From assembly GCA_026636295.1 (NCBI GenBank), contig CP089456.1:186001-250000 (forward strand): a stretch of 64,000 nucleotides of DNA, in the 5' to 3' direction. Under the pieces are notes generated by a model that saw nothing but the letters and a program-made list of their open reading frames with translations, was not told where the DNA came from and ran no database searches. Position numbers and translations under genes: made by a program. Origin of the DNA: Medakamo hakoo (taxonomy: Eukaryota; Chlorophyta; Trebouxiophyceae; Coccomyxaceae). The first letter of the stretch is position 1. Every line of letters starts with the position of its first letter. Of this stretch, positions 1-64,000 are shown one piece after another.

Positions 1-321
1 CAACTCCTGGGCTTTGCCCGCGCCACGTCCGACGGGTCTCTGGCCGCCACCGTCTGGGACGTCGCCGTCTCGCCCGCCTGGCAGCGGGGCGGCCTGGGCC
101 GCGCGCTCGTCGAGCGGCTGACGGCACGCCTGGTCCGCGACGACGGCATTCCGACGGTGACGCTGTACGCCGAACCGGGCGTGGTGGGGTGGTATGAGCG
201 GTGCGGGTACGCGCCCGACCCGGGCGGGGCGAAGGGCATGGCCTTCCAGAAAACGTCGGGGGCGGGGAGGGCGCTGGTGGAGCGGGCGCTGGCGCGGCGC
301 GGCGGGCCGCCCGGCGCGTGA
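1..321 (+). CDS. GNAT-family N-acetyltransferase, C-terminal part (GNAT2/NSI/SNAT-like)
   Basis: The frame is open from base 1 to TGA at 319-321, giving 106 residues, so the 5' part lies outside the window. The segment reads LLGFARATSDGSLAATVWDV, then a VSPAWQRGGLGRALVERL stretch (the acetyl-CoA pyrophosphate-binding signature Q/R-x-x-G-x-G/A) and GWYERCGYAPDPGGAKGM. This ARATSD...WDV...GLG(R/K)ALVE...GF.PDP.G.KGM layout is that of the plastid acetyltransferases of plants (GNAT2/NSI, also called SNAT1), which acetylate lysines and N-termini of plastid proteins and also amines. The family assignment is from recognised motifs; plastid location is inferred from the family because the transit peptide is not in view. 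A Gly/Arg-rich tail of about 25 residues follows the fold. Confidence 0.8.
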   Translation, partial: QLLGFARATSDGSLAATVWDVAVSPAWQRGGLGRALVERLTARLVRDDGIPTVTLYAEPGVVGWYERCGYAPDPGGAKGMAFQKTSGAGRALVERALARRGGPPGA

Positions 322-357
322 CACGCGCCGGTTTTGTGTTAAATGTTTCAGTTTGTT

Positions 358-2520
358 TCATTGGCTCGCACGCCGCCCCCACTCTTCAAACGCCGCCAGC
401 TCGGCCGGGTCCACGCCTGGGCGGGCAGCGGACGCGGCGCGGGCAAAGTGGGCGGGACCGACGGCGGGCGCGCCTTCCCGGGCGGCGGCGAGGGCGGCCT
501 CGCGCGCGACGGACGCGACCTCGGCCCCCGTTAGCCCGTCCGGCAGGCCCGCGCCCAGCGCCTCCAAATCCACGCCCTCCCCCAGCGGCATGCCCCGCGT
601 GTGGACGGCCAGCGCGGCAGCCCGCCCGGCTGCATCCGGCGGCGGCACGTACACGTGCGCGTCCAGGCGGCCGGGGCGGAGGAGGGCCGCGTCCAGCGCG
701 TGCGGGCGGTTGGTCGCGGCGAGCACCAGCAGCCCGGGCGTCGCTTCGAGGCCGTCCAGCTCGGCGAGCAGGGCGGCGAGCATGCGCGCGCCCGGGTCGG
801 CGGCGCCTCCACCGCCCGAGCCCACCCGCCGCCCGCCCAGGGCGTCGACCTCGTCCAGAAAGACGACGGCGGGCGACGCCGACCGCGCGGCGGCAAACGC
901 GGACCGCAGCGTTGCCTCGCCCTCGCCCAGGTAGGCGGAGAAGAGGGACGCGCCGGACAGCGCGTGCAGCGGGGCGCCCGCCGCGGCTGCGGCCGCCCGG
1001 GCCAGTGTCGTCTTCGAGCAGCCGGGCGGGCCGTACAGGAGCACGCCCCGCGGCGGCGCCAGGCCCAGGCGGGCAAACGCGGCCGCCCGGGCCAGCGGCC
1101 AGGCCACCAACGCCGTCAGCCGGGCTTTGACGGCCTCCAGCCCGCCGACGTCGTCCCAGGCCGCGGGCGGCAGTTCCAGGACGCGCAGACCACGCGTGGA
1201 CGACGCGCCGACGGTGGCCAGGGCGGCATCGAAGTCGGCGGCGCGGACGGGGTGGGTGGCCGCGGATGGGGCGCGCCCGTCGGCCGCCGCCGCCGCCGCC
1301 GCGAGCGCGCCCCGCGCGGCCTCCCGCGCGACGGCCGCCAGGTCAGCACCAGACAGACCCCGTGCCCTCGCGCCGAGCGCCGCCACGTCCACGTCCGGAC
1401 CGAGCGGCAGGCGGGCGGCGTGCAGTGCGAGGATGGCGCCGCGCTCGGCCGCGGTCGGCAGGCACACGGCCACCTCCCTGTCCAGGCGCCCTGCCCGCCG
1501 CAGGGCCGGGTCCAGGGCGCCCGGGCGGGACGTGGTCGCAATGACGGCGGGCCGGACGGCGCCGCGGCGGCCGCCACCGCACGCCGCCCCGTCCATGAGC
1601 GTCAGCAGCTGGGCGACGACCCTGGCCTCGTGCGCGCCCGCGGCCGACCGGGCGGGCGCCAGGGCGTGCGCGTCGTCGAGCAGGATGACGACGGGCGTGG
1701 ACGGGTGGTCCACCGCCGCTTGATTGGCTTTGGCCCACACCCGACGGAGGGTGCGCTCCGAATCGCCGACGTACGGCCCAAAGACGGACCCGGGCGTGAC
1801 GGTGAGCAGGGTCGCGCCCGCGGCCGCCGCCGCCGCCTTGACGGCCGTCGTCTTGCCTGTGCCCGGGGGGCCGTGCACCAGCAAGCCACGCGGCCAGGCC
1901 AGGCCCAGGGACGACGCGGCGGCACCGTGCTCGTGCGGCCAGGCGATGGTCTCGGCCAGGGCGGCCATGAGGTGGGACGCGCCCGCGAGGGCCGGCGCCG
2001 GCGGCCCACCACTACTCAAGTGCAGCCGTCCCAGCCGGTCCGCCAGGGCGCCTCCGCCCTCACCGCCGCCGCTGCCGGCCACTCCCTCCTCCACTGCCAT
2101 TGCGGCGGAGGGAGGGAGCCTCAGGCGGTTCCGGGTCGCCGGCTTGCAGCAAGGCCGTGCGCCGGCCGACGCGGGCTGGGCTGCCGCCACTCACGCTCTC
2201 GACCGTGAGCACGGTTTTCCCTCCCACCACTACGCCCGCTCCCGGTTCGACCAACCGGCCGTGCAACGCGGCTTTCAGGCCCGCTGGGTGCAGGCGGGAG
2301 GGCGTGGGAGCCAGGCGGACGGTGCGTGCGGTGGGCAGGCGTGGCGGGAGGGCAGTCGCGTGCAGCAGCGAGAGGTTGGTGGTGGCCGTCAAAGGCGGCG
2401 CGGAGGCGGCGGCCACTAGAACCCGGCCGTCGATCAGAGCAGGCAATGCTGGTGCCTCGCCCTCGCTGGCTTCCCGGGGTTGTTCCGGGTGGACGGTCGC
2501 CCAGCAGAGAAACGTCCAGG
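358..2520 (-). CDS. AFG2/CIP111 (SPATA5)-type tandem AAA+ ATPase, 5' end unresolved
   Basis: Two AAA modules are visible. The first has Walker A GPPGTGKTT and Walker B VVILLDDAHAL; the second has GPPGCSKTT and VVFLDEVDAL. The GPPGCSKT spelling in D2 is typical of the AFG2/SPATA5/CIP111 branch of the CDC48 group, which releases shuttling factors from pre-60S ribosomes. The main exon runs from about 2088 down to the stop at 358. A further exon, 2195-2520, ends in a GTGAGT donor and encodes a segment with ALKAALHGRLVEPGAGVVV followed by GGKTVLTVES, which looks like the CDC48 N-domain double-psi barrel. It joins in frame if the acceptor is the AG before 2088 or 2085. The first exon and start codon must lie further right and were not found, so the protein is at least about 680 residues. 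The alternative start at 2190 would lack the N-domain and is less likely. Confidence 0.82.
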
Positions 2521-3225
2521 CTGTGTGTGTGTGTGTGTGTGGTTTGATGGGGGAGAGAGGGGTGCAGGTTTGAGCACGGCATGCGCCAGGTGCTTTTCGA
2601 CGGCTTGCCGAGCCAAGGCCGCCCGAGGCCTGCCCACCGCTTTCGATGGCACGCCTGACATATCGAAAACGCGTCGACATGTGCAAAACCCCCCCAGTCG
2701 CCCCGGCGCTCCACCCGGCGCCGCACGCGCACATTCGCCGTCGCCTGGCCGCCGGCTCGGGCCGTCTGCGCCGGCAGGCCTTCCCAGTGTGATGCGCAAC
2801 CCACACCCGACGCCCGTTTTGAGGTCGGAGAGGTAGGCGGCGGGCAACGCGGCGCGAGACGAGCCGGCGGACGGGTGGGCGTCGGGCAGGAGGTGGGCGG
2901 GCAGGAGGTGGCCCGGCATGAAGACATAGTGAGGCCCTCTGACCCGCATTTCCTTTCTCACTCGCATTTCCTTTCTCACTCGCATTTTTTGCGCCCGCGC
3001 GCGTCAACAGTGTGACCGCGCGCGAAGACGCCACGCGCTCGAGCAGTGCGTTTCCGGGCTGCCTCCGCGTCCCAGGCAGGTCCCACCGTCTGCCCTCCTG
3101 TCTGAGGCCGCGCACGGCCCCGTTGCGGCGGCGCACGCTCCAATCACGGCCGCTTTCTTTTTATTGCTTGCGAGAACACCCCATCCCTTTTGTGGGAGTG
3201 CGCACGCCGGCGCCTCCACCACTCC
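2521..3225. other. Region between AFG2-like and CCCH genes, 5' ends of both
   Basis: This 705-base stretch must contain the missing first exon(s) of the leftward AFG2-like gene and the promoter and leader of the rightward CCCH gene. A (GT)n run at 2522-2541 forms the polypyrimidine side of the AFG2 intron on the minus strand. A short tandem repeat lies at 2945-2990. No convincing additional protein was recognised; several open frames on the minus strand have no family-like motif. Confidence 0.5.
2945..2990. repeat. 18-bp short tandem repeat, 2.5 copies
   Basis: The unit CGCATTTCCTTTCTCACT is present twice exactly (2945-2962 and 2963-2980) and a third copy starts at 2981 and degenerates into a T run. 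It is unusually AT-rich for this window and lies in the upstream region between two divergent genes. Confidence 0.85.
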
Positions 3226-4950
3226 ATGGACAAAGAGAACGCAGAGCCGGGGGCCTGGGCCGCTCCGGCAGCCGCCCAGGTGAGTGTGGGCGGGGTTTGG
3301 AGTGGGCGCGGGGGGTGCCCCGGACGCGCGGGGGCGTTATGAGAGCAGAGCGACGCGCTGCCGCTGCCGCCATTTCAAACTCAAAAAACCTCCCCTCCCC
3401 CTCCCACGCCGTTTTGTTCCCCCATCCCCACACAGGCCGCCAAACCGCCGCCGGCCGCCCACGCACACCCGCCGCCCCCGCCCTACGCGGCCTTCCCCCT
3501 CCCCATCGCCGACACGTCTGGCGGCCACGGCTTTGCCCACTACTCCGCCGGCCGCCCCCTCAGCGCCGGCTTTGGCCCGGCAGCCCTGCCTGGCGGCGCG
3601 GGCGCGCGCCCGTTCCACCCGGCGCAGGCGTCGTTTTACGCCGACGCGCCCGCCCCGCCTTCCTGCTCGTCGGCGCCCTCGTCGCTGGACGCCAAGACCC
3701 AGATCTGCTTCGACTTCACGAAAGGCGTCTGCGCGCGGGGCGGCACCTGCAAGTACTCGCACGACGTCGCGACGATCGTGCGCGTGAACTCGGCCGAGCG
3801 GGGCGTGTGCTTCGACTTCCTGCGGGGCGCGTGCCGGCGGGGGCTGCTGTGCCGGTTCAGCCATGACCTGGGGTCGCTGGCCGTGGCGGCGGCGGCCGCG
3901 GCGGCGGGCAGCGGCGGCCCCGCCCGGTCCACGTCCGGCCTGGGCGCGTCGCCGGCGGCCGGGGGGGGTGCGAGCGCGCCTGGGTCGGCCACGGCCGCGC
4001 CCTCGACCTCCGCCGCCGCCGCGGCCACGGCCACGGCCACGTCTACCACCACCCGCCCCGTCTGCTACGACTTCTTACGTGGCGCGTGCGCTCGGGGACC
4101 CGACTGCCGGTACTCTCACGACATAGCGGCCGCGCTGGCGGCCGGCGCGAGCGCAGCGGCGGCCGCGGCTGCCGCGGCCGCGGCCGCCACCACGCCCGGC
4201 TCGGCCACGTCCGCCGGCACGCCGTTCGGCCCATTCGCCCCGCCCAACCCGGCCCGCCCGCACGTGGAAGTGTGCTACGACTTCACGCGCGGCCGGTGCG
4301 CGCGCGGCGGCGCCTGCCGGTACTCGCACGACCCGGCCCTGGCGGCGGCGGTGGCGGCCGCCCGCGCGAGCGGCAGCGGTGGTGCGAGTGGCAGTGGGCA
4401 GCAACAAGCCGCCGCCCTGCACTCTGCCGCCGCGGCGGGCCTGGCTGCTGCCGCCGCCGGGTTTGACGCCCAGGTCGCGGCCGCGGTGGCGGCCCGCCAG
4501 GCCGCGGCGGCTGCGGCTGCGGAACCCTCCACTTCCGGGGGGGCTGGCGGGGCGACCACGGCCGCCGGCGCGCCTCCAGGCACGGGCGGCCCCGACGCCG
4601 TCGCCGCGCTCGTCTCCGCCCTGGGCCGGGCGGCGCTGGCGACGGCGTCCGCGTCGGCGGGTGAGGGCGGCACGGTGGCCGCGCCGGCTGGGCTGGGCGG
4701 CTGGTTGACGGCGGCGGGCACGGGCGGCGGGCACGCCGCGGCGTCCGCCCGCCCGGCGTCCGCGGCCGCGGCCCTCCCAGGCCTGCCTTCCCTGGGCGGG
4801 CCGCCCGGGTCCGACGCCGCCGTCCGCACGCTCTGGCCGGCCGCCTGCGACGGCGCTGGCTCAGGCGCGGACCCGGCTGACGGCGCCGCCAACCCGAGCG
4901 GGCTGTCGACGGACCAGCTCTACTTGGTCCGCGAGATCTGGCGCCGGTGA
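3226..4950 (+). CDS. CCCH zinc-finger protein with four tandem fingers
   Basis: Exons are 3226-3279 and 3436-4950; the intron is GTGAGT...CACAG and phase 0, giving 522 residues. Four nearly identical fingers occur in a row with the spacing C-x7-C-x5-C-x3-H: CFDFTKGVCARGGTCKYSHD, CFDFLRGACRRGLLCRFSHD, CYDFLRGACARGPDCRYSHD and CYDFTRGRCARGGACRYSHD. Linkers between fingers 2, 3 and 4 are long Ala/Ser/Gly runs, and the C-terminal third is a low-complexity Ala/Gly region ending in DQLYLVREIWRR. The short C-x7-C-x5-C-x3-H spacing with the F.F/Y.F core is that of single-stranded RNA-binding CCCH fingers, so an RNA-binding regulator of mRNA processing or stability is the likely role. The target is unknown. 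The alternative frames over this gene are shadows created by the GC bias. Confidence 0.85.
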
Positions 4951-5636
4951 GCCATGAGAAAAAAAAACGATCACAAAAAAAAAAAAAACAGCTGCTGCAC
5001 CGCGCGCCGCTTTTTGTGCCTGCCTGTGTTTTTGCAACGCCGCGCCCGCGCGCGATCCTCCCTGCCTGCTCCGTGAACCTCCGCTCCTGACCAGCTCTGC
5101 GTGGCGGGCGAGGGCGTGAAGAGTGTCTCACACGGACGGGCATCGGGGACACGCGGCGCACACACAACACCCCCTTTTCATCCCTTCCCCCCAGCCCCGC
5201 ACTGTACGTATCTTTTCTGTCTTTTAAACGCGCACGCCTTACCGCGCAGCCCCCGCCCCCCGTTTTTCTGTTTTCATACGAAAGCCGCCCCTTCCCTATT
5301 CTTACAACAATGTTTGCGTCATCTCTTGGTATGCTTTGTACGGTTTCCCTCTTTCTTTTCTCGGCATGCTTCCCCCCCCAAAACCTTCCAACCCCTGTCG
5401 CCCGTCTGCGCGCCTGCGAAACAAAAGCGGGAAAAAGAAGGCGCGTGCGCGCCTGCCTCCCATTTTCCCGCACTCGCGCGCGCGATCGTGTGCATGGGGT
5501 GTGACGTGATGTGTGTGAACAAAAAAACGAAACGAATGAACAGCCCCCTCTTCTTGCAACACCGCGCCCGGTGTGTCTGTCCCCCTCCTCCTCACTCGAA
5601 AAAAAAATGTCAGCTGCCAACCCCCACCCCTCTCCC
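4951..5636. other. Convergent 3' region between CCCH and PH-like genes
   Basis: The two flanking genes point toward each other, so this 686-base stretch should hold both 3' untranslated regions and terminators. It is clearly poorer in GC than the coding regions, with A runs at 4959-4967 and 4975-4988 and scattered T runs. Open frames here are short and lack recognisable motifs. No RNA gene was recognised. Confidence 0.6.
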
Positions 5637-6630
5637 TCACTGCCCAAACCCCTTGGCCGCCGCCGCCTTCTCCAGGCGCTCCGCCTTGGCCGCCGCCACG
5701 GACCGGGTGCCCCCCAACGCGTCCCGGCGGGCCAGGACGTAGTCCCGCAACTCCGTGAACTGGGGCAGGGAGCGCAGCTCCACCTTGTCGCCCGAGGTGA
5801 GGGTGACCACCATGTCGCCCCACAGCCCGACGCCCCGGCCCACGGTCTTGACGTCCTTGATGTCCCGGTAGTCCGCGTCCAGCTGCTCCTTCTTCCAGGG
5901 CGCGGTCGTCATCACGGACAGGCGCCGGTCCGTGAAGCGGTAGCGGACAAAGGCGGCCCGGCCGATCGCGGCGAGCGTGAGCGGCAGCCAGACCAGGGTC
6001 GCGCCCAGGGCGACGTTGACGGCCGCGTCGCCCGGGTGCGGGCCCGACTCAAAGTGCAGGGTCTCGTCCGTGTAGTCGACGGGGGCGGACGGGATCGGGG
6101 CGGCGGCGGACGTGGAGGATGGCGCTGTGGGGATGGGGATGGGTGGGGTGGGTGGTGGGTGCGTGTGCCGTGTGAGTGCACCGCTGGGGAGAAGGAATTC
6201 TCGCGGCCGCGCGCGCCCCCCGGTCCCCTGCGCCTCCTCGACACACACTCACCGTCCGCTTTCGCCTCGCCGCCGATGGGCTTGGACTTTTTACGGAGCG
6301 TGGCCAGGCGGGCTTCAAAGTCCTCGTCGTCGTCGGCTGTGGGATGATTGATGGAAAAAGAAAAAGTGAGGGCAGGAGGCGCGTCGGCGCGGAGACACAC
6401 GCGCTCGCGGGTGCTGCAGACAAAAAAAGTGCCGCCGCGGCGGCCAGTGGAGGCGTCTGGTGCCCCTCCAACCCCGCGCATTGGCGCCTACGTCATCCAC
6501 AAGCCCTCAACACACCAGCAGCGCGGACGATGAGCCGGGACGCACGGGCGATGCGGGGGCCGAGCGCAGCGGAACGGACAGGCGCGCCGCGGCGGGCAAG
6601 GCCCGGGTTGGTGGCGGGCGTCGCGAGCAT
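5637..6630 (-). CDS. Plastid-targeted membrane protein with bacterial-PH-like (bPH) domain
   Basis: Three exons, 6516-6630, 6253-6336 and 5637-6124, join in frame (phase 1 at both junctions; donors GTGTGT and GTGAGT; acceptors CCCACAG) to give 228 residues. The first exon encodes a basic, Ser/Ala/Arg-rich leader that ends SRLIVRAA just before an acidic DDDEDFEARL segment, a typical chloroplast transit peptide and cleavage region. The mature part has a hydrophobic stretch (VALGATLVWLPLTLAAIGRA) followed by YRFTDRRLSV and then a beta-rich domain with IKDVKTVGRGVGLWGDMVVT. This is the Y-x-(I/F)-T-x-R-R-(I/L) entry of bPH_2 (YdbT-like) domains. The function of these plastid proteins is not established. 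The family call is from motif shape only. Confidence 0.78.
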
Positions 6631-6863
6631 TGTTTTTCACGTGTGTGAGCGGGTCACTAAGGGTGTCTGGCCTGTGCGCTGAGTGGAGTGTGGACGAGGC
6701 AGCGGTCGCGGGTGGACGAGCCGTCGCGTGCAAGGGAAACGAATTTGTGGGGACCGGGCAAAAGGCGCTGCTGCTGTGCGTGTTTTCTCAACCTGAGCTC
6801 TCCATCCTGTCCGCCTAGGCACCAACAAAACAGTTCTCTCTCCCTCTGCCTGCCTCGCTCCCA

Positions 6864-8452
6864 CTACCCGCCGATCCGGACCATCTCCCTGTTGGGCAGC
6901 ATGCCCAGCACATCCACGCCCGCGTGCGCGGCCTTTTTGCGGGACAGCGCCGCCGCCACGACCAGCCTCAGCTCCTCGTCGGACGCGCCGTCCCGGACCG
7001 CGTCGCGCAGGCTGACCTCGCCCGCGCCGAACAAGCACACCTTGAGCGCGCCGTCGGCCAGCAGCCGCACGCGGTTGCAGCCCGAACAGAAGGCGTCCGT
7101 CATGGACGTGACGAATGAGACGGACGGACCCCGGACGGGCAGGGAGGCGGTGGGCGACCCGGCGGGAACGAAGTTTTTGGCGACCTCGCCCGCTGGGTCG
7201 GCCACCCGCACCAACCCGCCCGGCACCGCGCCACTCGCCGCGCGGAACGCGTCCGCCCAGGGCACGACTCTCTGGCGGTCCCAATCATTCCGGGCAAACG
7301 GCATGTACTCGATGAACCGGACGTTGACGGCGGCGTCGACCGCAAAGCGGGCAAAGTCGGTGACCTCGTCGTCGTTCACGCCCCGGATCAAGACAGCATT
7401 CACTTTGACGGGCGCCTTCAAGTTGGGCAGCGCCGCCGCCTGGGCAATGGTGTCCAGCACGCCCGCATGCAGCCTGGCGTCTCGCCGGGTCAGCGCCGCG
7501 AAGCGGGCCGGGCGCAGGGTGTCGAGCGACACGTTCCAGTGCGACACGCCCGCGGCCGCGAGGCGCTCCAGCCGGCCGCCCGCGAGGTTGACGCCATTTG
7601 TGGTGAGTCCCAGTGCTTCCACGCCCGGGATGGCCGCCACATCGGCGGCAATGGCTTCGACGTCAGGGCGCACGGTCGGCTCCCCGCCCGTCAGCCGCAC
7701 TTTGCTCACGCCCGCGCCCACAAACAGGCGGGTCAGCCGGCCGAGCTCGGTGCGCGTGAGCAGGTGTGGGCGTGGAGTCAGGGCCACGCCCGCGGCCGGC
7801 ATGCAGTACGCGCACCGCAGGTTGCACTTTTCGGTCAGGGAGAGGCGGAGGTAGGTGTGGCGCCGGCTGTTGGTGTTGTTGCGGGGGGACAAGGACGTGG
7901 TGCGTGTGAGGGCGGCGCCGGGTGTGGGCCTGGGAGCGGTGCCGCGTGGCTAGGTCGGTCGAAAGAAAAGCCTCGCACCGGCCCGCCGCTCATGGTGCGT
8001 GCACGCACGCCCTCGACTGCCACGCCTCGCGACGGCAGGCCACATGACCTACCCCCATCCAACCCACCGACCTCAACTCACCCGAACCCGTCGACCAGCG
8101 GCTGCTCCCCAAGCCCAGCGGCCCGAGCCAGCCGCACCGCCTCCCGCCACGGCAGCGTGGGCAGAGCGAGCGGCCTTGCCTCGGGAGCAGACGTAGAAGC
8201 GGTCCCACCGGACAGGAAGCGGGCGGCGTCGGACGGGGAGGGCCAGGCCGCGGGAAAGCGGGCGGACTTCATTTCGGCGAGGCGGCGGGCATGCGCCGCC
8301 GTCGCGGTCGCGTCGGCCTCATCGCCCGAGGGTGCGGGCGCCGCGTCCGCCGCCCAGCCTCGGCAGCACGCAAGTGCGGATGGCTGTGCCCCTACTGGGC
8401 GCAGCAGGGCCGCCGCGCCCCGCCGGCCACGCCGGGCCGACCGCAGCAGCAT
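6864..8452 (-). CDS. CNX2: GTP 3',8-cyclase of molybdenum cofactor synthesis (MoaA/CNX2)
   Basis: Exons 8082-8452 and 6864-7866 join in phase 2 (donor GTGAGT, acceptor CAACAG) to give 457 residues. The join restores the invariant DGFGRRHTYLRLSLTEKCNL segment. The radical-SAM cluster motif is CNLRCAYC, the SAM-binding GGEP motif follows (VRLTGGEPTVR), and the second 4Fe-4S cluster is provided by CSGCNRVR and the Cys in LKVCLFG. The protein ends in the conserved Gly-Gly that inserts into the active site of MoaA. It makes 3',8-cyclo-dihydro-GTP, the first step of molybdopterin synthesis. The 110-residue leader is rich in Arg/Ala/Ser, begins MLLRSARRGRRG and fits mitochondrial import, where CNX2 acts in plants. 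The start at 8452 is chosen because it opens this presequence; a more upstream in-frame ATG at 8641 also exists. Confidence 0.93.
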
Positions 8453-8841
8453 TCTCTTTTTTTTAGAGCGAGAGTGAGGGACGAGGCACAAGGCCAACGC
8501 TCGTCCACAGCACCCAACGGCCGCCCACCGTCGGCGTGCCCCCTCTTCTCGTTCTTTTTCCAAAGCGGACGCGCCGCGTCCTTTCCTTTGCCCGCGCCTC
8601 TCCCGCGCGCGTGCACGCCCCCTCCCACTCGTCGCGAGCAAAGGAGGAGGGCCGGGCCCGCAACGCGCAGAGGGTCTCCGGCTCTCTCTCTCGCCTCAGT
8701 GGCGGCGGCGTCTTCCTTTTTTTCGTCGGCGGGCAGCTGCGGCAGCGCCGGCCGCACCACGCCTGGCACCACACGCACCTGCGGGTGACTGCCGAGCTTG
8801 CGCGCGGGGCGTGTCGAGTCTGAGAGACCACTGGTGGAGCC
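8453..8841. other. Divergent promoter region between CNX2 and PP1
   Basis: The two genes are transcribed away from each other, so the 389 bases should contain both promoters and leaders. A T run at 8457-8464 abuts the CNX2 start on the minus strand. No TATA box or other clear element was recognised. Confidence 0.5.
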
Positions 8842-10613
8842 ATGGAGGTGCGCCGTTGTGTTTTTTGTTGTGTCTGTGCGGATGCGAGGAAGGGTCGACG
8901 GCTCGCTCTGTGCAGGGCCGGGGAGCGGGGGGCGCGACCTTTCCGCTCGCCCTCCCAGCCACGCGACCGACACACACTGGCACCGGGGCCGGCGTGGCGT
9001 GGGGGCGCGAGCGGTGTGCCGCCTCCCCCTGTTCGCCGCGCTCGTGACGGGGGTGCCTGTTCGGTTGCACGTGCGGCCGCCGGGGAAGAGGCCGCCCGAG
9101 CCTCCCGCGCGTCCCGCGGGACGCCCTCAGCCTCCACACCGCACTGCGCCCACGCGCCGGGAGGCCTCGCGCCATCGCATCGCGCCCGCTGCAGGCCGGT
9201 CGACGCCGAGCCGTGCCCGCCGCCGTTATTGGTTGCGGTTTTGGGTGTGCGGCTCTTTGCGCCTCATGTGGCCCGCGCTCGTTTTTTTTCCGTCCGCCAT
9301 CCCGCGGCGACAACGGCGACCTGCGTGCTCTGCGGACGTGCCGTTAGACGGCGTGAACGCCGGCGTTGCCAGCGCACAAGACGAAAAAGGGCGCGCGGAC
9401 GGGCGCTGCCTTGTGCCGGTGGTGGCAAAAAAAGAGGCACACCCCGCGCACACTCGAGCCCCCTCCCTCCCTCCCCGCTCGCTCTCAACCACCGCCGGCC
9501 CGCCCCTCCCCCACACCCATCCCCCCACCCCACCCCACCCCAGGAAGCCGTCCTGGACTCGATCATCGAGCGCCTCATCGAGGCCCGCGCGGGGCGCCCC
9601 GGCCGGGCCGTCCAACTGACGGAAGCGGAAATCCGGTCGCTGTGCGTCACGTCCCGGGAAGTGTTCATGTCCCAGCCCAACCTCCTGGAACTGGAGGCGC
9701 CGATCAAGATCTGCGGCGACATCCACGGCCAGTACTCCGACCTCCTCCGCCTCTTTGAGTACGGCGGCTTCCCGCCCGAGGCCAACTACCTGTTCCTGGG
9801 CGACTACGTGGACCGGGGCAAGCAGTCGCTGGAGACCATCTGCCTCCTGCTCGCGTACAAGGTCAAGTACCCGGAAAACTTTTTCCTGTTGCGCGGCAAC
9901 CACGAGTGCGCGTCCATCAACCGCATCTACGGCTTTTACGACGAGTGCAAGCGGCGGTACTCCATCCGCCTGTGGAAGACGTTCACGGACTGCTTCAACT
10001 GCCTGCCCGTCGCGGCGCTGGTGGACGAGAAAATCCTGTGCATGCACGGCGGCCTGTCCCCCGAACTCAAGTCGCTCGAACAGGTCAAGCGCATCCCCCG
10101 CCCCACCGACGTGCCGGACACCGGCCTCCTGTGCGACCTGCTGTGGGCGGACCCGGACAAGGAAGTCCAGGGCTGGGGCGAGAACGACCGGGGCGTGTCG
10201 TACACCTTTGGCCCGGACGCCGTCGCCGACTTCCTGGCCAAGCACGACCTGGACCTCGTGTGCCGCGCGCACCAGGTCGTGGAGGACGGCTACGAGTTCT
10301 TCGCCCGCCGCCAGCTGGTGACCATCTTCTCCGCGCCCAACTACTGCGGCGAATTCGACAACGCGGGCGCGATGATGTCCGTGGACGAGACGCTCATGTG
10401 CTCGTTCCAGATTCTCAAGTGAGTGGGCGGTTCTTTTTTTTTTTTTTGGTGGTCAGTGGATGGATGGGGAAGGGAAAGGCCCGACCGCGGCGGCCCGGCT
10501 TGTCTTCTTTACTCACGCTCCTCCCACCCCCCCTTCCCTCCTCCCACCTCAACAGGCCGGCCGAGAAGAAGCAGCGCTTCCTGCAGCAGGCCGGGCCCGG
10601 GCCGCGGCGGTGA
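8842..10613 (+). CDS. Serine/threonine protein phosphatase PP1 catalytic subunit
   Basis: Exons 8842-8847, 9544-10418 and 10556-10613 give 312 residues beginning [15 protein letters not shown] and ending [11 protein letters not shown] plus a short tail, both typical of plant and algal PP1. The metallophosphatase motifs GDIHG, GDYVDRG and RGNHE are present, as are the [11 protein letters not shown] and [19 protein letters not shown] stretches. The first exon carries only ATG GAG before a GTGCGC donor and a 696-nt intron. That intron happens to contain no stop in the reading frame, so an unspliced form with about 230 extra residues is open, but the spliced form gives the canonical N-terminus and is preferred. 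The last intron starts inside codon 294 (AA|G). PP1 acts with many regulatory subunits in nucleus and cytoplasm. Confidence 0.93.
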
Positions 10614-10906
10614 TTTGGTTGGGCGGGGTGTGAGGAGAGAGGTGCCGTGGGGGGGTGGCCGGGGGGGAGGGGGGGGGGACCTGGAGGGTGGTTACATTTC
10701 TTGTGGCTTGTTTTGTTTTTATCCTACGCCTTTTTTGTTTTTTTTTGCTTGTGTTTTACGGTCGCGAATGCCCAGCGCGCGGCCCTGCTTGAGCACGCAC
10801 GCCCAAACGCAACCACACACACACACACCGGCACGGCGCAGTTTCACACAACGCCTGCGCGCGCGCGCGCCCTCCCCCCGTCCCTCGACACACACACACA
10901 CCCCTC
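10614..10906. other. Convergent 3' region with CA/CG dinucleotide repeats
   Basis: This is the space between the ends of PP1 and the ankyrin gene. It carries a G-rich stretch at about 10646-10680, T-rich runs at 10728-10747, (CA)n tracts near 10813-10828 and 10888-10902, and a (GC)n run near 10855-10870. No gene was recognised. Confidence 0.55.
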
Positions 10907-11608
10907 TCACAACCCCGCCACCCGCCCGGCCTCCTCCTCCTCGTCCAGCGCCTTTTCGTACGCCCGCTTCTCCGCGATCCAGTCGCCGTACGGCTTCGGG
11001 TGGTGCGCCCAGCACGCCTTGCCGAAAAAGTCGCGCACTTTGGGGACGTGGTCTTGGACGAGGACGGGGCCGGGGGACGTGTCGGCGCCCGCGGCCTCCA
11101 GCGCCGCCTTCACGCCGTCGTGGCCCAGGTTGTCGGCCCAGTGCCAGGCCCGGTCGCCCGCATTGTTGGACGCGTCGATCTGGGGCGCGTGGGTGGTGCG
11201 GAGGGGTCGGGCGTGAGGAGCGGGCAGGGTTGACATGGGGCGGGCGGGGCGGGCGCGACAGTTACGGCCCGGGGGTGCCTCCTCGCCCCCCGCCGCCCCT
11301 CCCTCTCTCACCTTCGCGCCCAGCTCCAGCAGCAGTTTGACGCCCTCCACCCACCCGCCGTACGCGGCGGCGTGCAAGGCAGTGTTGCCAGCGGCCTCCA
11401 CTTCCAGGATGGACGCCGGGTCGGCCGCCGCCAAGGCTTTCAGCGCCGCGGCGTCGCGGCAGTGCGCCGCGCGCCAGGCCGCCCGCTGGCCGACGCTGCC
11501 TTGCGCGCGGTGGCAGCCGCCGCCGTCGGGTTTGCAGCCGGGCGAGGGCCCGGTCCAGGTGGGGAAGGGGCCGGTCAGGGAGGGGCCCCACCAGGGGTCG
11601 CGTTCCAT
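10907..11608 (-). CDS. Small ankyrin-repeat protein
   Basis: Exons 11312-11608 and 10907-11179 (donor GTGAGA, acceptor CCCCAG, phase 0) give 189 residues. The core has two ankyrin repeats, one reading GNTALHAAAYGGWVEGVKLL and, after the splice, a second with NNAGDRAWHWADNLGHDGVK. Between the N-terminal WWGPSLTGPFPTWTGPSPGC region and the repeats is an Arg/Ala/His segment. The C-terminal region (VPKVRDFFGKACWAHHPKPY, then DWIAEKRAYEKALDEEEEA) is highly charged and ends the protein. It is probably a protein-interaction adaptor; the partner is unknown. The start at 11608 is the first ATG after an in-frame region that looks like leader; an upstream exon cannot be ruled out, because CACACAG lies just before this ATG. 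Confidence 0.75.
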   Translation of the reverse strand: MERDPWWGPSLTGPFPTWTGPSPGCKPDGGGCHRAQGSVGQRAAWRAAHCRDAAALKALAAADPASILEVEAAGNTALHAAAYGGWVEGVKLLLELGAKVREGGAAGGEEAPPGRNCRARPARPMSTLPAPHARPLRTTHAPQIDASNNAGDRAWHWADNLGHDGVKAALEAAGADTSPGPVLVQDHVPKVRDFFGKACWAHHPKPYGDWIAEKRAYEKALDEEEEAGRVAGL

Positions 11609-11766
11609 GGGGGGCCTGTGTGAGGCGAGGGAGGCGTGGGGGCGGAGAGGGAGGGGTGGGGGGCGGGCGGGGTGGATGGAGTGAGGGAAGGGCTCCCTCC
11701 CCTCCCCCCGCGAAACAAAAAAAACATAACACAATTGCGTTTGTGTTGTGCGGGGACACATATAAA

Positions 11767-13085
11767 ATGCTGGGCTCCTGGACGGGCCTGCTGGCCCCAC
11801 GGGCCGTCGCGCCGGCCTCCACGTCCTCAGCCGACGAGGAGGCGCCCGACGCCGCGCCCTGCTGCTCGTCCGGCTCGCCCTTTGCCGCACGGGCCTGGTT
11901 TATTCAAGAGCGGGCGACGGACGTGCTGCTGCAACATGTGTGCTTGGCCGTGGATGGAGACGGCGTGCTCCGCTTGACGGCGGCGACGGCCTCAAGTGCG
12001 GGGGGAGAGGTGAGGGCGTGGGTGTGGCGTGGGACGGGGAGGTGTCGGCGGGGGCGGGGAGGCATCGGACACGCGCGCGCCCGGCCCACCCTGAGACGTT
12101 CCGACCATCACTCTCTCACGCCCGGCCGGCCGGCCCCTCCACACACACCCGCGCACACACACCCCCACAGCCGCCCGTCCTCGCCTCCCTCCACCTAGGC
12201 GGCCTCCAAGTCCTGGACGTGGACGGCGAGGGCGGCGAGGGCGGGGCAGGCGAGGGCGAGGCAGCCGGCCCGCGGCCGTCGTCGCCGCCCGTCGTGCTGC
12301 CCGAGCCGCCACGCCCGCCATCCACGCTGCGCCGCCTGCTCTTTGCTCCGTCGCAGCAGCGCGCGGCCGCGGTGCCGCCGGCCAAGAGGCGGGCGCTGTC
12401 CCGCCTGGTGCTGAAACGGCCGGGCAGCGATGAGGCTTTGTTGACGCTGGCGGCCGACACGGAAGCGGACCACAGGCGGCTGGCGGCGGGCCTGGCGGCG
12501 GCCGCGGCCGCGCACCCGCCCGCCGCCAGCCGCCCTGCATCAGCCGCCGCCCCGCTCCCCCCGCCCTACCCGCCCACCCTGACTAAATGGTCGTCGTGCG
12601 GGCAGCAGGCGGTGTGGGACGCCGTGGCGGCCGGCCTGGGCCCCGACGGCGCGCCGTACCCGCCCCTCCCGCCCGGGCTGTACGACGCGGGCCTGCGGTC
12701 GCCCGCGCCAGACCACCCCGCCCCGCGCGCCCGGCCCCCGTCCTGGCCGGAGGGCGGCGTGCCGTACTACTGCCTGGCCAACGGCCACGCCTTCCCCCGC
12801 CCCGTCGTCCGCGAGTTCGTGCGCACGGTGCTGGAGGAGCCGCGCGGCGGGCGCATGCCGCTGACGGTCGGCATGCCGCCCGCCGACGACGTCGCGCCGC
12901 CCGCCTTTGACGTCGCGGCCGTCAATGCGGCGCACCGCGCGCTGGCGGCCCGGCGCCGGCGCGGGGTGCGGACGCTGTTAGCGGACCGCACCGCGGCCGC
13001 GCGCGGGGCGGTGCGCGCGCGGCGGCCGGGCGACGCGGCGCCGGCGCGGCTGTACCATTCGTACGCGGGCCGGCCCGCCCTGTGA
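11767..13085 (+). CDS. Unrecognised protein, weakly PH-like
   Basis: Exons 11767-12009 and 12171-13085 (donor GTGAGG, acceptor CCCACAG, phase 0) give 385 residues. I do not recognise the family. What can be seen is an N-terminal part with FIQERATDVLLQHVCLAVDG, then after the splice LASLHLGGLQVLDVDG. An acidic Gly-rich insert follows, and then LSRLVLKRPGSDEALLTLAA and DTEADHRRLAAGLAAAAAAH. The succession of beta-like strands followed by one amphipathic helix could be a split PH-like fold, but this is a guess. The C-terminal half has conserved-looking, non-repetitive segments such as YYCLANGHAFPRPVVREFVR. No signal peptide or membrane helix is evident. The ATG is directly preceded by TATAAA, which is too close to act as a TATA box for this start. 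Confidence 0.6.
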
Positions 13086-13143
13086 AGTTTTTTTTTTTAG
13101 GAGGGGGGGAGAGAGCGTTTTGTTTGTTTGCAAAAAACTCAAG

Positions 13144-15751
13144 TCACACCACCGGCAGCGCGCCACCAGCACCCACCACCGCCCACGGCGCGGCCGCGTC
13201 CCCAAACAGCTCGCGCAAAGCGTCGCTGATGGCGCCGGCGTCCGCGTCTTCCCGCCAGGCAGAGGCTAGGACGCGCGCGGCCGCGCGCGAGGTGGGAGGC
13301 AAGCCGCCGAGCGCGCGCTCGTCGTCCGTGCCTTCTGACTCGTTGCCGTCCCGGACAGTCGTGGGGGCTTCATCGTCAGCAGCGGAGGGCGAGCCAGCGC
13401 GGGCGGCGTCCAAGCCGCGGGACAGGGACGGCGTCGCGTCCGTCGCCCCCCCTCCTCCACCCTCGTCGCTCGCGTCCGGCTCGTCGTCGCTGTCCGTCTC
13501 CGTGGGTGCCGGGGACGCGCCGCGGCTGGACGGCGCGGCTTTGCCACCCCGCCGGCCACCACCGCCACGCTTGGCGGGAGACGGGTCCGGCTCGGGCGAG
13601 GGTTCGGGCGTCGCCCGCCCGCGCTTGCGCCCGCCACCGCGCTTCGCAGCGCTGGGCGGGCCGCCGCCGTCGTCGCCGCCATCTGCGGCTTTGGCGGCGG
13701 CTTTGCCACCGCGAGCAGACCCAGGGCGGCCCGACGCCGGCGGGCTGTCGATGGCAGGGCCGGGCGCCGCCTTGCCACCGCGGGAGGTGGTGCGACCCAA
13801 GCGCCGACCGGCAGCAGCGGTCGAAGGTTCGTCGTCGTCTTCGCCCACGCCGCCGTCGCCGGTCGTCACGCCGCCGTTGGCTGTCGCACCCTTGTCCGCC
13901 AGCCCCGCCACTCTGGAGCCCTTCAGGACCGCCGGCTTCTTGGCTTCCGCAACGAGCGGCTTGGGCGCCCACTCGCACGCCGACGCGGCCGGGCCGAACA
14001 GGGCCGCCGCCGCTTCTTCCAGGACGGCGGCGCGGACGCGCTCCACCGCAAACATGGCGTCCGCGGCTGCGGCCGCGGCCGCGGCCGCGGCGGCGGCCCG
14101 GGTGGTGCGCGCGCCGCGCGGCCCGTCGCCCTTGCCCTTGTCCGCCGCGTCCCTGGCCGCGGCCGCCAGCACGGGCGCGTAGCCGGCGAGGGCGGGGAGG
14201 AGGATGCCGCGGACGGCTTTGCGGCCCAGGGCCGCCAGGCCGCGCACGGCGCCGTAGTGGCAGCCGAGCGGCAGGCCCGGGTCGCGCAGCGCGCGCAGCA
14301 GGGAGCGGGCCAGGGACGCGGGGATGGCTTCAGCGCCCTTGCCGTACCGGGCCGCGACGACGCCCAGGGCCGCCGCCGCCGCGTCGCGCGCCGCCCAATG
14401 GTCGGCGCCGGGAGGGCCCAACCGCCGGGCGACCGCCACGGTCAGCAGCGGCGGCAGGAGCAGGTGGAGGTACGGGCCGAGGTCGAGGCCGGGATTGGCC
14501 GCGAGCGCCGCGCCCGCGCGCGCGAGGGTCGCCAGGCGGGCCGGGTCGCCCAGGGAGGCGCCGACGCCGTCGGCGATGTGCTTGACCAGGTACGGGACGA
14601 GCGGGTGGAGGCCCGGGTCGGAGGCCAGGGAGGCGAGGGCGGCGGACCGCAGCGCGTCGGCGGTGGTGGCGGTGCCTGGGCCTGGCCCGCCGCCGCCCGC
14701 GACCGCCGCGGCGTCCGACGCAGTCACGGCCGCGCCAGGGCCGAACGTGACGGTCCCGTTGGGCGGGGCAGCCGCCGCGAGCCGTGCCGCTTCCGTGGCC
14801 GCGTCGCCCTCCCCACCACCACCGCCCGCCGTCCCCAGCGCGGCCGTGACGCGGGACAGGAAAGCCGCGAGCTCCTCTGAGAGGGCGTGGCGGACGGGCG
14901 CGCGGACGAGCGCGCCTTCGCCGGCGGGCCCGGCAGCCGCGGCGGCGGCGGGGGTGAGAATGGTGGTGGGACCGCCCAGGCGGTCGCCGCCGGCCGCGGC
15001 GGCGGCAGCCGCCGCAGCGGCCGCCGCTGCGACAGCGGCCGCCTGCCCGCCCGCTGCGGCCGTGCGCCGGTCCAGGCGCGCGGGCGCGGCCCTCCCCCTT
15101 TTAGCCCGGCGCACGGGTAAGGGCGCGTTTTCCGGGATGTCGGGTTGGACGCCGTCGATGGCCAGCCAGTGCGGGATGACGCCGGCTTCGACGGGAGGTT
15201 TGGGGAGCGGGGCGTCGATGATCTGTTGTTGTTGACGGGATGGACGGTGTGGCAGGGTGAGGACGACAGGATGGACGGGAGGAGAGTTGGGGGGCATCGC
15301 CCGCCGCAGCGAGCGGAAAAAACGCGCGCCCGCCCGCCCGCCCACGTCCTCTTTCCACCCCCACCACCCTGTCCACGGAGAATGAACAGACATGAGCCGT
15401 GTCTCCTCCCGCCGCACACTGCCTCACCTCATCCCAGCCGACCACTTTGTCCACGGCGAAAAACACGTCTGCCGTCCCCGCCGCTCGCGCAAACCGGGCG
15501 GCATCGCGTCCGCCCGGCCCGCCGTGGCCCAACAGGGGCGCGGCTCCACGCGCCGCGAGCGCGGCGTCCACGTCCGCCGCGATCAGGCACGCCCGTTTCG
15601 CCGCCCGCGCGGCTTTGGCCGCGTCCTGCACGACTTCGCGCAAGCGGACATCGACTTGTGGGGCCAGCGCCGCGGCCGCTTCGCGGGACAGGCCCGGGAT
15701 GCCGAGCGCGTCGGCGATGGCGACGATGGAGTCGGTGGAGACGTACGACAT
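13144..15751 (-). CDS. TAF6: TFIID subunit TAF6 with long charged C-terminal tail
   Basis: Exons 15428-15751 and 13144-15222 (donor GTGAGG, acceptor CAACAG, phase 0) give 800 residues. Residues 1 to about 70 form the TAF6 histone fold, with SIVAIADALGIPGLSREAAA, LAPQVDVRLREVVQDAAKAA and KRACLIAADVDAALAARG. The splice joins the conserved FFAVDKVVGWDE to IIDAPLPKPPVEAGVIPHWL. Residues about 190-430 carry the HEAT-like TAF6C region, including LHPLVPYLVKHIADGV and YLHLLLPPLLTVAVARRLG. TAF6 pairs with TAF9 inside TFIID and SAGA-type complexes. Beyond the HEAT region there is a tail of about 300 residues with repeated basic Gly/Arg/Lys-rich patches alternating with acidic runs, longer than in most TAF6 proteins. 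Alanine runs interrupt the N-terminal linker. Confidence 0.92.
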
Positions 15752-15909
15752 CGCGATGCCGATGGAAGGGACGCGACGCCCCCCCGCGTCTCCTGCTTTT
15801 TTTTCCGCCCAAAAAAAGGCAGTGAGGCGAAGTGAGCGGGCGTGCGGCCAGACCGCTCTTTGTCCGTCGTTGGTTTTCTTTTTTGTGTGTGGCGCTCACC
15901 CCACGGTCA

Positions 15910-17778
15910 ATGCAGGCGCCCGTCCGCGCTCCGGCCCAGCGCGGCTCGATGGCCGCGGCTCGGCCTCCGCCTGGGCGGACGGTGGTGGCGTGCCCGCGGC
16001 GCACGTCCGCGGCGTCCCCGCACCCGCCGTCGCGTCGGCCGACGCCGGCGCCCACCCCGACGACGACCTCATCCACCAACCCGCGTCCGCCGGCCGCCAC
16101 GGCCTCGGCCGTCGAACCCGTTGACACGGCCGCCGCCGTCTCGGCGTCCGTTCCGTCCACCGCCGCCGACTTCAACTGGCTGGCGCACTGGTACCCCGTC
16201 GCCGCGCTCGACTCGCTGCACAGCGACCGGCCCAACCAGGTCTGGCTGCTCGGCCAGCGCCTCGTCGTTTGGAAGGACGACGCCGGGGCCTGGAACTGTT
16301 TCGCGGACTACTGCCCGCACCGTGGCGTGCCCCTCTCTGAGGGCCGGCTTGAAGACGGTGGCAAGACGCTGTCCTGTGCTTACGTGAGTTTGCGCCGGGC
16401 GGGCGCCGGCGTTTTTTTGGGTGGCGAGAACGACGTGCGCGTGCCTGGAGAGAGGTTTTTTTTTTTTCTCACCGTTTCAATCCCGCAACCCTACACAGCA
16501 CGGCTGGCGCTTTGACTCGGCCGGCACCTGCGTCGACATCCCACAAGCCATTGGGCCCGACGCAGTTGCGGCGGCTACCCGCCCGCCTCGCGCGTGTGCG
16601 GCCGCGCACCCCGTGGCGGCGCGGCCCGACGGGCTGCTGTGGGTGTGGCCCGTCGCGGGCGAGTTTGAGAAAGCCGCGTCCACGCCCACGGGCGCGCCTG
16701 AGCTGTCGGAGAACGACCCGCTGTGGATGGCCCACTGGTTTGTGCGGGACTGCCCCTATGGAGTCCAGGAGCTCCAAGAGAACGGTACTTTTTTTGAAAA
16801 AGGAGGGGGGGAACAAAATGCCGAACCCGCCCGCACTCACCCACCCGCCCGCCTTCCACCCGTCCCAACACCCCTGCAGTCGCCGACCCGTCCCACGTCG
16901 CGCACTCCCACCACGGCATCCTGGGCTCGCGCTACTCGCCGCCCTGGCAAGAGTTCCCGGCCAGCGAGGCCGAGGCCAACCCCGCGACGAGCGGCTTCAC
17001 CGTCAAGGGCGTCCTCCGGTCCCGCGCCCGCACGGGCGGGCCGTCCACGCCCGCCCCGCCGCCCGTCGCGCCCGGCACGCCGCGCACGCTCGTGGAATGG
17101 GCGCCGCCCTCCCAAATTCACTACGTCTTCGGCGCCAACGGCGGCAGCCACATGCTCACCTACTCCGTGCCGACCAAGCCGGGGCACTCGCGCATCTTTT
17201 TCAGCGTGCTGCGCGACAGGGCCGGCACGCCGGGCTTCATGAAAGCCGCCCTGCAGTTCGTCGGCCTGCCGCTCTTCCGGTGGAAGCAGCACGCGGGCAA
17301 CAACGCGGTGCTGTCCGGGGACAACGTGCTGTGCGGCGCCCAGACGGAGTTGCTGGACGCCCTGGGCCGGCAGGGCAAGACGTACAAGGCGGCGTACTAC
17401 ATGCCGACGAGCGCGGACGCGGGCGTGGCGCGCCTGCGCGAGTGGTGGTCGCGCGCGCCACCGCTGCCGTGGGCGCCGACGGCGCCCCCGCGCCCGCCGC
17501 CGCCCGACCGGTATGCCCTGCTGGAACGCCTGGACTCCCACACCAACATCTGCTCGCACTGTTCGGCGGCGTTGAAGTTTTTCACGGTGGCCCGCGCGGT
17601 CGGGTTGGGGGGCGTCACGGCGGGCGCAGTGTGGGCGGTCGCGGCGCGGGCTGCTGGGCGGGCCATCCCGCCGGCGGTCCTGGTCGGCGCCGCCGCGGCT
17701 GCCGCCATCGCTGCGGCCGCGCACAAGGAGGTCAAAGACCTGACGTTTGTGGATTACATCCACCAGGACAAGCACTGA
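15910..17778 (+). CDS. Rieske-type plastid oxygenase of the PAO/PTC52/TIC55 family
   Basis: Exons 15910-16383, 16499-16784 and 16880-17778 give 552 residues. The first junction restores the Rieske cluster motif CPHRG...CAYHGWRF (C-x-H...C-x2-H). The second junction yields VADPSHVAHSHHG, the mononuclear iron site (D-x3-H-x4-H). Near the C-terminus is the C-x2-C motif in NICSHCSAALKFF shared by PAO, PTC52 and TIC55, followed by two hydrophobic segments that would anchor the protein in an inner plastid membrane, and the terminal FVDYIHQDKH. The N-terminal 90 residues are Ser/Pro/Ala/Arg-rich and fit a transit peptide. Members act in chlorophyll breakdown (pheophorbide a oxygenase) or on protochlorophyllide, or at the import translocon. 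Which of these applies cannot be decided by eye. The second intron has an unusual GTACTT donor. Confidence 0.88.
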
Positions 17779-17932
17779 GCTGGGAGGGGTGAGAGCCGGG
17801 AGGGGTGAGAGAGGTGGCGGTTTGCGGGGTTTGGAGAGGGAGAGAGACAGACAGAGGGCAGGTTGTTGCAAGAAACGAGAGGAAAAAAAAAACAATGTTG
17901 ACACCCTCTCTCACCCGGCGGCGTGGAGGGCT

Positions 17933-20900
17933 CTACCGCCTCCTCACCCGGCCCGGCGCCGACGCCCGCTGCAACATCTGCTCTTCCCGCGCCCTCAGCA
18001 CCTCGTCCAGCGACGCCCGGGCCAGGCGCAAGTTTGCGACCTCGTCCGCCAGGTCTGGCCGGTCCACCGCCGCGCGCTCAAACGCGTCCATGCCGCCACC
18101 CTCCTCCACGTCCGCCGCCGGCGCGGACGCCGCCTCAAACCTGCCAGCCAGGCGGGCCTTGCGCTCCGAAGCGATGGACGCGACGGCGGCGCGCACGGCG
18201 GCGGGCGTGGGGACCAACGCGTCGCTCGCCCGCCTGGCCCGGCGCTCCAGGAGCCTGCCCTCGACCGCGCCCGTCGCAGCGTCCGTCGCGGCGGACGCTC
18301 CAAAATCGTGCGTGTGGCGCGCGCCCACCATGGCGCCCGTGCGGTAGTGGAACAGGTCGAACCGGTCGATGAGCCGCCACGCCGCCACCTTGGCCGCGTC
18401 CTGGAGGAGGAAGGCCGCCGCACAGTAGATCAGCGCCCACACGGGCCACAGGCGGTAGCTGGACACGGCGTCGGCGCGGGCGAGGCCCAGGAGTGGGATG
18501 CCCGTCAGCACGCTCTTGGGCCAAAAGCAGGCGAGGAGGATCGTGACGAGGAGCGAGCCGGCCGACGCGCACGCCAGCAGCGGGTGCGGCGCGGACGACC
18601 AGAAGGGCCCGCGCTCCCTCGCCGAAAAGAGCGTCAGGAAACTCATGACGGAGATCAGCAGGTACAGCAGGATCTGGATCTTTTCGTACGGCATGGGCGG
18701 CAGGTGCAACGCGCCAAACAGGCTGGCCGGCGCGTGCGAGTCCAGGGCAGCCCACAGCGCGAGCAGGCAGGCGGCGGTTGGAATGGACGCCAGCACCGCG
18801 GCGACGGCAAAGTTCGCGCGCAGGTTCCACTTGTCCGGCCGCGGCGACGGGCGGACGCGGTCCCGGCCGATGAGCGTGAAGACCAGGTCGTTCAGCACGA
18901 CGAGCAGCATGAGCTGGATGACGGGCAGCTGGAAGTAGGGCGGCCACGCAAAGGGCCCCCTGCCGCGCCCGGACGGCGGCTGGTACTTGGCGGGCGGGAG
19001 CGCAAACGCGGCGATGAAGAAAAAGACGACGAGGAAGAGCGTGGCGGCGACGCGGTAGACGACAAAGTTGTTGATGCGGCGGAAGACCGTCCTCGCCGTG
19101 GTCAGGGCGACGACGACGGTGGAGAGCCCGGGCTGGGTCAGGACGATGTCGGCGGCCGCCCTGGCGGCATCGGTACTGCCCGACACCGCCACTCCCACGT
19201 GCGCCCGCTTCAACGCCGGCGAATCGTTGACCCCGTCGCCCGTCATCCCCACGCAGAAGCCGGCTTGCCGCAGGGCTTCCACCAACAAAAACTTGTGTTC
19301 GGGGAAGACGTGTGCGAAGCCGTCGGCGCCCAGGATGGTGGGGGCGAGGCGGTCGCCGATGTCGGTCGGGATGGGCGCGCCCTCTTTCAGTTCGGGCCAG
19401 GCCACGTCGTCGGCCGCGACGATGGCATCGCCCTGGTGGGGGGGTGGGGAGGCGAGGTGCGTGAGAGAGAAGACAGGGAGAGAGAGGATAGAGGACGGGC
19501 GACCCCCCCACCCACCCACGACGACCACCACCTCCAGGGCTCACCAGGCCGAGTTGGCGCGCCGTCTCCCGGGCGATGACGGCGGAATCGCCCGTCACCA
19601 TCTTGACGTCCACACCCGCCGCCAAAGCGGCGTCCAGAGTGGCTTTGGTGTCTGGGCGGGGCGGGTCTAGGAACGCCAGCAGGCCGGCCACTCGCCACGG
19701 CCCGGCTTTTGCGGCGTCGGCAGATTTCGCGCCGTCTGTCCGCGCGACGGCGATGCACCGCACGCCGCGCTGGGCGGCCGCCTCGATGTCCGCATTCATG
19801 CGTTTCACCTCTGCGTCCGACCCGGGCGGGAGCAAGGACTCGATCGCGGCGGCCGCGCCCTTGGCGACGCCATAGAAACGGCCGTCCGGGCCGGGTGCTT
19901 TGACCACAGCGCGCGTCCGTTTCGTCGTCGCGTCAAAAGGCTCGAAATCCACCTGGTCCCACTCTTCCAACGCTCTCAGGTCGGCCGCGCCGAGAGTCAT
20001 GGAATCCAGCGCGTCGGCGGGCGGTTCGCGCCACCGGCTGGCCAGAGCCGCCCAGCGCAGGAGGGTCGCCAGGCCACCGCCGGCGCCGCCACCACCCACG
20101 CCGTCTTTTTCGGTGTCATAGACCGGCGACTCGTCCTGAATCTCCATCTTGTTGAGCGTCAGCGTGCCCGTCTTGTCGGAGCACAGCACGTTCATGCCCG
20201 CCAGCTCTTCCACTGCGGCCAGGCGGGCCACAATCGCGCCGTGGGAGGCCAGCTCGCGCGAACCCATGGCGAGCGTCGTCGTCGCGACGATTTGGATGGC
20301 GATGGGAATGGACGCGACCTGTGCGGGGATGGGTGGATTGATGGGTGGATGGATGGGTGGACGGATGGAAGGATAGATGGATGGATGGATGGGTGGACGT
20401 ATGGGAGGACGGTCGGCGGCCGCGAGAGCAAGACAACGCTCAGGCAGCCCGCACCCCCCCCCCACACACACACACACTCAAAACACAACGCACCAGGAGG
20501 ACGACGACAAAGCCCAGGACCGCCCGCACGTCCCCACCGCGCACCAGCAGGTACGTCAGCACGATGGAACACAGGATGAGGGCCAGGACGGACAGGCAGA
20601 GCGTGATGCGGTTGATGACGCGCGTGATGTTGTCCGGCCCCGCCGACCCGCGGCCAAGCAGCGCCGCCGTCCGGCCGAAGAAGGTGCGGCCGCCCGTCGC
20701 CGCGACGAGCGCCTCGGCCTCGCCGCGCACGACGGTGGACCCCATCCGCGCCTCGTCTCCCGGGCCGGTGGAGACGGGCAGTGACTCGCCCGTCAGGGCG
20801 GACGCGTCCACGTCCACCGTGCCCGACCGCACGCGCACGTCGGCCGGCACGGCCGCGCCCGCGACGAGTTTGACGAGGTCGCCCGGCACGAGGGCGGCCG

Positions 20901-21408
20901 CGTCGACAGACGCCCAGGCGCCGTCGCGCTTGGCGGTCGCGCGCGGTTTGAGCCCCGACTTGAGCGCCGCCACCGCGTCGGCCGCCTTTGAACTCTCGTG
21001 AAAGGCCAGGCCGGCGTTGAAGGCCTGGATGAAAGCCAGGATGCCGACGTCCTCGTAGTGTTGCACGGCCGCTTCCACGATGATGGCGACCCACAGGCAG
21101 ATGGCCATGGGCGAAGAGAGCTGCGCGTGTGGGGTGGGGTGGGCGTGGGTGGATGGATGGGCGGATGGGTGGTGGGGAAACGTCCGAGCGGGTTTCGGTC
21201 GCACGCGGGAGGGGTCGGGGCGCGAGAGGTAGGTTCCTCCGCTCGTCGCACATGCGCTTACCAGCTTCGCCATCACCAGCAGCTTGCTGGTCTTTTTCTC
21301 GGGGATGAAATTGCCGCCGAAGCTCTTCAGGCGCGCGCTGACCTCAGCAGAGGAAAGGCCATCCTCGGATGTGGGCGCCAGCCCGGCCAAATCGTCTGTC
21401 GGAGCCAT
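17933..21408 (-). CDS. P-type (type IIIA) plasma-membrane H+-ATPase
   Basis: Exons 21262-21408, 20494-21120, 19545-20318 and 17933-19432, all joined in phase 0, give 1015 residues. Visible landmarks in order are the actuator [12 protein letters not shown]; the TM4 segment [18 protein letters not shown]; the phosphorylation motif [12 protein letters not shown]; the nucleotide-binding KGAAAAIES (from KGAP); the hinge DPPRPDT; and [18 protein letters not shown] and [20 protein letters not shown]. Six membrane segments follow, with [19 protein letters not shown] in this part. The DPPR(x)DT and VKM(I/V)TGD wording is diagnostic of proton pumps of the plant/fungal/algal group. The [19 protein letters not shown] form of TM4 matches the algal/protist branch. 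The cytosolic tail of about 160 residues is charged and may be regulatory. The start codon lies only about 105 bases after the stop of SPT5, on the same strand. Confidence 0.93.
20327..20398. repeat. GGAT/GGGT-type minisatellite inside an H+-ATPase intron
   Basis: About 18 degenerate tetranucleotide units of the form GATG/GGTG/GATT run through the second intron of the H+-ATPase gene. On the coding strand this is a (CATC)n tract that would form part of the pyrimidine-rich acceptor region. Confidence 0.8.
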
Positions 21409-21513
21409 GGGGATTGGGCGTGCTATGCTTTTGGCATCAAGCGTGTGAGCAATAGAAAAAAAACGCAACCACCCACACAGCACCCTCTTCCATCCATCCC
21501 CGCCGTCTCTCTC

Positions 21514-24500
21514 TCACCCGCCCCCACGCCCGTACGCGTTCCCGCCCCACGCATCATCGCCGCCCCCACCCCCTGCCGACGGGTGCAGCGGCGTCGCGCC
21601 CACGCCCAGGCCGCCGCCGCCGGACGAGTAGTGGGCCGGCGTCGGCGCAGACCACGCGCCACCGCCGCCGCCCGCGTGGCTGGGCGTCGCGCCGCCCCAG
21701 TGCATGGGCGTCGCGCCCCCGTGCATGGGCGTCGCGCCGCCCATCATGGGCGTGCGCGAGCCCAGCGGCGCCGCAGCGGCGGCGGCGGCGGCGGGCGCAA
21801 ACGCGCCCACATCCTCGGCCGACAGGCAGGCGAGCGGGACTGTCACAGTCCGCTGGCCGGCCTCCAGCTCCAGCCGGGCGTGCGTGTCGTTGGCCGACAG
21901 GACGCGGGCGGCGTAGCCGCGCAGGTGGCCCTTGGCGACGGTGACCCGGCGGCCGGCGAGCGTGGCGTTGGCCGAGCGGACGGGGGCGCGGCCGCCGCCG
22001 CCCAGCATGGGGGCCGCCGCGGAGCGCGGGGCAAAGAGTGGAGCGGCGGCGGCGGCGCCGGGCGGGCCACCAACGCCGGCCGCCATGCGGTGGGGAGCCG
22101 GCGATGCCGCCACGCCCAGGCGGTGCGGCGCGGGCGATTTCAGCGGCAGGCCGTAGGCCGAGCGCGCGCCACCGCCACTGCCGCCGCCGCCCGCCGCGCC
22201 ACCCCCTCTCAGCGCACACTGCCGCCCGCGCACGCACGCGAACCCGCCGTGCTCCGGAATGTCCCGCGAGTGGATGAACAGGTGCTGGCGGAAGGCGAGC
22301 TTGACGGTCGCGGACCGGCCCGCCAGCCGCCCGGAGCCGTCGACGGCCACCAAGTCCCCCGCCGTGACCGGGTTGCCCGCCCGGTCCTGCGTCGTCGTCG
22401 CGCGCGGCATCAGCTTGCGCTTGATGTCGACGAGGCGGGCGGTGCGGACGTCGGGGGCGTCCAGCGAGCCCTGGTTGGTCAGGACGCGGACGGAATCTGG
22501 GGGTGTGCAGTGTGGGTGGGGGAGGCGTGCGTGAGAAAAAAAAGACGCGAGGGACGCGCGGCCTGGCCTGCCACCACCACCACCACCACCACCACCACCA
22601 CCCCACTACACACACGCCCACCTTTTTCAACGGCGACGATGACGCCCACCGTGGCCGCGTCCAGGACCACAAAGTCGTGCAGCTCGTACCCGCCCAGCGT
22701 GTCCAGCCCGCCCGCCGCGACTTCGGCGGATTCCGCGAGGTCGCGCGCAAAGACGCGGACCTCCTCGCGCGCCGCGTCGGAAAAGACGTGGCAGACGGCG
22801 CCGTCCACGCGCACGACCATGCCCGTCGCGCCCTCGTGCGCGCCGCCCGTCACTTTGACGTGGTCGCCCGCTTCAAAGTGCTTGGCCAGGTGGGCGGCCG
22901 GGATGGGCTGGGGCTCCACGTCCTCGAACTCGCCGACGGGCTTGACCAGGACGGTGCCGGGCGCGGCGCCCGGCGCCGCGCCCAGGACGCGGCCGTGCAG
23001 GCCGGCCAGGTCGCCGGCCGTGACGACGACCTTGTCGCCTTTCACGTACGCCGCGGCCGCGCCCGCGCCGGACCCCGCCGCCGCCGCGACGGACGCGCCT
23101 TCCATCAGGGAGGCCAGCTCGGACCCGCCGCCGGGCAGGCGGGAAGGACCGGCGCCGCCGCCGCCGTCGCCGTCCTCGCCGGCGTCGTCGTCCAGCCCCG
23201 CTTCGGCCGCGCGCGCGGCGTCGCGCGCGGCCGCGCCGACCGACGCAAACCGTTGCACCTCATCCAGCGGCGGGACGCCCGACTCCAGGGCCAGGCCCTT
23301 CAGGGACACGTCCTTTTCCAGGTACCCGTCCACAAACGGGCCGTTGCCCGACCCGGCGCCGCCCGCCGGGTCCAGGAAAAAGCAGTACCCACCCGCCGCG
23401 TCGGGGTGCTTGCGCCGGTCCACATACAGGCGCGCCGCCTTGGCGTCCGCCATGGAGAAGCCGCGCGGCGGGGGGCGGGTCGTCGGCGCGGGCGGCCGCC
23501 CAGAGCCAGGCGTGCGGGCCATGGCGGCGGCGCGCGCGCCGTAGTCCAGGCGCGGGACGAGGCGGACGGTCGCGCGGCCGGCCGACGCGTCGACGTCCAC
23601 GACGCGGCCCAAGTCCCCGCGGTACGCGCCCGCCCGGACGCGGACCCAGGCGCCCGGGCTGATGACGGCCGCCGCCTCGCGCGTCACCGCCAGCGCGTCC
23701 GGCATCTCCGCCAGCGGCACCATCTTCGTACCCTTCCCGCCCAGGCACGGCCGCAGGCCCCGCACCGCGTCCAGGACGTGCGCCTCCTTGTGGGCTTCGA
23801 CGTAGATGTAGCCGCGCAGGTGGTCGTGCGCGATGGCGGACTTGATCTGGAGGGGCAGGCCCGACGCCGCGCGGTCGACGGCCTTTTGCATGAGGCAGAT
23901 GACGGCCTCCCGCTCCATGCCGCCCCGCGTTTCGATGACCCACAGCTTGGGGTCGTCGTGGTTGGGCAGGGCCGCGGGCGCGGCCGTGGGCGCCGCGCCG
24001 CCGCCGCCTTCCAACGCGTCCGCCACGGTCCCGCCGTACCGGGCTTTCATGTGGGCCGTCAGCTCCTCCTCGGTCATGTCCGCGATGGACTTGAAGCCGG
24101 GTTCGTCGTCGGCGCCGGCCGCGCCGGCCGCGCGGCGCTCGGCGCGCTCGCGCGCGCGGTCAGCCGCGCGCGCCGCGGCCGCGGCTTCCGCCTCGGCGAC
24201 CTCCGCCGCGTCGTCCGCGTCCAGGATGTCGTCGTCGTCGCCTTCGTCCTCTTCCTCCTCGTCCGACTCGTCCACGCCGGCGATGTCATCGATGAACCGA
24301 TTGACTTTTTTCTTCTTTTTGGCGGGGCCCGCGGCCGCTTTCTTCTTCTTGGTCGCCTTGCCCCCTTTTTTAGCGCCGCCGCCGCCGCTGCCGGCCGACT
24401 CTTCTTCAGCTGGTTCTTCGTCCTCGTCGTCCGACTCGTCCGACTCGTCGTAGTCTTCTTCCTCGTCTTCATCGTCCTCGTCGTCCGACGGCGTGCGCTG

Positions 24501-25002
24501 CGTTTTGGGGGGATGGAGGGATGGGGTGAGGGGGTGGTCGGGACAGGCGCGGCCGAATGCTTCCGCCTCCCCCGCCCCCGCCCGGCTCTGGCACCTCCTC
24601 CCACCCATCACCACGCACGCCGCAGCGTGTACACACCCTCCTCCAACTCACCTGCTTGCGCTTCGGCTTCTTGCCGCCGCCTTTCACCGGTTTCTTGCCG
24701 GCTTTCTTGGCGGCGGCGGCGGGAGCGGTGGCGGGAGCGTCGTCGTCCTCACCGCCGTCCCCGCTCCCACCCTCTTCACCGCTGCTGCCCGGCATGTCTT
24801 CCGGGCGGGCCGCGCCGGCGGGCACGTCCGCGTCGACGCGATCGCCGTCGCTGCCGTCGTCGTCGTCCTCGTCGCGGCGGCGCCGTTTTGCGCCGCCTTC
24901 GTCGCCGTCGCTGCCGCTCTCGTCCGACGACGACCGGTGGACGATGTACGCCCACTTGCCTTTGCCCTTGCCGCCGCCGCCCCGGCCGGTGAGGCGAGCC
25001 AT
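21514..25002 (-). CDS. SPT5: Transcription elongation factor SPT5
   Basis: Exons 24652-25002, 22622-24497 and 21514-22496 (phases 0 and 1) give 1069 residues. The N-terminal 240 residues are acidic with Lys blocks. Next comes the NGN domain, with LWVIETRGGMEREAVICLMQ and HDHLRGYIYVEAHKEAHVLD, followed by several KOW motifs (for example GAYRGDLGRVVDVD, AGDLAGLHGRVLG, GGAHEGATGMVVRVD). The second splice restores VEKDSVRVLTNQGSL, a conserved KOW linker. The last 70 residues carry spaced ATPMH/ATPSH-like units (GGATPMHGGATPMHWGGAT), the algal form of the SPT5 C-terminal repeat phosphorylated during elongation. SPT5 with SPT4 forms DSIF on RNA polymerase II. It is transcribed in the same direction as, and immediately upstream of, the H+-ATPase. 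Confidence 0.94.
22571..22602. repeat. (CCA)n / (TGG)n microsatellite in SPT5 intron 2
   Basis: More than ten uninterrupted CCA units lie in the second SPT5 intron, between donor 22621 and acceptor 22497. On the transcribed strand this is (UGG)n, a run of purine-rich triplets inside a 125-nt intron. Confidence 0.9.
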
Positions 25003-25400
25003 GGGGTGTGGTGGGAGTTGAGGTCGTGTGTGCGTGTGCGGGTTTTGGGTTTGCCGGCCAGAGACGAATGCACTCGGTCTTCTTGTGTGCGACTCCGCGG
25101 CGGCGGGTGTGGCTCTGCCTGCTGCCGCGCGCGCACGGGCGAGAGGCTGCGTGTGCGTGCGGCGAGCGGGTTGTGTGTTTGTATGTGTGGGCGTGTGCGA
25201 GCGCGCGCAGCTGCGCTCTCTGCCCCCTGCGAGAGAGAACGTGATTGTGTTTGGTGCGGAGCAGCGACGCCCGGCGCCGTGTCAAAGCGACGAAAGAACT
25301 GAGAGAACACACGCCGTGGCCCAGCCTGCCCCCGGCACGACAGTCAAAACTAACACGCCTGGGTCAAGCCTCGCTCCCTGGCCACCCCCAGAACAAGCAA
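25003..25400. other. Divergent promoter region between SPT5 and TACO1
   Basis: This 398-base region separates two divergent starts. It contains TG-rich tracts (about 25025-25052 and 25165-25200) and alternating GC/AG motifs. A short open frame on the plus strand has no recognisable content. No clear TATA element is visible. Confidence 0.5.
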
Positions 25401-26444
25401 ATGCTGCTCGTCCGCGCGACCCGCTTCGTCGCGGCGGCGGGCCGTCACGTTGCTGCGCCGCCGTCGCTGCTGCCGCGCCCGCTCGCACCCCAGCCGCCCG
25501 CCCTGCCGCCGACCCGCCTCCTGCGGACGTCCGGCATCGTGGCCATGGGCCGGCGGTCGGCCAAGATTGCCACGCGCAAGGTAAGGACAGGGGAGAGGAT
25601 GGAGAGTTTTTTATTTTTTCGCCGTGTCTCAACCTAGCCACACCCCGCGCTCCTGCTCTCTCGAACGCTCTCACGCCGCCACGCCCACGCACACACCCAC
25701 ACCCACACCCACACACGCCAGGGCGCGCAAGACATGAAGCGCGCCAAAGTCTACGGCAAGCTGGGCAAGCTCATCCTCCAAGCCGCCAAGGCGGGCGGGC
25801 CCGACCCGGTCGCCAACTCGCGCCTGCGGGACGCGCTCGCCGTCGCGAAGCAGGCCAACTGCCCGAAGGAAATCATTGACCGCAACATCAAAAAGGCCGC
25901 GGACAAGTCCCAGGCCGACTTTTCCGAGATCATGTACGAAGCGTACGGCCCGGGCGGCACGGGCCTGCTGATTTCCGCGCTGACCGACTCGCCCAACCGG
26001 GCGGCCGGCGATGTGCGGACTGTGTTTGCGAAATCGAAAGCGGCGGGCGCCAAGCTGGCCGAGTCCGGGTCGGTGTCGTTTGGGTTCCAGAAAGTGGGTG
26101 TCGTCGTCCTGGAGTCGTCGCCGGACCTGGATGAGGACGCCGTGCTGGCCGCGGCCGCCGACGCGGGCGCGGAGGACGCCGCGCCGGCCGCGGGTGGCCG
26201 GTGGCGCGTCACGGCCGCGCCGTCCGACTTTGGCACCGTCCGCGACGCGCTCGTCGAAGCGGGCCTGCCCGTCGCCGCAGACGCGTCGGGCCTGGAGTAC
26301 GTCCCCAACACGCTCGTCACGCTGTCGGACGAGGATTTGGAGGCGAACGAAACCCTCATCGAAAAGCTGCTGGCCCTGGACGACGTCGACGCCGTGTTTT
26401 GTTCGGGCGAGGGCGTGATGGAGGAGACGGACGAGGAGGAGTAG
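25401..26444 (+). CDS. YebC/TACO1-family translational activator
   Basis: Exons 25401-25580 and 25722-26444 (donor GTAAGG, acceptor GCCAG, phase 0) give 300 residues. The splice joins MGRRSAKIATRKGAQDMKRA, the N-terminal YebC signature equivalent to GHSKW..I..RK...D..R. Conserved blocks follow: GGPDPVANSRLRDALAVAKQ, NCPKEIIDRNIKKA, YEAYGPGGTGLLI and TDSPNRAAGDVRTVFAKS. An acidic C-terminus ends the protein (EGVMEETDEEE). The first 45 residues (MLLVRATRFVAAAGRHVAAP) look like a mitochondrial or plastid presequence. In mitochondria TACO1 helps ribosomes through proline-rich stretches; bacterial members were first described as transcription regulators. The organelle cannot be decided from the leader alone. 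Confidence 0.93.
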
Positions 26445-26522
26445 GGAAGGCGGCGCGTTTGTAGGTGACACATTGTCTACACTCAGCGGCGGGCGGGCGG
26501 GCGGGAGGGCGGGCCGGCATCA

Positions 26523-27038
26523 TCAAGCTTTTGCGCTCCCACCACCACCATCGCCTTTGTCGTCCCACCCGCGCTTCCACGCGACGCCGGCGGCAGCCCG
26601 TGCCGCTTCGGGAGCTCCGGCCGCCAGCCGCGCCGCCACGCCGCCCGCAATGGATTTGAAGACGGGATTTTGTGCGACGGCAGCCGGAGGCTCCGCCTGG
26701 CCCGTCAACCAGGCAAAGAGGTCGGGGTTTTCCGCACGCAGCAGGTCGGCCAGCGCGCCACGGCCCGCCGCGTCCAGGCCCGCCGCGTTTTCTTCCGCCC
26801 ACTTGCCCAATAAAATGTCCAGCTCCAGGAAGCCGCGCTGGCGGGCGCGGTACAGCAGGGCGTTGAGTTCGGAGGAGGAGGGCGGGGACACCGTGGACGA
26901 GGAGAAGGAGGTCGAAGGTTGTGGCGCGCCGACGGCGACGCCAATGGGGTTGATGGCTGGCGCGATCACCGCCCACGCCCCCGTTTGCCCGCGTCTCCAC
27001 GCTGTGGCGACAGCCCTGGCGCCGGCGCGCAGCGCCAT
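26523..27038 (-). CDS. Succinate dehydrogenase assembly factor 2 (SDHAF2/SDH5)
   Basis: This is a single exon of 171 residues. The core reads LLYRARQRGFLELDILLGKW, then a LLRAENPDLFAWLTGQ helix; the RxRGxLELD and ENPDL.xWLTG motifs define the SdhE/SDH5 family, which attaches FAD covalently to the flavoprotein subunit of complex II. The N-terminal 55 residues (MALRAGARAVATAWRRGQ) are Ala/Arg-rich and fit a mitochondrial presequence. The tail is longer than in yeast or human and ends in a Gly/Asp-rich stretch. The start at 27038 is the first ATG after the duplicated promoter-tRNA block that begins at 27111. Confidence 0.92.
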   Translation of the reverse strand: MALRAGARAVATAWRRGQTGAWAVIAPAINPIGVAVGAPQPSTSFSSSTVSPPSSSELNALLYRARQRGFLELDILLGKWAEENAAGLDAAGRGALADLLRAENPDLFAWLTGQAEPPAAVAQNPVFKSIAGGVAARLAAGAPEAARAAAGVAWKRGWDDKGDGGGGSAKA

Positions 27039-27110
27039 GGAGTGCGGCTGTGGGATAGGTGCGCGGCTGTGCGAGGAGACAAAAAGAGAGGATTGCGAGT
27101 GTGTGTCGCA

Positions 27111-27552
27111 AAAAACCTTCCGGCCATAGTCCCTCTCTCCCCACCATCTCAACCTCTGTTCCATCGCCCACGACCCCGGTCTTTGTGGCAAGCCCGCCGC
27201 ATCACAAAATTCCATCTCCCCCCAAGTGTTGGGCCGACACTCCCGACCAAAAAAAGGGAGTGAGCGTCCACCGTACGCGTGTGCAACGTCAAAAACAAAT
27301 CCAAGAAGGATTGTAACACATAGCGCCTGGTGGATTCGAACACACCGACCTCCGGGTCGCACGACGATAGCAACGATCCTTTTAATCGGAATTGCGATGT
27401 ATGAGCCCGGCGCTCTACCTCTGAGCTAAAGCGCTTGCTTTGCCTGGCGGGAATTTTTGGCGGTATTTAATACGCGGGTGTCCGTGGTCAGGGACAAACC
27501 CAAAAAAAAAACAGCTGCGCGTCCTCTCACACCCCCAAACACGCGCGGCAAA
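27111..27552. repeat. Duplicated block, copy A, carrying a tRNA gene
   Basis: About 442 bases here match 28613-29058 almost exactly, in the same orientation, with only scattered single-base differences and one 7-base unit (GTGTTGG) repeated in the other copy. Copy A sits directly upstream of SDHAF2 and includes the intact-looking tRNA at 27321-27435. The flanking sequence on both sides differs between the copies, so the borders at 27111 and about 27552 are sharp. Confidence 0.95.
27321..27435 (-). tRNA. tRNA-Met(CAU) with a 42-nt intron
   Basis: On the minus strand the 115 bases fold as a tRNA. The acceptor stem is AGCGCTT/AGGCGCT with discriminator A, followed by TA and a D arm GCTC-AGAGGTA-GAGC. 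The anticodon stem is CCGGG/CCCGG around the loop CTCATA-A, giving anticodon CAU. A 42-nt intron falls after the base 3' to the anticodon, the canonical nuclear position. The variable loop is AGGTC, and the T arm has loop TTCGAAT with one bulged base in the stem. Without the intron the tRNA is 73 nt. An intron in tRNA-Met(CAU) is known from plant elongator genes, and T54 in the T loop also fits an elongator. The A1:U72 pair and three consecutive G:C pairs in the anticodon stem are initiator-like, so the type is not certain. Confidence 0.85.
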
Positions 27553-27852
27553 GGGTCTCGATTTTCGAGAACCCGCCGTCGCCACCCTTACCTCATCTCC
27601 CGCCACCGCACACACCACCGCTGCGAGCTTGGAGAATGGCCGATCAGAAGAAAAAGTGCGTTGTTCGTGGGATCGGGGCGGGTGGCGGCCACGATCGACC
27701 GCGCCACGAGCGCGAAATCGAAACGCTGGGACAACCGGCGGCATCCTCGGCTTTTCGCGCCGCTGCGGCGAGGAGAGCCCCTCTCTCCTCCTTCCACCCC
27801 TTGCATTGCGTGGCCACGACGCGTGGCTTGGGGGAGGCTGAGTGGAGGCACG

Positions 27853-28437
27853 ATGTTAAGAGGGTGTTCGGTCACACGGCGGCCGTTGGCGGATGGCTTG
27901 CTCCGCGCCGGACTGTCGCTCCAAGCCTCTAGTACAAACGCGCATCGGGTCGGGCGCGCCCTCGCTTCAAGGCGTTGGACGAGGGCGCGCCCGGCGCGGC
28001 GTCCTGAGCGCCCTGCGCCTGGACGCCCGCCAAGCTGTGTGACCGTCCCAACCTGGACGGCGCATGGGTGGAAAAAGGCGTCAACAGGCTCACACACCCC
28101 ATCCTCGACATCTCACGCAGTCCTGCCGCGCCCGGGCAGCCGCCCGCCCAGGCGGCCACCGCAGGGCCGCCCGCGCCCGGCGCCGCTCCCACCACCACCG
28201 CGCCGCCGTCCGCGCCCGCCCTGGCCGCCGCCGGGCCGTCGTCCGCGCCCTCGCCAGGCGGGCAAGGCCATGCCGTGGAGGGACTGGGCACGGTCGCCAT
28301 GGACGCGGAAAAGGAGCGGGTGCAATCGTACCTGGACTGGCAGATGGACAACATCCCGGGCCTTTACGACGCGTTCCGCGACGGCCAGCCCATCCCTGGC
28401 GCCGGCTTCATCTGGACCGACCGTGTGGCGGAAAGCG
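27853..28437 (+). CDS. Hypothetical protein, incomplete or disrupted, adjoining the repeat patch
   Basis: The best-supported exon is 28121-28437, preceded by a good acceptor (CTCACGCAG) and ended by a GTGGGT donor in phase 1. It encodes a Pro/Ala-rich stretch followed by a conserved-looking segment starting at 28300: DAEKERVQSYLDWQMDNIPG, YDAFRDGQPIPGAGFIW. A possible first exon starts at ATG 27853 (MLRGCSVTRRPLADGLLRAG), which resembles a mitochondrial leader, but its donor is not clear. No convincing terminal exon was found before the neighbouring minus-strand gene at 29186. Copy B of the tRNA block (28613-29058) begins just downstream, so the end of this gene may have been interrupted. I do not recognise the family. 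Confidence 0.4.
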
Positions 28438-28492
28438 GTGGGTGGGTGGGTGGGTGCGCGTGCGTGTGTTTTGCTTTCATGAACGGGGATTT

Positions 28493-28610
28493 GGGGCGGT
28501 GGAAGGGCGGGGACAAAGAGCGCGGGATGCGGAGGGGGCGTTGCGTGCGCGCTTCGGGCTGGTCATTCCTTCCGTTCGCTCAGCTGTCTACACAACCCGC
28601 ACGCCTTCCC
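28493..28610. repeat. Older direct repeat, left copy (flanks tRNA block B)
   Basis: The segment from GGGGCGGTGGAAGGGCGGGG through the CTTCGGGCTGG, CCTTCCGTTCGCTC and GTCTACAC motifs resembles 29070-29185 in the same order and orientation, with substitutions and small indels (roughly 80-85% by eye). It ends within a few bases of the left border of block B. Confidence 0.8.
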
Positions 28611-28612
28611 TG

Positions 28613-29058
28613 AAAAACCTTCCGGCCATAGTCCCTCTCTCCCCACCATCTCAACCTCTGTTCCATCGCCCACGACCCCCGGTCTTTGTGACAAGCCCCC
28701 CGCATCACAAAATTCCATCTCCCCCCAAGTGTTGGGTGTTGGGCCGACACTCCCGACCAAAAAAAGGGAGTGAGCGTCCACCGTACGCGTGTGCAACGTC
28801 AAAAACAAATCCAAGAAGAATTGTAACACATAGCGCCTGGTGGATTCGAACACACCGACCTCCGGGTCGCACGACGATAGCAACGATCCTTTTAATCGGA
28901 ATTGCGATGTATGAGCCCGCGCTCTACCTCGAGCTAAAGCGCTTGCTTTGCCTGGCGGGAATTTTTGGCGGTATTTAAGACGCGGGTGTCCGTGGTCAGG
29001 GACAAACCCAAAAAAAAAACAGCTGCGCGTCTCTCACACCCCCAAACACGCGCGGCAA
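28613..29058. repeat. Duplicated block, copy B
   Basis: This is a near-identical copy of 27111-27552, including the poly-A9/10 tract, the sequence GGGTGTCCGTGGTCAGGGAC and the tRNA region. It differs by a 7-base tandem unit near 28729-28742 and a few single-base changes. The high identity in non-coding sequence shows that the duplication is recent. Confidence 0.95.
28831..28943 (-). pseudogene. Decayed copy of tRNA-Met(CAU)
   Basis: This matches the tRNA at 27321-27435, including its intron and T arm, but is two bases shorter. One base is missing from the D loop (GCTC-GAGGTA-GAGC) and one pair position is lost from the anticodon stem (CCGGG reduced to CGGG opposite CCCGG). The shortened anticodon stem argues against function, unless either base is a sequencing error in a homopolymer-like context. 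Confidence 0.7.
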
Positions 29059-29069
29059 TGGGCCTGGAC

Positions 29070-29185
29070 GGGCGGTGGAAGGGCGGGGACAAAAGAGCGC
29101 GGGATGGGAGGGGGGTGTGTCACGTGCGCGCTTCGGGCTGGTTTTTCCTTCCGTTCGCTCTGCGGTCTACACTACCTTCCCTTCC
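29070..29185. repeat. Older direct repeat, right copy
   Basis: This is the partner of 28493-28610. It starts about 10 bases after the right border of block B and stops at the end of the minus-strand gene (stop at 29186). The arrangement is repeat, block B, repeat. Confidence 0.8.
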
Positions 29186-30268
29186 CTATTCCTCCACCCC
29201 GCCGTCCAAGTCCGCGTCGAAATCGGGGTCGCCCGGCTGTGGCTGGGAGGGGCGGCGAGGCGGCGGTGGCGGCGGCGGCGCCGGTCCGCCCGCCTCGCCC
29301 CCCTCCAGTTCTTCCTTCCACCCTCTCAAACTAAACGCCCCTGTGTTGATGCGGGGCGGTGGATCTGTGAGCAGAGCCGGCGCTGTGGCGGATAAAAATG
29401 CCGCCGCGTCCGGGCCGTCCTGGATGTGTGTTTTCCGAGAGGGAGGCGTGAGCATGAGCAGGGCTGCGGCGTCGCCGTCCGTGCGGGCTGGGCGCGCGCC
29501 TGGGCACTGGATGGTTCGCGCCCCCCGCCACCCCCTGCCGCTAGGGTTGGGGCAAAGCACGCCCACGCCCACTCTCCCTTCCCTCACCAGCAGCGTCTCG
29601 CACTCAAACCGCAGCCGCGGCGCCGGCCCACGCGCCGGCACGGTGCCGACCCCACACAGGATGGCGCGCGCCTCCCGCCCACGCGGGCCGTCGGGCGGCG
29701 GCGAGGTGAGGGAGGCGGCGTCGCCTCCGGACGCTTGCGCGAGCAGCGCGGTCGCGTGCCCGCCGCGGCCGGCCGGGCCGTACAGGCCCAGCGCCAGCAG
29801 GCGGTCGCCCGCCGAAAAAGAACAGTCGGCGGGCAGGCCCGCAGTCGCCGCGTCCGGCAGCACGGACCCGACGGCCCAGACGGCGTGGTGCGCCGGTCCG
29901 TCCAGGCGGCCGACGACCGCGGGCTCGCCCGCCGGCGGGTCGGCGAGCACGCCCGGGACGGGCGGCGGGTACACGCCTGGCGCATAGTACGCCAAGAAAG
30001 CAGGGCCTGAGAGCGTCACCGTCCACGCCGACACCGGTTCTTCATCCGCGGACGACCCGCCAGACACGGCAGGGCGGTCGGGCAGGTCGGCGTCGGACTG
30101 GCCAGAGTCTGACGCGGCCGCGGCCGGCATCGGTTGTTCTGCACCGGCCCGACCCGCGCTCCCACCCTCTGCTGCCGGCCCGCGACGGGCCGACTGCCAG
30201 GGTGAGACCCGCCACGCGGCGGTCCGCACGCCCGGTCCGCCTACGCCGGTTTGAGCGGGGCGAGGCAT
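29186..30268 (-). CDS. Unrecognised protein, possibly organelle-targeted
   Basis: The frame is open for 360 residues. I do not recognise a family. The N-terminal 60 residues are rich in Arg, Ala, Ser and Gly without acidic residues at first (MPRPAQTGVGGPGVRTAAWR), which could be a plastid or mitochondrial leader. The middle has a non-repetitive, probably folded region: SAWTVTLSGPAFLAYYAPGV, VVGRLDGPAHHAVWAVGSVL, SFSAGDRLLALGLYGPAGRG. A perfect donor (CTGCTG|GTGAGG) falls at 29588 with several AG acceptors about 90-150 bases downstream, so one in-frame intron probably removes the Arg/Pro-rich part around residues 228-270. The C-terminus is proline-rich and then acidic (DPDFDADLDGGVEE). Confidence 0.55.
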   Translation of the reverse strand: MPRPAQTGVGGPGVRTAAWRVSPWQSARRGPAAEGGSAGRAGAEQPMPAAAASDSGQSDADLPDRPAVSGGSSADEEPVSAWTVTLSGPAFLAYYAPGVYPPPVPGVLADPPAGEPAVVGRLDGPAHHAVWAVGSVLPDAATAGLPADCSFSAGDRLLALGLYGPAGRGGHATALLAQASGGDAASLTSPPPDGPRGREARAILCGVGTVPARGPAPRLRFECETLLVREGRVGVGVLCPNPSGRGWRGARTIQCPGARPARTDGDAAALLMLTPPSRKTHIQDGPDAAAFLSATAPALLTDPPPRINTGAFSLRGWKEELEGGEAGGPAPPPPPPPRRPSQPQPGDPDFDADLDGGVEE

Positions 30269-30422
30269 GGTTTTTTGAGTTTTGTGAAAGGAGCGCGTTT
30301 TTTTTCTCTTCTACCAAACCTCCATTGGTTTTAGCGTGGGCGTCGCTCGCCACACCACGCCCTCTGCACACCGCAGTCACCCCGCCCAGACCACGTCCAG
30401 GTCGTCGCGCACCCAACAACAA

Positions 30423-31398
30423 ATGGCCACCACCGCCGGCGGCGTTGCCAGCGCCCTGGCCGAAGTCGCCGCGCGCGTCGCTGCCGCCGCGGCCAAGCGC
30501 CCGCCGCCGTCGCCGCCCGTCCGTTTGGTGGCAGTCTCTAAAACCAAGCCGGTGGCAGCTGTGGCGGCCGCATATGAAGCCGGCCACCGGGATTTCGGGG
30601 AAAACTACGTCCAGGTGAGTGGGTTGGGGCGGGCTGTTTCTTGTTTCGTTCGACCTTCTTCTCTCTCCGACGCTCGCTCCAACCTCCGCCTCCATCCCAT
30701 CACCTCACACACCACAGGAGCTCCTTGAAAAGGCGCCGCAACTGCCGGCCGACATCCGGTGGCACTTTATTGGTCACCTGCAGAGCAACAAGGCCAAAGC
30801 CCTGGTCGGTGAGTCTTGTGGGCGGAGGGGTGGCGGCGCGCGTTTTTGGCCTTTCCATACCATCCATTCCCATCCCATCCATCCCTCTCACCCTCCCCCC
30901 ATCTCTCCATCCATCCCTTTCCCAGAGGGCGTCCCCAACCTGGCGTGCGTGGAGACCGTCGACTCCGCCAAGCTCGCCTCCAAGCTGGACGCGGCCATCG
31001 GCGCGGCCCTCGGCTCCGGCGCCCGCCCCGCCGCCGCAGGGCCCCTGGCCGTCATGGTGCAGGTCAACACGAGTGGCGAGGAATCCAAGCACGGCGTCGC
31101 GCCGTCCGACGCGCCGGCCCTGGCAGCGCACGTCGCGTCCGACTGTTTGAACCTGCGCTTAGCCGGCCTCATGACCATCGGCATGCCGGACTACACGTCC
31201 AGGCCCGAGAATTTCGCGTGCCTGGCGTCCACACGCGCCGCGGTGGCCGCGGTGCTGGGGGGTGGGTGTGATCCGTCGTCGCTCGAACTCTCCATGGGCA
31301 TGTCGGGCGATTTTGAAGCCGCGATCGCGATGGGTTCCACGAATGTGCGCGTGGGGTCCACCATCTTTGGCGCGCGGGATTACGGGGCGACCGCGTGA
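30423..31398 (+). CDS. Pyridoxal-phosphate homeostasis protein (PLPBP/YggS)
   Basis: Exons 30423-30614, 30718-30808 and 30926-31398 (donors GTGAGT twice; phases 0 and 1) give 251 residues. The PLP-lysine strand is RLVAVSKTKPVAAV. GHRDFGENYVQ joins ELLEKAP across the first intron, and IRWHFIGHLQSNKAK follows. The C-terminal phosphate-binding part reads SLELSMGMSGDFEAAIAMGS and NVRVGSTIFGAR. This is the standard fold-type III YggS/PROSC protein that keeps free PLP low and delivers it to enzymes; no reaction is known. There is no clear targeting peptide, so a cytosolic location is likely. Confidence 0.95.
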
Positions 31399-31624
31399 GG
31401 GGTTGGCGAGCGCACGGTCGCGTGAAGAGAGCGTGGGCTGGGGAAGGTCGGTGACATAGACTGGGGAGGCGCGCTGGTTGCAGCAAAACACGATTCTTTT
31501 TTTTTTCCGGGGGCCACGGACCGCTGCTCCGCCCGCGTGACGCGCCACGGACGACCACACCCTCGCGCACGTGTCAAGGAATGGACGAGAGGAAATCGCC
31601 TGACAAAAACGCCCCCCTCTGCCA

Positions 31625-34207
31625 TCACCATTCCATGCCTGGCCAGCCACCCGGGTCACTGTCCCGCCAGGGCAGCTCGTCCAGCAGCGCCCGCACGGCC
31701 TGGACGTCGGGCAAGTCCCGCTCCACCTGCACCCGCCACAGCCAGTCCTTGAGCCTTCCCAGCGTCCGTCCGGGCTTCAGCCCCGTCGCGTCCATGAGCG
31801 CGGCGCCGTCGAGGAGGGGGGCCGCACCCGCGCGCAGGGGCGGCAAGCGCCGCCACTCCTCCACAAACGCGTCCAGGCGGGTCGCGGTCTCGGTCGTCGC
31901 GTCCAGGGCGGCTTCCAGCAGCAGCTGCAGAATGAGCTGCGACCCCATGGCCGCCCGGAACAGGCGCATGGCGGCCGCGTCGGAGCCGTCGGGCAAGCGG
32001 CCGACGGCCGCGACGGCGCGCGTGACGCGCCTGGCTTCGTGCCGGCCGAGCTTGAGTGCTTTCGCCGCCCGGCCCGCCGCGTCCGGGCCCGCGCCCGCCA
32101 GGAGCAGGGCAATGCGCGCCACCGCTAGGTCAGGCGCGTCCCCGCCGTACGCGGCCACGCCGCCGGCGGTGGAGCGCGTCACCAGCGGCGCGGCGCCGTC
32201 GGCCGCCAGCCGGGTCAGCAGCGTGGCCAGGCCTTTCGCGTCCGCCAGCGCCGCGTGCGGCCGGCCGGCGAGGGGCAGGCCCAAATCGCCCAGCATTTGC
32301 GCCAGGCCAGCGCGCGGCCTCAAGTAGTGCTCCCGGTACAGGACGCCCGCGTCGCACCAGGCGGACGTCCAGGGCGGCGGGGACGTGGAGGGCGCGGGCC
32401 CGTCATCGTTGGCCGGGTCGGCGGAGGCGGCGGAGCCCAGCGCCGTCAGCTGCCGTGGCACGAGGGTCTCCAGGTCCCAGTCGCCGACCGTCACAGCGAC
32501 AAACCGGCCGTGTCCGCCCGCGTCGGCCGGAGACGACAACGCGCCGCGGTCGACCAGCCACGCCGTCAGCGACGCCAGCACGTCCGGCAGCGTAGGCGCG
32601 CCGTCCACGTGCGCTTGGGTCACGCCCGTGAACCGCACGCAAAAGTCGGACAGCGTCGGGTGGAGCGTGGGCCGGGCGTGCGAGTGGAATTCGGCGACCG
32701 GGCGGAGCGTGAGCGGCGGCCCCTCAAGGTCGTCCGGGGTCGACGCAGCAGCGGCCGGTCCGCCCTCTTCCACCTCCAGCAGCACCGCGCCGACTTCGAT
32801 GACCTCCTGCGGCTGTGGGGATTTGGGTGCGTCGCACGTGGCTTCCAGGTCCAGCGCCAGGACGTAGCGGGGCGGCGGCGGCGGCGGGCCGTGGAGGAAG
32901 GGCGCGTCTTCACAGGGCGAGCCCGGGCGGGGCGGCGCGCGGCCTGCAGCAGGCGCCGCGCCGGCCGCACTCGGCGCGCCAGAGTGCGGGTTGAGCCCGG
33001 TCGCCCGCGCCCGGGCGTGCAGCCGCCTCCAGGCCGGCAGGAGGTCGGCCTGGGCCCGGACGCCGGGAGCGGACGGCGACGTGTCGACGCCGGGGTCGCC
33101 GACCGCGGTCGCGAGCGCGCCGTCGGCCGCCATGGCGGCAATCACGTCCGCCGCGTGCTGCCCCACCAGAATTTTGGCCAGCTCCTCCCAGACGCGTTCC
33201 CGGGAGACGCGGGCGGCTGCGGCTTGGACGGCCGGCGACGCCAGCGCGGCAGCCAGGCCGGCGTCCGGCGTCCGCAGGCCGGCCGGCCCCGCGTCGAGGA
33301 AACGGTACGCGCGCCACACGCGCAGGCCGTCGTCAACCAGGCGGCGCGCCGGGTCGCCCACGGTCCGCAGCACGCACGCCGCCGCGTCGGCCGCGCCGCC
33401 AAACGGGTCCAGCAGGAGGCGGCGCCCCACGTCGACGGCCGACGCGTTGATGGTGAAGTCGCGGCGGGCGAGGTCGTCGACCAGGCGGCTCGCGGCCGCG
33501 ACGCTCTCCGGGCGCCGGCCGTCCGCGTACGTCCCCTCCGTCCGGATGGTCGTCACCTCCAGCACCACGCTGCCGCGTGTGATGGACGTCGTCATGAACG
33601 CGCCGCCCGTCTGGCGGTGCGGGACGGCGTCCGGGAAGATGGCCACCAACGCGTCGGGCGAGAGCGAGGTGCACACGTCGACCTCCCGTGGCGCGCGGCC
33701 CGTCAGGACGTCGCGCACGCAGCCGCCCACGGGCCAGGCACACCCGCCCGCGTCCGCAATGGCGTCCAGGACGTAGCGCAGGTCGCCTGGGAGACCGTCC
33801 ACCCAGGCGGCCAGGGCGGGCGGCAGGGGCTGGGGGGTGATGCCATCCAGCAGGGCCGCGACGGTCGCGTCGCCCAGGTCGGGCGTCGTCGCGGCCGGTC
33901 CTGCGGCCGCAGCAGCGGCTGCTTGCCTCTCACCACCCGGCGGCTCAGTGCTGGCAGACCGCTTGGCCATGGCGAGGAGCGCTGGGCGACCAGGCGGGCT
34001 CGGAACAGGCTGCCGCGAGGCGGCAATGCTTGGCGGCGACGGCGACGACGGCGGCGGCGTCGGCCGCAGCCAGGGCCCAGCACCAACGACTCCGGATGAC
34101 AGGGGGCGGGCGGTGGCGGCAAAAGCAGACGGATTCGTCGGCCAGGGCCGGCTGCGCATGAGGCGGAGGAGGGCGAGGGCGCGGCCGGCGCCGGACGGCG
34201 ATGGCAT
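31625..34207 (-). CDS. CCA-adding tRNA nucleotidyltransferase with a nested DEDDh exonuclease domain
   Basis: One uninterrupted frame of 860 residues and no intron. Residues 1-110 are a leader-like, low-complexity region. Residues 140-350 form the class II nucleotidyltransferase head and neck: GGCVRDVLTG, then REVDVCTS (the metal site, with E-x-D in place of the usual D-x-D), LARRDFTINA and VDDGLRVWRAYRF. Residues about 448-670 are an ERI1-like 3'-5' exonuclease: LALDLEAT (Exo I), HPTLSDFCVRFTGVTQAHVD, VTVGDWDLETL (Exo II) and HAALADAKGLATLLTRL (Exo III, H and D), so all DEDDh residues are present. The CCA body then resumes, with KALKLGRHEARRVTRAVAAV and ALMDATGLKPGRTLGRLKDW. The predicted enzyme both adds CCA and trims RNA 3' ends. 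A typical CCA enzyme is 400-550 residues, so the extra length is accounted for by the insert. Divergent from the SF1 helicase starting at 34355. Confidence 0.9.
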   Translation of the reverse strand: MPSPSGAGRALALLRLMRSRPWPTNPSAFAATARPLSSGVVGAGPWLRPTPPPSSPSPPSIAASRQPVPSPPGRPALLAMAKRSASTEPPGGERQAAAAAAAGPAATTPDLGDATVAALLDGITPQPLPPALAAWVDGLPGDLRYVLDAIADAGGCAWPVGGCVRDVLTGRAPREVDVCTSLSPDALVAIFPDAVPHRQTGGAFMTTSITRGSVVLEVTTIRTEGTYADGRRPESVAAASRLVDDLARRDFTINASAVDVGRRLLLDPFGGAADAAACVLRTVGDPARRLVDDGLRVWRAYRFLDAGPAGLRTPDAGLAAALASPAVQAAAARVSRERVWEELAKILVGQHAADVIAAMAADGALATAVGDPGVDTSPSAPGVRAQADLLPAWRRLHARARATGLNPHSGAPSAAGAAPAAGRAPPRPGSPCEDAPFLHGPPPPPPRYVLALDLEATCDAPKSPQPQEVIEVGAVLLEVEEGGPAAAASTPDDLEGPPLTLRPVAEFHSHARPTLHPTLSDFCVRFTGVTQAHVDGAPTLPDVLASLTAWLVDRGALSSPADAGGHGRFVAVTVGDWDLETLVPRQLTALGSAASADPANDDGPAPSTSPPPWTSAWCDAGVLYREHYLRPRAGLAQMLGDLGLPLAGRPHAALADAKGLATLLTRLAADGAAPLVTRSTAGGVAAYGGDAPDLAVARIALLLAGAGPDAAGRAAKALKLGRHEARRVTRAVAAVGRLPDGSDAAAMRLFRAAMGSQLILQLLLEAALDATTETATRLDAFVEEWRRLPPLRAGAAPLLDGAALMDATGLKPGRTLGRLKDWLWRVQVERDLPDVQAVRALLDELPWRDSDPGGWPGMEW

Positions 34208-34354
34208 GCGTGGGGGAGGGCAACGCGCGAGTGAGAGTGCTCTTGGCTCGCAGACGTGAAAAACAAAAAAAGCAGAGGGCGCACGCTGCTGCTCTCACGA
34301 CGCCGCCATGCGCTGCTCGTAGCTGCGTTGCGCCACACTCATCACACGTCCGGA

Positions 34355-37165
34355 ATGCCCGTGACTGTCCTCGCCTCCGCCGGCAAGGCGGGCGGCCGCT
34401 CCGCCAGCAGCACCAAGGCCAAACGCGGCAGTGAAAAAAACACGGCGCGCCCTGCTGCGCAGCGCGCCCGCCGCCCCTCCACGCCGCACACCGCGTCCCA
34501 GGCGGAGCTCCTGGCCGGCGCCGCCGCCCGCACTGCCGCCGCCGCCAAAAACGCGCGCGCCGTCGCCGCTGCCCGAGAAAAAGCCGCGGATGAGGCGGCG
34601 GCCATCGCCGCGATCGCGGCCGTGGCGGCGGGGCGGGCGTCGGTCGGGGCTCAAAGCCCCGACCACCCTCCACCCCGCCCGACGCCGGAGCTCACGGCGG
34701 AAGCCTTGCTCCGCCACGCGGGCGGGCCGGTGCCCCTGCCTGGTGCCGGTCCAGTCGACCCACTGACGGGTCCCCTCCCCTCGCCCGGCCCGCGGTCCAC
34801 GCGCGGCCGTGGCGCGCGGAAAGGCGCCGAGCGTGCGTTGCTGGCTGCGCACCACGCCACGCTCTCCGCCGCACTCCACGCCGAGCTGGCCGTGGAACGC
34901 GCGGAAGCGACCGCCCGCTTGCGCGACTGGCCACGTGCCCGCCTGGCGGCGGCGGGAGCCGCGCTGTTTGGCCTGTCGGTGAAGAGGGCGGGCGCGCTCT
35001 ACGGCGACCCGCTGCTCCGCCTTTCTCGCCCAGGCGGCGCGCCCCTGCCCTTCCACGCCTTTGCGCCCGGCGACGCCGTCATGATGACCCAGGGCGGGGC
35101 GGGCTCTCACCCGGACCTGGTTGACGTCGACGCCGGCGTTGAGGGCGTGCTCATGGACTATTCGTCGACGTGGCTGCGGGTCGCCGTCTCACCCGCGGCG
35201 GCCGCGCGCATGCTGGGCGGCGCTGGACGGCGAGGTGGTGCGCCGTCGTCGCCGCCCGCCGCCGCCTCTTCCGGCGGGTGGCGCCTCGACCTCCACGTCT
35301 CCCAGACACCGCACGACCGGTGTGTGGCCGCCCTGGCCGATTTCTGCGCGCCCGCGCCCGCCACGCGCAGCCCGGACGACGCAGCGTGTGCCGGCCTGCG
35401 CCGCGCGCTGGCGGCGGGCGCTGGTGGCGCGGCCACAGCTGCGGCGGCCGAAGCCGCCGCGTCGGCCCAGCCACCGTGGGCGACGGGCGCCGCCGCCAAG
35501 CACGCGCGCAAAGCAGCGGAAGCCGACCTGCGCTCGCCCACGACGGGCCTCAACCCCTCGCAAGCGGGCGCAGCTGTGGCGGCCCTGTCCCGCACCCTCA
35601 CCCTGATCCAGGGCCCGCCGGGCACGGGGAAGACACGCACGCTGGCGGCCCTGTTGGCGGCCATTGTGCGTCATTCCGTGCTGCGGCCGCCGCCGCGGCA
35701 CGCGGTCGCGCCGCCACAGCCACCGCCGGTGGCGGCGGCGTTGGCGCCGGCCAGCGGCGCACCGCCTCAACCATCGCCCGCCAACTCGCGGCCCGTCCCC
35801 ATCCTGGTCGCCGCCGCGTCCAACGTGGCCGTCGACAACATGATCAGTGCGCTGACGGAGGCGTGGGCGGGGTGCCCCACCCCGCTCCGCATCGTCCGCC
35901 TGGGCCCGCCGGCCAAAGCGTCGCCGGCCGTGCGCCACCTCTCGCTCGCGGCCCTGGCTGCCGAGTCGCCCACGGGCAAGGCGGCGGCGGCGGCCCGGGC
36001 CCGCGCTGCGGGGCTGGCCGGCCCTGCCGCCCGTGCCGAGCGCGAACGCGCCGCCCAGCTGACCGATGCCGCGGCGGCCCGGATTCTGAGCCGGGCGCAC
36101 GTCGTCGCCGCCACGTGCATCGGGGCGGGCGACCCCGTGCTCGACGGCCTGGGATTCGGCCTGGTCGCCCTGGACGAGGCCACGCAAGCCACCGAGCCGG
36201 CGGCGTTGGTGGCCCTGCTGCGCCGGGCCCGGGCGGCCGTCCTGGTGGGCGACCCCGCCCAACTGCCGCCCACCGTCGTCTCCGAGGAAGCGCTCGCGGC
36301 CGGCCTGGGCGTCTCGCTGTTTGAGCGCGCGGCCGCGGCGGGCGTGGCCGTCTCCTTGCTGGACACGCAGTACCGCATGCACCCGGCCATCTCAGCCTTC
36401 CCGTCGGGGCGCTTCTACCGCAGCCGCCTGGTGGACGGTGTGAGCGCCCGCGACCGGCCGCCGCCGCGGTCGTTCCCCTGGCCCGACGCGAGGTCGCCTG
36501 TCGCGTTTCTGCCTGTCGAAGAGGGGCGGGAGGTGCGGGCGGGCGGGATTGGCTTTCATGCGGGCACGGCGTCGACCACCACACTCGGCAGCGAGTCGGA
36601 CGAGGGAGAGAGGGGGCCGCCACCCAACGACGGCGGCGGCTCGTACGCCAACCCGGCCGAAGCCGCGGCGGTCGTCGCGGCCGCGCGCTCGTTGGTGTTT
36701 GGCGGCGGGGACGCCGGCGGCGACCGCCACCACCACCGCCTGTCCGCCGAGGACTTGGGCGTCATCACACCCTACGCCGGCCAGGCCCGCGCGCTGCGCC
36801 TGGCCCTGGACGCGGCGGGCTTGGGCGGCGTGGAAGTGCGGACAGTGGATGGCTTCCAGGGCCGCGAGAAAGAGGTCATCCTTTTCTCGGCCGTCCGGTC
36901 GAATCCTGGCCGCCGCGTGGGTTTCCTAGCCGATGGGCGGCGGTTGAACGTGGCCTTGACGCGTGCCCGGCGTGGACTTGTCGTCGTGGGCGCCCGCCAC
37001 ACGCTGGCGGCCGATGGCAACTGGCGCGCGTGGCTGGGGTGGGTCGATGGGCGAGGGTTGGTCGTGCGGCGTGACGACGGGCGGGCGGCAGGCATTTGGG
37101 AGGCGGTGGATGCAGTGACCGCTGCAAAGGGGCGTGGTGCTGCCAGGGAGGTTGAGGCTGAGTAG
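34355..37165 (+). CDS. Upf1-like SF1B helicase (IGHMBP2/SMUBP2-type)
   Basis: Single exon of 936 residues from the ATG at 34355; an in-frame ATG at 34256 adds 33 residues. Helicase motifs in order: Q-motif region LNPSQAGAAVAALSRTLTLI, GPPGTGKTRT (I), ILVAAASNVAVDNM (Ia), VALDEATQATEPAAL (II), LVGDPAQLPPTVV (III), LLDTQYRMHPAIS (IV), VRTVDGFQGREKEVILFSAV (V) and LNVALTRARRGLVVVG (VI). The N-terminal part has a beta-barrel-like region as in SMUBP2 and related proteins. Family members unwind RNA or DNA 5'-3'; IGHMBP2 is linked to tRNA and ribosome biology. The N-terminus (MPVTVLASAGKAGGRSASST) could be organellar. It shares a gap of about 150 bases with the divergent CCA-exonuclease gene. Confidence 0.9.
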   Translation: MPVTVLASAGKAGGRSASSTKAKRGSEKNTARPAAQRARRPSTPHTASQAELLAGAAARTAAAAKNARAVAAAREKAADEAAAIAAIAAVAAGRASVGAQSPDHPPPRPTPELTAEALLRHAGGPVPLPGAGPVDPLTGPLPSPGPRSTRGRGARKGAERALLAAHHATLSAALHAELAVERAEATARLRDWPRARLAAAGAALFGLSVKRAGALYGDPLLRLSRPGGAPLPFHAFAPGDAVMMTQGGAGSHPDLVDVDAGVEGVLMDYSSTWLRVAVSPAAAARMLGGAGRRGGAPSSPPAAASSGGWRLDLHVSQTPHDRCVAALADFCAPAPATRSPDDAACAGLRRALAAGAGGAATAAAAEAAASAQPPWATGAAAKHARKAAEADLRSPTTGLNPSQAGAAVAALSRTLTLIQGPPGTGKTRTLAALLAAIVRHSVLRPPPRHAVAPPQPPPVAAALAPASGAPPQPSPANSRPVPILVAAASNVAVDNMISALTEAWAGCPTPLRIVRLGPPAKASPAVRHLSLAALAAESPTGKAAAAARARAAGLAGPAARAERERAAQLTDAAAARILSRAHVVAATCIGAGDPVLDGLGFGLVALDEATQATEPAALVALLRRARAAVLVGDPAQLPPTVVSEEALAAGLGVSLFERAAAAGVAVSLLDTQYRMHPAISAFPSGRFYRSRLVDGVSARDRPPPRSFPWPDARSPVAFLPVEEGREVRAGGIGFHAGTASTTTLGSESDEGERGPPPNDGGGSYANPAEAAAVVAAARSLVFGGGDAGGDRHHHRLSAEDLGVITPYAGQARALRLALDAAGLGGVEVRTVDGFQGREKEVILFSAVRSNPGRRVGFLADGRRLNVALTRARRGLVVVGARHTLAADGNWRAWLGWVDGRGLVVRRDDGRAAGIWEAVDAVTAAKGRGAAREVEAE

Positions 37166-37319
37166 AGGCGTGTTGTTTTAGGCAGGGACAGCGCGTCGTG
37201 ACGGTGTTTTCTCCAGGGTTGCAGGTCGAGGTTGCTAGACCGAGAGCGAGACTGACGACGCGGCAATTGTGTCACTCTCCATTTTTTTCCGGCCGCACCC
37301 TCTCTTCCTCGCGACCGTG

Positions 37320-38363
37320 ATGTCGGCCCGCGCGCCCATGCACCGGCTGGCTGGGCCGTCCACTTCTTGCCGCCCCGCACGCTTGGCACCGGCGGTCCGC
37401 CCGCTCGCGCCACGGCGCCGGTGCGCCGTCGCGGCCGGCCCGCCCGGCGGCCAGCTGCTGGTGCGTTTGCGATTTCGGATGGGTGGCGAGCTCGCCCCGC
37501 CCTGCCTGCTTTCACTAACAGGAGGAGCGAGGCAGGGAGGAGACGAAGGGTGGCCGGGAAGGCGGGAAACAGGGGCGGCGTGGGCGCTGTTGGCCCGCGC
37601 AAAAGCACGTCGAGTGCCGCAACTTCCGCTTAGACCATGCCGCCCCTCGACCCCTCGACTCCCCAACCAACCACCCCCCACCCGCCATCCCTCCATCCAC
37701 CGCTCCCCACCCGCGCAGGTCTACGTCCCCTCCCACCCGCTGTGCAAGCACTGGCTGGCCGTCGCCCGCAATGCGGCCGCGCCCCCGCCCGTCTTCCGGT
37801 CGGCCCTGGCCGAGCTGGGCCGCAACCTCATCTACGAGGCCGTCGCCGCGGACTGGCTGCCGACCGTGGACGGCCAGGTCGAGACGCCGTGCGGGCTGGC
37901 CGACTGCACGTTCGTGGACCCCACCCGGCCCGTCAAGGTCGTGCCCATCCTGCGCGCCGGCCTCGTCCTCCTGGAGCAGGCGGGCACCGTCCTGCCCCAG
38001 GCGGAGACGTATCACGTGGGCTACGCCCGCGACGAGGCCACGCTCCAGGCGGCGCCCTACCTGAACAAGCTGCCGCCGTCCCTGTCGCCGGACGACCGCA
38101 TCCTGGTCGTCGACACCATGCTGGCCACGGGCGGCACCGTCTGCCAGGTCGTGGCGGACTTGGTGGCCCGCGGCGCGGACGCCTCCAACATCCGGCTCGT
38201 CTCCGCCGTCGTCGCGCCGCCCGCGCTGAAAGCCCTGGGCGAGCGGTTCCCCAAGCTGCGGGTGTACGCGGGCATGATTGACGCGGAACTGGATGACCGG
38301 GGCTACATTGTGCCGGGGCTGGGTGATGCCGGGGACCGGGCGTACGGGACGGCGGGCGCGTGA
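37320..38363 (+). CDS. Uracil phosphoribosyltransferase, probably plastid
   Basis: Exons 37320-37460 and 37719-38363 (donor GTGCGT, acceptor GCGCAG, phase 0) give 261 residues. The catalytic body starts VYVPSHPLCKHWLAVARNAA. It contains VVPILRAGLVLLEQA, the PRPP loop ILVVDTMLATGGT, and the uracil-binding C-terminus with GYIVPGLGDAGDRAYGT. The enzyme converts uracil and PRPP to UMP in pyrimidine salvage. The first 47 residues (MSARAPMHRLAGPSTSCRPA) are Arg/Ser/Ala-rich and fit a chloroplast transit peptide, in agreement with the plastid UPP of plants. Confidence 0.94.
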   Translation: MSARAPMHRLAGPSTSCRPARLAPAVRPLAPRRRCAVAAGPPGGQLLVRLRFRMGGELAPPCLLSLTGGARQGGDEGWPGRRETGAAWALLARAKARRVPQLPLRPCRPSTPRLPNQPPPTRHPSIHRSPPAQVYVPSHPLCKHWLAVARNAAAPPPVFRSALAELGRNLIYEAVAADWLPTVDGQVETPCGLADCTFVDPTRPVKVVPILRAGLVLLEQAGTVLPQAETYHVGYARDEATLQAAPYLNKLPPSLSPDDRILVVDTMLATGGTVCQVVADLVARGADASNIRLVSAVVAPPALKALGERFPKLRVYAGMIDAELDDRGYIVPGLGDAGDRAYGTAGA

Positions 38364-38443
38364 TGATGAAAAGAAAAAACAAAGATCCGAAAAAAAAAGC
38401 ACAACAGTCGGGCGCGACCCTCCCTCCCTGCCGCCCTGCCCTC

Positions 38444-39469
38444 TCACCCTCTCCACCCGCTGCACGCCAAGGCCGCGTGTTCGGCAGCAAAAGCCGCGGC
38501 CAGCGCCCCGCGTGGGCGGGACGGGTGGCGGGCGTCGCCGCCGACGGCCAGGAACGGGTCGGCGGCCCAAGCGTCCCGGAACTCGCTGTGTGAATGGAGA
38601 GGGGGGGGGGGGGGGAGGAGGGGGGGCGTGAGTGGGTGGGCTTTGAGGGGGCGGTCGGTGGCGGACGCCTGCTTCAAGGCGAGGACGTACGCAACTTGTA
38701 CCGGTCCAGGCGGTCGACGCGGCGGCGGCGGCGGCGTGGGGAGGGAGACGCGCTGGTGGCGCGAGGCGGTGGTGGCGCGTCCGCGGTGGAGGTCGTCGTC
38801 GGAGGCGAGGCGGCGACCGCGCGCACAGCCACGCCTCCCACTCCGCGCTCAGACTCCTCCATGAGGATGCGGGCGACGGCCGGGTGACGGACAGCCGGCG
38901 GCGACGGCGGCGCGGCGACGGCAGGTCCTCCTCCTCCAGGCGAGCCGCGCGCTGGTGGCGCACCCACCGCCGCGGCCGGCCGCGCGCGCTTGGGCCGGCC
39001 GCAGCACGAGCAGACGCGAGGCCGTGCGGGGTGCGGTGGACTGACCTGGTCGCCCGGCCGAGAGCTCGGCAGGCCGCGCTTGGAGGGCGGGGAGCCGGCC
39101 TGCCGCGTGTGTGTGGTGCGTGGGCGTTTCGGTGGGTGGGTGGGTCTCGTGCGGAGTCTTTCGATGCTTGGCCTTCCCCCCAGGGGTGCTCTCCTCCAGC
39201 CGAAACTCCCCCACGCCCGTCCCCGCGGTGTGCACCATCCACACACCCACCCGCACCTCTCCCAAGCCCATCCTGGCCATGAGGGCGTCCAGGTCGACGA
39301 CCGGTCCTACGAGACCGGCGCGCGGGGCAGGAGGCGAGCGCGGCGGGCTGGCGGCCGGGCGGGGGACGCGGCGGGGCGGGCGGCGCGTGGCCGGCGACAG
39401 AGGAGGACGCGCCGTGCGCGGCGGCGGGGCCGGCCAGGGGAGGGCGTCGCTGTCGTCGTCAAAGGCCAT
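38444..39469 (-). CDS. Unrecognised multi-exon protein
   Basis: A start at 39469 opens MAFDDDSDALPWPAPPPRTA and, after a Pro/Arg-rich stretch, VVDLDALMARMGLGEVRVGV, which looks folded. Splicing is not resolved. A likely small exon (AGSPPSKRGLPSSRPGDQ) lies between an acceptor GCGGCAG and a donor GTCAGT. Further down, one frame reads VCSCCGRPKRARPA, which has an AT-hook-like GRPKR, and ends in a run of Arg followed by VDRLDRYKLR next to a GTACGT donor. The last exon begins after CACACAG near 38593 with EFRDAWAADPFLAVGGDARH and stops at 38444. The gene lies between UPRT and the BET1-like SNARE. I cannot name the family; the exon chain is tentative. Confidence 0.42.
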
Positions 39470-39718
39470 GCTGTGTCTGGCTGTGTGCGGGAGAGGTGGG
39501 GGCGCCGCTCCGCCGCCGCGCCCCCTGCCTGGACCGGGGCGTTACCCCTCTCCTCCAGGTCGGAGGTGTGGGCAGAGTGAGGGGCGCTGTGCGTGTGCAC
39601 GCCGCGGCCCGCACACTCAGTCCTTTTTGTCGTGCGTGCAGGGCGTTGCCGCGTCCTCGCCCATTCCCTGCCACCAACCCCGCACAGAGCACACCACGCC
39701 GCACCACCCAACCACTCC

Positions 39719-40241
39719 ATGTTTGGCGGCACGGCGGTGAGTCGGGCGGGGCGTTGTTTTGCCGTCCTCGTTAAACCGATGCGCGCGTCCGTCTCTCTTG
39801 TCACACCCCGTCCCATCCAACCCCAAAAAACCAAAGCAGAAGGTCGACCCGGAGTCTCTGGAGCGGGAGAATGACCGGGCCATCGACGCGCTGGGTGACC
39901 GGGTGGGCGCGCTGCGGGCGGTGAGTGGTTGGCCGGGTGTCTTTTGGGCAGCGCGCACTCGCGCGGCGTCGACCCCCCCACCCCACCGCTCAACCTCCCC
40001 TCCCATCCCCCGACTCCACTCTCTCAACACACAGATGACGCACGGCATCCACGCCGAGGTGGAAGGCCAGCACGCCATCCTGGACTCCATGTCCGACTCC
40101 ATGGCCATCGCCCAAGCCGGCATCGCCGGCGCGGCCGCCCGGTTCAGGCGGGTGTTCAACACGCCCGCCCGGCGCAAGCAGGCCGCCATGGCGGCGGGCG
40201 GCGTGTTCGTGCTGTTTCTGCTGATGATGGTGCGGCGGTGA
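39719..40241 (+). CDS. BET1-like Qc-SNARE
   Basis: Exons 39719-39736, 39840-39920 and 40035-40241, all phase 0 with GTGAGT donors, give 101 residues. A short head (MFGGTAKVDPESLERENDRA) leads into a SNARE helix of heptads, IDALGDRVGALRAMTHGIHA then EVEGQHAILDSMSDSM, with Gln in EVEGQHAIL at the expected zero-layer position of Qc-SNAREs. The protein ends in a single C-terminal membrane anchor (AAMAAGGVFVLFLLMMVRR). Size and layout match BET1/SFT1 proteins that act in ER-to-Golgi or intra-Golgi vesicle fusion. The first exon is only six codons. Confidence 0.88.
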
Positions 40242-40333
40242 TGGGGGATGGCGCGGCACTTTTGACAGGACTGTAGACGTGGGGCGTGTGCACGGCGTGG
40301 GTGGGGGCTTGTAGGTGAAACATTAAAACCACA

Positions 40334-43300
40334 CTAACGCTTCTTCTTGCCCGTCCGTCCAGCTGCTGTGCCCACCTTGCCACCAGAGCGACCGCCACCG
40401 CCACCGCCCGGCGCGACCTCCGGCCATTCCTGGCCTTTCCCGCCCGGCCGTTTCCTCAACGCGGCACGCACGCGCGGCCAGTCCTTCCAGAGCGCCTCCA
40501 ACGAGGGTGCGTCGGCCACGGCCGGCCCGCCGCCCGGCAAGACCAGGCGAACGCCGACTGCTGGTGCAGGCGGCACGCCCGCGGCGAGGCCGGCCTCGAA
40601 CGCGAGGTCGAGGGGTACGACGGCGACGGGGCCGGCCGGGTCGGAGTAATCAATGGACAGGGCGACGCCGTCTCGCACTGCCCAGGCCGGTGGCGCGGCC
40701 GCCTCCACGTCCGCCCACTGCTGGGCCGGCAGCAAGCGTGCCAAGCCTTCGGCCCAGGGCAAGGCCGCCAGGTCGGCCGCCGTCCGGGCACGCACCACGC
40801 CCGGCAGCCAGGCGGGGAGCGTGCGGGCCAGGTGGCGCTCTGACAAGTCCGGCCAGGACGGGGACGACGACGCGGCCCAGGCGGCGCGGGCGCGGGTGGC
40901 CAGGACGGCCGGCGGCGCGCCGACGCCTGCCAGGCCGGCGCTGGCCGCAAGGGCGCTGGCAGCTTTCTCCAGCTCCGCCACTGGCACCTGTCCCGCGTCC
41001 ACCGCCTCCTCCGCAGCAACGGCGTCTCCAATGCACGTGGCCCGCACGCATGCCAGGCGTCGGTCGGGCCCGGGCGTCCAGGTCGCGCGTTCACGCACGA
41101 CGACCAAGCCCGGGATGGACCGGGCGGGCGGGCTGGTCGGGTCGAGGGCCGCCGCCGCCAGGATGACGGGAGACTTGCCTGGAGCGGAGGAGGCCATTGT
41201 CGCCACCGCCAGCAACGGAGCGGACTGTAAAGGGTCGCTCGGGTCAGGCAAGCGGGCGGAGACGGACGCGGACGCACCTCCTCCGACGTCAAACGCGGCG
41301 TCGCGGCCGCGGTTGGCGCGCGAGCGGCGGGCGGCCACGCGGTCCGGGTACGCGGCCGCGACCAGGGCGCCCAAAAGAGAGGGCGGAGACGCGGTCAGCT
41401 GGCTGGCAGCGTCGGAGGCGAGGGCAGCGCGTCCGGCCGGGCCTTTGCCGTAGCGAGGCAGGCCGGAGGCGGTCGAGGCCGCCTCCCCTCCATCCTCCTC
41501 GCCTTCTCCTTCCTCGTCATCGTCGCTCGACGCGGGGCCCGCCTCGGCGTCGCCGTCCTCACCAGCCGCCGCCAGCACGCGTCGCAGTTGCCCATGCAAA
41601 ACCAGGCTGTCGTCCAGCACTGTGCGCGCGGCCCGGCCGTCCAGGATGCCCGCCCCAGGGCCTTGGCCCGCCAGCGCCAGCACGCGCGGCGCCAGGTCGG
41701 CGCCCAGCGCGTGCGCCGCCCGGCCCGCGCTCGGCCGGGGGAACACGTCCCTGCCCGCCGAGACCAGCCCGGCCAGGACGGAACCCAGGGCTGGCACGCC
41801 CAGGTCCGCGGCGACCAACAACGCCCGCCCTAGGCGCGGGTGCGCGCCCAGGCGAGCCATGGCCGCGCCGCCGGGCGTGAGGGTGAGGGGCCCGCCCACG
41901 CCCTCCCCTCCCTCCACCGCGCCTAGCCGGGCCAGCAACCCACGCGCCCGGGCGACGGCCTCCGCCGGTGGCGGGTCCAGCCAGGCCAGACCATCCAACC
42001 CATTCCCCACGCCAGCCGAAGCCAGGACGAGCGCCGCGCCCGCCAAGTCTGCTCGCTCAATGGCCGGCCGCCCAGCGACCGGCCGGCGCGCGTTGGACGC
42101 CTCCGTCCACAGCCGCACGCACACGCCAGGCGCTGTGCGGCCCGCCCGCCCACGCCGCTGGTCGGCAGACGCCTGGGAGATGGGGGTTGTGACCAGGCGG
42201 TCCATCCCCGACGCGGCGTCACTGGTGGGAGTGCGGGCCAGGCCAGCGTCGATGACCAGGCGGACGCCCGGCACGGTGAGGGACGACTCCGCGACGGGCG
42301 TCGCCAGGATGACGCGCGTGGTGGGGGCGGCCGGCGGCCTAAGCGCCGCATCCTGGTCCGCAGCGGGCAGGCTGCCGTGGAGTGGGAGGACGGCCAGCGA
42401 CGGCGGCAGGCCGGGCGCGGCGGCGAGGGCGGCCGTCACGGCCCGGATTTCTCTGGCGCCCGTCAAAAACACCAGCGCGTCCGCGGCCGGCTGGAGGGCC
42501 CACCCGCTTTTCAAGCCCGCCACGACGGCGGACGCTAAATCACGGTCGGACGGTGAAGCCGGCGGCCCCGCGTACACCGTGCGCACGGGAAACGCCCGCC
42601 CGTCCGGCAGGGTGAGGATGGAAGAGTGGTCGGTGCCGCCCCCCCCTCCATCCAGCAGGGCCGCCACTCTTTCGGCCAGGCCGCCGCCCAGGGTGGCCGA
42701 GGCCGCGACGACGCGCAGGTCTGGGCGGGCGGTGCGCAGGGGGCTGTGCGACGCCAACAGCGCCAGGCACGCGTCCGCCTCCACGCCGCGCTCGTGGACT
42801 TCGTCAACCATGATGGCCGCGTAGCGGCCGAGCACGCGGCCCGCCGCCCCCCGCCCGTCGGTCGCCGCGGCCGCTGCCCGCGCCAGGGCCCGCAACGCCA
42901 CGCCCGGCGTCACCACTTCCACGACAGTCGCCCTGGAAATGGCGGCCTGGCCACGCACACGGAAGCCCACTCTCCCGCCCGGTCGCTCGCCCAGCAAGCT
43001 CGCCATTCTCCTGGCGGCCGCGCGCGCGGCCAGCCGGCGCGGCTCGATGACCATGGTCACGCCGTGTGGCAGGGACTCCGCCATGATCAAAGGCACGGCC
43101 GTCGTCTTGCCTGCGCCCGGGGCGGCTTCCAGGATGAGGACGGGTGCCGCTTCCGCACCACCTGCCTGTTCCTCGTCCGGCCGCAGCGCCCGTGGGGAGG
43201 CGGCGAGGCGGGCCGCGATCGTGCCGAGGTGGGCGGCGATGGGCAGGTCGGCAAAGCGGTCGTCAACGAGCGGCTCGCCGTTGCCTGGCACGGCGTGCGG

Positions 43301-43477
43301 CGGGGTGGAGGCCGCATGCCGGAACCTGCCACGCCCCTGGATGCTAGTGTGGGCTCGTGCCTGCCTGTCGCCGTGCCCGCCAGCGGCCGGAAGGCCACGC
43401 CACGGCGGGCGTGGCCGCCCAGGCGCCGCGCCGAAGCATTGCCTTGCGCTGGTGGGTGGTCCTAGTACACGCGGCAT
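40334..43477 (-). CDS. HrpB-type DEAH/RHA RNA helicase
   Basis: One open frame of 1047 residues from ATG 43477 (an in-frame ATG at 43642 adds 55). Motifs: LEAAPGAGKTTAVPLIM (I), [17 protein letters not shown] (Ia), IMVDEVHERGVEADACL (II), VVAASATLGG (III), PLHGSLPAADQDAAL (IV), VILATPVAESSLTVPGVRLV (V) and ISQASADQRRGRAGRTAPGV (VI). Then come HA2/OB-like regions and the HrpB C-terminal domain (LPAWLPGVVRARTAADLAAL). Bacterial HrpB is the closest named family, and plants keep a nuclear-encoded version. The N-terminal stretch before PIAAHLGTIAARLAASP is low complexity and could be a targeting sequence. It ends in a basic tail (GRTGKKKR). Which RNA it acts on is unknown. Confidence 0.9.
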   Translation of the reverse strand: MPRVLGPPTSARQCFGAAPGRPRPPWRGLPAAGGHGDRQARAHTSIQGRGRFRHAASTPPHAVPGNGEPLVDDRFADLPIAAHLGTIAARLAASPRALRPDEEQAGGAEAAPVLILEAAPGAGKTTAVPLIMAESLPHGVTMVIEPRRLAARAAARRMASLLGERPGGRVGFRVRGQAAISRATVVEVVTPGVALRALARAAAAATDGRGAAGRVLGRYAAIMVDEVHERGVEADACLALLASHSPLRTARPDLRVVAASATLGGGLAERVAALLDGGGGGTDHSSILTLPDGRAFPVRTVYAGPPASPSDRDLASAVVAGLKSGWALQPAADALVFLTGAREIRAVTAALAAAPGLPPSLAVLPLHGSLPAADQDAALRPPAAPTTRVILATPVAESSLTVPGVRLVIDAGLARTPTSDAASGMDRLVTTPISQASADQRRGRAGRTAPGVCVRLWTEASNARRPVAGRPAIERADLAGAALVLASAGVGNGLDGLAWLDPPPAEAVARARGLLARLGAVEGGEGVGGPLTLTPGGAAMARLGAHPRLGRALLVAADLGVPALGSVLAGLVSAGRDVFPRPSAGRAAHALGADLAPRVLALAGQGPGAGILDGRAARTVLDDSLVLHGQLRRVLAAAGEDGDAEAGPASSDDDEEGEGEEDGGEAASTASGLPRYGKGPAGRAALASDAASQLTASPPSLLGALVAAAYPDRVAARRSRANRGRDAAFDVGGGASASVSARLPDPSDPLQSAPLLAVATMASSAPGKSPVILAAAALDPTSPPARSIPGLVVVRERATWTPGPDRRLACVRATCIGDAVAAEEAVDAGQVPVAELEKAASALAASAGLAGVGAPPAVLATRARAAWAASSSPSWPDLSERHLARTLPAWLPGVVRARTAADLAALPWAEGLARLLPAQQWADVEAAAPPAWAVRDGVALSIDYSDPAGPVAVVPLDLAFEAGLAAGVPPAPAVGVRLVLPGGGPAVADAPSLEALWKDWPRVRAALRKRPGGKGQEWPEVAPGGGGGGRSGGKVGTAAGRTGKKKR

Positions 43478-43833
43478 GACCCTCCCGCAGCCCTCGCACG
43501 GGCGTGGCAGGGCCTGGACTCGGAGCGGCAGCGTGTACGCATTAGGCGGCGGGCATGGTGGGCGCAGGACACGCTGCCCGGGCGTGCCCACACAACCGGC
43601 CCTGCAACCGCGACAAAGATGGTCTGGAGCGCACCGCCTCACATCACAAACGTCACAAACGCGAACCGAGTTGCGGCCGCCGTCGCCGGAACAACAACTC
43701 CATCCACGCCGTCACAGCGACCTCGGCGGCCCTTCCCCTCCCCTTGCGCGTACACATTTGAGCGTGTTTCCCCGCTCGACCACACCGCGTGCCCGCCCGT
43801 CACCTTTGCCCCCCTCTCCGACCGTGATCAAAA

Positions 43834-46800
43834 ATGTCCAGAGGCGGGCCGACCGGCCGCAGCTTTACGCTGTCGCCGCTGGTCACGTCTGGGGCTTTGG
43901 AACCAGGCCCCTTCATTTCTTGCAGTGTGGGTGGCCTGTCCTTCACAGCTGGTGAGTTGTGGGCGGGAGCAGGCCCTGGATCGGGCGGTGGCGTTCGTTT
44001 CGGCAGAGGGGCCCATGGGTGGTCGTCGGTGGGTGCGATTGTTTTCGCGTCCTCCCCCCCCGCGCGCGGCCGGCCCGGCCGCCCTCCGTCTCCAATCAAA
44101 GCCTGGCGATGGCTTTTCCACTGTGTAGGCGTCCGTCCATGACGGTCGGCGTCGCCGTCCACTGCGCCTGCGCTCGCGCCCGCCGCGGTTCGTCGACCTA
44201 GCCTGTATGCATTGCACTGACGCTCCTGCCTCCCCCCCCAAACACGGCAACAGAACTGGGGTCGGACGGCTCCATCATCTTCGAGGGCTACATTTTCAAG
44301 TCGCCGTCGGCCTTCTCCGTCTACGTCAAGCGGAAGCAGGTGAGCGGCGAGGGCGCGGGCGAGGGCGCTGCGGCGACAAAAGGAAGTGCGGCCGCCGCAA
44401 TGGTTTGGCGTCGGCTAGGGGCGCTCTCGGCCTCTCGCCGGGCAGCACTCATCCAGGCCGGCCGCGGCGGCGGTCGGAGCTCGCCCGTCCCACAACGTCT
44501 CGCTAATTAGACGGTCAGGGGCTTGGACATGCCACGCAGTGGCTAAACGGCGACGCGGACCCCGCGTCTCGGCCTCCCGCGAGCGCGCAATGCTCGACGC
44601 GGCGAACAGCCGCCGGTCCGAGATCAAGTCGAAGTCCCTCACACCACCCTCCTCCCGCCGCCGCCGCTATCTCTCCCCCTCTCCCCCCACCCCCCTCTGC
44701 ACAGAACCCATCCCGCAAAGCCGACGACGGCTGGACGTCCTGCAAGTACAAAGGCCAACTGCTGAGCCTGTTCCGACCTCAGCTAGAAGCCCTGGTCGCC
44801 TCGGGCGTCGTCGGCCCCGTGCCTGGCAGCGGTGGGGGTGGTGGCGCGCGCACGGCGTCAGGCCGGGGCGTCGGCCCGCCACGCCCACGCCCGTCCGCGG
44901 GCGGCCGGGCCGCCCCGCCCGGCGCCACGCCCATCTTACGGACATTCGACTCCGATTTCGGTGACTACGACTCCGACGGCGGCGGCGGCTCCGTGGGCGG
45001 CGGCCGCCGCGGCGGCGCGCCGTCGGCGTCTGGCCGCCGCACGCCAGCGGGCGGGTCCGCCGGCAATGGCGGGTGGCCGTCGCCTTCCGCCCGCCGCAAC
45101 GGCGGCGGCATGTCTGGCGCGAACTCGGGCCGGCGCGGGCGCCCGCCCAAAGCCCGGCCGTCCGGGTCGGGCGCGCGCGGCGGGCCGTCGGCCCTGCTCG
45201 ACGACGAGGGCGACGCCCCGTTCCTGCTGCTCACCTGGATCCAGTGCGAGGAGCCCGAGTGCGGCAAGTGGCGGCGCCTGCGCGCGTCCGACGTGCCGGA
45301 CGGGCCGTGGACGTGCTCCATGCACCCGGACCCGGAGTGGGCGTCGTGCGACATCCCGCAAGCCGTCCCCGACGACGAGATCGACAGGCAGCTGGACGCG
45401 GGCGTGGGCGGCGCGCCGCAGGAGGCGGGCGCCCACCCGGCCGCGTCCGCGGGCGCCGTCTCGCCCGCGGCCGCCGCGCACGCGGCGTCCTGCCGCCGCC
45501 CGGCCCTCAACGCCTGTTCCACGGCCGACTTCGAGGCCGACCTGTGCGGCTTCCTGACGGCCAACGGGGAGGCCGACCTCGTGCGCGCGCTCAAGACCAA
45601 GCGCATCACGTGCAACAACTCCCCGCTCGACGTCTTTGGCCTGTACCGCGCCGTCACGGACGTCGGCGGCTTCGACCGCAACGAGCGGTACGACGAGGCC
45701 GGGCGGTGGGCGGGCGGCATCAACTTTGCGGGCGCCGTCTTCCCGCGCATGGCCAACTACACGCCCTCGCACCGCGCGACGTCGGTCGGCAACCAACTGC
45801 TGGCCAACTACCGCAAGTTTTTGCTGGCGTACGAGCGCGCGCACGCGGGCGTCGACCTGGCGGGCTGGCCGCCCTTTGTGCGCCAGGCCGGCGGGCCGAC
45901 GGCGAGCGGGCGCGCCAAGAAGCCGCGGCCCGACCCGCTGGCGTTCCTGGCGGACGTCGCGAGCGCGGGCGAGCCGCCCGCGCCCGACGGCCTGCTGGCC
46001 CGCCAAGCCGCGTCGGCGCCGCCGGGCGCGGTGGCGGCGGCCGCGGCCGCGGCGGCCGCTCGAGCTGGCGCGCCCGCCGCCCACGCCGCGGGCGCAGGCA
46101 CGGGCGGCGCGGGCGCCGTCACGTCCGCTTACGGCCTGAAACGCGCCACCGAGGACGACGGCGTGTCGGCGCCGCCCTCGCTGTTCAAGCGCCCGCGCGG
46201 GCCGGTGGACGGGCCGCTGCCGCCGCCGCCGGGCGATGCTGGGAAAGCTGCGCCCACCACGCCCGTCCAGCCGGCCGCCCTGTCCCGCCAGCGGTCCAGC
46301 CTGGACGCCGCTGCGGCGGCGGCGCCGGCCGTGCCCCTGGAGGCGGCGCTGGCAAACGTGGACGCGCTGCGCCGCCTGGAGGCCGGGCCCGGCCGCGCGC
46401 CGGCGGGCGCCCTCCTCCTCGCGCCCGACCCGGAAGACTTGAACCGGCACTGGCCCGTCATTGTGGCGGCGGCGCGGGACCTGCCGCTGGCCGTCGCGGG
46501 GGGTGGCGCCGTGCGCCCGCCGCCCTTCCGTGCGGCGTTCCCGCCGACCCTGGCGGAAGCGGTGGGAGGGCTGCCCGGCGGAGCGGCCGCGCGCGCGGGC
46601 GCCGCGCCCGCCCTGGCGGACGCCTACCCCGTCGTGGTCGCGGGTTCCCGCGCCATGGGCTGGGTGGAAGCCGCGTCCTGCCGGCCCTTCACGGGGTCCG
46701 CCGCCGCGGCGGCTGCCGCCGCCGTCTCCCCGCAAGTGGCGAGGCGGCTTGCGCCTGTCGTCGCCGACTCGGACGGCGGCGCGGGCGGCGGCGTCGCGGA

Positions 46801-48265
46801 CGAGACGGCTGGCCCGGCCCCGCCCTGCCCGCACGCCGACGCGGACGCCGAGTGCGGGCGGGCCCTGAAAGTCGCGTCCCAGTACGCCCGGTCCGCGTCG
46901 GGCGCTGAAGCCGGCCCCGCCGGCCGCGCGGGCGGCCGCGCCATGGCCCACTCTGCCGGCACGGCCGCCGTCGCCGCTCGCTTGGCCGCCCTGGAGGCCC
47001 GCTTACCCGCCGACGGCGCCGTCTTCTCGGGCGCGTACGAGTTTTGGGCGGCATGGAGGCGGGCGGTGGGGCGGGCGGAAGCGGCGGCGGACTTGGTGCC
47101 GCACGCGCTCGCGCTCGCGGCCCAGCTGCGCCCGGCCGCGCTGCTGCCCGGCAAGGCCGCGGACGCCCTTCTGGCCGAGGTCCGGTCGTTGTTGGATGTC
47201 ACGCCGCCGCCCGGCTCCCCGCCCGGCCTGGGTGGGGAGGCGCCGGCGGGCGCGGCCGCGGCCGCCGCTGCGGCGGCTGCCGCGTCCCTGGCCGCCGCGA
47301 CGACCGCCGACGCGGGGGGGCCCTGCACCTCCGCGACGGGCGCCGCCCCGCCCGGCTCCCCGACCTCTGCCGGTGGTGGCACGGGACCCTCCGGCGGCGC
47401 GGCCGGCGCGGGTGGCGTCCCCGCCGTCGAAGCCGCCATCGCGGCGCTGGAAGGCGCGGTGGACTGGGCGCGCCTCGCGCGGGCGGGGCCCGCGGGCGCC
47501 GGTCCCGGCGGCGGGCTGGTGGCCGCCACGCCGCCCCGCCCGCCCACGGCCCGCTCCCCACTGCCGCCCGGCGCCCTGGGCGCCGCCGGCCGCGACCTAC
47601 GCCACTCTGGCTCCGCCACCAACCTGGCGGGCGGCCTGCTCGGCGCGGCGTGCTCGCCCGCCGGGCCCGGCGCCGCGCGCGCGGCCGCGGGCGGCGGCCC
47701 GCTCGCCGCCCGCGCCGGCTCCTCCTCCTTGCCGCCCGTCGCCAGCCCGCGGCCCGTGGCGCCGTCCGCTGCCGCTGCGGCCGCTGCGGCCGCCGCTGCC
47801 GGCGGGGAAGGCCCGTCCACGCCCGTCGAGCGCGGCGGTGCCAATGGTGAGGCGGGCGGGTCGGAAAGCCCGACGGCGGCTGGCGCGGCTGCCACCGCCG
47901 CGGGCACGCCGCCCGCCCAGCTCGCGCCCGGCACGGCCGCCCAGGTCGCCAAGCTGTTTGGGGACGGCGCACCTGCCGCTGCCGCGGCGGCGGCCGTGGC
48001 GGCTGCGGCTGTGCCCGGCCGGGCGGCGGGTGGGGCGGGCGGCGCGGTGCCCGCGACCACGCCGCCCCAGCCCCGCAACGAGCCGCTGCCCGTCAAAGGC
48101 GGCGGTGGTGGCGGCGGCAATGCGGCGTGCGCCGTCAACGACACGGTGTCTGTGGGGTCCGCCGACACGGCGCGCGCCGCCGCTGCTGCCGCTGCTGCGG
48201 CAGGCGGGCGGGCGGAGCTGCTGGAATCGCTGAGGTCCATGGCCGAGTCGGAGCGGGCGCAGTGA
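43834..48265 (+). CDS. Chromatin protein with RAMA, AT-hook, CW zinc finger and ARID domains
   Basis: Exons 43834-43951, 44254-44339 and 44705-48265 (phases 1 and 0) give 1254 residues. Residues about 15-100 form a RAMA domain built across all three exons: LVTSGALEPGPF, GLSFTAELGSDGSIIFEGYI, FKSPSAFSVYVKRKQ and DDGWTSCKYKGQLLSLFR. An AT-hook (RRGRPPKARP) lies near residue 212. The CW zinc finger at about 245-286 is WIQCEEPECGKWRRL...GPWTCSMHPDPEWASC, with four Cys and the key Trp residues. An ARID domain at about 342-449 contains LDVFGLYRAVTDVGGF and NFAGAVFPRMANYTPSHRAT, then NQLLANYRKFLLAYE. The remaining 800 residues are mostly Ala/Gly/Pro low complexity with a few helical patches. CW fingers read methylated H3K4, ARID and AT-hook bind DNA, and RAMA is predicted to sense modified DNA. 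Nuclear role inferred. Confidence 0.9.
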
Positions 48266-48750
48266 CAGCGCGACGGGTGGCACCCATACTCTGAGAACTG
48301 AGACACACTTTTCATTGTTTTTCCCCTTTTAATTGCCGTGCGCTCGGGCGCAAAGACGACGGGCACGCCCTCCTTGTACGCCTCCTCCTGCCTTGTTTCC
48401 ATCAAAAACCCCATCACCCATGTACCTTCTTTACCGTCCATCATTTGTTTTTTTTTGTCCGCCTTTCCATCATTTGATTTTTTATAAAAACTTTGCGTGT
48501 CCGTCGTCGCTGTCCCCTTTTGTACGTGTGTTGTGAATGTGAGTGAGTGAACTTGAGAGCGAGTGAGTGAGTGCGCGCGTGAGAGACATAAACACTGGTG
48601 AGGCGAGAGGGTTGTGATGAAAGAAAGCAAGGGTCAGCGCTGCCCCTCTTCATTCTCACCACTCTCCCACGGAGGGCGTCACAACCCTCGCCTCCCGAAA
48701 ATGACGGCCTAGTCACGTGCAGGCGACTCCGCAAATACACACCGCCTGCG
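48266..48750. other. Region between RAMA-CW-ARID gene and SETD9-like gene
   Basis: These 485 bases hold the 3' region of the upstream gene and the promoter of the next gene, which runs in the same direction. The section is T-rich (48440-48500) and includes GAGTGAGTGA-type repeats at about 48539-48573. No coding feature was recognised. Confidence 0.55.
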
Positions 48751-49908
48751 ATGGTGCTCAGCCGCGTGAAGCGGGTGCGTCGTGGATCTCGATTAGTATC
48801 GAGTTGTGTTTTCTCCTTCTTGTCGCGGACGAATTGGTGCCCTTCTTGTCCTCTCTCACCACGGCCGGGCCTCCACCACACCTCACAGCTCCTGGACCAC
48901 TGGTCCCTGACCGCCATCAGCCAGCGCCTGGACAAGCGGCGGCTGCAGGAAGAACTGGACACACACCGCCTGTTTTTACTGACGGCGCACCGCAGCCGAC
49001 CGCAGCAGAGTGTGTCCGACCCGGCCGCGTACGCGGCGTCGCTCGCGGCCGAAGCCGCGGAGTTGGGCGCGGATGGGACAAAAGCCGCAGTGCAGGCGGA
49101 GTTGCTGGGGCAGGTGCTGGGTGCGGCGCGGGCCATGCACGGCGTCTTGACGGCGGCGGGCGGGGCGGGCGGGCCTGGAGGGTGGTCGACCTCCGCGTTT
49201 GCGTCTGCCCACGGCCACGCCCTGGCCGCCCGGCCGTCCTCCATCCCGGGCGCGGGGCACGGCGTCTTCGTGGAGGGCGACGCCGCCGTCCCGCCCGGCA
49301 CGCTCGTCGCCCTGTACCCGGGCGTGGCGTACCCCCCGCTCCTCCACCGCTCCCTGCCCGGCTACCCGACCGTCGACCGGGGTGGCGCCTTTCTCATGGC
49401 CCGCTACGACGGCACCATTCTGGATGCGGCGGCGTGGGGGCGGGGCGCCGCGGACTGTGCCGCGCCGGCCCGGGACAGGCCGGCCGGCGGGCCGGCCGCG
49501 GTGGGCCTCGCCGCCGCGGCCGAAGCCGCGCTCGGCGCGCGGTGCGACGGCCGCCACCCGCTCGCTCTCGGCCACCTCGCCAACCACCCGCCGCCCGGCG
49601 CCCGGCCCAACGTCATGGCGGCTGCTGTGGACGTGCCTCGTGGCGCTGGCAGTGCCTTGGCGGCGGAGCCGTGGCTGCGGGCGTTCCTGCCCGTGGCCGT
49701 GTGCGGGGAGGAAGGGGTGGAGGAGGAGGACGGACGCGGCGCGGCCCCACCACCGACCACCCCGCTCCCGCTCCTGGGCCTGGTCGCGACGGCCCCGCTC
49801 CCACCAGGCACCGAACTGCTGCTCAACTACCGCCTCTCGCCTCACCTGGCAAAGCCGGCCTGGTATGCAGCCGTCGACGAGGACGAGGACGCGCGGCGGT
49901 GGGCGTGA
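48751..49908 (+). CDS. SET-domain protein, SETD9-like
   Basis: Exons 48751-48774 and 48889-49908 (donor GTGCGT, acceptor CTCACAG, phase 0) give 347 residues. An N-terminal helical region (LDHWSLTAISQRLDKRRLQE) precedes the SET part, which starts SSIPGAGHGVFVEGDAAVPP and continues TLVALYPGVAYPPLLHRSLP and LMARYDGTILDAAAWG. The NH motif region is HPLALGHLANHPPPGARPNV, and the catalytic Tyr is in GTELLLNYRLS. The order, with the YPG motif and a cosubstrate Asn-His signature in the form LANH, matches SETD9, a poorly studied lysine methyltransferase candidate. Substrate unknown. There are no pre-SET cysteines. Confidence 0.82.
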   Translation: MVLSRVKRVRRGSRLVSSCVFSFLSRTNWCPSCPLSPRPGLHHTSQLLDHWSLTAISQRLDKRRLQEELDTHRLFLLTAHRSRPQQSVSDPAAYAASLAAEAAELGADGTKAAVQAELLGQVLGAARAMHGVLTAAGGAGGPGGWSTSAFASAHGHALAARPSSIPGAGHGVFVEGDAAVPPGTLVALYPGVAYPPLLHRSLPGYPTVDRGGAFLMARYDGTILDAAAWGRGAADCAAPARDRPAGGPAAVGLAAAAEAALGARCDGRHPLALGHLANHPPPGARPNVMAAAVDVPRGAGSALAAEPWLRAFLPVAVCGEEGVEEEDGRGAAPPPTTPLPLLGLVATAPLPPGTELLLNYRLSPHLAKPAWYAAVDEDEDARRWA

Positions 49909-49981
49909 TGTTTTTTTTTTTTTTTCTCTTCCCTGTAGAGCACAGAGACCTTCTAGTTGTCTTTTCTTACACGCTTTGTTT

Positions 49982-50356
49982 CTACGCCTCGTCCTCTTCC
50001 TCCCACCGCGCTCTGCCGTACGGCGACGCGCAGCAACACCACCCACTGAAATAACACAGTGACAGCAGGCACACGAAAATGAGGCCGCCGCCACCGGCGA
50101 CCAGCGCAGTCAACCTTGCGGTTGCCTCCGTGGAGTCCAGTTCCGGAGGCGCGCACGTGCAGGCCGTCGTCGGAAACAGGCGCGGCTTCTCTCCCTTGGG
50201 GGCGCAGCAGCAGACACAACCGTTGCATACGCCGGCCAGCCCTGCGACCGCGCACTTGGACGGCGGTGGCAGGCCGGGCGTGCCCACCTCGGCCGAGGCC
50301 AACGCCGCGCAGAGGCAGAGCAGGAAGAGGGAGGCGAGGAGCGTCCGGCGGGCCAT
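49982..50356 (-). CDS. Small Cys-rich type I membrane protein of unknown function
   Basis: The 124-residue product starts MARRTLLASLFLLCLCAALA, a clear signal peptide that would be cut after ASA. The short luminal or extracellular part is Cys-rich: CAVAGLAGVCNGCVCCCA, then TTACTCAPPEL. A single membrane helix follows (LTALVAGGGGLIFVCLLSLC), then a cytosolic tail that is Cys-rich next to the membrane (WCCCAS, possible palmitoylation) and ends acidic (RWEEEDEA). I do not recognise the family. The start at 50356 is chosen because it opens the signal peptide; an upstream in-frame ATG at 50452 would bury it. Confidence 0.72.
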   Translation of the reverse strand: MARRTLLASLFLLCLCAALASAEVGTPGLPPPSKCAVAGLAGVCNGCVCCCAPKGEKPRLFPTTACTCAPPELDSTEATARLTALVAGGGGLIFVCLLSLCYFSGWCCCASPYGRARWEEEDEA

Positions 50357-50564
50357 GGCGGCCGCGCACGCAGGGCTTGGCGCCCTGTCCTGCTGCAGGA
50401 CGAGGGCGCTGGCCAGGCTTGGTCGCCGCGCGGGCCCCCTCTTCCCCTGCACGGCCCCAATTCGCAGCTGAGAAGAGAAAAGGGCGGAATGAAGGGGGAG
50501 AGGCCGGGCACGCGTTGCCTCTCTCTCCCTCCACTGCTCTGTTCTTTAGTAGAGAGGAAAAACC

Positions 50565-51404
50565 ATGCCGCCTACCATGCTGCGTGCCCGCTGCACGCCC
50601 GTCGCCCGCCTGGCGATGACGGGCGCCCTCTCTCGCCCGGCCTTGGCGCGGGCGGCCGCCCCGCTGCCGTCCGTGTCCCGGCTGGAGTCGTCTTTTGCCG
50701 GTGCGTGTCGAGCGTTTTTTTGTGGCCTGCGTGAGAGAAGTTTTCTTGTGAGGGCGGCGGCGGGCGGCTGTGGGCGGCTGCTGCCCTTGAACGCTCGCCC
50801 ACGGCATAGGACATGCTCGCAGCCGTGCCAGGAGCGTGCAGGCAATGGCATACATGGCCACGCCTGGGGCGCGCGGAGGGCGCGATTGGGAAGGCTCGTT
50901 GCACTCTCCACAGCCCGACGGCGGCGGCGGCTAGGTTTTTAATGGTGGACCGCGACGCCCGGCACCGGCCTCGCCTGCCACCCGCGCCCACGTTGACGGA
51001 AGCCAAACATAGGAGCGGATCGTTTGGCGCAGTCGGAATGTGAATGCGGGCGCTGCAGCGCCCTGCAGCCCCGCCCACGCTCGCCTAGTGCCGCCGCCGC
51101 CACACGCACCCACCCCACTCCCTCACAACCTCCATCCCCCACCTCTCCCCTCGCCCAACCTGCAGGCATGACCCTGGCCCCTGCCCGCCGCCCGGGCTTT
51201 GCCGCCCCGCGCGCCCCGCTGACCGTCGTCGCCAACTCGAAGACGTCCATCGGCTGCACGAAGCGCGGCACGCGCCGCCGCGCGACGCGGACGTCCGGCT
51301 TCCGCGCGCGTATGGCCACGCCGTCGGGCCGCGCGGTGCTCAAAGCCCGCCGCAAGAAAGGCCGTAAAGTCCTGTGCACGAAATCCCTGTACAAGAAGCC
51401 GTGA
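50565..51404 (+). CDS. Plastid ribosomal protein bL34
   Basis: Exons 50565-50700 and 51166-51404 (donor GTGCGT, acceptor CTGCAG, phase 1) give 124 residues. The C-terminal 50 residues are bL34: [20 protein letters not shown], then [20 protein letters not shown], equal to the bacterial KRT...GFRxRMxTxxGRxVLxxRRxKGRKxL. The long leader, Ala/Arg/Ser-rich and ending [12 protein letters not shown], fits a chloroplast transit peptide with cleavage near VVA. The intron (465 nt) is one of the longest in this window. Confidence 0.92.
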
Positions 51405-51525
51405 GGCGGTGTGCAGGAGTGAGTGGGGACGTCCGTGCGGGGAAGGAGGGAGGGGGAGAGAGGGCGGGGGTGCAAAAATGAGAGAACACTTGGATTTCTT
51501 TTTTTCATTTTGTTTTTTTCCATGT

Positions 51526-54500
51526 CTAAACGTAAAGGCTCGCCGCAAACACAATGTCCCGGCGGATGCAGGCGGACGCGGCCGCGAACGCAGCAGCTAA
51601 ATGGTCATCGCCCACGACACGCGCCGCCGCGCCCAGCTGGGCCAGCACCTCGTCCAGGCGGCGCATGGCCCGGATGAGCGACCCCTCAAACAAGTCCGTC
51701 CTGTCCACCGCTTGCTGGAATTTCGCGCCGCGCGCCCAGGAGTAGACAGCGTCCATGAGCGTGGGCGCGAAACTGGCGACAAAGTCGTCCGCACTCGGCG
51801 CGTCCGGGATGCGGGCGTCGGTCTGGGCGGTGGCGATGCGGCGGGCGGCGGCTTGCAGGTCGGCGAGCGGGCCGGCGAGCGCGGCCGCGAGCTCGACGGG
51901 CGCGGCCGACTTTTCGACGGGGACGAGGCACGACACCAGGGCGGCCAGGCGCGGCGGGTCCAGGCCGCCAAACACGCCGTTGAACATGAGTTCGGAGGCG
52001 AGGAGCTCGTCTGCGGCGTCGATCTCGCACGCGGCCCGGCCCTTGAGCGTGAGGGTGGCGGCCGTCCCGTGGTCGCCCCCGCCCGCCGCCTGCTCCAGGT
52101 GGCCCAGCGACCGCAGCACCCCCAGCCGGCGCCGGGCTTCGGCGCGGTACAGGTTGAGCTGGGAGTCCCGCATGGCGGCCGTCAGCGCGGCGGCGCGGGC
52201 GGCCAGCGCCGCGGCTTGCGCGCCCGCGGCTGCGAGGGCCGGGTCAGCCAGTGCGGCCGCGACGGACGCGTCGGCCGCGGCCGCCACGCGCAGCTCTGCC
52301 TCCACCTCCTCCAGCCGGGCCGCGGCCGCCAGAGCCGCCGGGTCGTCCACGCCCGCGTCGCCGACGGGGTCGAGCAAGGGCATGCCGCCCGGCTGGCCTG
52401 CGTACCGGCGCTCCAGGTGGGCCAGCGTCGCCGCCGCGGCGGCGCGCGGGGCGGGCGGCCGCACGTCGGCCGGCAGGCCGACGCGCAGCGCGCCCACCGC
52501 CTCCACCAGCGCCAGCGGCACGGGGACGACGTGCATTTCCGCGGCGTCGTCACCGGGCGCTGCAGGCAGCGGCGGCACGCCCGGCGCAGCCGAGCCGGGC
52601 GCGCAGCGCAGCAGGGCGTCGACGGTGAAGGGCGGCGGCGGGGCGGGCGCGGACGCGGGCGGCGGCGCGTCGCCCGCACCGAGCCGGCGCACACACACGG
52701 CCAGGCCCCACCCCCAGTCCCGCCCGCCGTCCCGCACCCGGATCAGGCGGCCCGGGACGAGCAAGGATGGCACGCGTTCGGGGGACAGGAGCGCGTCGCG
52801 CAAGGTGCGGCGGCAGGCGGCAGCCTCCAGGGAGAGCGTGCGGGCGCGGGCGAGCGCCTGGCTCGCGCCCTCTGCCAGCGCGGCCGCGCGCAGCCGCGCG
52901 CCCTCCCGCTCCACCTCCGCCAGCTCCGCCGCCAGGGCCGGTTGCGCGGCTTCGTGCTGGTACTGGCGAAACGAGCGCGCCACGACGTACTCCGCATCAC
53001 GCCCCGACCCTTCCGCCCGCCGGGCCAGGTTGAGGAGCGTGTAGTACGACAGGCGGAACGAGGATTTCAGGGGGGCCGCGCCGCCTTGCATCATCGACCG
53101 CGCGGCGGCGGAGCTCAGCCCGCTGTCGGCCAGCAGGATGCACACGCCCCGGTCGTCCGTGCCGCGCCGGCCTGCCCGCCCGGACATCTGGATGTATTCT
53201 CCAGACGTCATGAGACGGGTGCACTCGCCATCCCACTTGCGGGCCTGTTGTTGTTGAGCGGGTGGGGAAGGGGGGGGGGGGTGAGGGGGGGGTGGACGAC
53301 GGGCAGAGCAGCCAAATCAAAAAAACAGGCGCGCGCCGCCCGCCACCTCCCCTCCGCGCCTACCTCCGTAAAGACGACCGTCTTGGCCGGCATGTTGAGC
53401 CCCATGGCAAACGTCTCCGTCGCAAACAGGACCTTGACCAGCCCCTCACCAAACAGCAGCTCGACGAGCTCTTTGAGGATGGGGAGCAGGCCAGAGTGGT
53501 GGACGCCGACGCCCGCGCGCAGGAGGGGCCGCAGGGCCGTCACCGCCCGCAGGCCCGCGTCTTCGGGCGACAGGCAGGCGATGGCCTGGTCAAAGACGAC
53601 GTCGACGGCCGCGGCCTCGTCCGGCGTGTTGAAGGAGGGCGGGCCGGCGGACGGGTCGGGCTGGGGACCGGACCTGCCGGGCTGGACGGGGCGCGGCGCG
53701 CCGCCGCGCTGCGCGACCAGGGCCGCCGCGTACGCCTCGCAATTGCGGCGGGAGAAGGAAAAGACGATGGCGGGGAGCAGGGCCCGGTCGGCGATGACGC
53801 GGACGATGCGGGCGACGTTGGGCGCCACGTCCGCGGCCGCGCCCGGCCTGCCCGGCGCGAGCTTTTGGTGGGCGGGGTCATGTTGGGCTGGCGGGGGGTC
53901 GGCCGCGCCACGCCGCCGTTTCTTGCCCTGGTGCGCCGCCGCACCGGGCGCCGGCTCCAACGGGTGGACTTCCCCGTCTTCTGGGCCGTCGTCGTCGCCA
54001 CCGTCACCACCACCCGCACCGCGCCCGCCGCCGTCGTCGTCGCCCCCGTCCGCGATGCCAAACGCGTCCGCCCGCATCTGCGCCCACGCGTCGGCCCGGA
54101 ACCCGCCCGCCTCGTCGGCCACCAGGTACAGGCCCGCCCCGCCGAGCGGGTAGGCGTAGTGCTGCAGGGGGGTGGGCCTGAAGTCCGTGGAGATGACGTG
54201 GCAGGGCGCCCGGCGCAGGCGGGCCACCCAGCCCGCGAACTCGGCCGCGTTGGCGAGCGTGGCGGACAAAAACACCATGCGGACGCCGGGCGGGGCAAAG
54301 ATGATGGCCTCCTCCCACACGACGCCCCGCTCCCGGTCCTGCATGTAGTGCACCTCGTCGAAGATGATCCACCCCAGGTCGCCCAGGCCGTCGCACCCGC
54401 GGTACAGCATGGACCGCAGGATCTCCGTCGTCATGACGGTGACTGGCGCGGATGGCGCGAGGCTGACGTCGCCGGTGAGCAGGCCGACCTCGCCAAAGCC

Positions 54501-55131
54501 TTCCGCCAGCTCCCTGTACTTTTGGTTGGACAGGGCTTTCAGGGGGGACGTGTACGCGACGGTGCGGCCGGCGCGCAGGGCCGCGGCGACGGCGTACTCG
54601 GCGACGGCGGTCTTGCCCGCGGACGTGTGCGCGGCGACGAGGACGGACTCGCCCCGCTCGATGCACGCGGCCGCGGCCGCCTGGAACGGGTCCAGGGTGA
54701 AGGGGTACGTCCGCGCGGGTGGGCCGGCGTATGAGGGGGACGCCAGCGTGCCGTACACGGCCGGGTCGAGCCCCGTGTCGGCGTCGGTGTAACCCGCGGG
54801 CGCGGCGACGTCGTGCGTCATGGTCGCGGGCGGGCGGGTGGGTGGTGGGCGTGGAGGCGCACTGGCCCTGGACGCTCCCCCCCCTCCCCCTCCGCCTCCG
54901 CCCCCTCCTCCTTCTGTGGCGCCTTCGCCCGAGAGCAGGGCTTCTCTCTGGCGCCGCGCGGCTTCACGCGTGGCGGCGGCCGCGGCCAGGCCCTAGCGAG
55001 CGCGTGAGACGGGAGTGGGAGGGTGAGAGAGAGAGGGGGTGGTGGGTTTTGCAAAGAGCAATGGCTCGCGTCTTCTCAGCCGCCCGCCGTCCCCTGCCCC
55101 ACTGCCTCCTCACCTCGGCCGTCTCTTCCAT
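51526..55131 (-). CDS. MTR4: MTR4-type Ski2-like RNA helicase of the nuclear exosome
   Basis: Exons 55114-55131, 53364-54992 and 51526-53244 (all phase 0) give 1121 residues; a start at the internal ATG 54821 would give 1058. Motifs: YPFTLDPFQ (Q), AAHTSAGKTAVAEYA (I), YTSPLKALSNQKYREL (Ia), IIFDEVHYMQD (DEVH, II), VFLSATLANAAEFAGW (III), VGVHHSGLLPILKELVELLF (IV), ATETFAMGLNMPAKTVVFTE (V) and SGEYIQMSGRAGRRGTDDRG (VI). A long stalk-and-arch region with a KOW-like module follows, and the C-terminal helical domain ends RRDIVFAASLYV, the MTR4 terminus. The family feeds RNA to the exosome in rRNA processing and surveillance. The first exon has six codons (MEETAE), and an acidic/Gly-rich leader follows. 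Confidence 0.93.
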
Positions 55132-55311
55132 GGCAGGCCAAGAAGTGGGAGACTAAGGCTCAGCGGGTGTGTGGTCTGAGGGTTGGCAGCCGCGAGTGGT
55201 GGGCCTGGCGGGCGGCCGCTGTTGCTCGGGCCGTGGGCCGACGGCGGCCTGGAGAAGAGAGAAATGATCGCGGCTGTCGGCCCCCACATCAAACACGAAA
55301 AGAACAGAGCG

Positions 55312-56852
55312 ATGGCGGACGACGACGGCGCTGCGCCTGCTGCACCGCCGGCCGGCGATGACGCTCCATCCGCCGCGCCTGCACAGCCATCCGCGGACGC
55401 CCTCCTAGCCCTGGACGCCACGGCCGCGACGGCGCGGTGGGCGTCGCTCGACGACGACGCGCTCGACGCCGAAGTCGTGGCGTACCGCACGGCGTTGGAG
55501 GGTTTGCGCACCGAGCTGGCGGCCCTAGGACGAAGCGTGGAGCTGGAAGACGGCCAGGCCGGGACGATTGCGGGGATTGAGGTGAGCGTGCGGGTGGACG
55601 GCGCGCGGAAAAGGATGCGAGCAGCGCGCCGATGCGAAAACACTCGTTCAAAAGGCCCCTCGACCTCTCCGCCTCACATGTCTCCCCATCCCCACACGTC
55701 AACAGGGCGTCGAGGGCGTCGACTACCACTTGGGCTCCGTCGACGACCTGGACCCGTCCGAGTGGCAGGCAAGAGTCAGAGGACGGGTGTCTGCGATGCC
55801 CGCGACGGCGTGCCTCCATCCATCCATCTCAACCCTCACCATCCCGCCAACCCCCACCCCTGCCTCCAGGTCCCACCACACTGCATCCCCGTCCACGCCA
55901 ATGTGACCACCTACGACTGGACCCGGCTGACGGCCGCCTGCCCGGGCGGCTTCGACGTCATCATGATGGACCCGCCCTGGCAGCTGGCGACGGCCAACCC
56001 GACGCGCGGCGTCGCGCTCGGGTACTCCCAACTGTCGGACGCGGACATCACCGCGCTGCCCATCCCTGCGCTGCAGCAAAACGGCTTCTTGTTCATTTGG
56101 GTCATCAACGCAAAGTACAAGTTCGCGCTGGACCTGTTTGCGAACTGGGGATATGAGTTGCGTCAGGGGGTGTTGGAATGGGGTTTTCCCGCCTGCCCCC
56201 TCTTGGGTCCTGCCTCGCTCCAGTCCCCCCACGCTCCCACCCTCGTTCTCACACGCTCCCCCCTCCCCCCTCCCACGCCTCCCTCCCTTCTCCCTCTAGG
56301 CTGGTCGACGAGATCGTGTGGGTCAAAACCACCGTCAACCGCCGCCTGGCCAAGTCGCACGGCTATTACCTCCAACACGCCAAGGAGGCGTGCCTGGTCG
56401 GGCGGAAGGGCGCACCGCCGGCCGGCGCGCGCGCGTGCGTGGGCGCCGACATCATCTGCGCCGAGCGCCGGGGCCAGTCCCAGAAGCCGGAGGAGATTTA
56501 CCAGCTGGTGGAAGCGCTCGTGCCCAATGGTGAGGGTGGGCGGGCCCTGTTTTTGGCGCCCCGCCCCCTCATGCCCTCTCTCCGTCGTCTCCCCAGGCGC
56601 AGGGCCCGCTCACTCGGCTTAGGGTCCTCTGTCCCTTCCCTCCGTCCCTCCCTCACTCCGTCTCTCCACCCACCCACACCCCACCACACAGGCACGTACC
56701 TCGAGATTTTCGGCCGCAAAAACAACCTGCGCGACTTCTGGGTGACGGTCGGCAACGAGGTGACGGGCAAGGGCCCGCCGCGGGAGGATGTGGAGGCCCT
56801 GGCAGGCGGGGCCGCGCGCGTGCCTGGGGCGGTGTATGGAGCGGCGCGCTGA
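55312..56852 (+). CDS. MT-A70-family adenine N6-methyltransferase, MTA1/AMT1-like
   Basis: Exons 55312-55581, 55706-55768 (or 55774), 55870-56156, 56300-56529 and 56692-56852 give about 336 residues; an in-frame ATG at 55264 adds 16. The catalytic motif is DPPW in FDVIMMDPPWQLATANPTRG, followed by GYSQLSDADITALPIPALQQ, GFLFIWVINAKYKFALDLFA and LVDEIVWVKTTVNR. Later come YYLQHAKEACLVGRKG, EEIYQLVEALVPNGTYLEIF and WVTVGNEVTG. DPPW marks an active MT-A70 enzyme. The NPTRG loop right after it and the short N-terminal region (no CCCH fingers) recall the MTA1/AMT1 DNA 6mA methyltransferases of ciliates and algae more than METTL3. The second donor is GCAAGA (GC-AG) or, two codons later, GTCAGA. Confidence 0.87.
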
Positions 56853-56914
56853 AAAAAAAAAGGAAGGCGCGAGTGTAAAACAATGAAACGCGGCAGTTCT
56901 ACAACACGACCCCC

Positions 56915-57892
56915 TCACCACGGCCGGCGGCGCCGGCGCCAGACGGAGGCGGCGACCACGCCCGCGGCGATGACCAGCGTGCCCGCGGCCACCCACTCTG
57001 TCGCCGTCCACGCGGCCGACGGCGGCGGGCCGCCCACGCTGCCGGACCGGGCGGGTGCCGCCTGCCCGCCCCCACCACCACCCCCGCCCACCCCCCTCAA
57101 CCGGGTGCCCAGGCGCGTCAGGGCTTCGTGCGCCGCCGCGTAATCAATCAGCAGCGTCGCCTCCGACCCCGCGTACTCGGAAGCGATCAGCCGCGTCTCT
57201 GGGTCGGCCAGCAGCCAGGCGTCGCCCGGGACGCGGCCGGCGAGGAGGGCGACGAAATACGAGTTGTCAAAGGCGGGGGGCGGTCCGGCCGGCCAGACGG
57301 CTGCGGGCAGGGGGAGCGGGTCGGCCCCCGACCCGTCCAGCGGGCTGGACCACCAGCGGGCGAGCGGGTGGACGGCCGCGAGCGCGACGGCGTGGCGGAG
57401 AGACAGCCCGGCCCGGCCCGCCCACGCCCGCAGGCCGGCCGTCGCGGTCGCGGGCCAGGCTTTGCCGCCCGGCGGCGGTTGGGGCGGGGTGAACAGCCGC
57501 CCCTCCGGCGCGTACGCCCAGGAGTCGCGCCGCCCGGGCACAAAGCCGATCCGGGGGCCGCCGGCCGCTTCGACCGCGACGACGGCCGCGAGCTGGTACA
57601 GGTCGGCCGTGGACAGGGACGCGTGCTTGGCTTTGAGCGGCGCCAACAGTTGCACAGCCCTGTCCAAGCCCGCGTTGGCGGCGTGGGACAGCTCCTTCCG
57701 CGTCCGAATGGACGCGTTGGCGCCGCCCGTGCCGTCCCTCACGTCAAACGTCAGGGCGTCGTTGAAGGCCAGGCGGATGAAGAGGGGCCCGCACCGTTCG
57801 GAACGCAAGAGGGCGGCGAGGTCGTCGCGGGCGGCGCGTTCGGCGGCATCGGGGCCGACGCCCAGCAAGGCGGCCAGGGCGGCGGCAGACAT
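56915..57892 (-). CDS. Class I haem peroxidase (ascorbate-peroxidase-like) without distal His, membrane-anchored
   Basis: The 325-residue product has the ascorbate peroxidase layout. The distal helix reads FIRLAFNDALTFD, so Arg40 is kept but the Trp-His pair of the family is Phe43-Asn44. The haem pocket strand is GGPRIGFVPGRRDS. The proximal helix VALAAVHPLARWW keeps His175, Trp200 is kept in AAVWPAGPPPAFDNSYFVAL, and the Asp that bonds the proximal His is in PGDAWLLADPET. The ascorbate-site Arg after the proximal His is absent. The C-terminus has a Gly-rich linker, a membrane helix (EWVAAGTLVIAAGVVAASVW) and a basic tail (RRRRRPW), as in peroxisomal or ER tail-anchored APX. Normal peroxide cleavage is unlikely; a sensory or structural role is inferred. 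Confidence 0.85.
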   Translation of the reverse strand: MSAAALAALLGVGPDAAERAARDDLAALLRSERCGPLFIRLAFNDALTFDVRDGTGGANASIRTRKELSHAANAGLDRAVQLLAPLKAKHASLSTADLYQLAAVVAVEAAGGPRIGFVPGRRDSWAYAPEGRLFTPPQPPPGGKAWPATATAGLRAWAGRAGLSLRHAVALAAVHPLARWWSSPLDGSGADPLPLPAAVWPAGPPPAFDNSYFVALLAGRVPGDAWLLADPETRLIASEYAGSEATLLIDYAAAHEALTRLGTRLRGVGGGGGGGGQAAPARSGSVGGPPPSAAWTATEWVAAGTLVIAAGVVAASVWRRRRRPW

Positions 57893-58291
57893 GAGGCGAG
57901 GGCGAGGGCAGGGTGTGTGCTGGAGGACGGACTGGGATCAGGTTGGAGAGAGAGAGTGTCTGCGGAAACAAAAAAAAGAGAGTGGGCGCGCCCGCAGCGG
58001 GGCGGCACCCTAGCCAGTCCCGGCCTTTGCCCTGCGCAAGACGTGTACACAGGCTGCTACTCCACCGCGAGGAAGAGGGTTGCGCTCAGGGCACGTTGTC
58101 GCGTCGTGGGGAGGAACAGCGCGCGGACGGCGAATCCTCCTCCTCACCACGGCTCTGTTGGGCGCTCTGACGTCGCTCACACCCACGACGTAAAGCATTC
58201 GCCTTTTCGTCGAGGGGAAAAAACAAAACGCCGCGGCGGGCGCAAAAGCCCACTCCGCCTCGGGCCACGCCTGTGCTGACGCCCGCTGTCC
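57893..58291. other. Divergent region between peroxidase-like and kinase genes
   Basis: The 399 bases separate two genes transcribed away from each other. They contain an A-rich patch at 57966-57977 and no recognised coding sequence or clear core promoter motif. Confidence 0.5.
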
Positions 58292-60859
58292 ATGTCGTGG
58301 GCCTGGATGAGCCGCCGCCGGCGGCGAGCCGGCTCCGGCCGGCAGGGGGCAGACGCGTCGACCTCGCACCACTGCCACGGCCATCAACGGGCGCTCCCAC
58401 CCGACGCGGGCGCCTACTGCCTGTGCGAGGCCCTGGGCGCCGGCACGACGTCGACCGTCTACGCCGCGCGCCTGGCGGGTGAACAAGACCCGCCGTCCCT
58501 GGCCGTCAAGCGCATTGACCTGGACAGCCTGGGCGCGGAGCTGGACGTCGCCATCCGCGAGGTGCGCCTCCAGGCCCGCCTGCGCCACGCGCACTTGACG
58601 CCGCTCCTCGCCGCGTTCAGCGCCGGCCACGAGTTGTGGCTGATCCAACCGCGGGCCCTGTGCAGCGTGCGAGACATTCTTGAAAAAGGGGGCGGTGGCA
58701 GGGACAGAGGGTCAGGCCGGGTGCAGGCGTCGGCCGGGTGTGGCCTGGCCGACCACCGCGCGGCGGCGGCCATTGTCCACGCTGTCGCGTCCGCCCTGGC
58801 CTACATCCACGGGGAAGGCGCCATCCACCGGGATGTGAAGGCGTCCAACGTCCTCCTGTTTGAGGAGGGCGGCCAGGTGACGGCGCGCTTGGCCGACCTG
58901 GGCACGGCCACCGCGGCCGACCTGCGGAAGAGCACTGCACCCGGAGCGGGCCGGGCCGACCGCGCTCTGGGCGCGTCGCTGTGGCGGGCCGTGTCCAGGC
59001 GGGGGGCGCCCTCCTCCAGGCGGGTGAGCTGGGTCGGCGATGGCGACGGCCCGGCTGCCCCGCCGCCCCCGCCCGCGTCCGCGGCGCCCTCGCCGTTCGG
59101 CCGGCCCGCCCCGCACGGGATCACCAGCCCGTTTGCTGGAGCGGAGGAGAATGGCGGCGGCCATGGCGGCGACGGGCCGTCCTCCGCCCGCGCCGCCGCC
59201 GCCGCAGACCTGCCACAGTACGGCACGTTTGTGGGTTCACCAGGCTGGATGGCGCCCGAAGTGTTCGACGCCGCCGCGGCGCTGGGCGGCGGAAGCACCG
59301 CCACGCCGGCCACCGCTCCCACCTCGTCCTACACCCAAGCCGCCGACGTGTTCTCGCTGGGCTGCCTCATCTGCGAGCTGGCGCACGGCGCGCCGCCCGG
59401 TGCGGGCGCGCCCTTTCCCGTCTTGGCTATGGCCCGGCTCCACGGCCCCGCGCCGGAGCTGAGCCGGCCGGACTGGCCGCCGGAAGCGGCGGCCCTGGTG
59501 GCGGCGTGCGTCGCGCGCGACCCGGCGGCCCGGCCGTCTGCGGCCGCGGTGCTGCACTCGCCCTGGCTGGCGACCGCGGGCGAGGGCGACGGCGGCAGTG
59601 CTCTCACATCGCTCGTCCGGGCTGTGCTCGCGCCGCCCGCGGAAGATGGCGAGCCGGCACCCGCTCCCCCCGCACCCGCGGCCGAAACCACCACGGGGTC
59701 TGGTCGCCGCCGCATCCAGCGCACGAAATCCGACGACGCGCTCGCACCTTTCCAAAGCCGAGCGGGCCCACCGGGCAGGGAGGCCGGCGTCGCGGCCCGC
59801 CTGCGTGAGTTTCTGGCCCGGGCGTCGGTGGGCGCGCCGCAGCAACAGCCGGCCGCGGGCGCGGGCGCGGCCGCCGACGCGGCCGCCGCCCTCGACCCGC
59901 CCGCCGCGCAGGCCATCCTCCGCCTGGCTCTGTTGCCGCGCCGGGCCGCGGCCGGAGCCGGGCTGGACGCGCCCTTGTCAGACGCCCTGCAAACCGCCGT
60001 CCCTCCTGGCATGCCGTGCCCAGACACCGTGCGCGCTCTGGCCACTGCGACCGCTGTTTGCCTCCTCGGCCGCGACCGGGCGGCCGGCCGTGGCCTGGGC
60101 CGCTTCCGCTACCGCTTGGGCGCCGCCTTCCTGCGCGTGCCACTGCCTGCCGCAACAGCGGGCCCGGCCGCCGACACCGCGTACGAATCCTGCGAAACCT
60201 GCACCGCGTGGGCCGGGCCCATCCTGTTTTTCTTGGGGCGGCGCCCGGGCGGCGCCCTGCCGGGTGTCCACCTGCCGCCTCGCACGTCGCATCAGTCCGC
60301 AGCGACCGACGCGCCCGCGCCCGCTGCCGACTCGGCCCCACCAGAGGCGCCGCTGGCCCTGGCGGTGCGCACGGCTAGAGGCGCGCGCGAGCTGGCGACA
60401 CTGCTCACCAGCACGGCTGCCGGTGGGCGGCGCCTGGCGGACGTGCTGCCGCCCGCGCCGTCGAGGGGGCAGCGAACGGGTCCGGGCGGCATGTCGGGCG
60501 CGATCTGGATCTACCCGCGCGTCGGCGAAGGCGAGGCCGTGCCGCCTGCAGACAGCCCGGACGCCTGGCCCGCCATGCACGGCTGGTCGGTCGTCAAGTA
60601 CCGGGATGCCCATGCCGCCTGGGCGCACGCGTGCTGCGACCTGACGGCGGCCGCCTTTGCGGCTGGGACTGATGGCGGCGGCGGTTTCTCTGGCTGGTTG
60701 AAAGGCGGGCGCCGGCCGTCGAGCTCCAGCGGTGGAGTGAGCCCGGTCGACATCTTAGAGGGCCGGGTACCGCCGCCGCGTGGGTGGGGCGGCGTGATCG
60801 GGGATTTAGTGGCAGCGAGGCGGTTTTGGGAGGAGCGGAACGGAGGGAGCGGGTCGTGA
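58292..60859 (+). CDS. STE20-like serine/threonine kinase with a large activation-segment insert
   Basis: A single frame of 855 residues. Kinase landmarks: LGAGTTSTVYAA (Gly loop), AVKRID (Lys73), AIREVRLQARLRHAHL (helix C Glu), IHRDVKASNVLL (catalytic loop, 178-189), ADLGTA (DLG for DFG, 202), FVGSPGWMAPEV (APE at 321), AADVFSLGCLICELAHG and DPAARPSAAAVLHSPW. HRDVKAxN and FVGSPxWMAPEV are STE20/Fray-type wording. About 110 low-complexity residues lie between DLG and the P+1 loop, where kinases usually have 20-30. The C-terminal 430 residues include KLWL-free but ordered-looking segments such as TAYESCETCTAWAGPILFFL and IWIYPRVGEG. An intron could explain part of the insert, but no clean donor was seen. 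Role unknown. Confidence 0.83.
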   Translation: MSWAWMSRRRRRAGSGRQGADASTSHHCHGHQRALPPDAGAYCLCEALGAGTTSTVYAARLAGEQDPPSLAVKRIDLDSLGAELDVAIREVRLQARLRHAHLTPLLAAFSAGHELWLIQPRALCSVRDILEKGGGGRDRGSGRVQASAGCGLADHRAAAAIVHAVASALAYIHGEGAIHRDVKASNVLLFEEGGQVTARLADLGTATAADLRKSTAPGAGRADRALGASLWRAVSRRGAPSSRRVSWVGDGDGPAAPPPPPASAAPSPFGRPAPHGITSPFAGAEENGGGHGGDGPSSARAAAAADLPQYGTFVGSPGWMAPEVFDAAAALGGGSTATPATAPTSSYTQAADVFSLGCLICELAHGAPPGAGAPFPVLAMARLHGPAPELSRPDWPPEAAALVAACVARDPAARPSAAAVLHSPWLATAGEGDGGSALTSLVRAVLAPPAEDGEPAPAPPAPAAETTTGSGRRRIQRTKSDDALAPFQSRAGPPGREAGVAARLREFLARASVGAPQQQPAAGAGAAADAAAALDPPAAQAILRLALLPRRAAAGAGLDAPLSDALQTAVPPGMPCPDTVRALATATAVCLLGRDRAAGRGLGRFRYRLGAAFLRVPLPAATAGPAADTAYESCETCTAWAGPILFFLGRRPGGALPGVHLPPRTSHQSAATDAPAPAADSAPPEAPLALAVRTARGARELATLLTSTAAGGRRLADVLPPAPSRGQRTGPGGMSGAIWIYPRVGEGEAVPPADSPDAWPAMHGWSVVKYRDAHAAWAHACCDLTAAAFAAGTDGGGGFSGWLKGGRRPSSSSGGVSPVDILEGRVPPPRGWGGVIGDLVAARRFWEERNGGSGS

Positions 60860-60976
60860 CATGCAGGAAACGAGCACCGTCCGTCGTCCCGAGTCCCGAC
60901 TTTTCTATCTTGTCGGATGGAGCGAGCGTGGGCGGGTCGCGGGGCATGGCATTGTTTTTTTTTCCGACACCCGGCA

Positions 60977-61720
60977 ATGGAGGCGTGGGACGCGGAAGTT
61001 GACGCCCTCCTTGCCGGCCCAGTCCGGACAGACCCTCCGTCCTGGGCAAGCACAGAGGACGGCCTGCCGTCCGTCGTGGCGGGCGTGGACGTAGCGTACA
61101 GCGCGGACGGGCGCCTCGCGGCCGCGTGCCTCGTCTCCCTGTCTCTGTCTCCACCCGACTGCTCCGTCCTAGGCCAGCTCTACGAGCCAGCTGTCGGCGT
61201 GGCGGATGCCACGGCTTTACCTCCTTACACACCAGGCTACCTGTGGTTCCGGGAACGGGCGCTGATCGAACCGCTCGTCCGCCGCGCCCTCGCCTCGCAG
61301 CACCACCCACCGCCCGACGTGGTGCTGGTCGACGGCTTCGGCGAGCTGCACCCGCGCTCGGCAGGGGCGGCTGTCCTGTGCGGGCGCGTGTGTGGCGTGC
61401 CCACCATCGGCGTGGCCAAGTCCATGCTGGTGGGCGCCCGCGGCGCGCCGCCTGAGCGGGAAGCGAGGGGGGCGGGCGTCGGGGGCGACGCCCTGACCTG
61501 GCCGGTCGTCGGCGAGGGGGGGGAAGCGGTCGCGGTCGCGCTGCGCGCCCACCCGGGCGTGACGCGGCCTGTGTGGGTGAGTGCCGGGCACCGGGTGCCT
61601 CTGCCAGCGGCGGTGAGGGTGGTGCAGGCGCTGGCCCGGCACAGGGTGTGTGAGCCGTTGAGGTTGGCCGACCAGGGCGCGCGGGCGCGGGTGCGGGAGG
61701 CCGCAGAGGGCGGCGGGTGA
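60977..61720 (+). CDS. Endonuclease V (inosine-specific nuclease)
   Basis: A 247-residue product from ATG 60977 (MEAWDAEVDALLAGPVRTDP); an in-frame ATG at 60917 adds 20. Family motifs: VVAGVDVAYSADGRLAAACL with the first catalytic Asp; PPYTPGYLWFRERALIEPLV (the PYIPGxLxFRE wedge); DVVLVDGFGELHPRSAGAAV with the second Asp; GVPTIGVAKSMLVG; and PVWVSAGHRVPLPAAVRVVQ. Endonuclease V cuts one base 3' of inosine; the bacterial enzyme acts on deaminated DNA, while eukaryotic ones prefer inosine in RNA. No targeting signal is obvious. It follows the kinase gene by about 120 bases on the same strand. Confidence 0.93.
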   Translation: MEAWDAEVDALLAGPVRTDPPSWASTEDGLPSVVAGVDVAYSADGRLAAACLVSLSLSPPDCSVLGQLYEPAVGVADATALPPYTPGYLWFRERALIEPLVRRALASQHHPPPDVVLVDGFGELHPRSAGAAVLCGRVCGVPTIGVAKSMLVGARGAPPEREARGAGVGGDALTWPVVGEGGEAVAVALRAHPGVTRPVWVSAGHRVPLPAAVRVVQALARHRVCEPLRLADQGARARVREAAEGGG

Positions 61721-61849
61721 GGGGGTGCCGAGGCATCCCCGGGGGAGGCGCGGCACCAGTGCTGTGTTTCCTCGTTTCGCGGCGAACGAGGTTTTTCTTC
61801 CCCGCCTCTCCCCCCACACAACAACGCGCCACGCCCGCTCTCCCACGCC

Positions 61850-62068
61850 ATGTACACCCTCTTTTCTCGCCTGTTTGCCCGCGGAGCGTCCGGCTCCAGC
61901 AGCGCGGCGTCCCCGGCCTCGCCGACGGCCCGCGCGACGTCCACCGCCGCCGTCGTCGGCGCGAGTGCGGGCGTGTCCAGCGCCGCCGCCGCCGCCGCGC
62001 CGAAACGCATGGAGCCCCAGTTTTGCTTGGACGGACTGGAGCCGACCATGTTTTTGGCGCTCAGGTGA
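61850..62068 (+). CDS. Small hypothetical protein, possibly organelle-targeted or a first exon
   Basis: A 72-residue frame: MYTLFSRLFARGASGSSSAA, a Ser/Ala/Thr-rich leader typical of mitochondrial or plastid import, and then KRMEPQFCLDGLEPTMFLAL before TGA. The ending CTCAG|GTGATG overlaps a weak splice donor, so it might be the first exon of a longer gene, but no plausible second exon was found before the next gene on the opposite strand. I do not recognise a family. Confidence 0.4.
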   Translation: MYTLFSRLFARGASGSSSAASPASPTARATSTAAVVGASAGVSSAAAAAAPKRMEPQFCLDGLEPTMFLALR

Positions 62069-62164
62069 TGCTTCGTGTTGAGTGTTGGGCGGTGTGTTGC
62101 TTTGCGGCGGCGCGGGCGCGGCGGCGGGGTTCGTGTGTTGCTTTGCGCGCGAAGGAATGCCAAG

Positions 62165-62192
62165 CGGGCGTGTCAGAGTTCCGACACGCCCG
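62165..62192. other. Perfect 10-bp inverted repeat with 8-nt loop
   Basis: CGGGCGTGTC and its exact reverse complement GACACGCCCG are separated by AGAGTTCC. The hairpin lies in the 327-base gap between the small ORF (62068) and the end of NOP9 (62396). A T run typical of a bacterial terminator is absent. It may be a 3' UTR structure. Confidence 0.7.
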
Positions 62193-62395
62193 TCCGCCGC
62201 CTTCCGCTCGTTTCCGTCCATCCACACCCCTGCGAGGGCGTCAGCCAGACTCCGGGCTCGTGCGCGTGTGTAACAAAAGGTTAGATGTCAGTTTGTGCCG
62301 TGCGTTGTGTTAACAGTCCGAATCTCTTCCCTCCCTCTCTCGCTCGCGCGCGCGCCCGCTCCCGCGCCACCGGCGGTTGACTGTCCGCCTGCTCC

Positions 62396-64000
62396 TCACG
62401 CCTCCACCTCGGCCGCCCGCCGCGTGCTCTTCTTCTTTTCCTTCTTCTCCTTCTTCTCCTTCTTGCGCTTTTTCTTGGCGGCCGCGTCCTCCTCCTGCTC
62501 CTCCTCCGCCTCTTCAGCAGGCGGCAGGGCAGCCGCGCCGGGCGTGGGCGGCTCAGGCACGGGCGCACCGCCACCCCACCCTGCATTCCGCCGCCGCTTG
62601 AAATCCGCGACGCCGCACCTGCGCAGCAGCGCCAAAACGCGGAAGGACGAGCCCAGCTGGGCCTCGGCGGCGGCCAGCTCGGCGGTGATGGCGTCCTTGT
62701 CGGACGCGCTGGCCGCACCCCACGCGGCTTCGACGGCGTGCGCGCCTCCGGGTGTGGCCGCGACCGCAGCGGCACGGCCGACAAGCTTGGCGGCGGCGGA
62801 CCGGACTGCTTTCGCGCCCAGCGCCGGGCCTGTGAACAAAGCTTCCACGGCGCGGGAGCCGGCCGAGTCGGAGGCGAAGATGGCAAAGTCGGGCGGCGGC
62901 AGGCTGGCCAGCGCGTCGGCAAAGGCAGCGCCCGCGCCGCAGGGGGACGCGCTGCCGCCCGGCGCGGGCAGGCGCAGCAGGGCGGCCAGGAGGGCGCAGC
63001 CGACGGCCGAGCCGCGGCCGGCGTCGGCCAGGGTCGCGCCCGGTTGGGGCGTGTCCAGCGTGTACAGGGATGCGGCCAAGCCAGCCGGGTGTGGGCGGGA
63101 GGCGGCCAGGCCCGCCGCGACGGCCGCCGCAACGTCCCCAGGCACGGCCGGCACCCGGCCCGCGGCGGCGACGAGCGCGGCCACCACCCCGCCGCGCCGG
63201 CCTGTCAGCAGGCCGCCGATGCCCGGCCCCAGCTCTTTCAGAGCCCCTTTGACGGCAGGCACAGAGTCCGCCGCCGCCAGCGCGGCCTGGACGACGAAGT
63301 TCGCGGTCGGGTGGGACGCCAGGTCGGCCAGCCGGCCGCGGAGCGCGCGCGCGTCGAGCTCCACGCGCAGCGTCCGCGGCGCGACCGACAGCACGGCTTC
63401 CAGCAGGTGCGACCCGGCCCGGTCTTTGGCCGCGTCCAGGATGGTGTCCTTGGGAATGTCGGCCAGGCGCGCGCCGTCGCGTGGCGGGTCGGACCCCTCT
63501 GGCGGCAGCGGCGCGCCCAGCAGGCGGGGGATGAGCGCGCACAGCAAGCCGTCCTGCCCGGCCGCCGCGCGCAGGAGCGCTTGCACCGCCGGGCCGGAGT
63601 ACAGTCCGTACACCAGTTCTTCCAGGTACGGCGCGTAGTCGGCGCCCAGCAGCGTGTCTGCCAGCAAGCGGACGAGGTCCGGGTGGGCGGCCGCGGTGCC
63701 AGCGCCGCTGCCGCCGTCGACTTTGGAGGCGAGGCCGACGGGCGGCGGCCCGCCCGGCCGGCCAAACCCGCCGGCTTTGGGCCCGCGCCGCGCGGAACGC
63801 AGCGCGGCCGCGCCGTCACCGCCGCCGCCGCCGTCCCCACGCCCACCAAAGCCGGCGGGTGCCACGTCCCGGCCTGCCAGAGCGCAGAGCAGGGCGCGCA
63901 GGACGTGCGAGCCGCACCGGTGGGAGGCGAGGTCGTAAAAGTGCGCGGCGGCGGTGCGGGTCGTCGCTTCGAGCGCGGCGGTCGCGCCCGCCCGGGCGGA
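62396..64000 (-). CDS. NOP9: NOP9-like Pumilio-repeat nucleolar protein, 5' end outside window
   Basis: The frame is open from the right edge of the window (64000) to the stop at 62396, 534 residues. Pumilio-type helical repeats are seen: AAAHFYDLASHRCGSHVLRA, ILDAAKDRAGSHLLEAVLSV, LASHPTANFVVQAALAAAD and IFASDSAGSRAVEALFTGPA, the SH.LE/NFVVQ/SRA(L/V)E signatures. The order and the long C-terminal tail with Lys/Glu runs (KKKRKKEKKEKKEKKK) match NOP9, which binds the 20S pre-rRNA at the nuclease site that produces the 3' end of 18S rRNA. A possible confusion is with PUF6/Puf-A, but the repeat wording fits NOP9 better. The basic tail is a likely nucleolar signal. Confidence 0.85.
   Translation of the reverse strand, partial: SARAGATAALEATTRTAAAHFYDLASHRCGSHVLRALLCALAGRDVAPAGFGGRGDGGGGGDGAAALRSARRGPKAGGFGRPGGPPPVGLASKVDGGSGAGTAAAHPDLVRLLADTLLGADYAPYLEELVYGLYSGPAVQALLRAAAGQDGLLCALIPRLLGAPLPPEGSDPPRDGARLADIPKDTILDAAKDRAGSHLLEAVLSVAPRTLRVELDARALRGRLADLASHPTANFVVQAALAAADSVPAVKGALKELGPGIGGLLTGRRGGVVAALVAAAGRVPAVPGDVAAAVAAGLAASRPHPAGLAASLYTLDTPQPGATLADAGRGSAVGCALLAALLRLPAPGGSASPCGAGAAFADALASLPPPDFAIFASDSAGSRAVEALFTGPALGAKAVRSAAAKLVGRAAAVAATPGGAHAVEAAWGAASASDKDAITAELAAAEAQLGSSFRVLALLRRCGVADFKRRRNAGWGGGAPVPEPPTPGAAALPPAEEAEEEQEEDAAAKKKRKKEKKEKKEKKKSTRRAAEVEA

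Follow-up and report, generated by a model that had tools for sequence, protein, structure and literature searches.

In a protein encoded by the ultrasmall trebouxiophyte green alga Medakamo hakoo, judging from its sequence and modelled fold, an ERI-type DEDDh exonuclease is lodged between the neck and the body of a class II tRNA nucleotidyltransferase. The frame is located on the reverse strand at positions 31625-34207 of the window, i.e. the whole 64,000-nucleotide stretch analysed (contig CP089456.1, positions 186,001 to 250,000), and is open for 860 codons plus a stop (Table 1). A Pfam scan of the 860-residue product detected both head and exonuclease, with PolyA_pol at residues 158-278 (E 1.4e-25), PolyA_pol_RNAbd at 332-366 (7.3e-5), and RNase_T at 451-663 (1.3e-12). 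These were followed by tRNA_NucTran2_2 at 700-836, which scored 22.1 bits, under the Pfam cut-off of 27, and 26.6 bits with the C-terminal part alone. Such an order of head, neck, exonuclease, and body/tail implies that the exonuclease is inserted rather than appended. The first-pass annotation had described it as nested in this manner, and its boundaries (residues 448-670, bases 32198-32866) lie close to our own (446-672, bases 32192-32872).

Table 1. Features of the fusion frame, in positions of the window
Feature	Position	Strand	Evidence
Whole fusion frame	31625..34207	-	Open reading frame; Pfam; relatives
Poorly conserved N-terminal extension, residues 1-79, upstream of Met80	33971..34207	-	Identity figures; Met placement
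Head, PolyA_pol, residues 158-278	33374..33736	-	Pfam; match to solved structures
Motif A, E175-V176-D177 (ExD, not DxD)	33677..33685	-	Alignment
Flexible loop YADGRRP, residues 227-233	33509..33529	-	Alignment
Motif B, R248-R249-D250	33458..33466	-	Alignment
Motif D amino-acid template DDGLR, residues 292-296	33320..33334	-	Alignment
Neck, PolyA_pol_RNAbd, residues 332-366	33110..33214	-	Pfam
Connector, residues 380-445: predicted helix 381-402 and Pro-rich linker	32873..33070	-	Fold model; alignment
ERI-type DEDDh exonuclease insert, residues about 446-672	32192..32872	-	Pfam; solved relatives; fold model
Exonuclease DxE: D453, E455	32843..32851	-	Alignment
Exonuclease D578	32474..32476	-	Alignment
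Exonuclease H651-x4-D656	32240..32257	-	Alignment
Body, residues about 690-790	31838..32140	-	Pfam; bacterial CCA profile; fold model
Tail, residues about 791-860	31628..31837	-	Bacterial CCA profile; fold model; archaeal comparison

Proteins of the same design occur elsewhere. An initial search, in which only the 7,994 candidates with the most shared words were scored, returned 11 proteins, 54-82% identical, that carry both domains. The insert is in frame in 10 of the 11 close relatives (54-81% identical); P0010 loses frame inside the exonuclease and was excluded from the model used for a second, alignment-based search (best 120 of 268). This second search added P0057 from Mesostigma viride (EukProt) as well as P0058, P0060, and P0061, at 33-35% identity, all four with both domains. 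The gene model P0059 of Botryococcus braunii follows the exonuclease through its first part (residues 491-527) before diverging. A search of other algae had been suggested in the first-pass annotation, and these two species supply the architecture, in Botryococcus as far as the exonuclease start. Across ten full-length members, mean pairwise identity was 0.80 for the head, 0.71 for the neck, 0.77 for the exonuclease core, and 0.74 for both body and tail (P0010 and P0011, the latter without its start, were excluded). The corresponding value for the N-terminal 118 residues was 0.25. A Met is found 2-4 residues ahead of a conserved KR in the window protein and in P0002-P0009, and residues 1-79 could possibly be an organelle-targeting extension.

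Among solved structures, ERI3 and ERI1 are closest in sequence to the insert. The five DEDDh residues previously claimed for it (D453, E455, D578, H651, and D656) are indeed all present, as they are in P0001-P0009, P0011, P0058, P0060, and P0061; P0010 is unreadable at H651 and D656. In the Mesostigma protein DLQ replaces DLE, with Gln for the Glu of DxE, and its inserted exonuclease is probably impaired. The nucleotidyltransferase of the same protein keeps the flexible loop, RRD, and EDGLR, with ExD as motif A.

The fold model of the fusion protein (pLDDT 83.5) is confident on both modules. It matched a bacterial CCA enzyme over 386 of 395 residues and contained a separate ERI domain, and thus displays a class II head, neck, body, and tail as well as an ERI exonuclease fold in the insert. 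A profile built from 37 bacterial CCA enzymes without HD gave two colinear matches to the window protein, one on each side of the insert, the first (model 6-217) at residues 140-358 with 201.8 bits and the second (model 249-391) at residues 695-833 with 13.9 bits (i-E 1.1e-5). Of 11 fused proteins scanned, this second, body-related piece had an i-E below 1e-3 in six (the window protein, P0001, P0002, P0003, P0005, and P0057), was weak in P0009 and P0061, and was absent in P0006, P0058, and P0060. Given such patchy matches, sequence support for the body is thin, and its assignment is carried by the fold model and by comparison with archaeal enzymes. The connector at 380-445 is missing from the unfused archaeal enzymes.

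The claim that the head motifs of CCA enzymes are visible holds in part. RRD of motif B and the flexible loop are present in the window protein and in all 15 aligned members, the loop reading DSRRP in Mesostigma and DGRRP in the rest, and the B/A-motif residues for A-addition, R222 and E/D224, occur in 12 of 12. However, the first Asp of the catalytic DxD in motif A is a Glu (E175-V-D177), and the template of motif D is DDGLR in place of EDxxR. ExD is shared by P0001-P0010 and Mesostigma, with DxD in P0058, P0060, and P0061 (P0011 is without the motif A region), while DDGLR recurs in all 11 close relatives and EDGLR in all four distant members (Mesostigma, P0058, P0060, and P0061). In a prokaryotic comparison comprising the best 80 of 589 confirmed loci, the first position of motif A was Asp in 77, Glu in two, and Asn in one, and motif D began with ED in all 80, DDxxR occurring in none. 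Among the 63 aligned segments of P0012-P0056, motif A contained Asp in 45 of 45 ungapped cases and motif D contained DD in three, so that DD is rare rather than unique. According to the available text of a study of selections on the human enzyme, DDxxR made up 36% of clones under A-addition with none recovered under full CCA, and E164D allowed only minimal growth under full-CCA selection (PMC11784652). In combination with ExD and DDxxR, these results mean that full CCA addition cannot be assumed in this clade. Since the catalytic DxD of motif A is lacking, we file the fusion as a class II relative by descent and not as a proven CCA-adding enzyme. These substitutions and the DLQ of Mesostigma suggest that both activities may not be retained in every lineage.

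The remainder of the M. hakoo genome offers a context for this assignment. We searched 15,638,232 bases in 16 contigs; the available text on the published assembly puts it at 16 nuclear contigs, the longest of 1,473,234, with an N50 of 1,246,908 and 73% GC (PMC9871001). A PF01743 profile search found three loci, and a degenerate pattern, RD[FL]T[IVM]N, found the same three, its reversed control matching none. Of these three class II genes, only the fusion has RRD and the flexible loop; in L002 (on contig C1) and L003 (on contig C7) neither the loop nor the first RRD Arg is present. L003 fits PcnB best, whereas L002 fits PcnB (128.5 bits) and CCA models (129.6 bits) about equally. The family of L002 (L002:1102-2874) is retained in the algal-looking relatives P0166-P0174, and from its sequence may be a CC-adding enzyme or a poly(A) polymerase. 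CCA after the discriminator is encoded in none of the 14 tRNA genes found (63 of 87 candidates scored; judged by reading), and in three of the 14 the letters CCA straddle the stem end and the discriminator. From the three-locus survey and these tRNA genes, the fusion emerges as the best candidate CCA enzyme in the genome, though introns or gaps may conceal an e-type gene.

Within the window itself, ARAGORN found no tRNA; at 27321-27435 on the reverse strand (C5:213321-213435), a 115-base segment matched tRNA with 47.9 bits and probably contains an intron. Divergent to the fusion gene lies a Superfamily 1 helicase (34355-37165, forward strand; AAA_11 and AAA_12), which we take to resemble IGHMBP2/SMUBP2 and whose first Met is 148 bases from that of the fusion. 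Tail to tail with the fusion gene is an apparent YggS/PLPBP-type pyridoxal phosphate protein, seemingly with introns (30336-31398, forward strand).

Comparison with known systems sets the arrangement apart. The bacterial class II CCA enzymes of Bacillus stearothermophilus (1miv) and Planococcus (6qxn) are without an exonuclease and have DxD and EDxxR, in contrast to the ExD and DDxxR of the fusion. Relative to the ERI1/ERI3 exonucleases (1zbh, 7k05), the insert came without further ERI domains in the Pfam scan, and we know of no exonuclease of this type inside a nucleotidyltransferase. To our knowledge, CCA addition and tRNA end trimming are activities of separate enzymes. RNase T and the CCA enzyme of Escherichia coli, as treated in the available text of PMC11784652, form the same opposed pair of activities but are two separate proteins. 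The Arabidopsis CCA-adding enzyme 9kma, which is e-type according to the accessible part of PMC7014341, has no exonuclease and did not appear among the sequences matching the window protein up to an E of 1, the best of which were bacterial. Closer in concept are the bacterial P0063 and P0064 (635 aa), in which an RNase_T-type exonuclease and a CCA enzyme likewise share one chain; they differ in that the exonuclease is appended at the N-terminus and an HD domain is present. As their head is placed among Bacillota, theirs appears to be an independent fusion, which in turn supports a functional link between the two activities. No described enzyme with the nested arrangement was found in the literature searched, outside which most subscription papers fall, in agreement with the first-pass annotation, which knew of none.

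Our preferred reading, which we regard as somewhat probable, is that the protein is bifunctional and both trims and rebuilds the 3' ends of tRNA. Class II enzymes grip the acceptor half of tRNA by tail, body, and neck. These regions would hold tRNA in the fusion as they do in class II tRNA nucleotidyltransferases, and the head would supply missing CCA nucleotides, perhaps the terminal A most readily given its DDxxR template. The exonuclease, which may be able to reach the same 3' end from the neck-body junction, would strip trailer, damaged, or wrong nucleotides off it, with trimming and rebuilding occurring in cis. We infer catalytic activity at both sites, a shared tRNA substrate, and cooperation between the sites. 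Loci resembling tRNase Z are present in the genome (none above the curated cut-off), and a trailer-trimming exonuclease is therefore not obviously needed.

The DDxxR change makes an A-adding role alongside a CC-adding partner a serious rival. The fusion would then be an A-adding or end-repair enzyme, the loopless C1 paralogue of the L002 family would add CC, and the exonuclease would be RNase T-like, removing the terminal nucleotide before A is restored. The human selections cited above, in which DDxxR kept A-addition and not full CCA, fit such a division of labour, as do L002 and its relatives, which have DxD and EDxxR and no flexible loop; the available text of PMC7014341 treats loop absence as a hallmark of bacterial CC-adding enzymes. 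However, L002, with its incomplete RRD and even fit to PcnB and CCA models, may be a poly(A) polymerase, and the four distant members of the fused family have EDGLR, which leaves this division of labour possible but doubtful.

A bolder variant, which we consider rather unlikely, is that of a proofreading tRNA nucleotidyltransferase. One site would add chiefly A, as DDxxR may indicate, and the tethered exonuclease would clear wrongly added or worn nucleotides from that tRNA while it stays bound, much like the editing site of a polymerase. A proofreading or tRNA-surveillance machine at a shared 3' end had also been put forward, as a hypothesis, in the first-pass annotation. The loopless partner would give CC, and a Poseidoniales-like enzyme would stand in place of the e-type in these algae.

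The protein might instead serve other RNAs. ERI1-type enzymes take part in rRNA or organellar RNA processing, and the exonuclease, being closest to ERI3 and ERI1, could do the same while the nucleotidyltransferase part mainly binds RNA or is a poly(A) polymerase. The head does match the poly(A) polymerase model pcnB at 92.6 bits and carries ExD in motif A. Yet the solved structures it resembles in sequence are those of bacterial CCA-adding enzymes, CCA models and structures fit it better than those of poly(A) polymerases, the loop and RRD are found in all aligned members, and among the genes found in the genome none is better suited to CCA addition; we judge a role of this kind improbable. That the fusion is an artefact of misassembly, of two genes run together, or of a missed intron is scarcely conceivable: no support for it was found beyond the apparent introns of a neighbouring gene, and it is refuted in substance by ten relatives whose insert stays in frame and conserves the catalytic residues, the mark of a single real frame, as well as by a model confident on both modules.

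The origin of the nucleotidyltransferase was approached with a tree of 67 heads (three of 70 rows dropped) covering 12 of 17 fused proteins and 40 of 80 loci, rooted at its midpoint, from which L018 and e-type sequences were absent. The fused heads formed one clade (98/89), with L013, from a Poseidoniales single-cell genome, as sister (100/99). L013:1435-2655 and L018:1486-2763 encode class II, bacterial-type CCA-like enzymes of 406 and 425 aa in two Poseidoniales (Marine Group II) genomes. They share a conserved C-terminal W with the fusion and differ by DxD, EDGLR, and the absence of an insert or any exonuclease. They also gave the best body and tail matches, at 49 and 75 bits, the next best of 229 sequences reaching 21. 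The head score is not specific (154.3 bits for the bacterial L014 vs 151.3 for L013), and in pairwise comparison the head shares more identity with some bacteria-type proteins than with the Poseidoniales enzymes. Each of the two archaeal genes is followed by a similar neighbour gene (likeness judged by eye), which argues against contamination. Archaea are known for class I CCA enzymes; none was found in the two Poseidoniales genomes (assemblies of about 0.9 and 1.3 Mb, which may be incomplete; control matched in five of 14). These observations are consistent with an ERI domain having entered a class II enzyme on one occasion, the recipient being a relative of the Poseidoniales archaeal enzyme. 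The event would predate the divergence of Trebouxiophyceae, Mesostigma, and a further lineage from one another.

If a conserved single chain joins both activities, one protein would suffice to test directly how trimming, repair, and quality control are coupled. Two catalytic positions that are otherwise nearly fixed vary naturally in this clade, and the Mesostigma homologue, with its damaged exonuclease motif, provides a natural control. A connection between the tRNA enzymes of algae and those of marine archaea is also possible. The design shared with relatives of the M. hakoo protein suggests one machine that would both cut back and rebuild the tRNA end.
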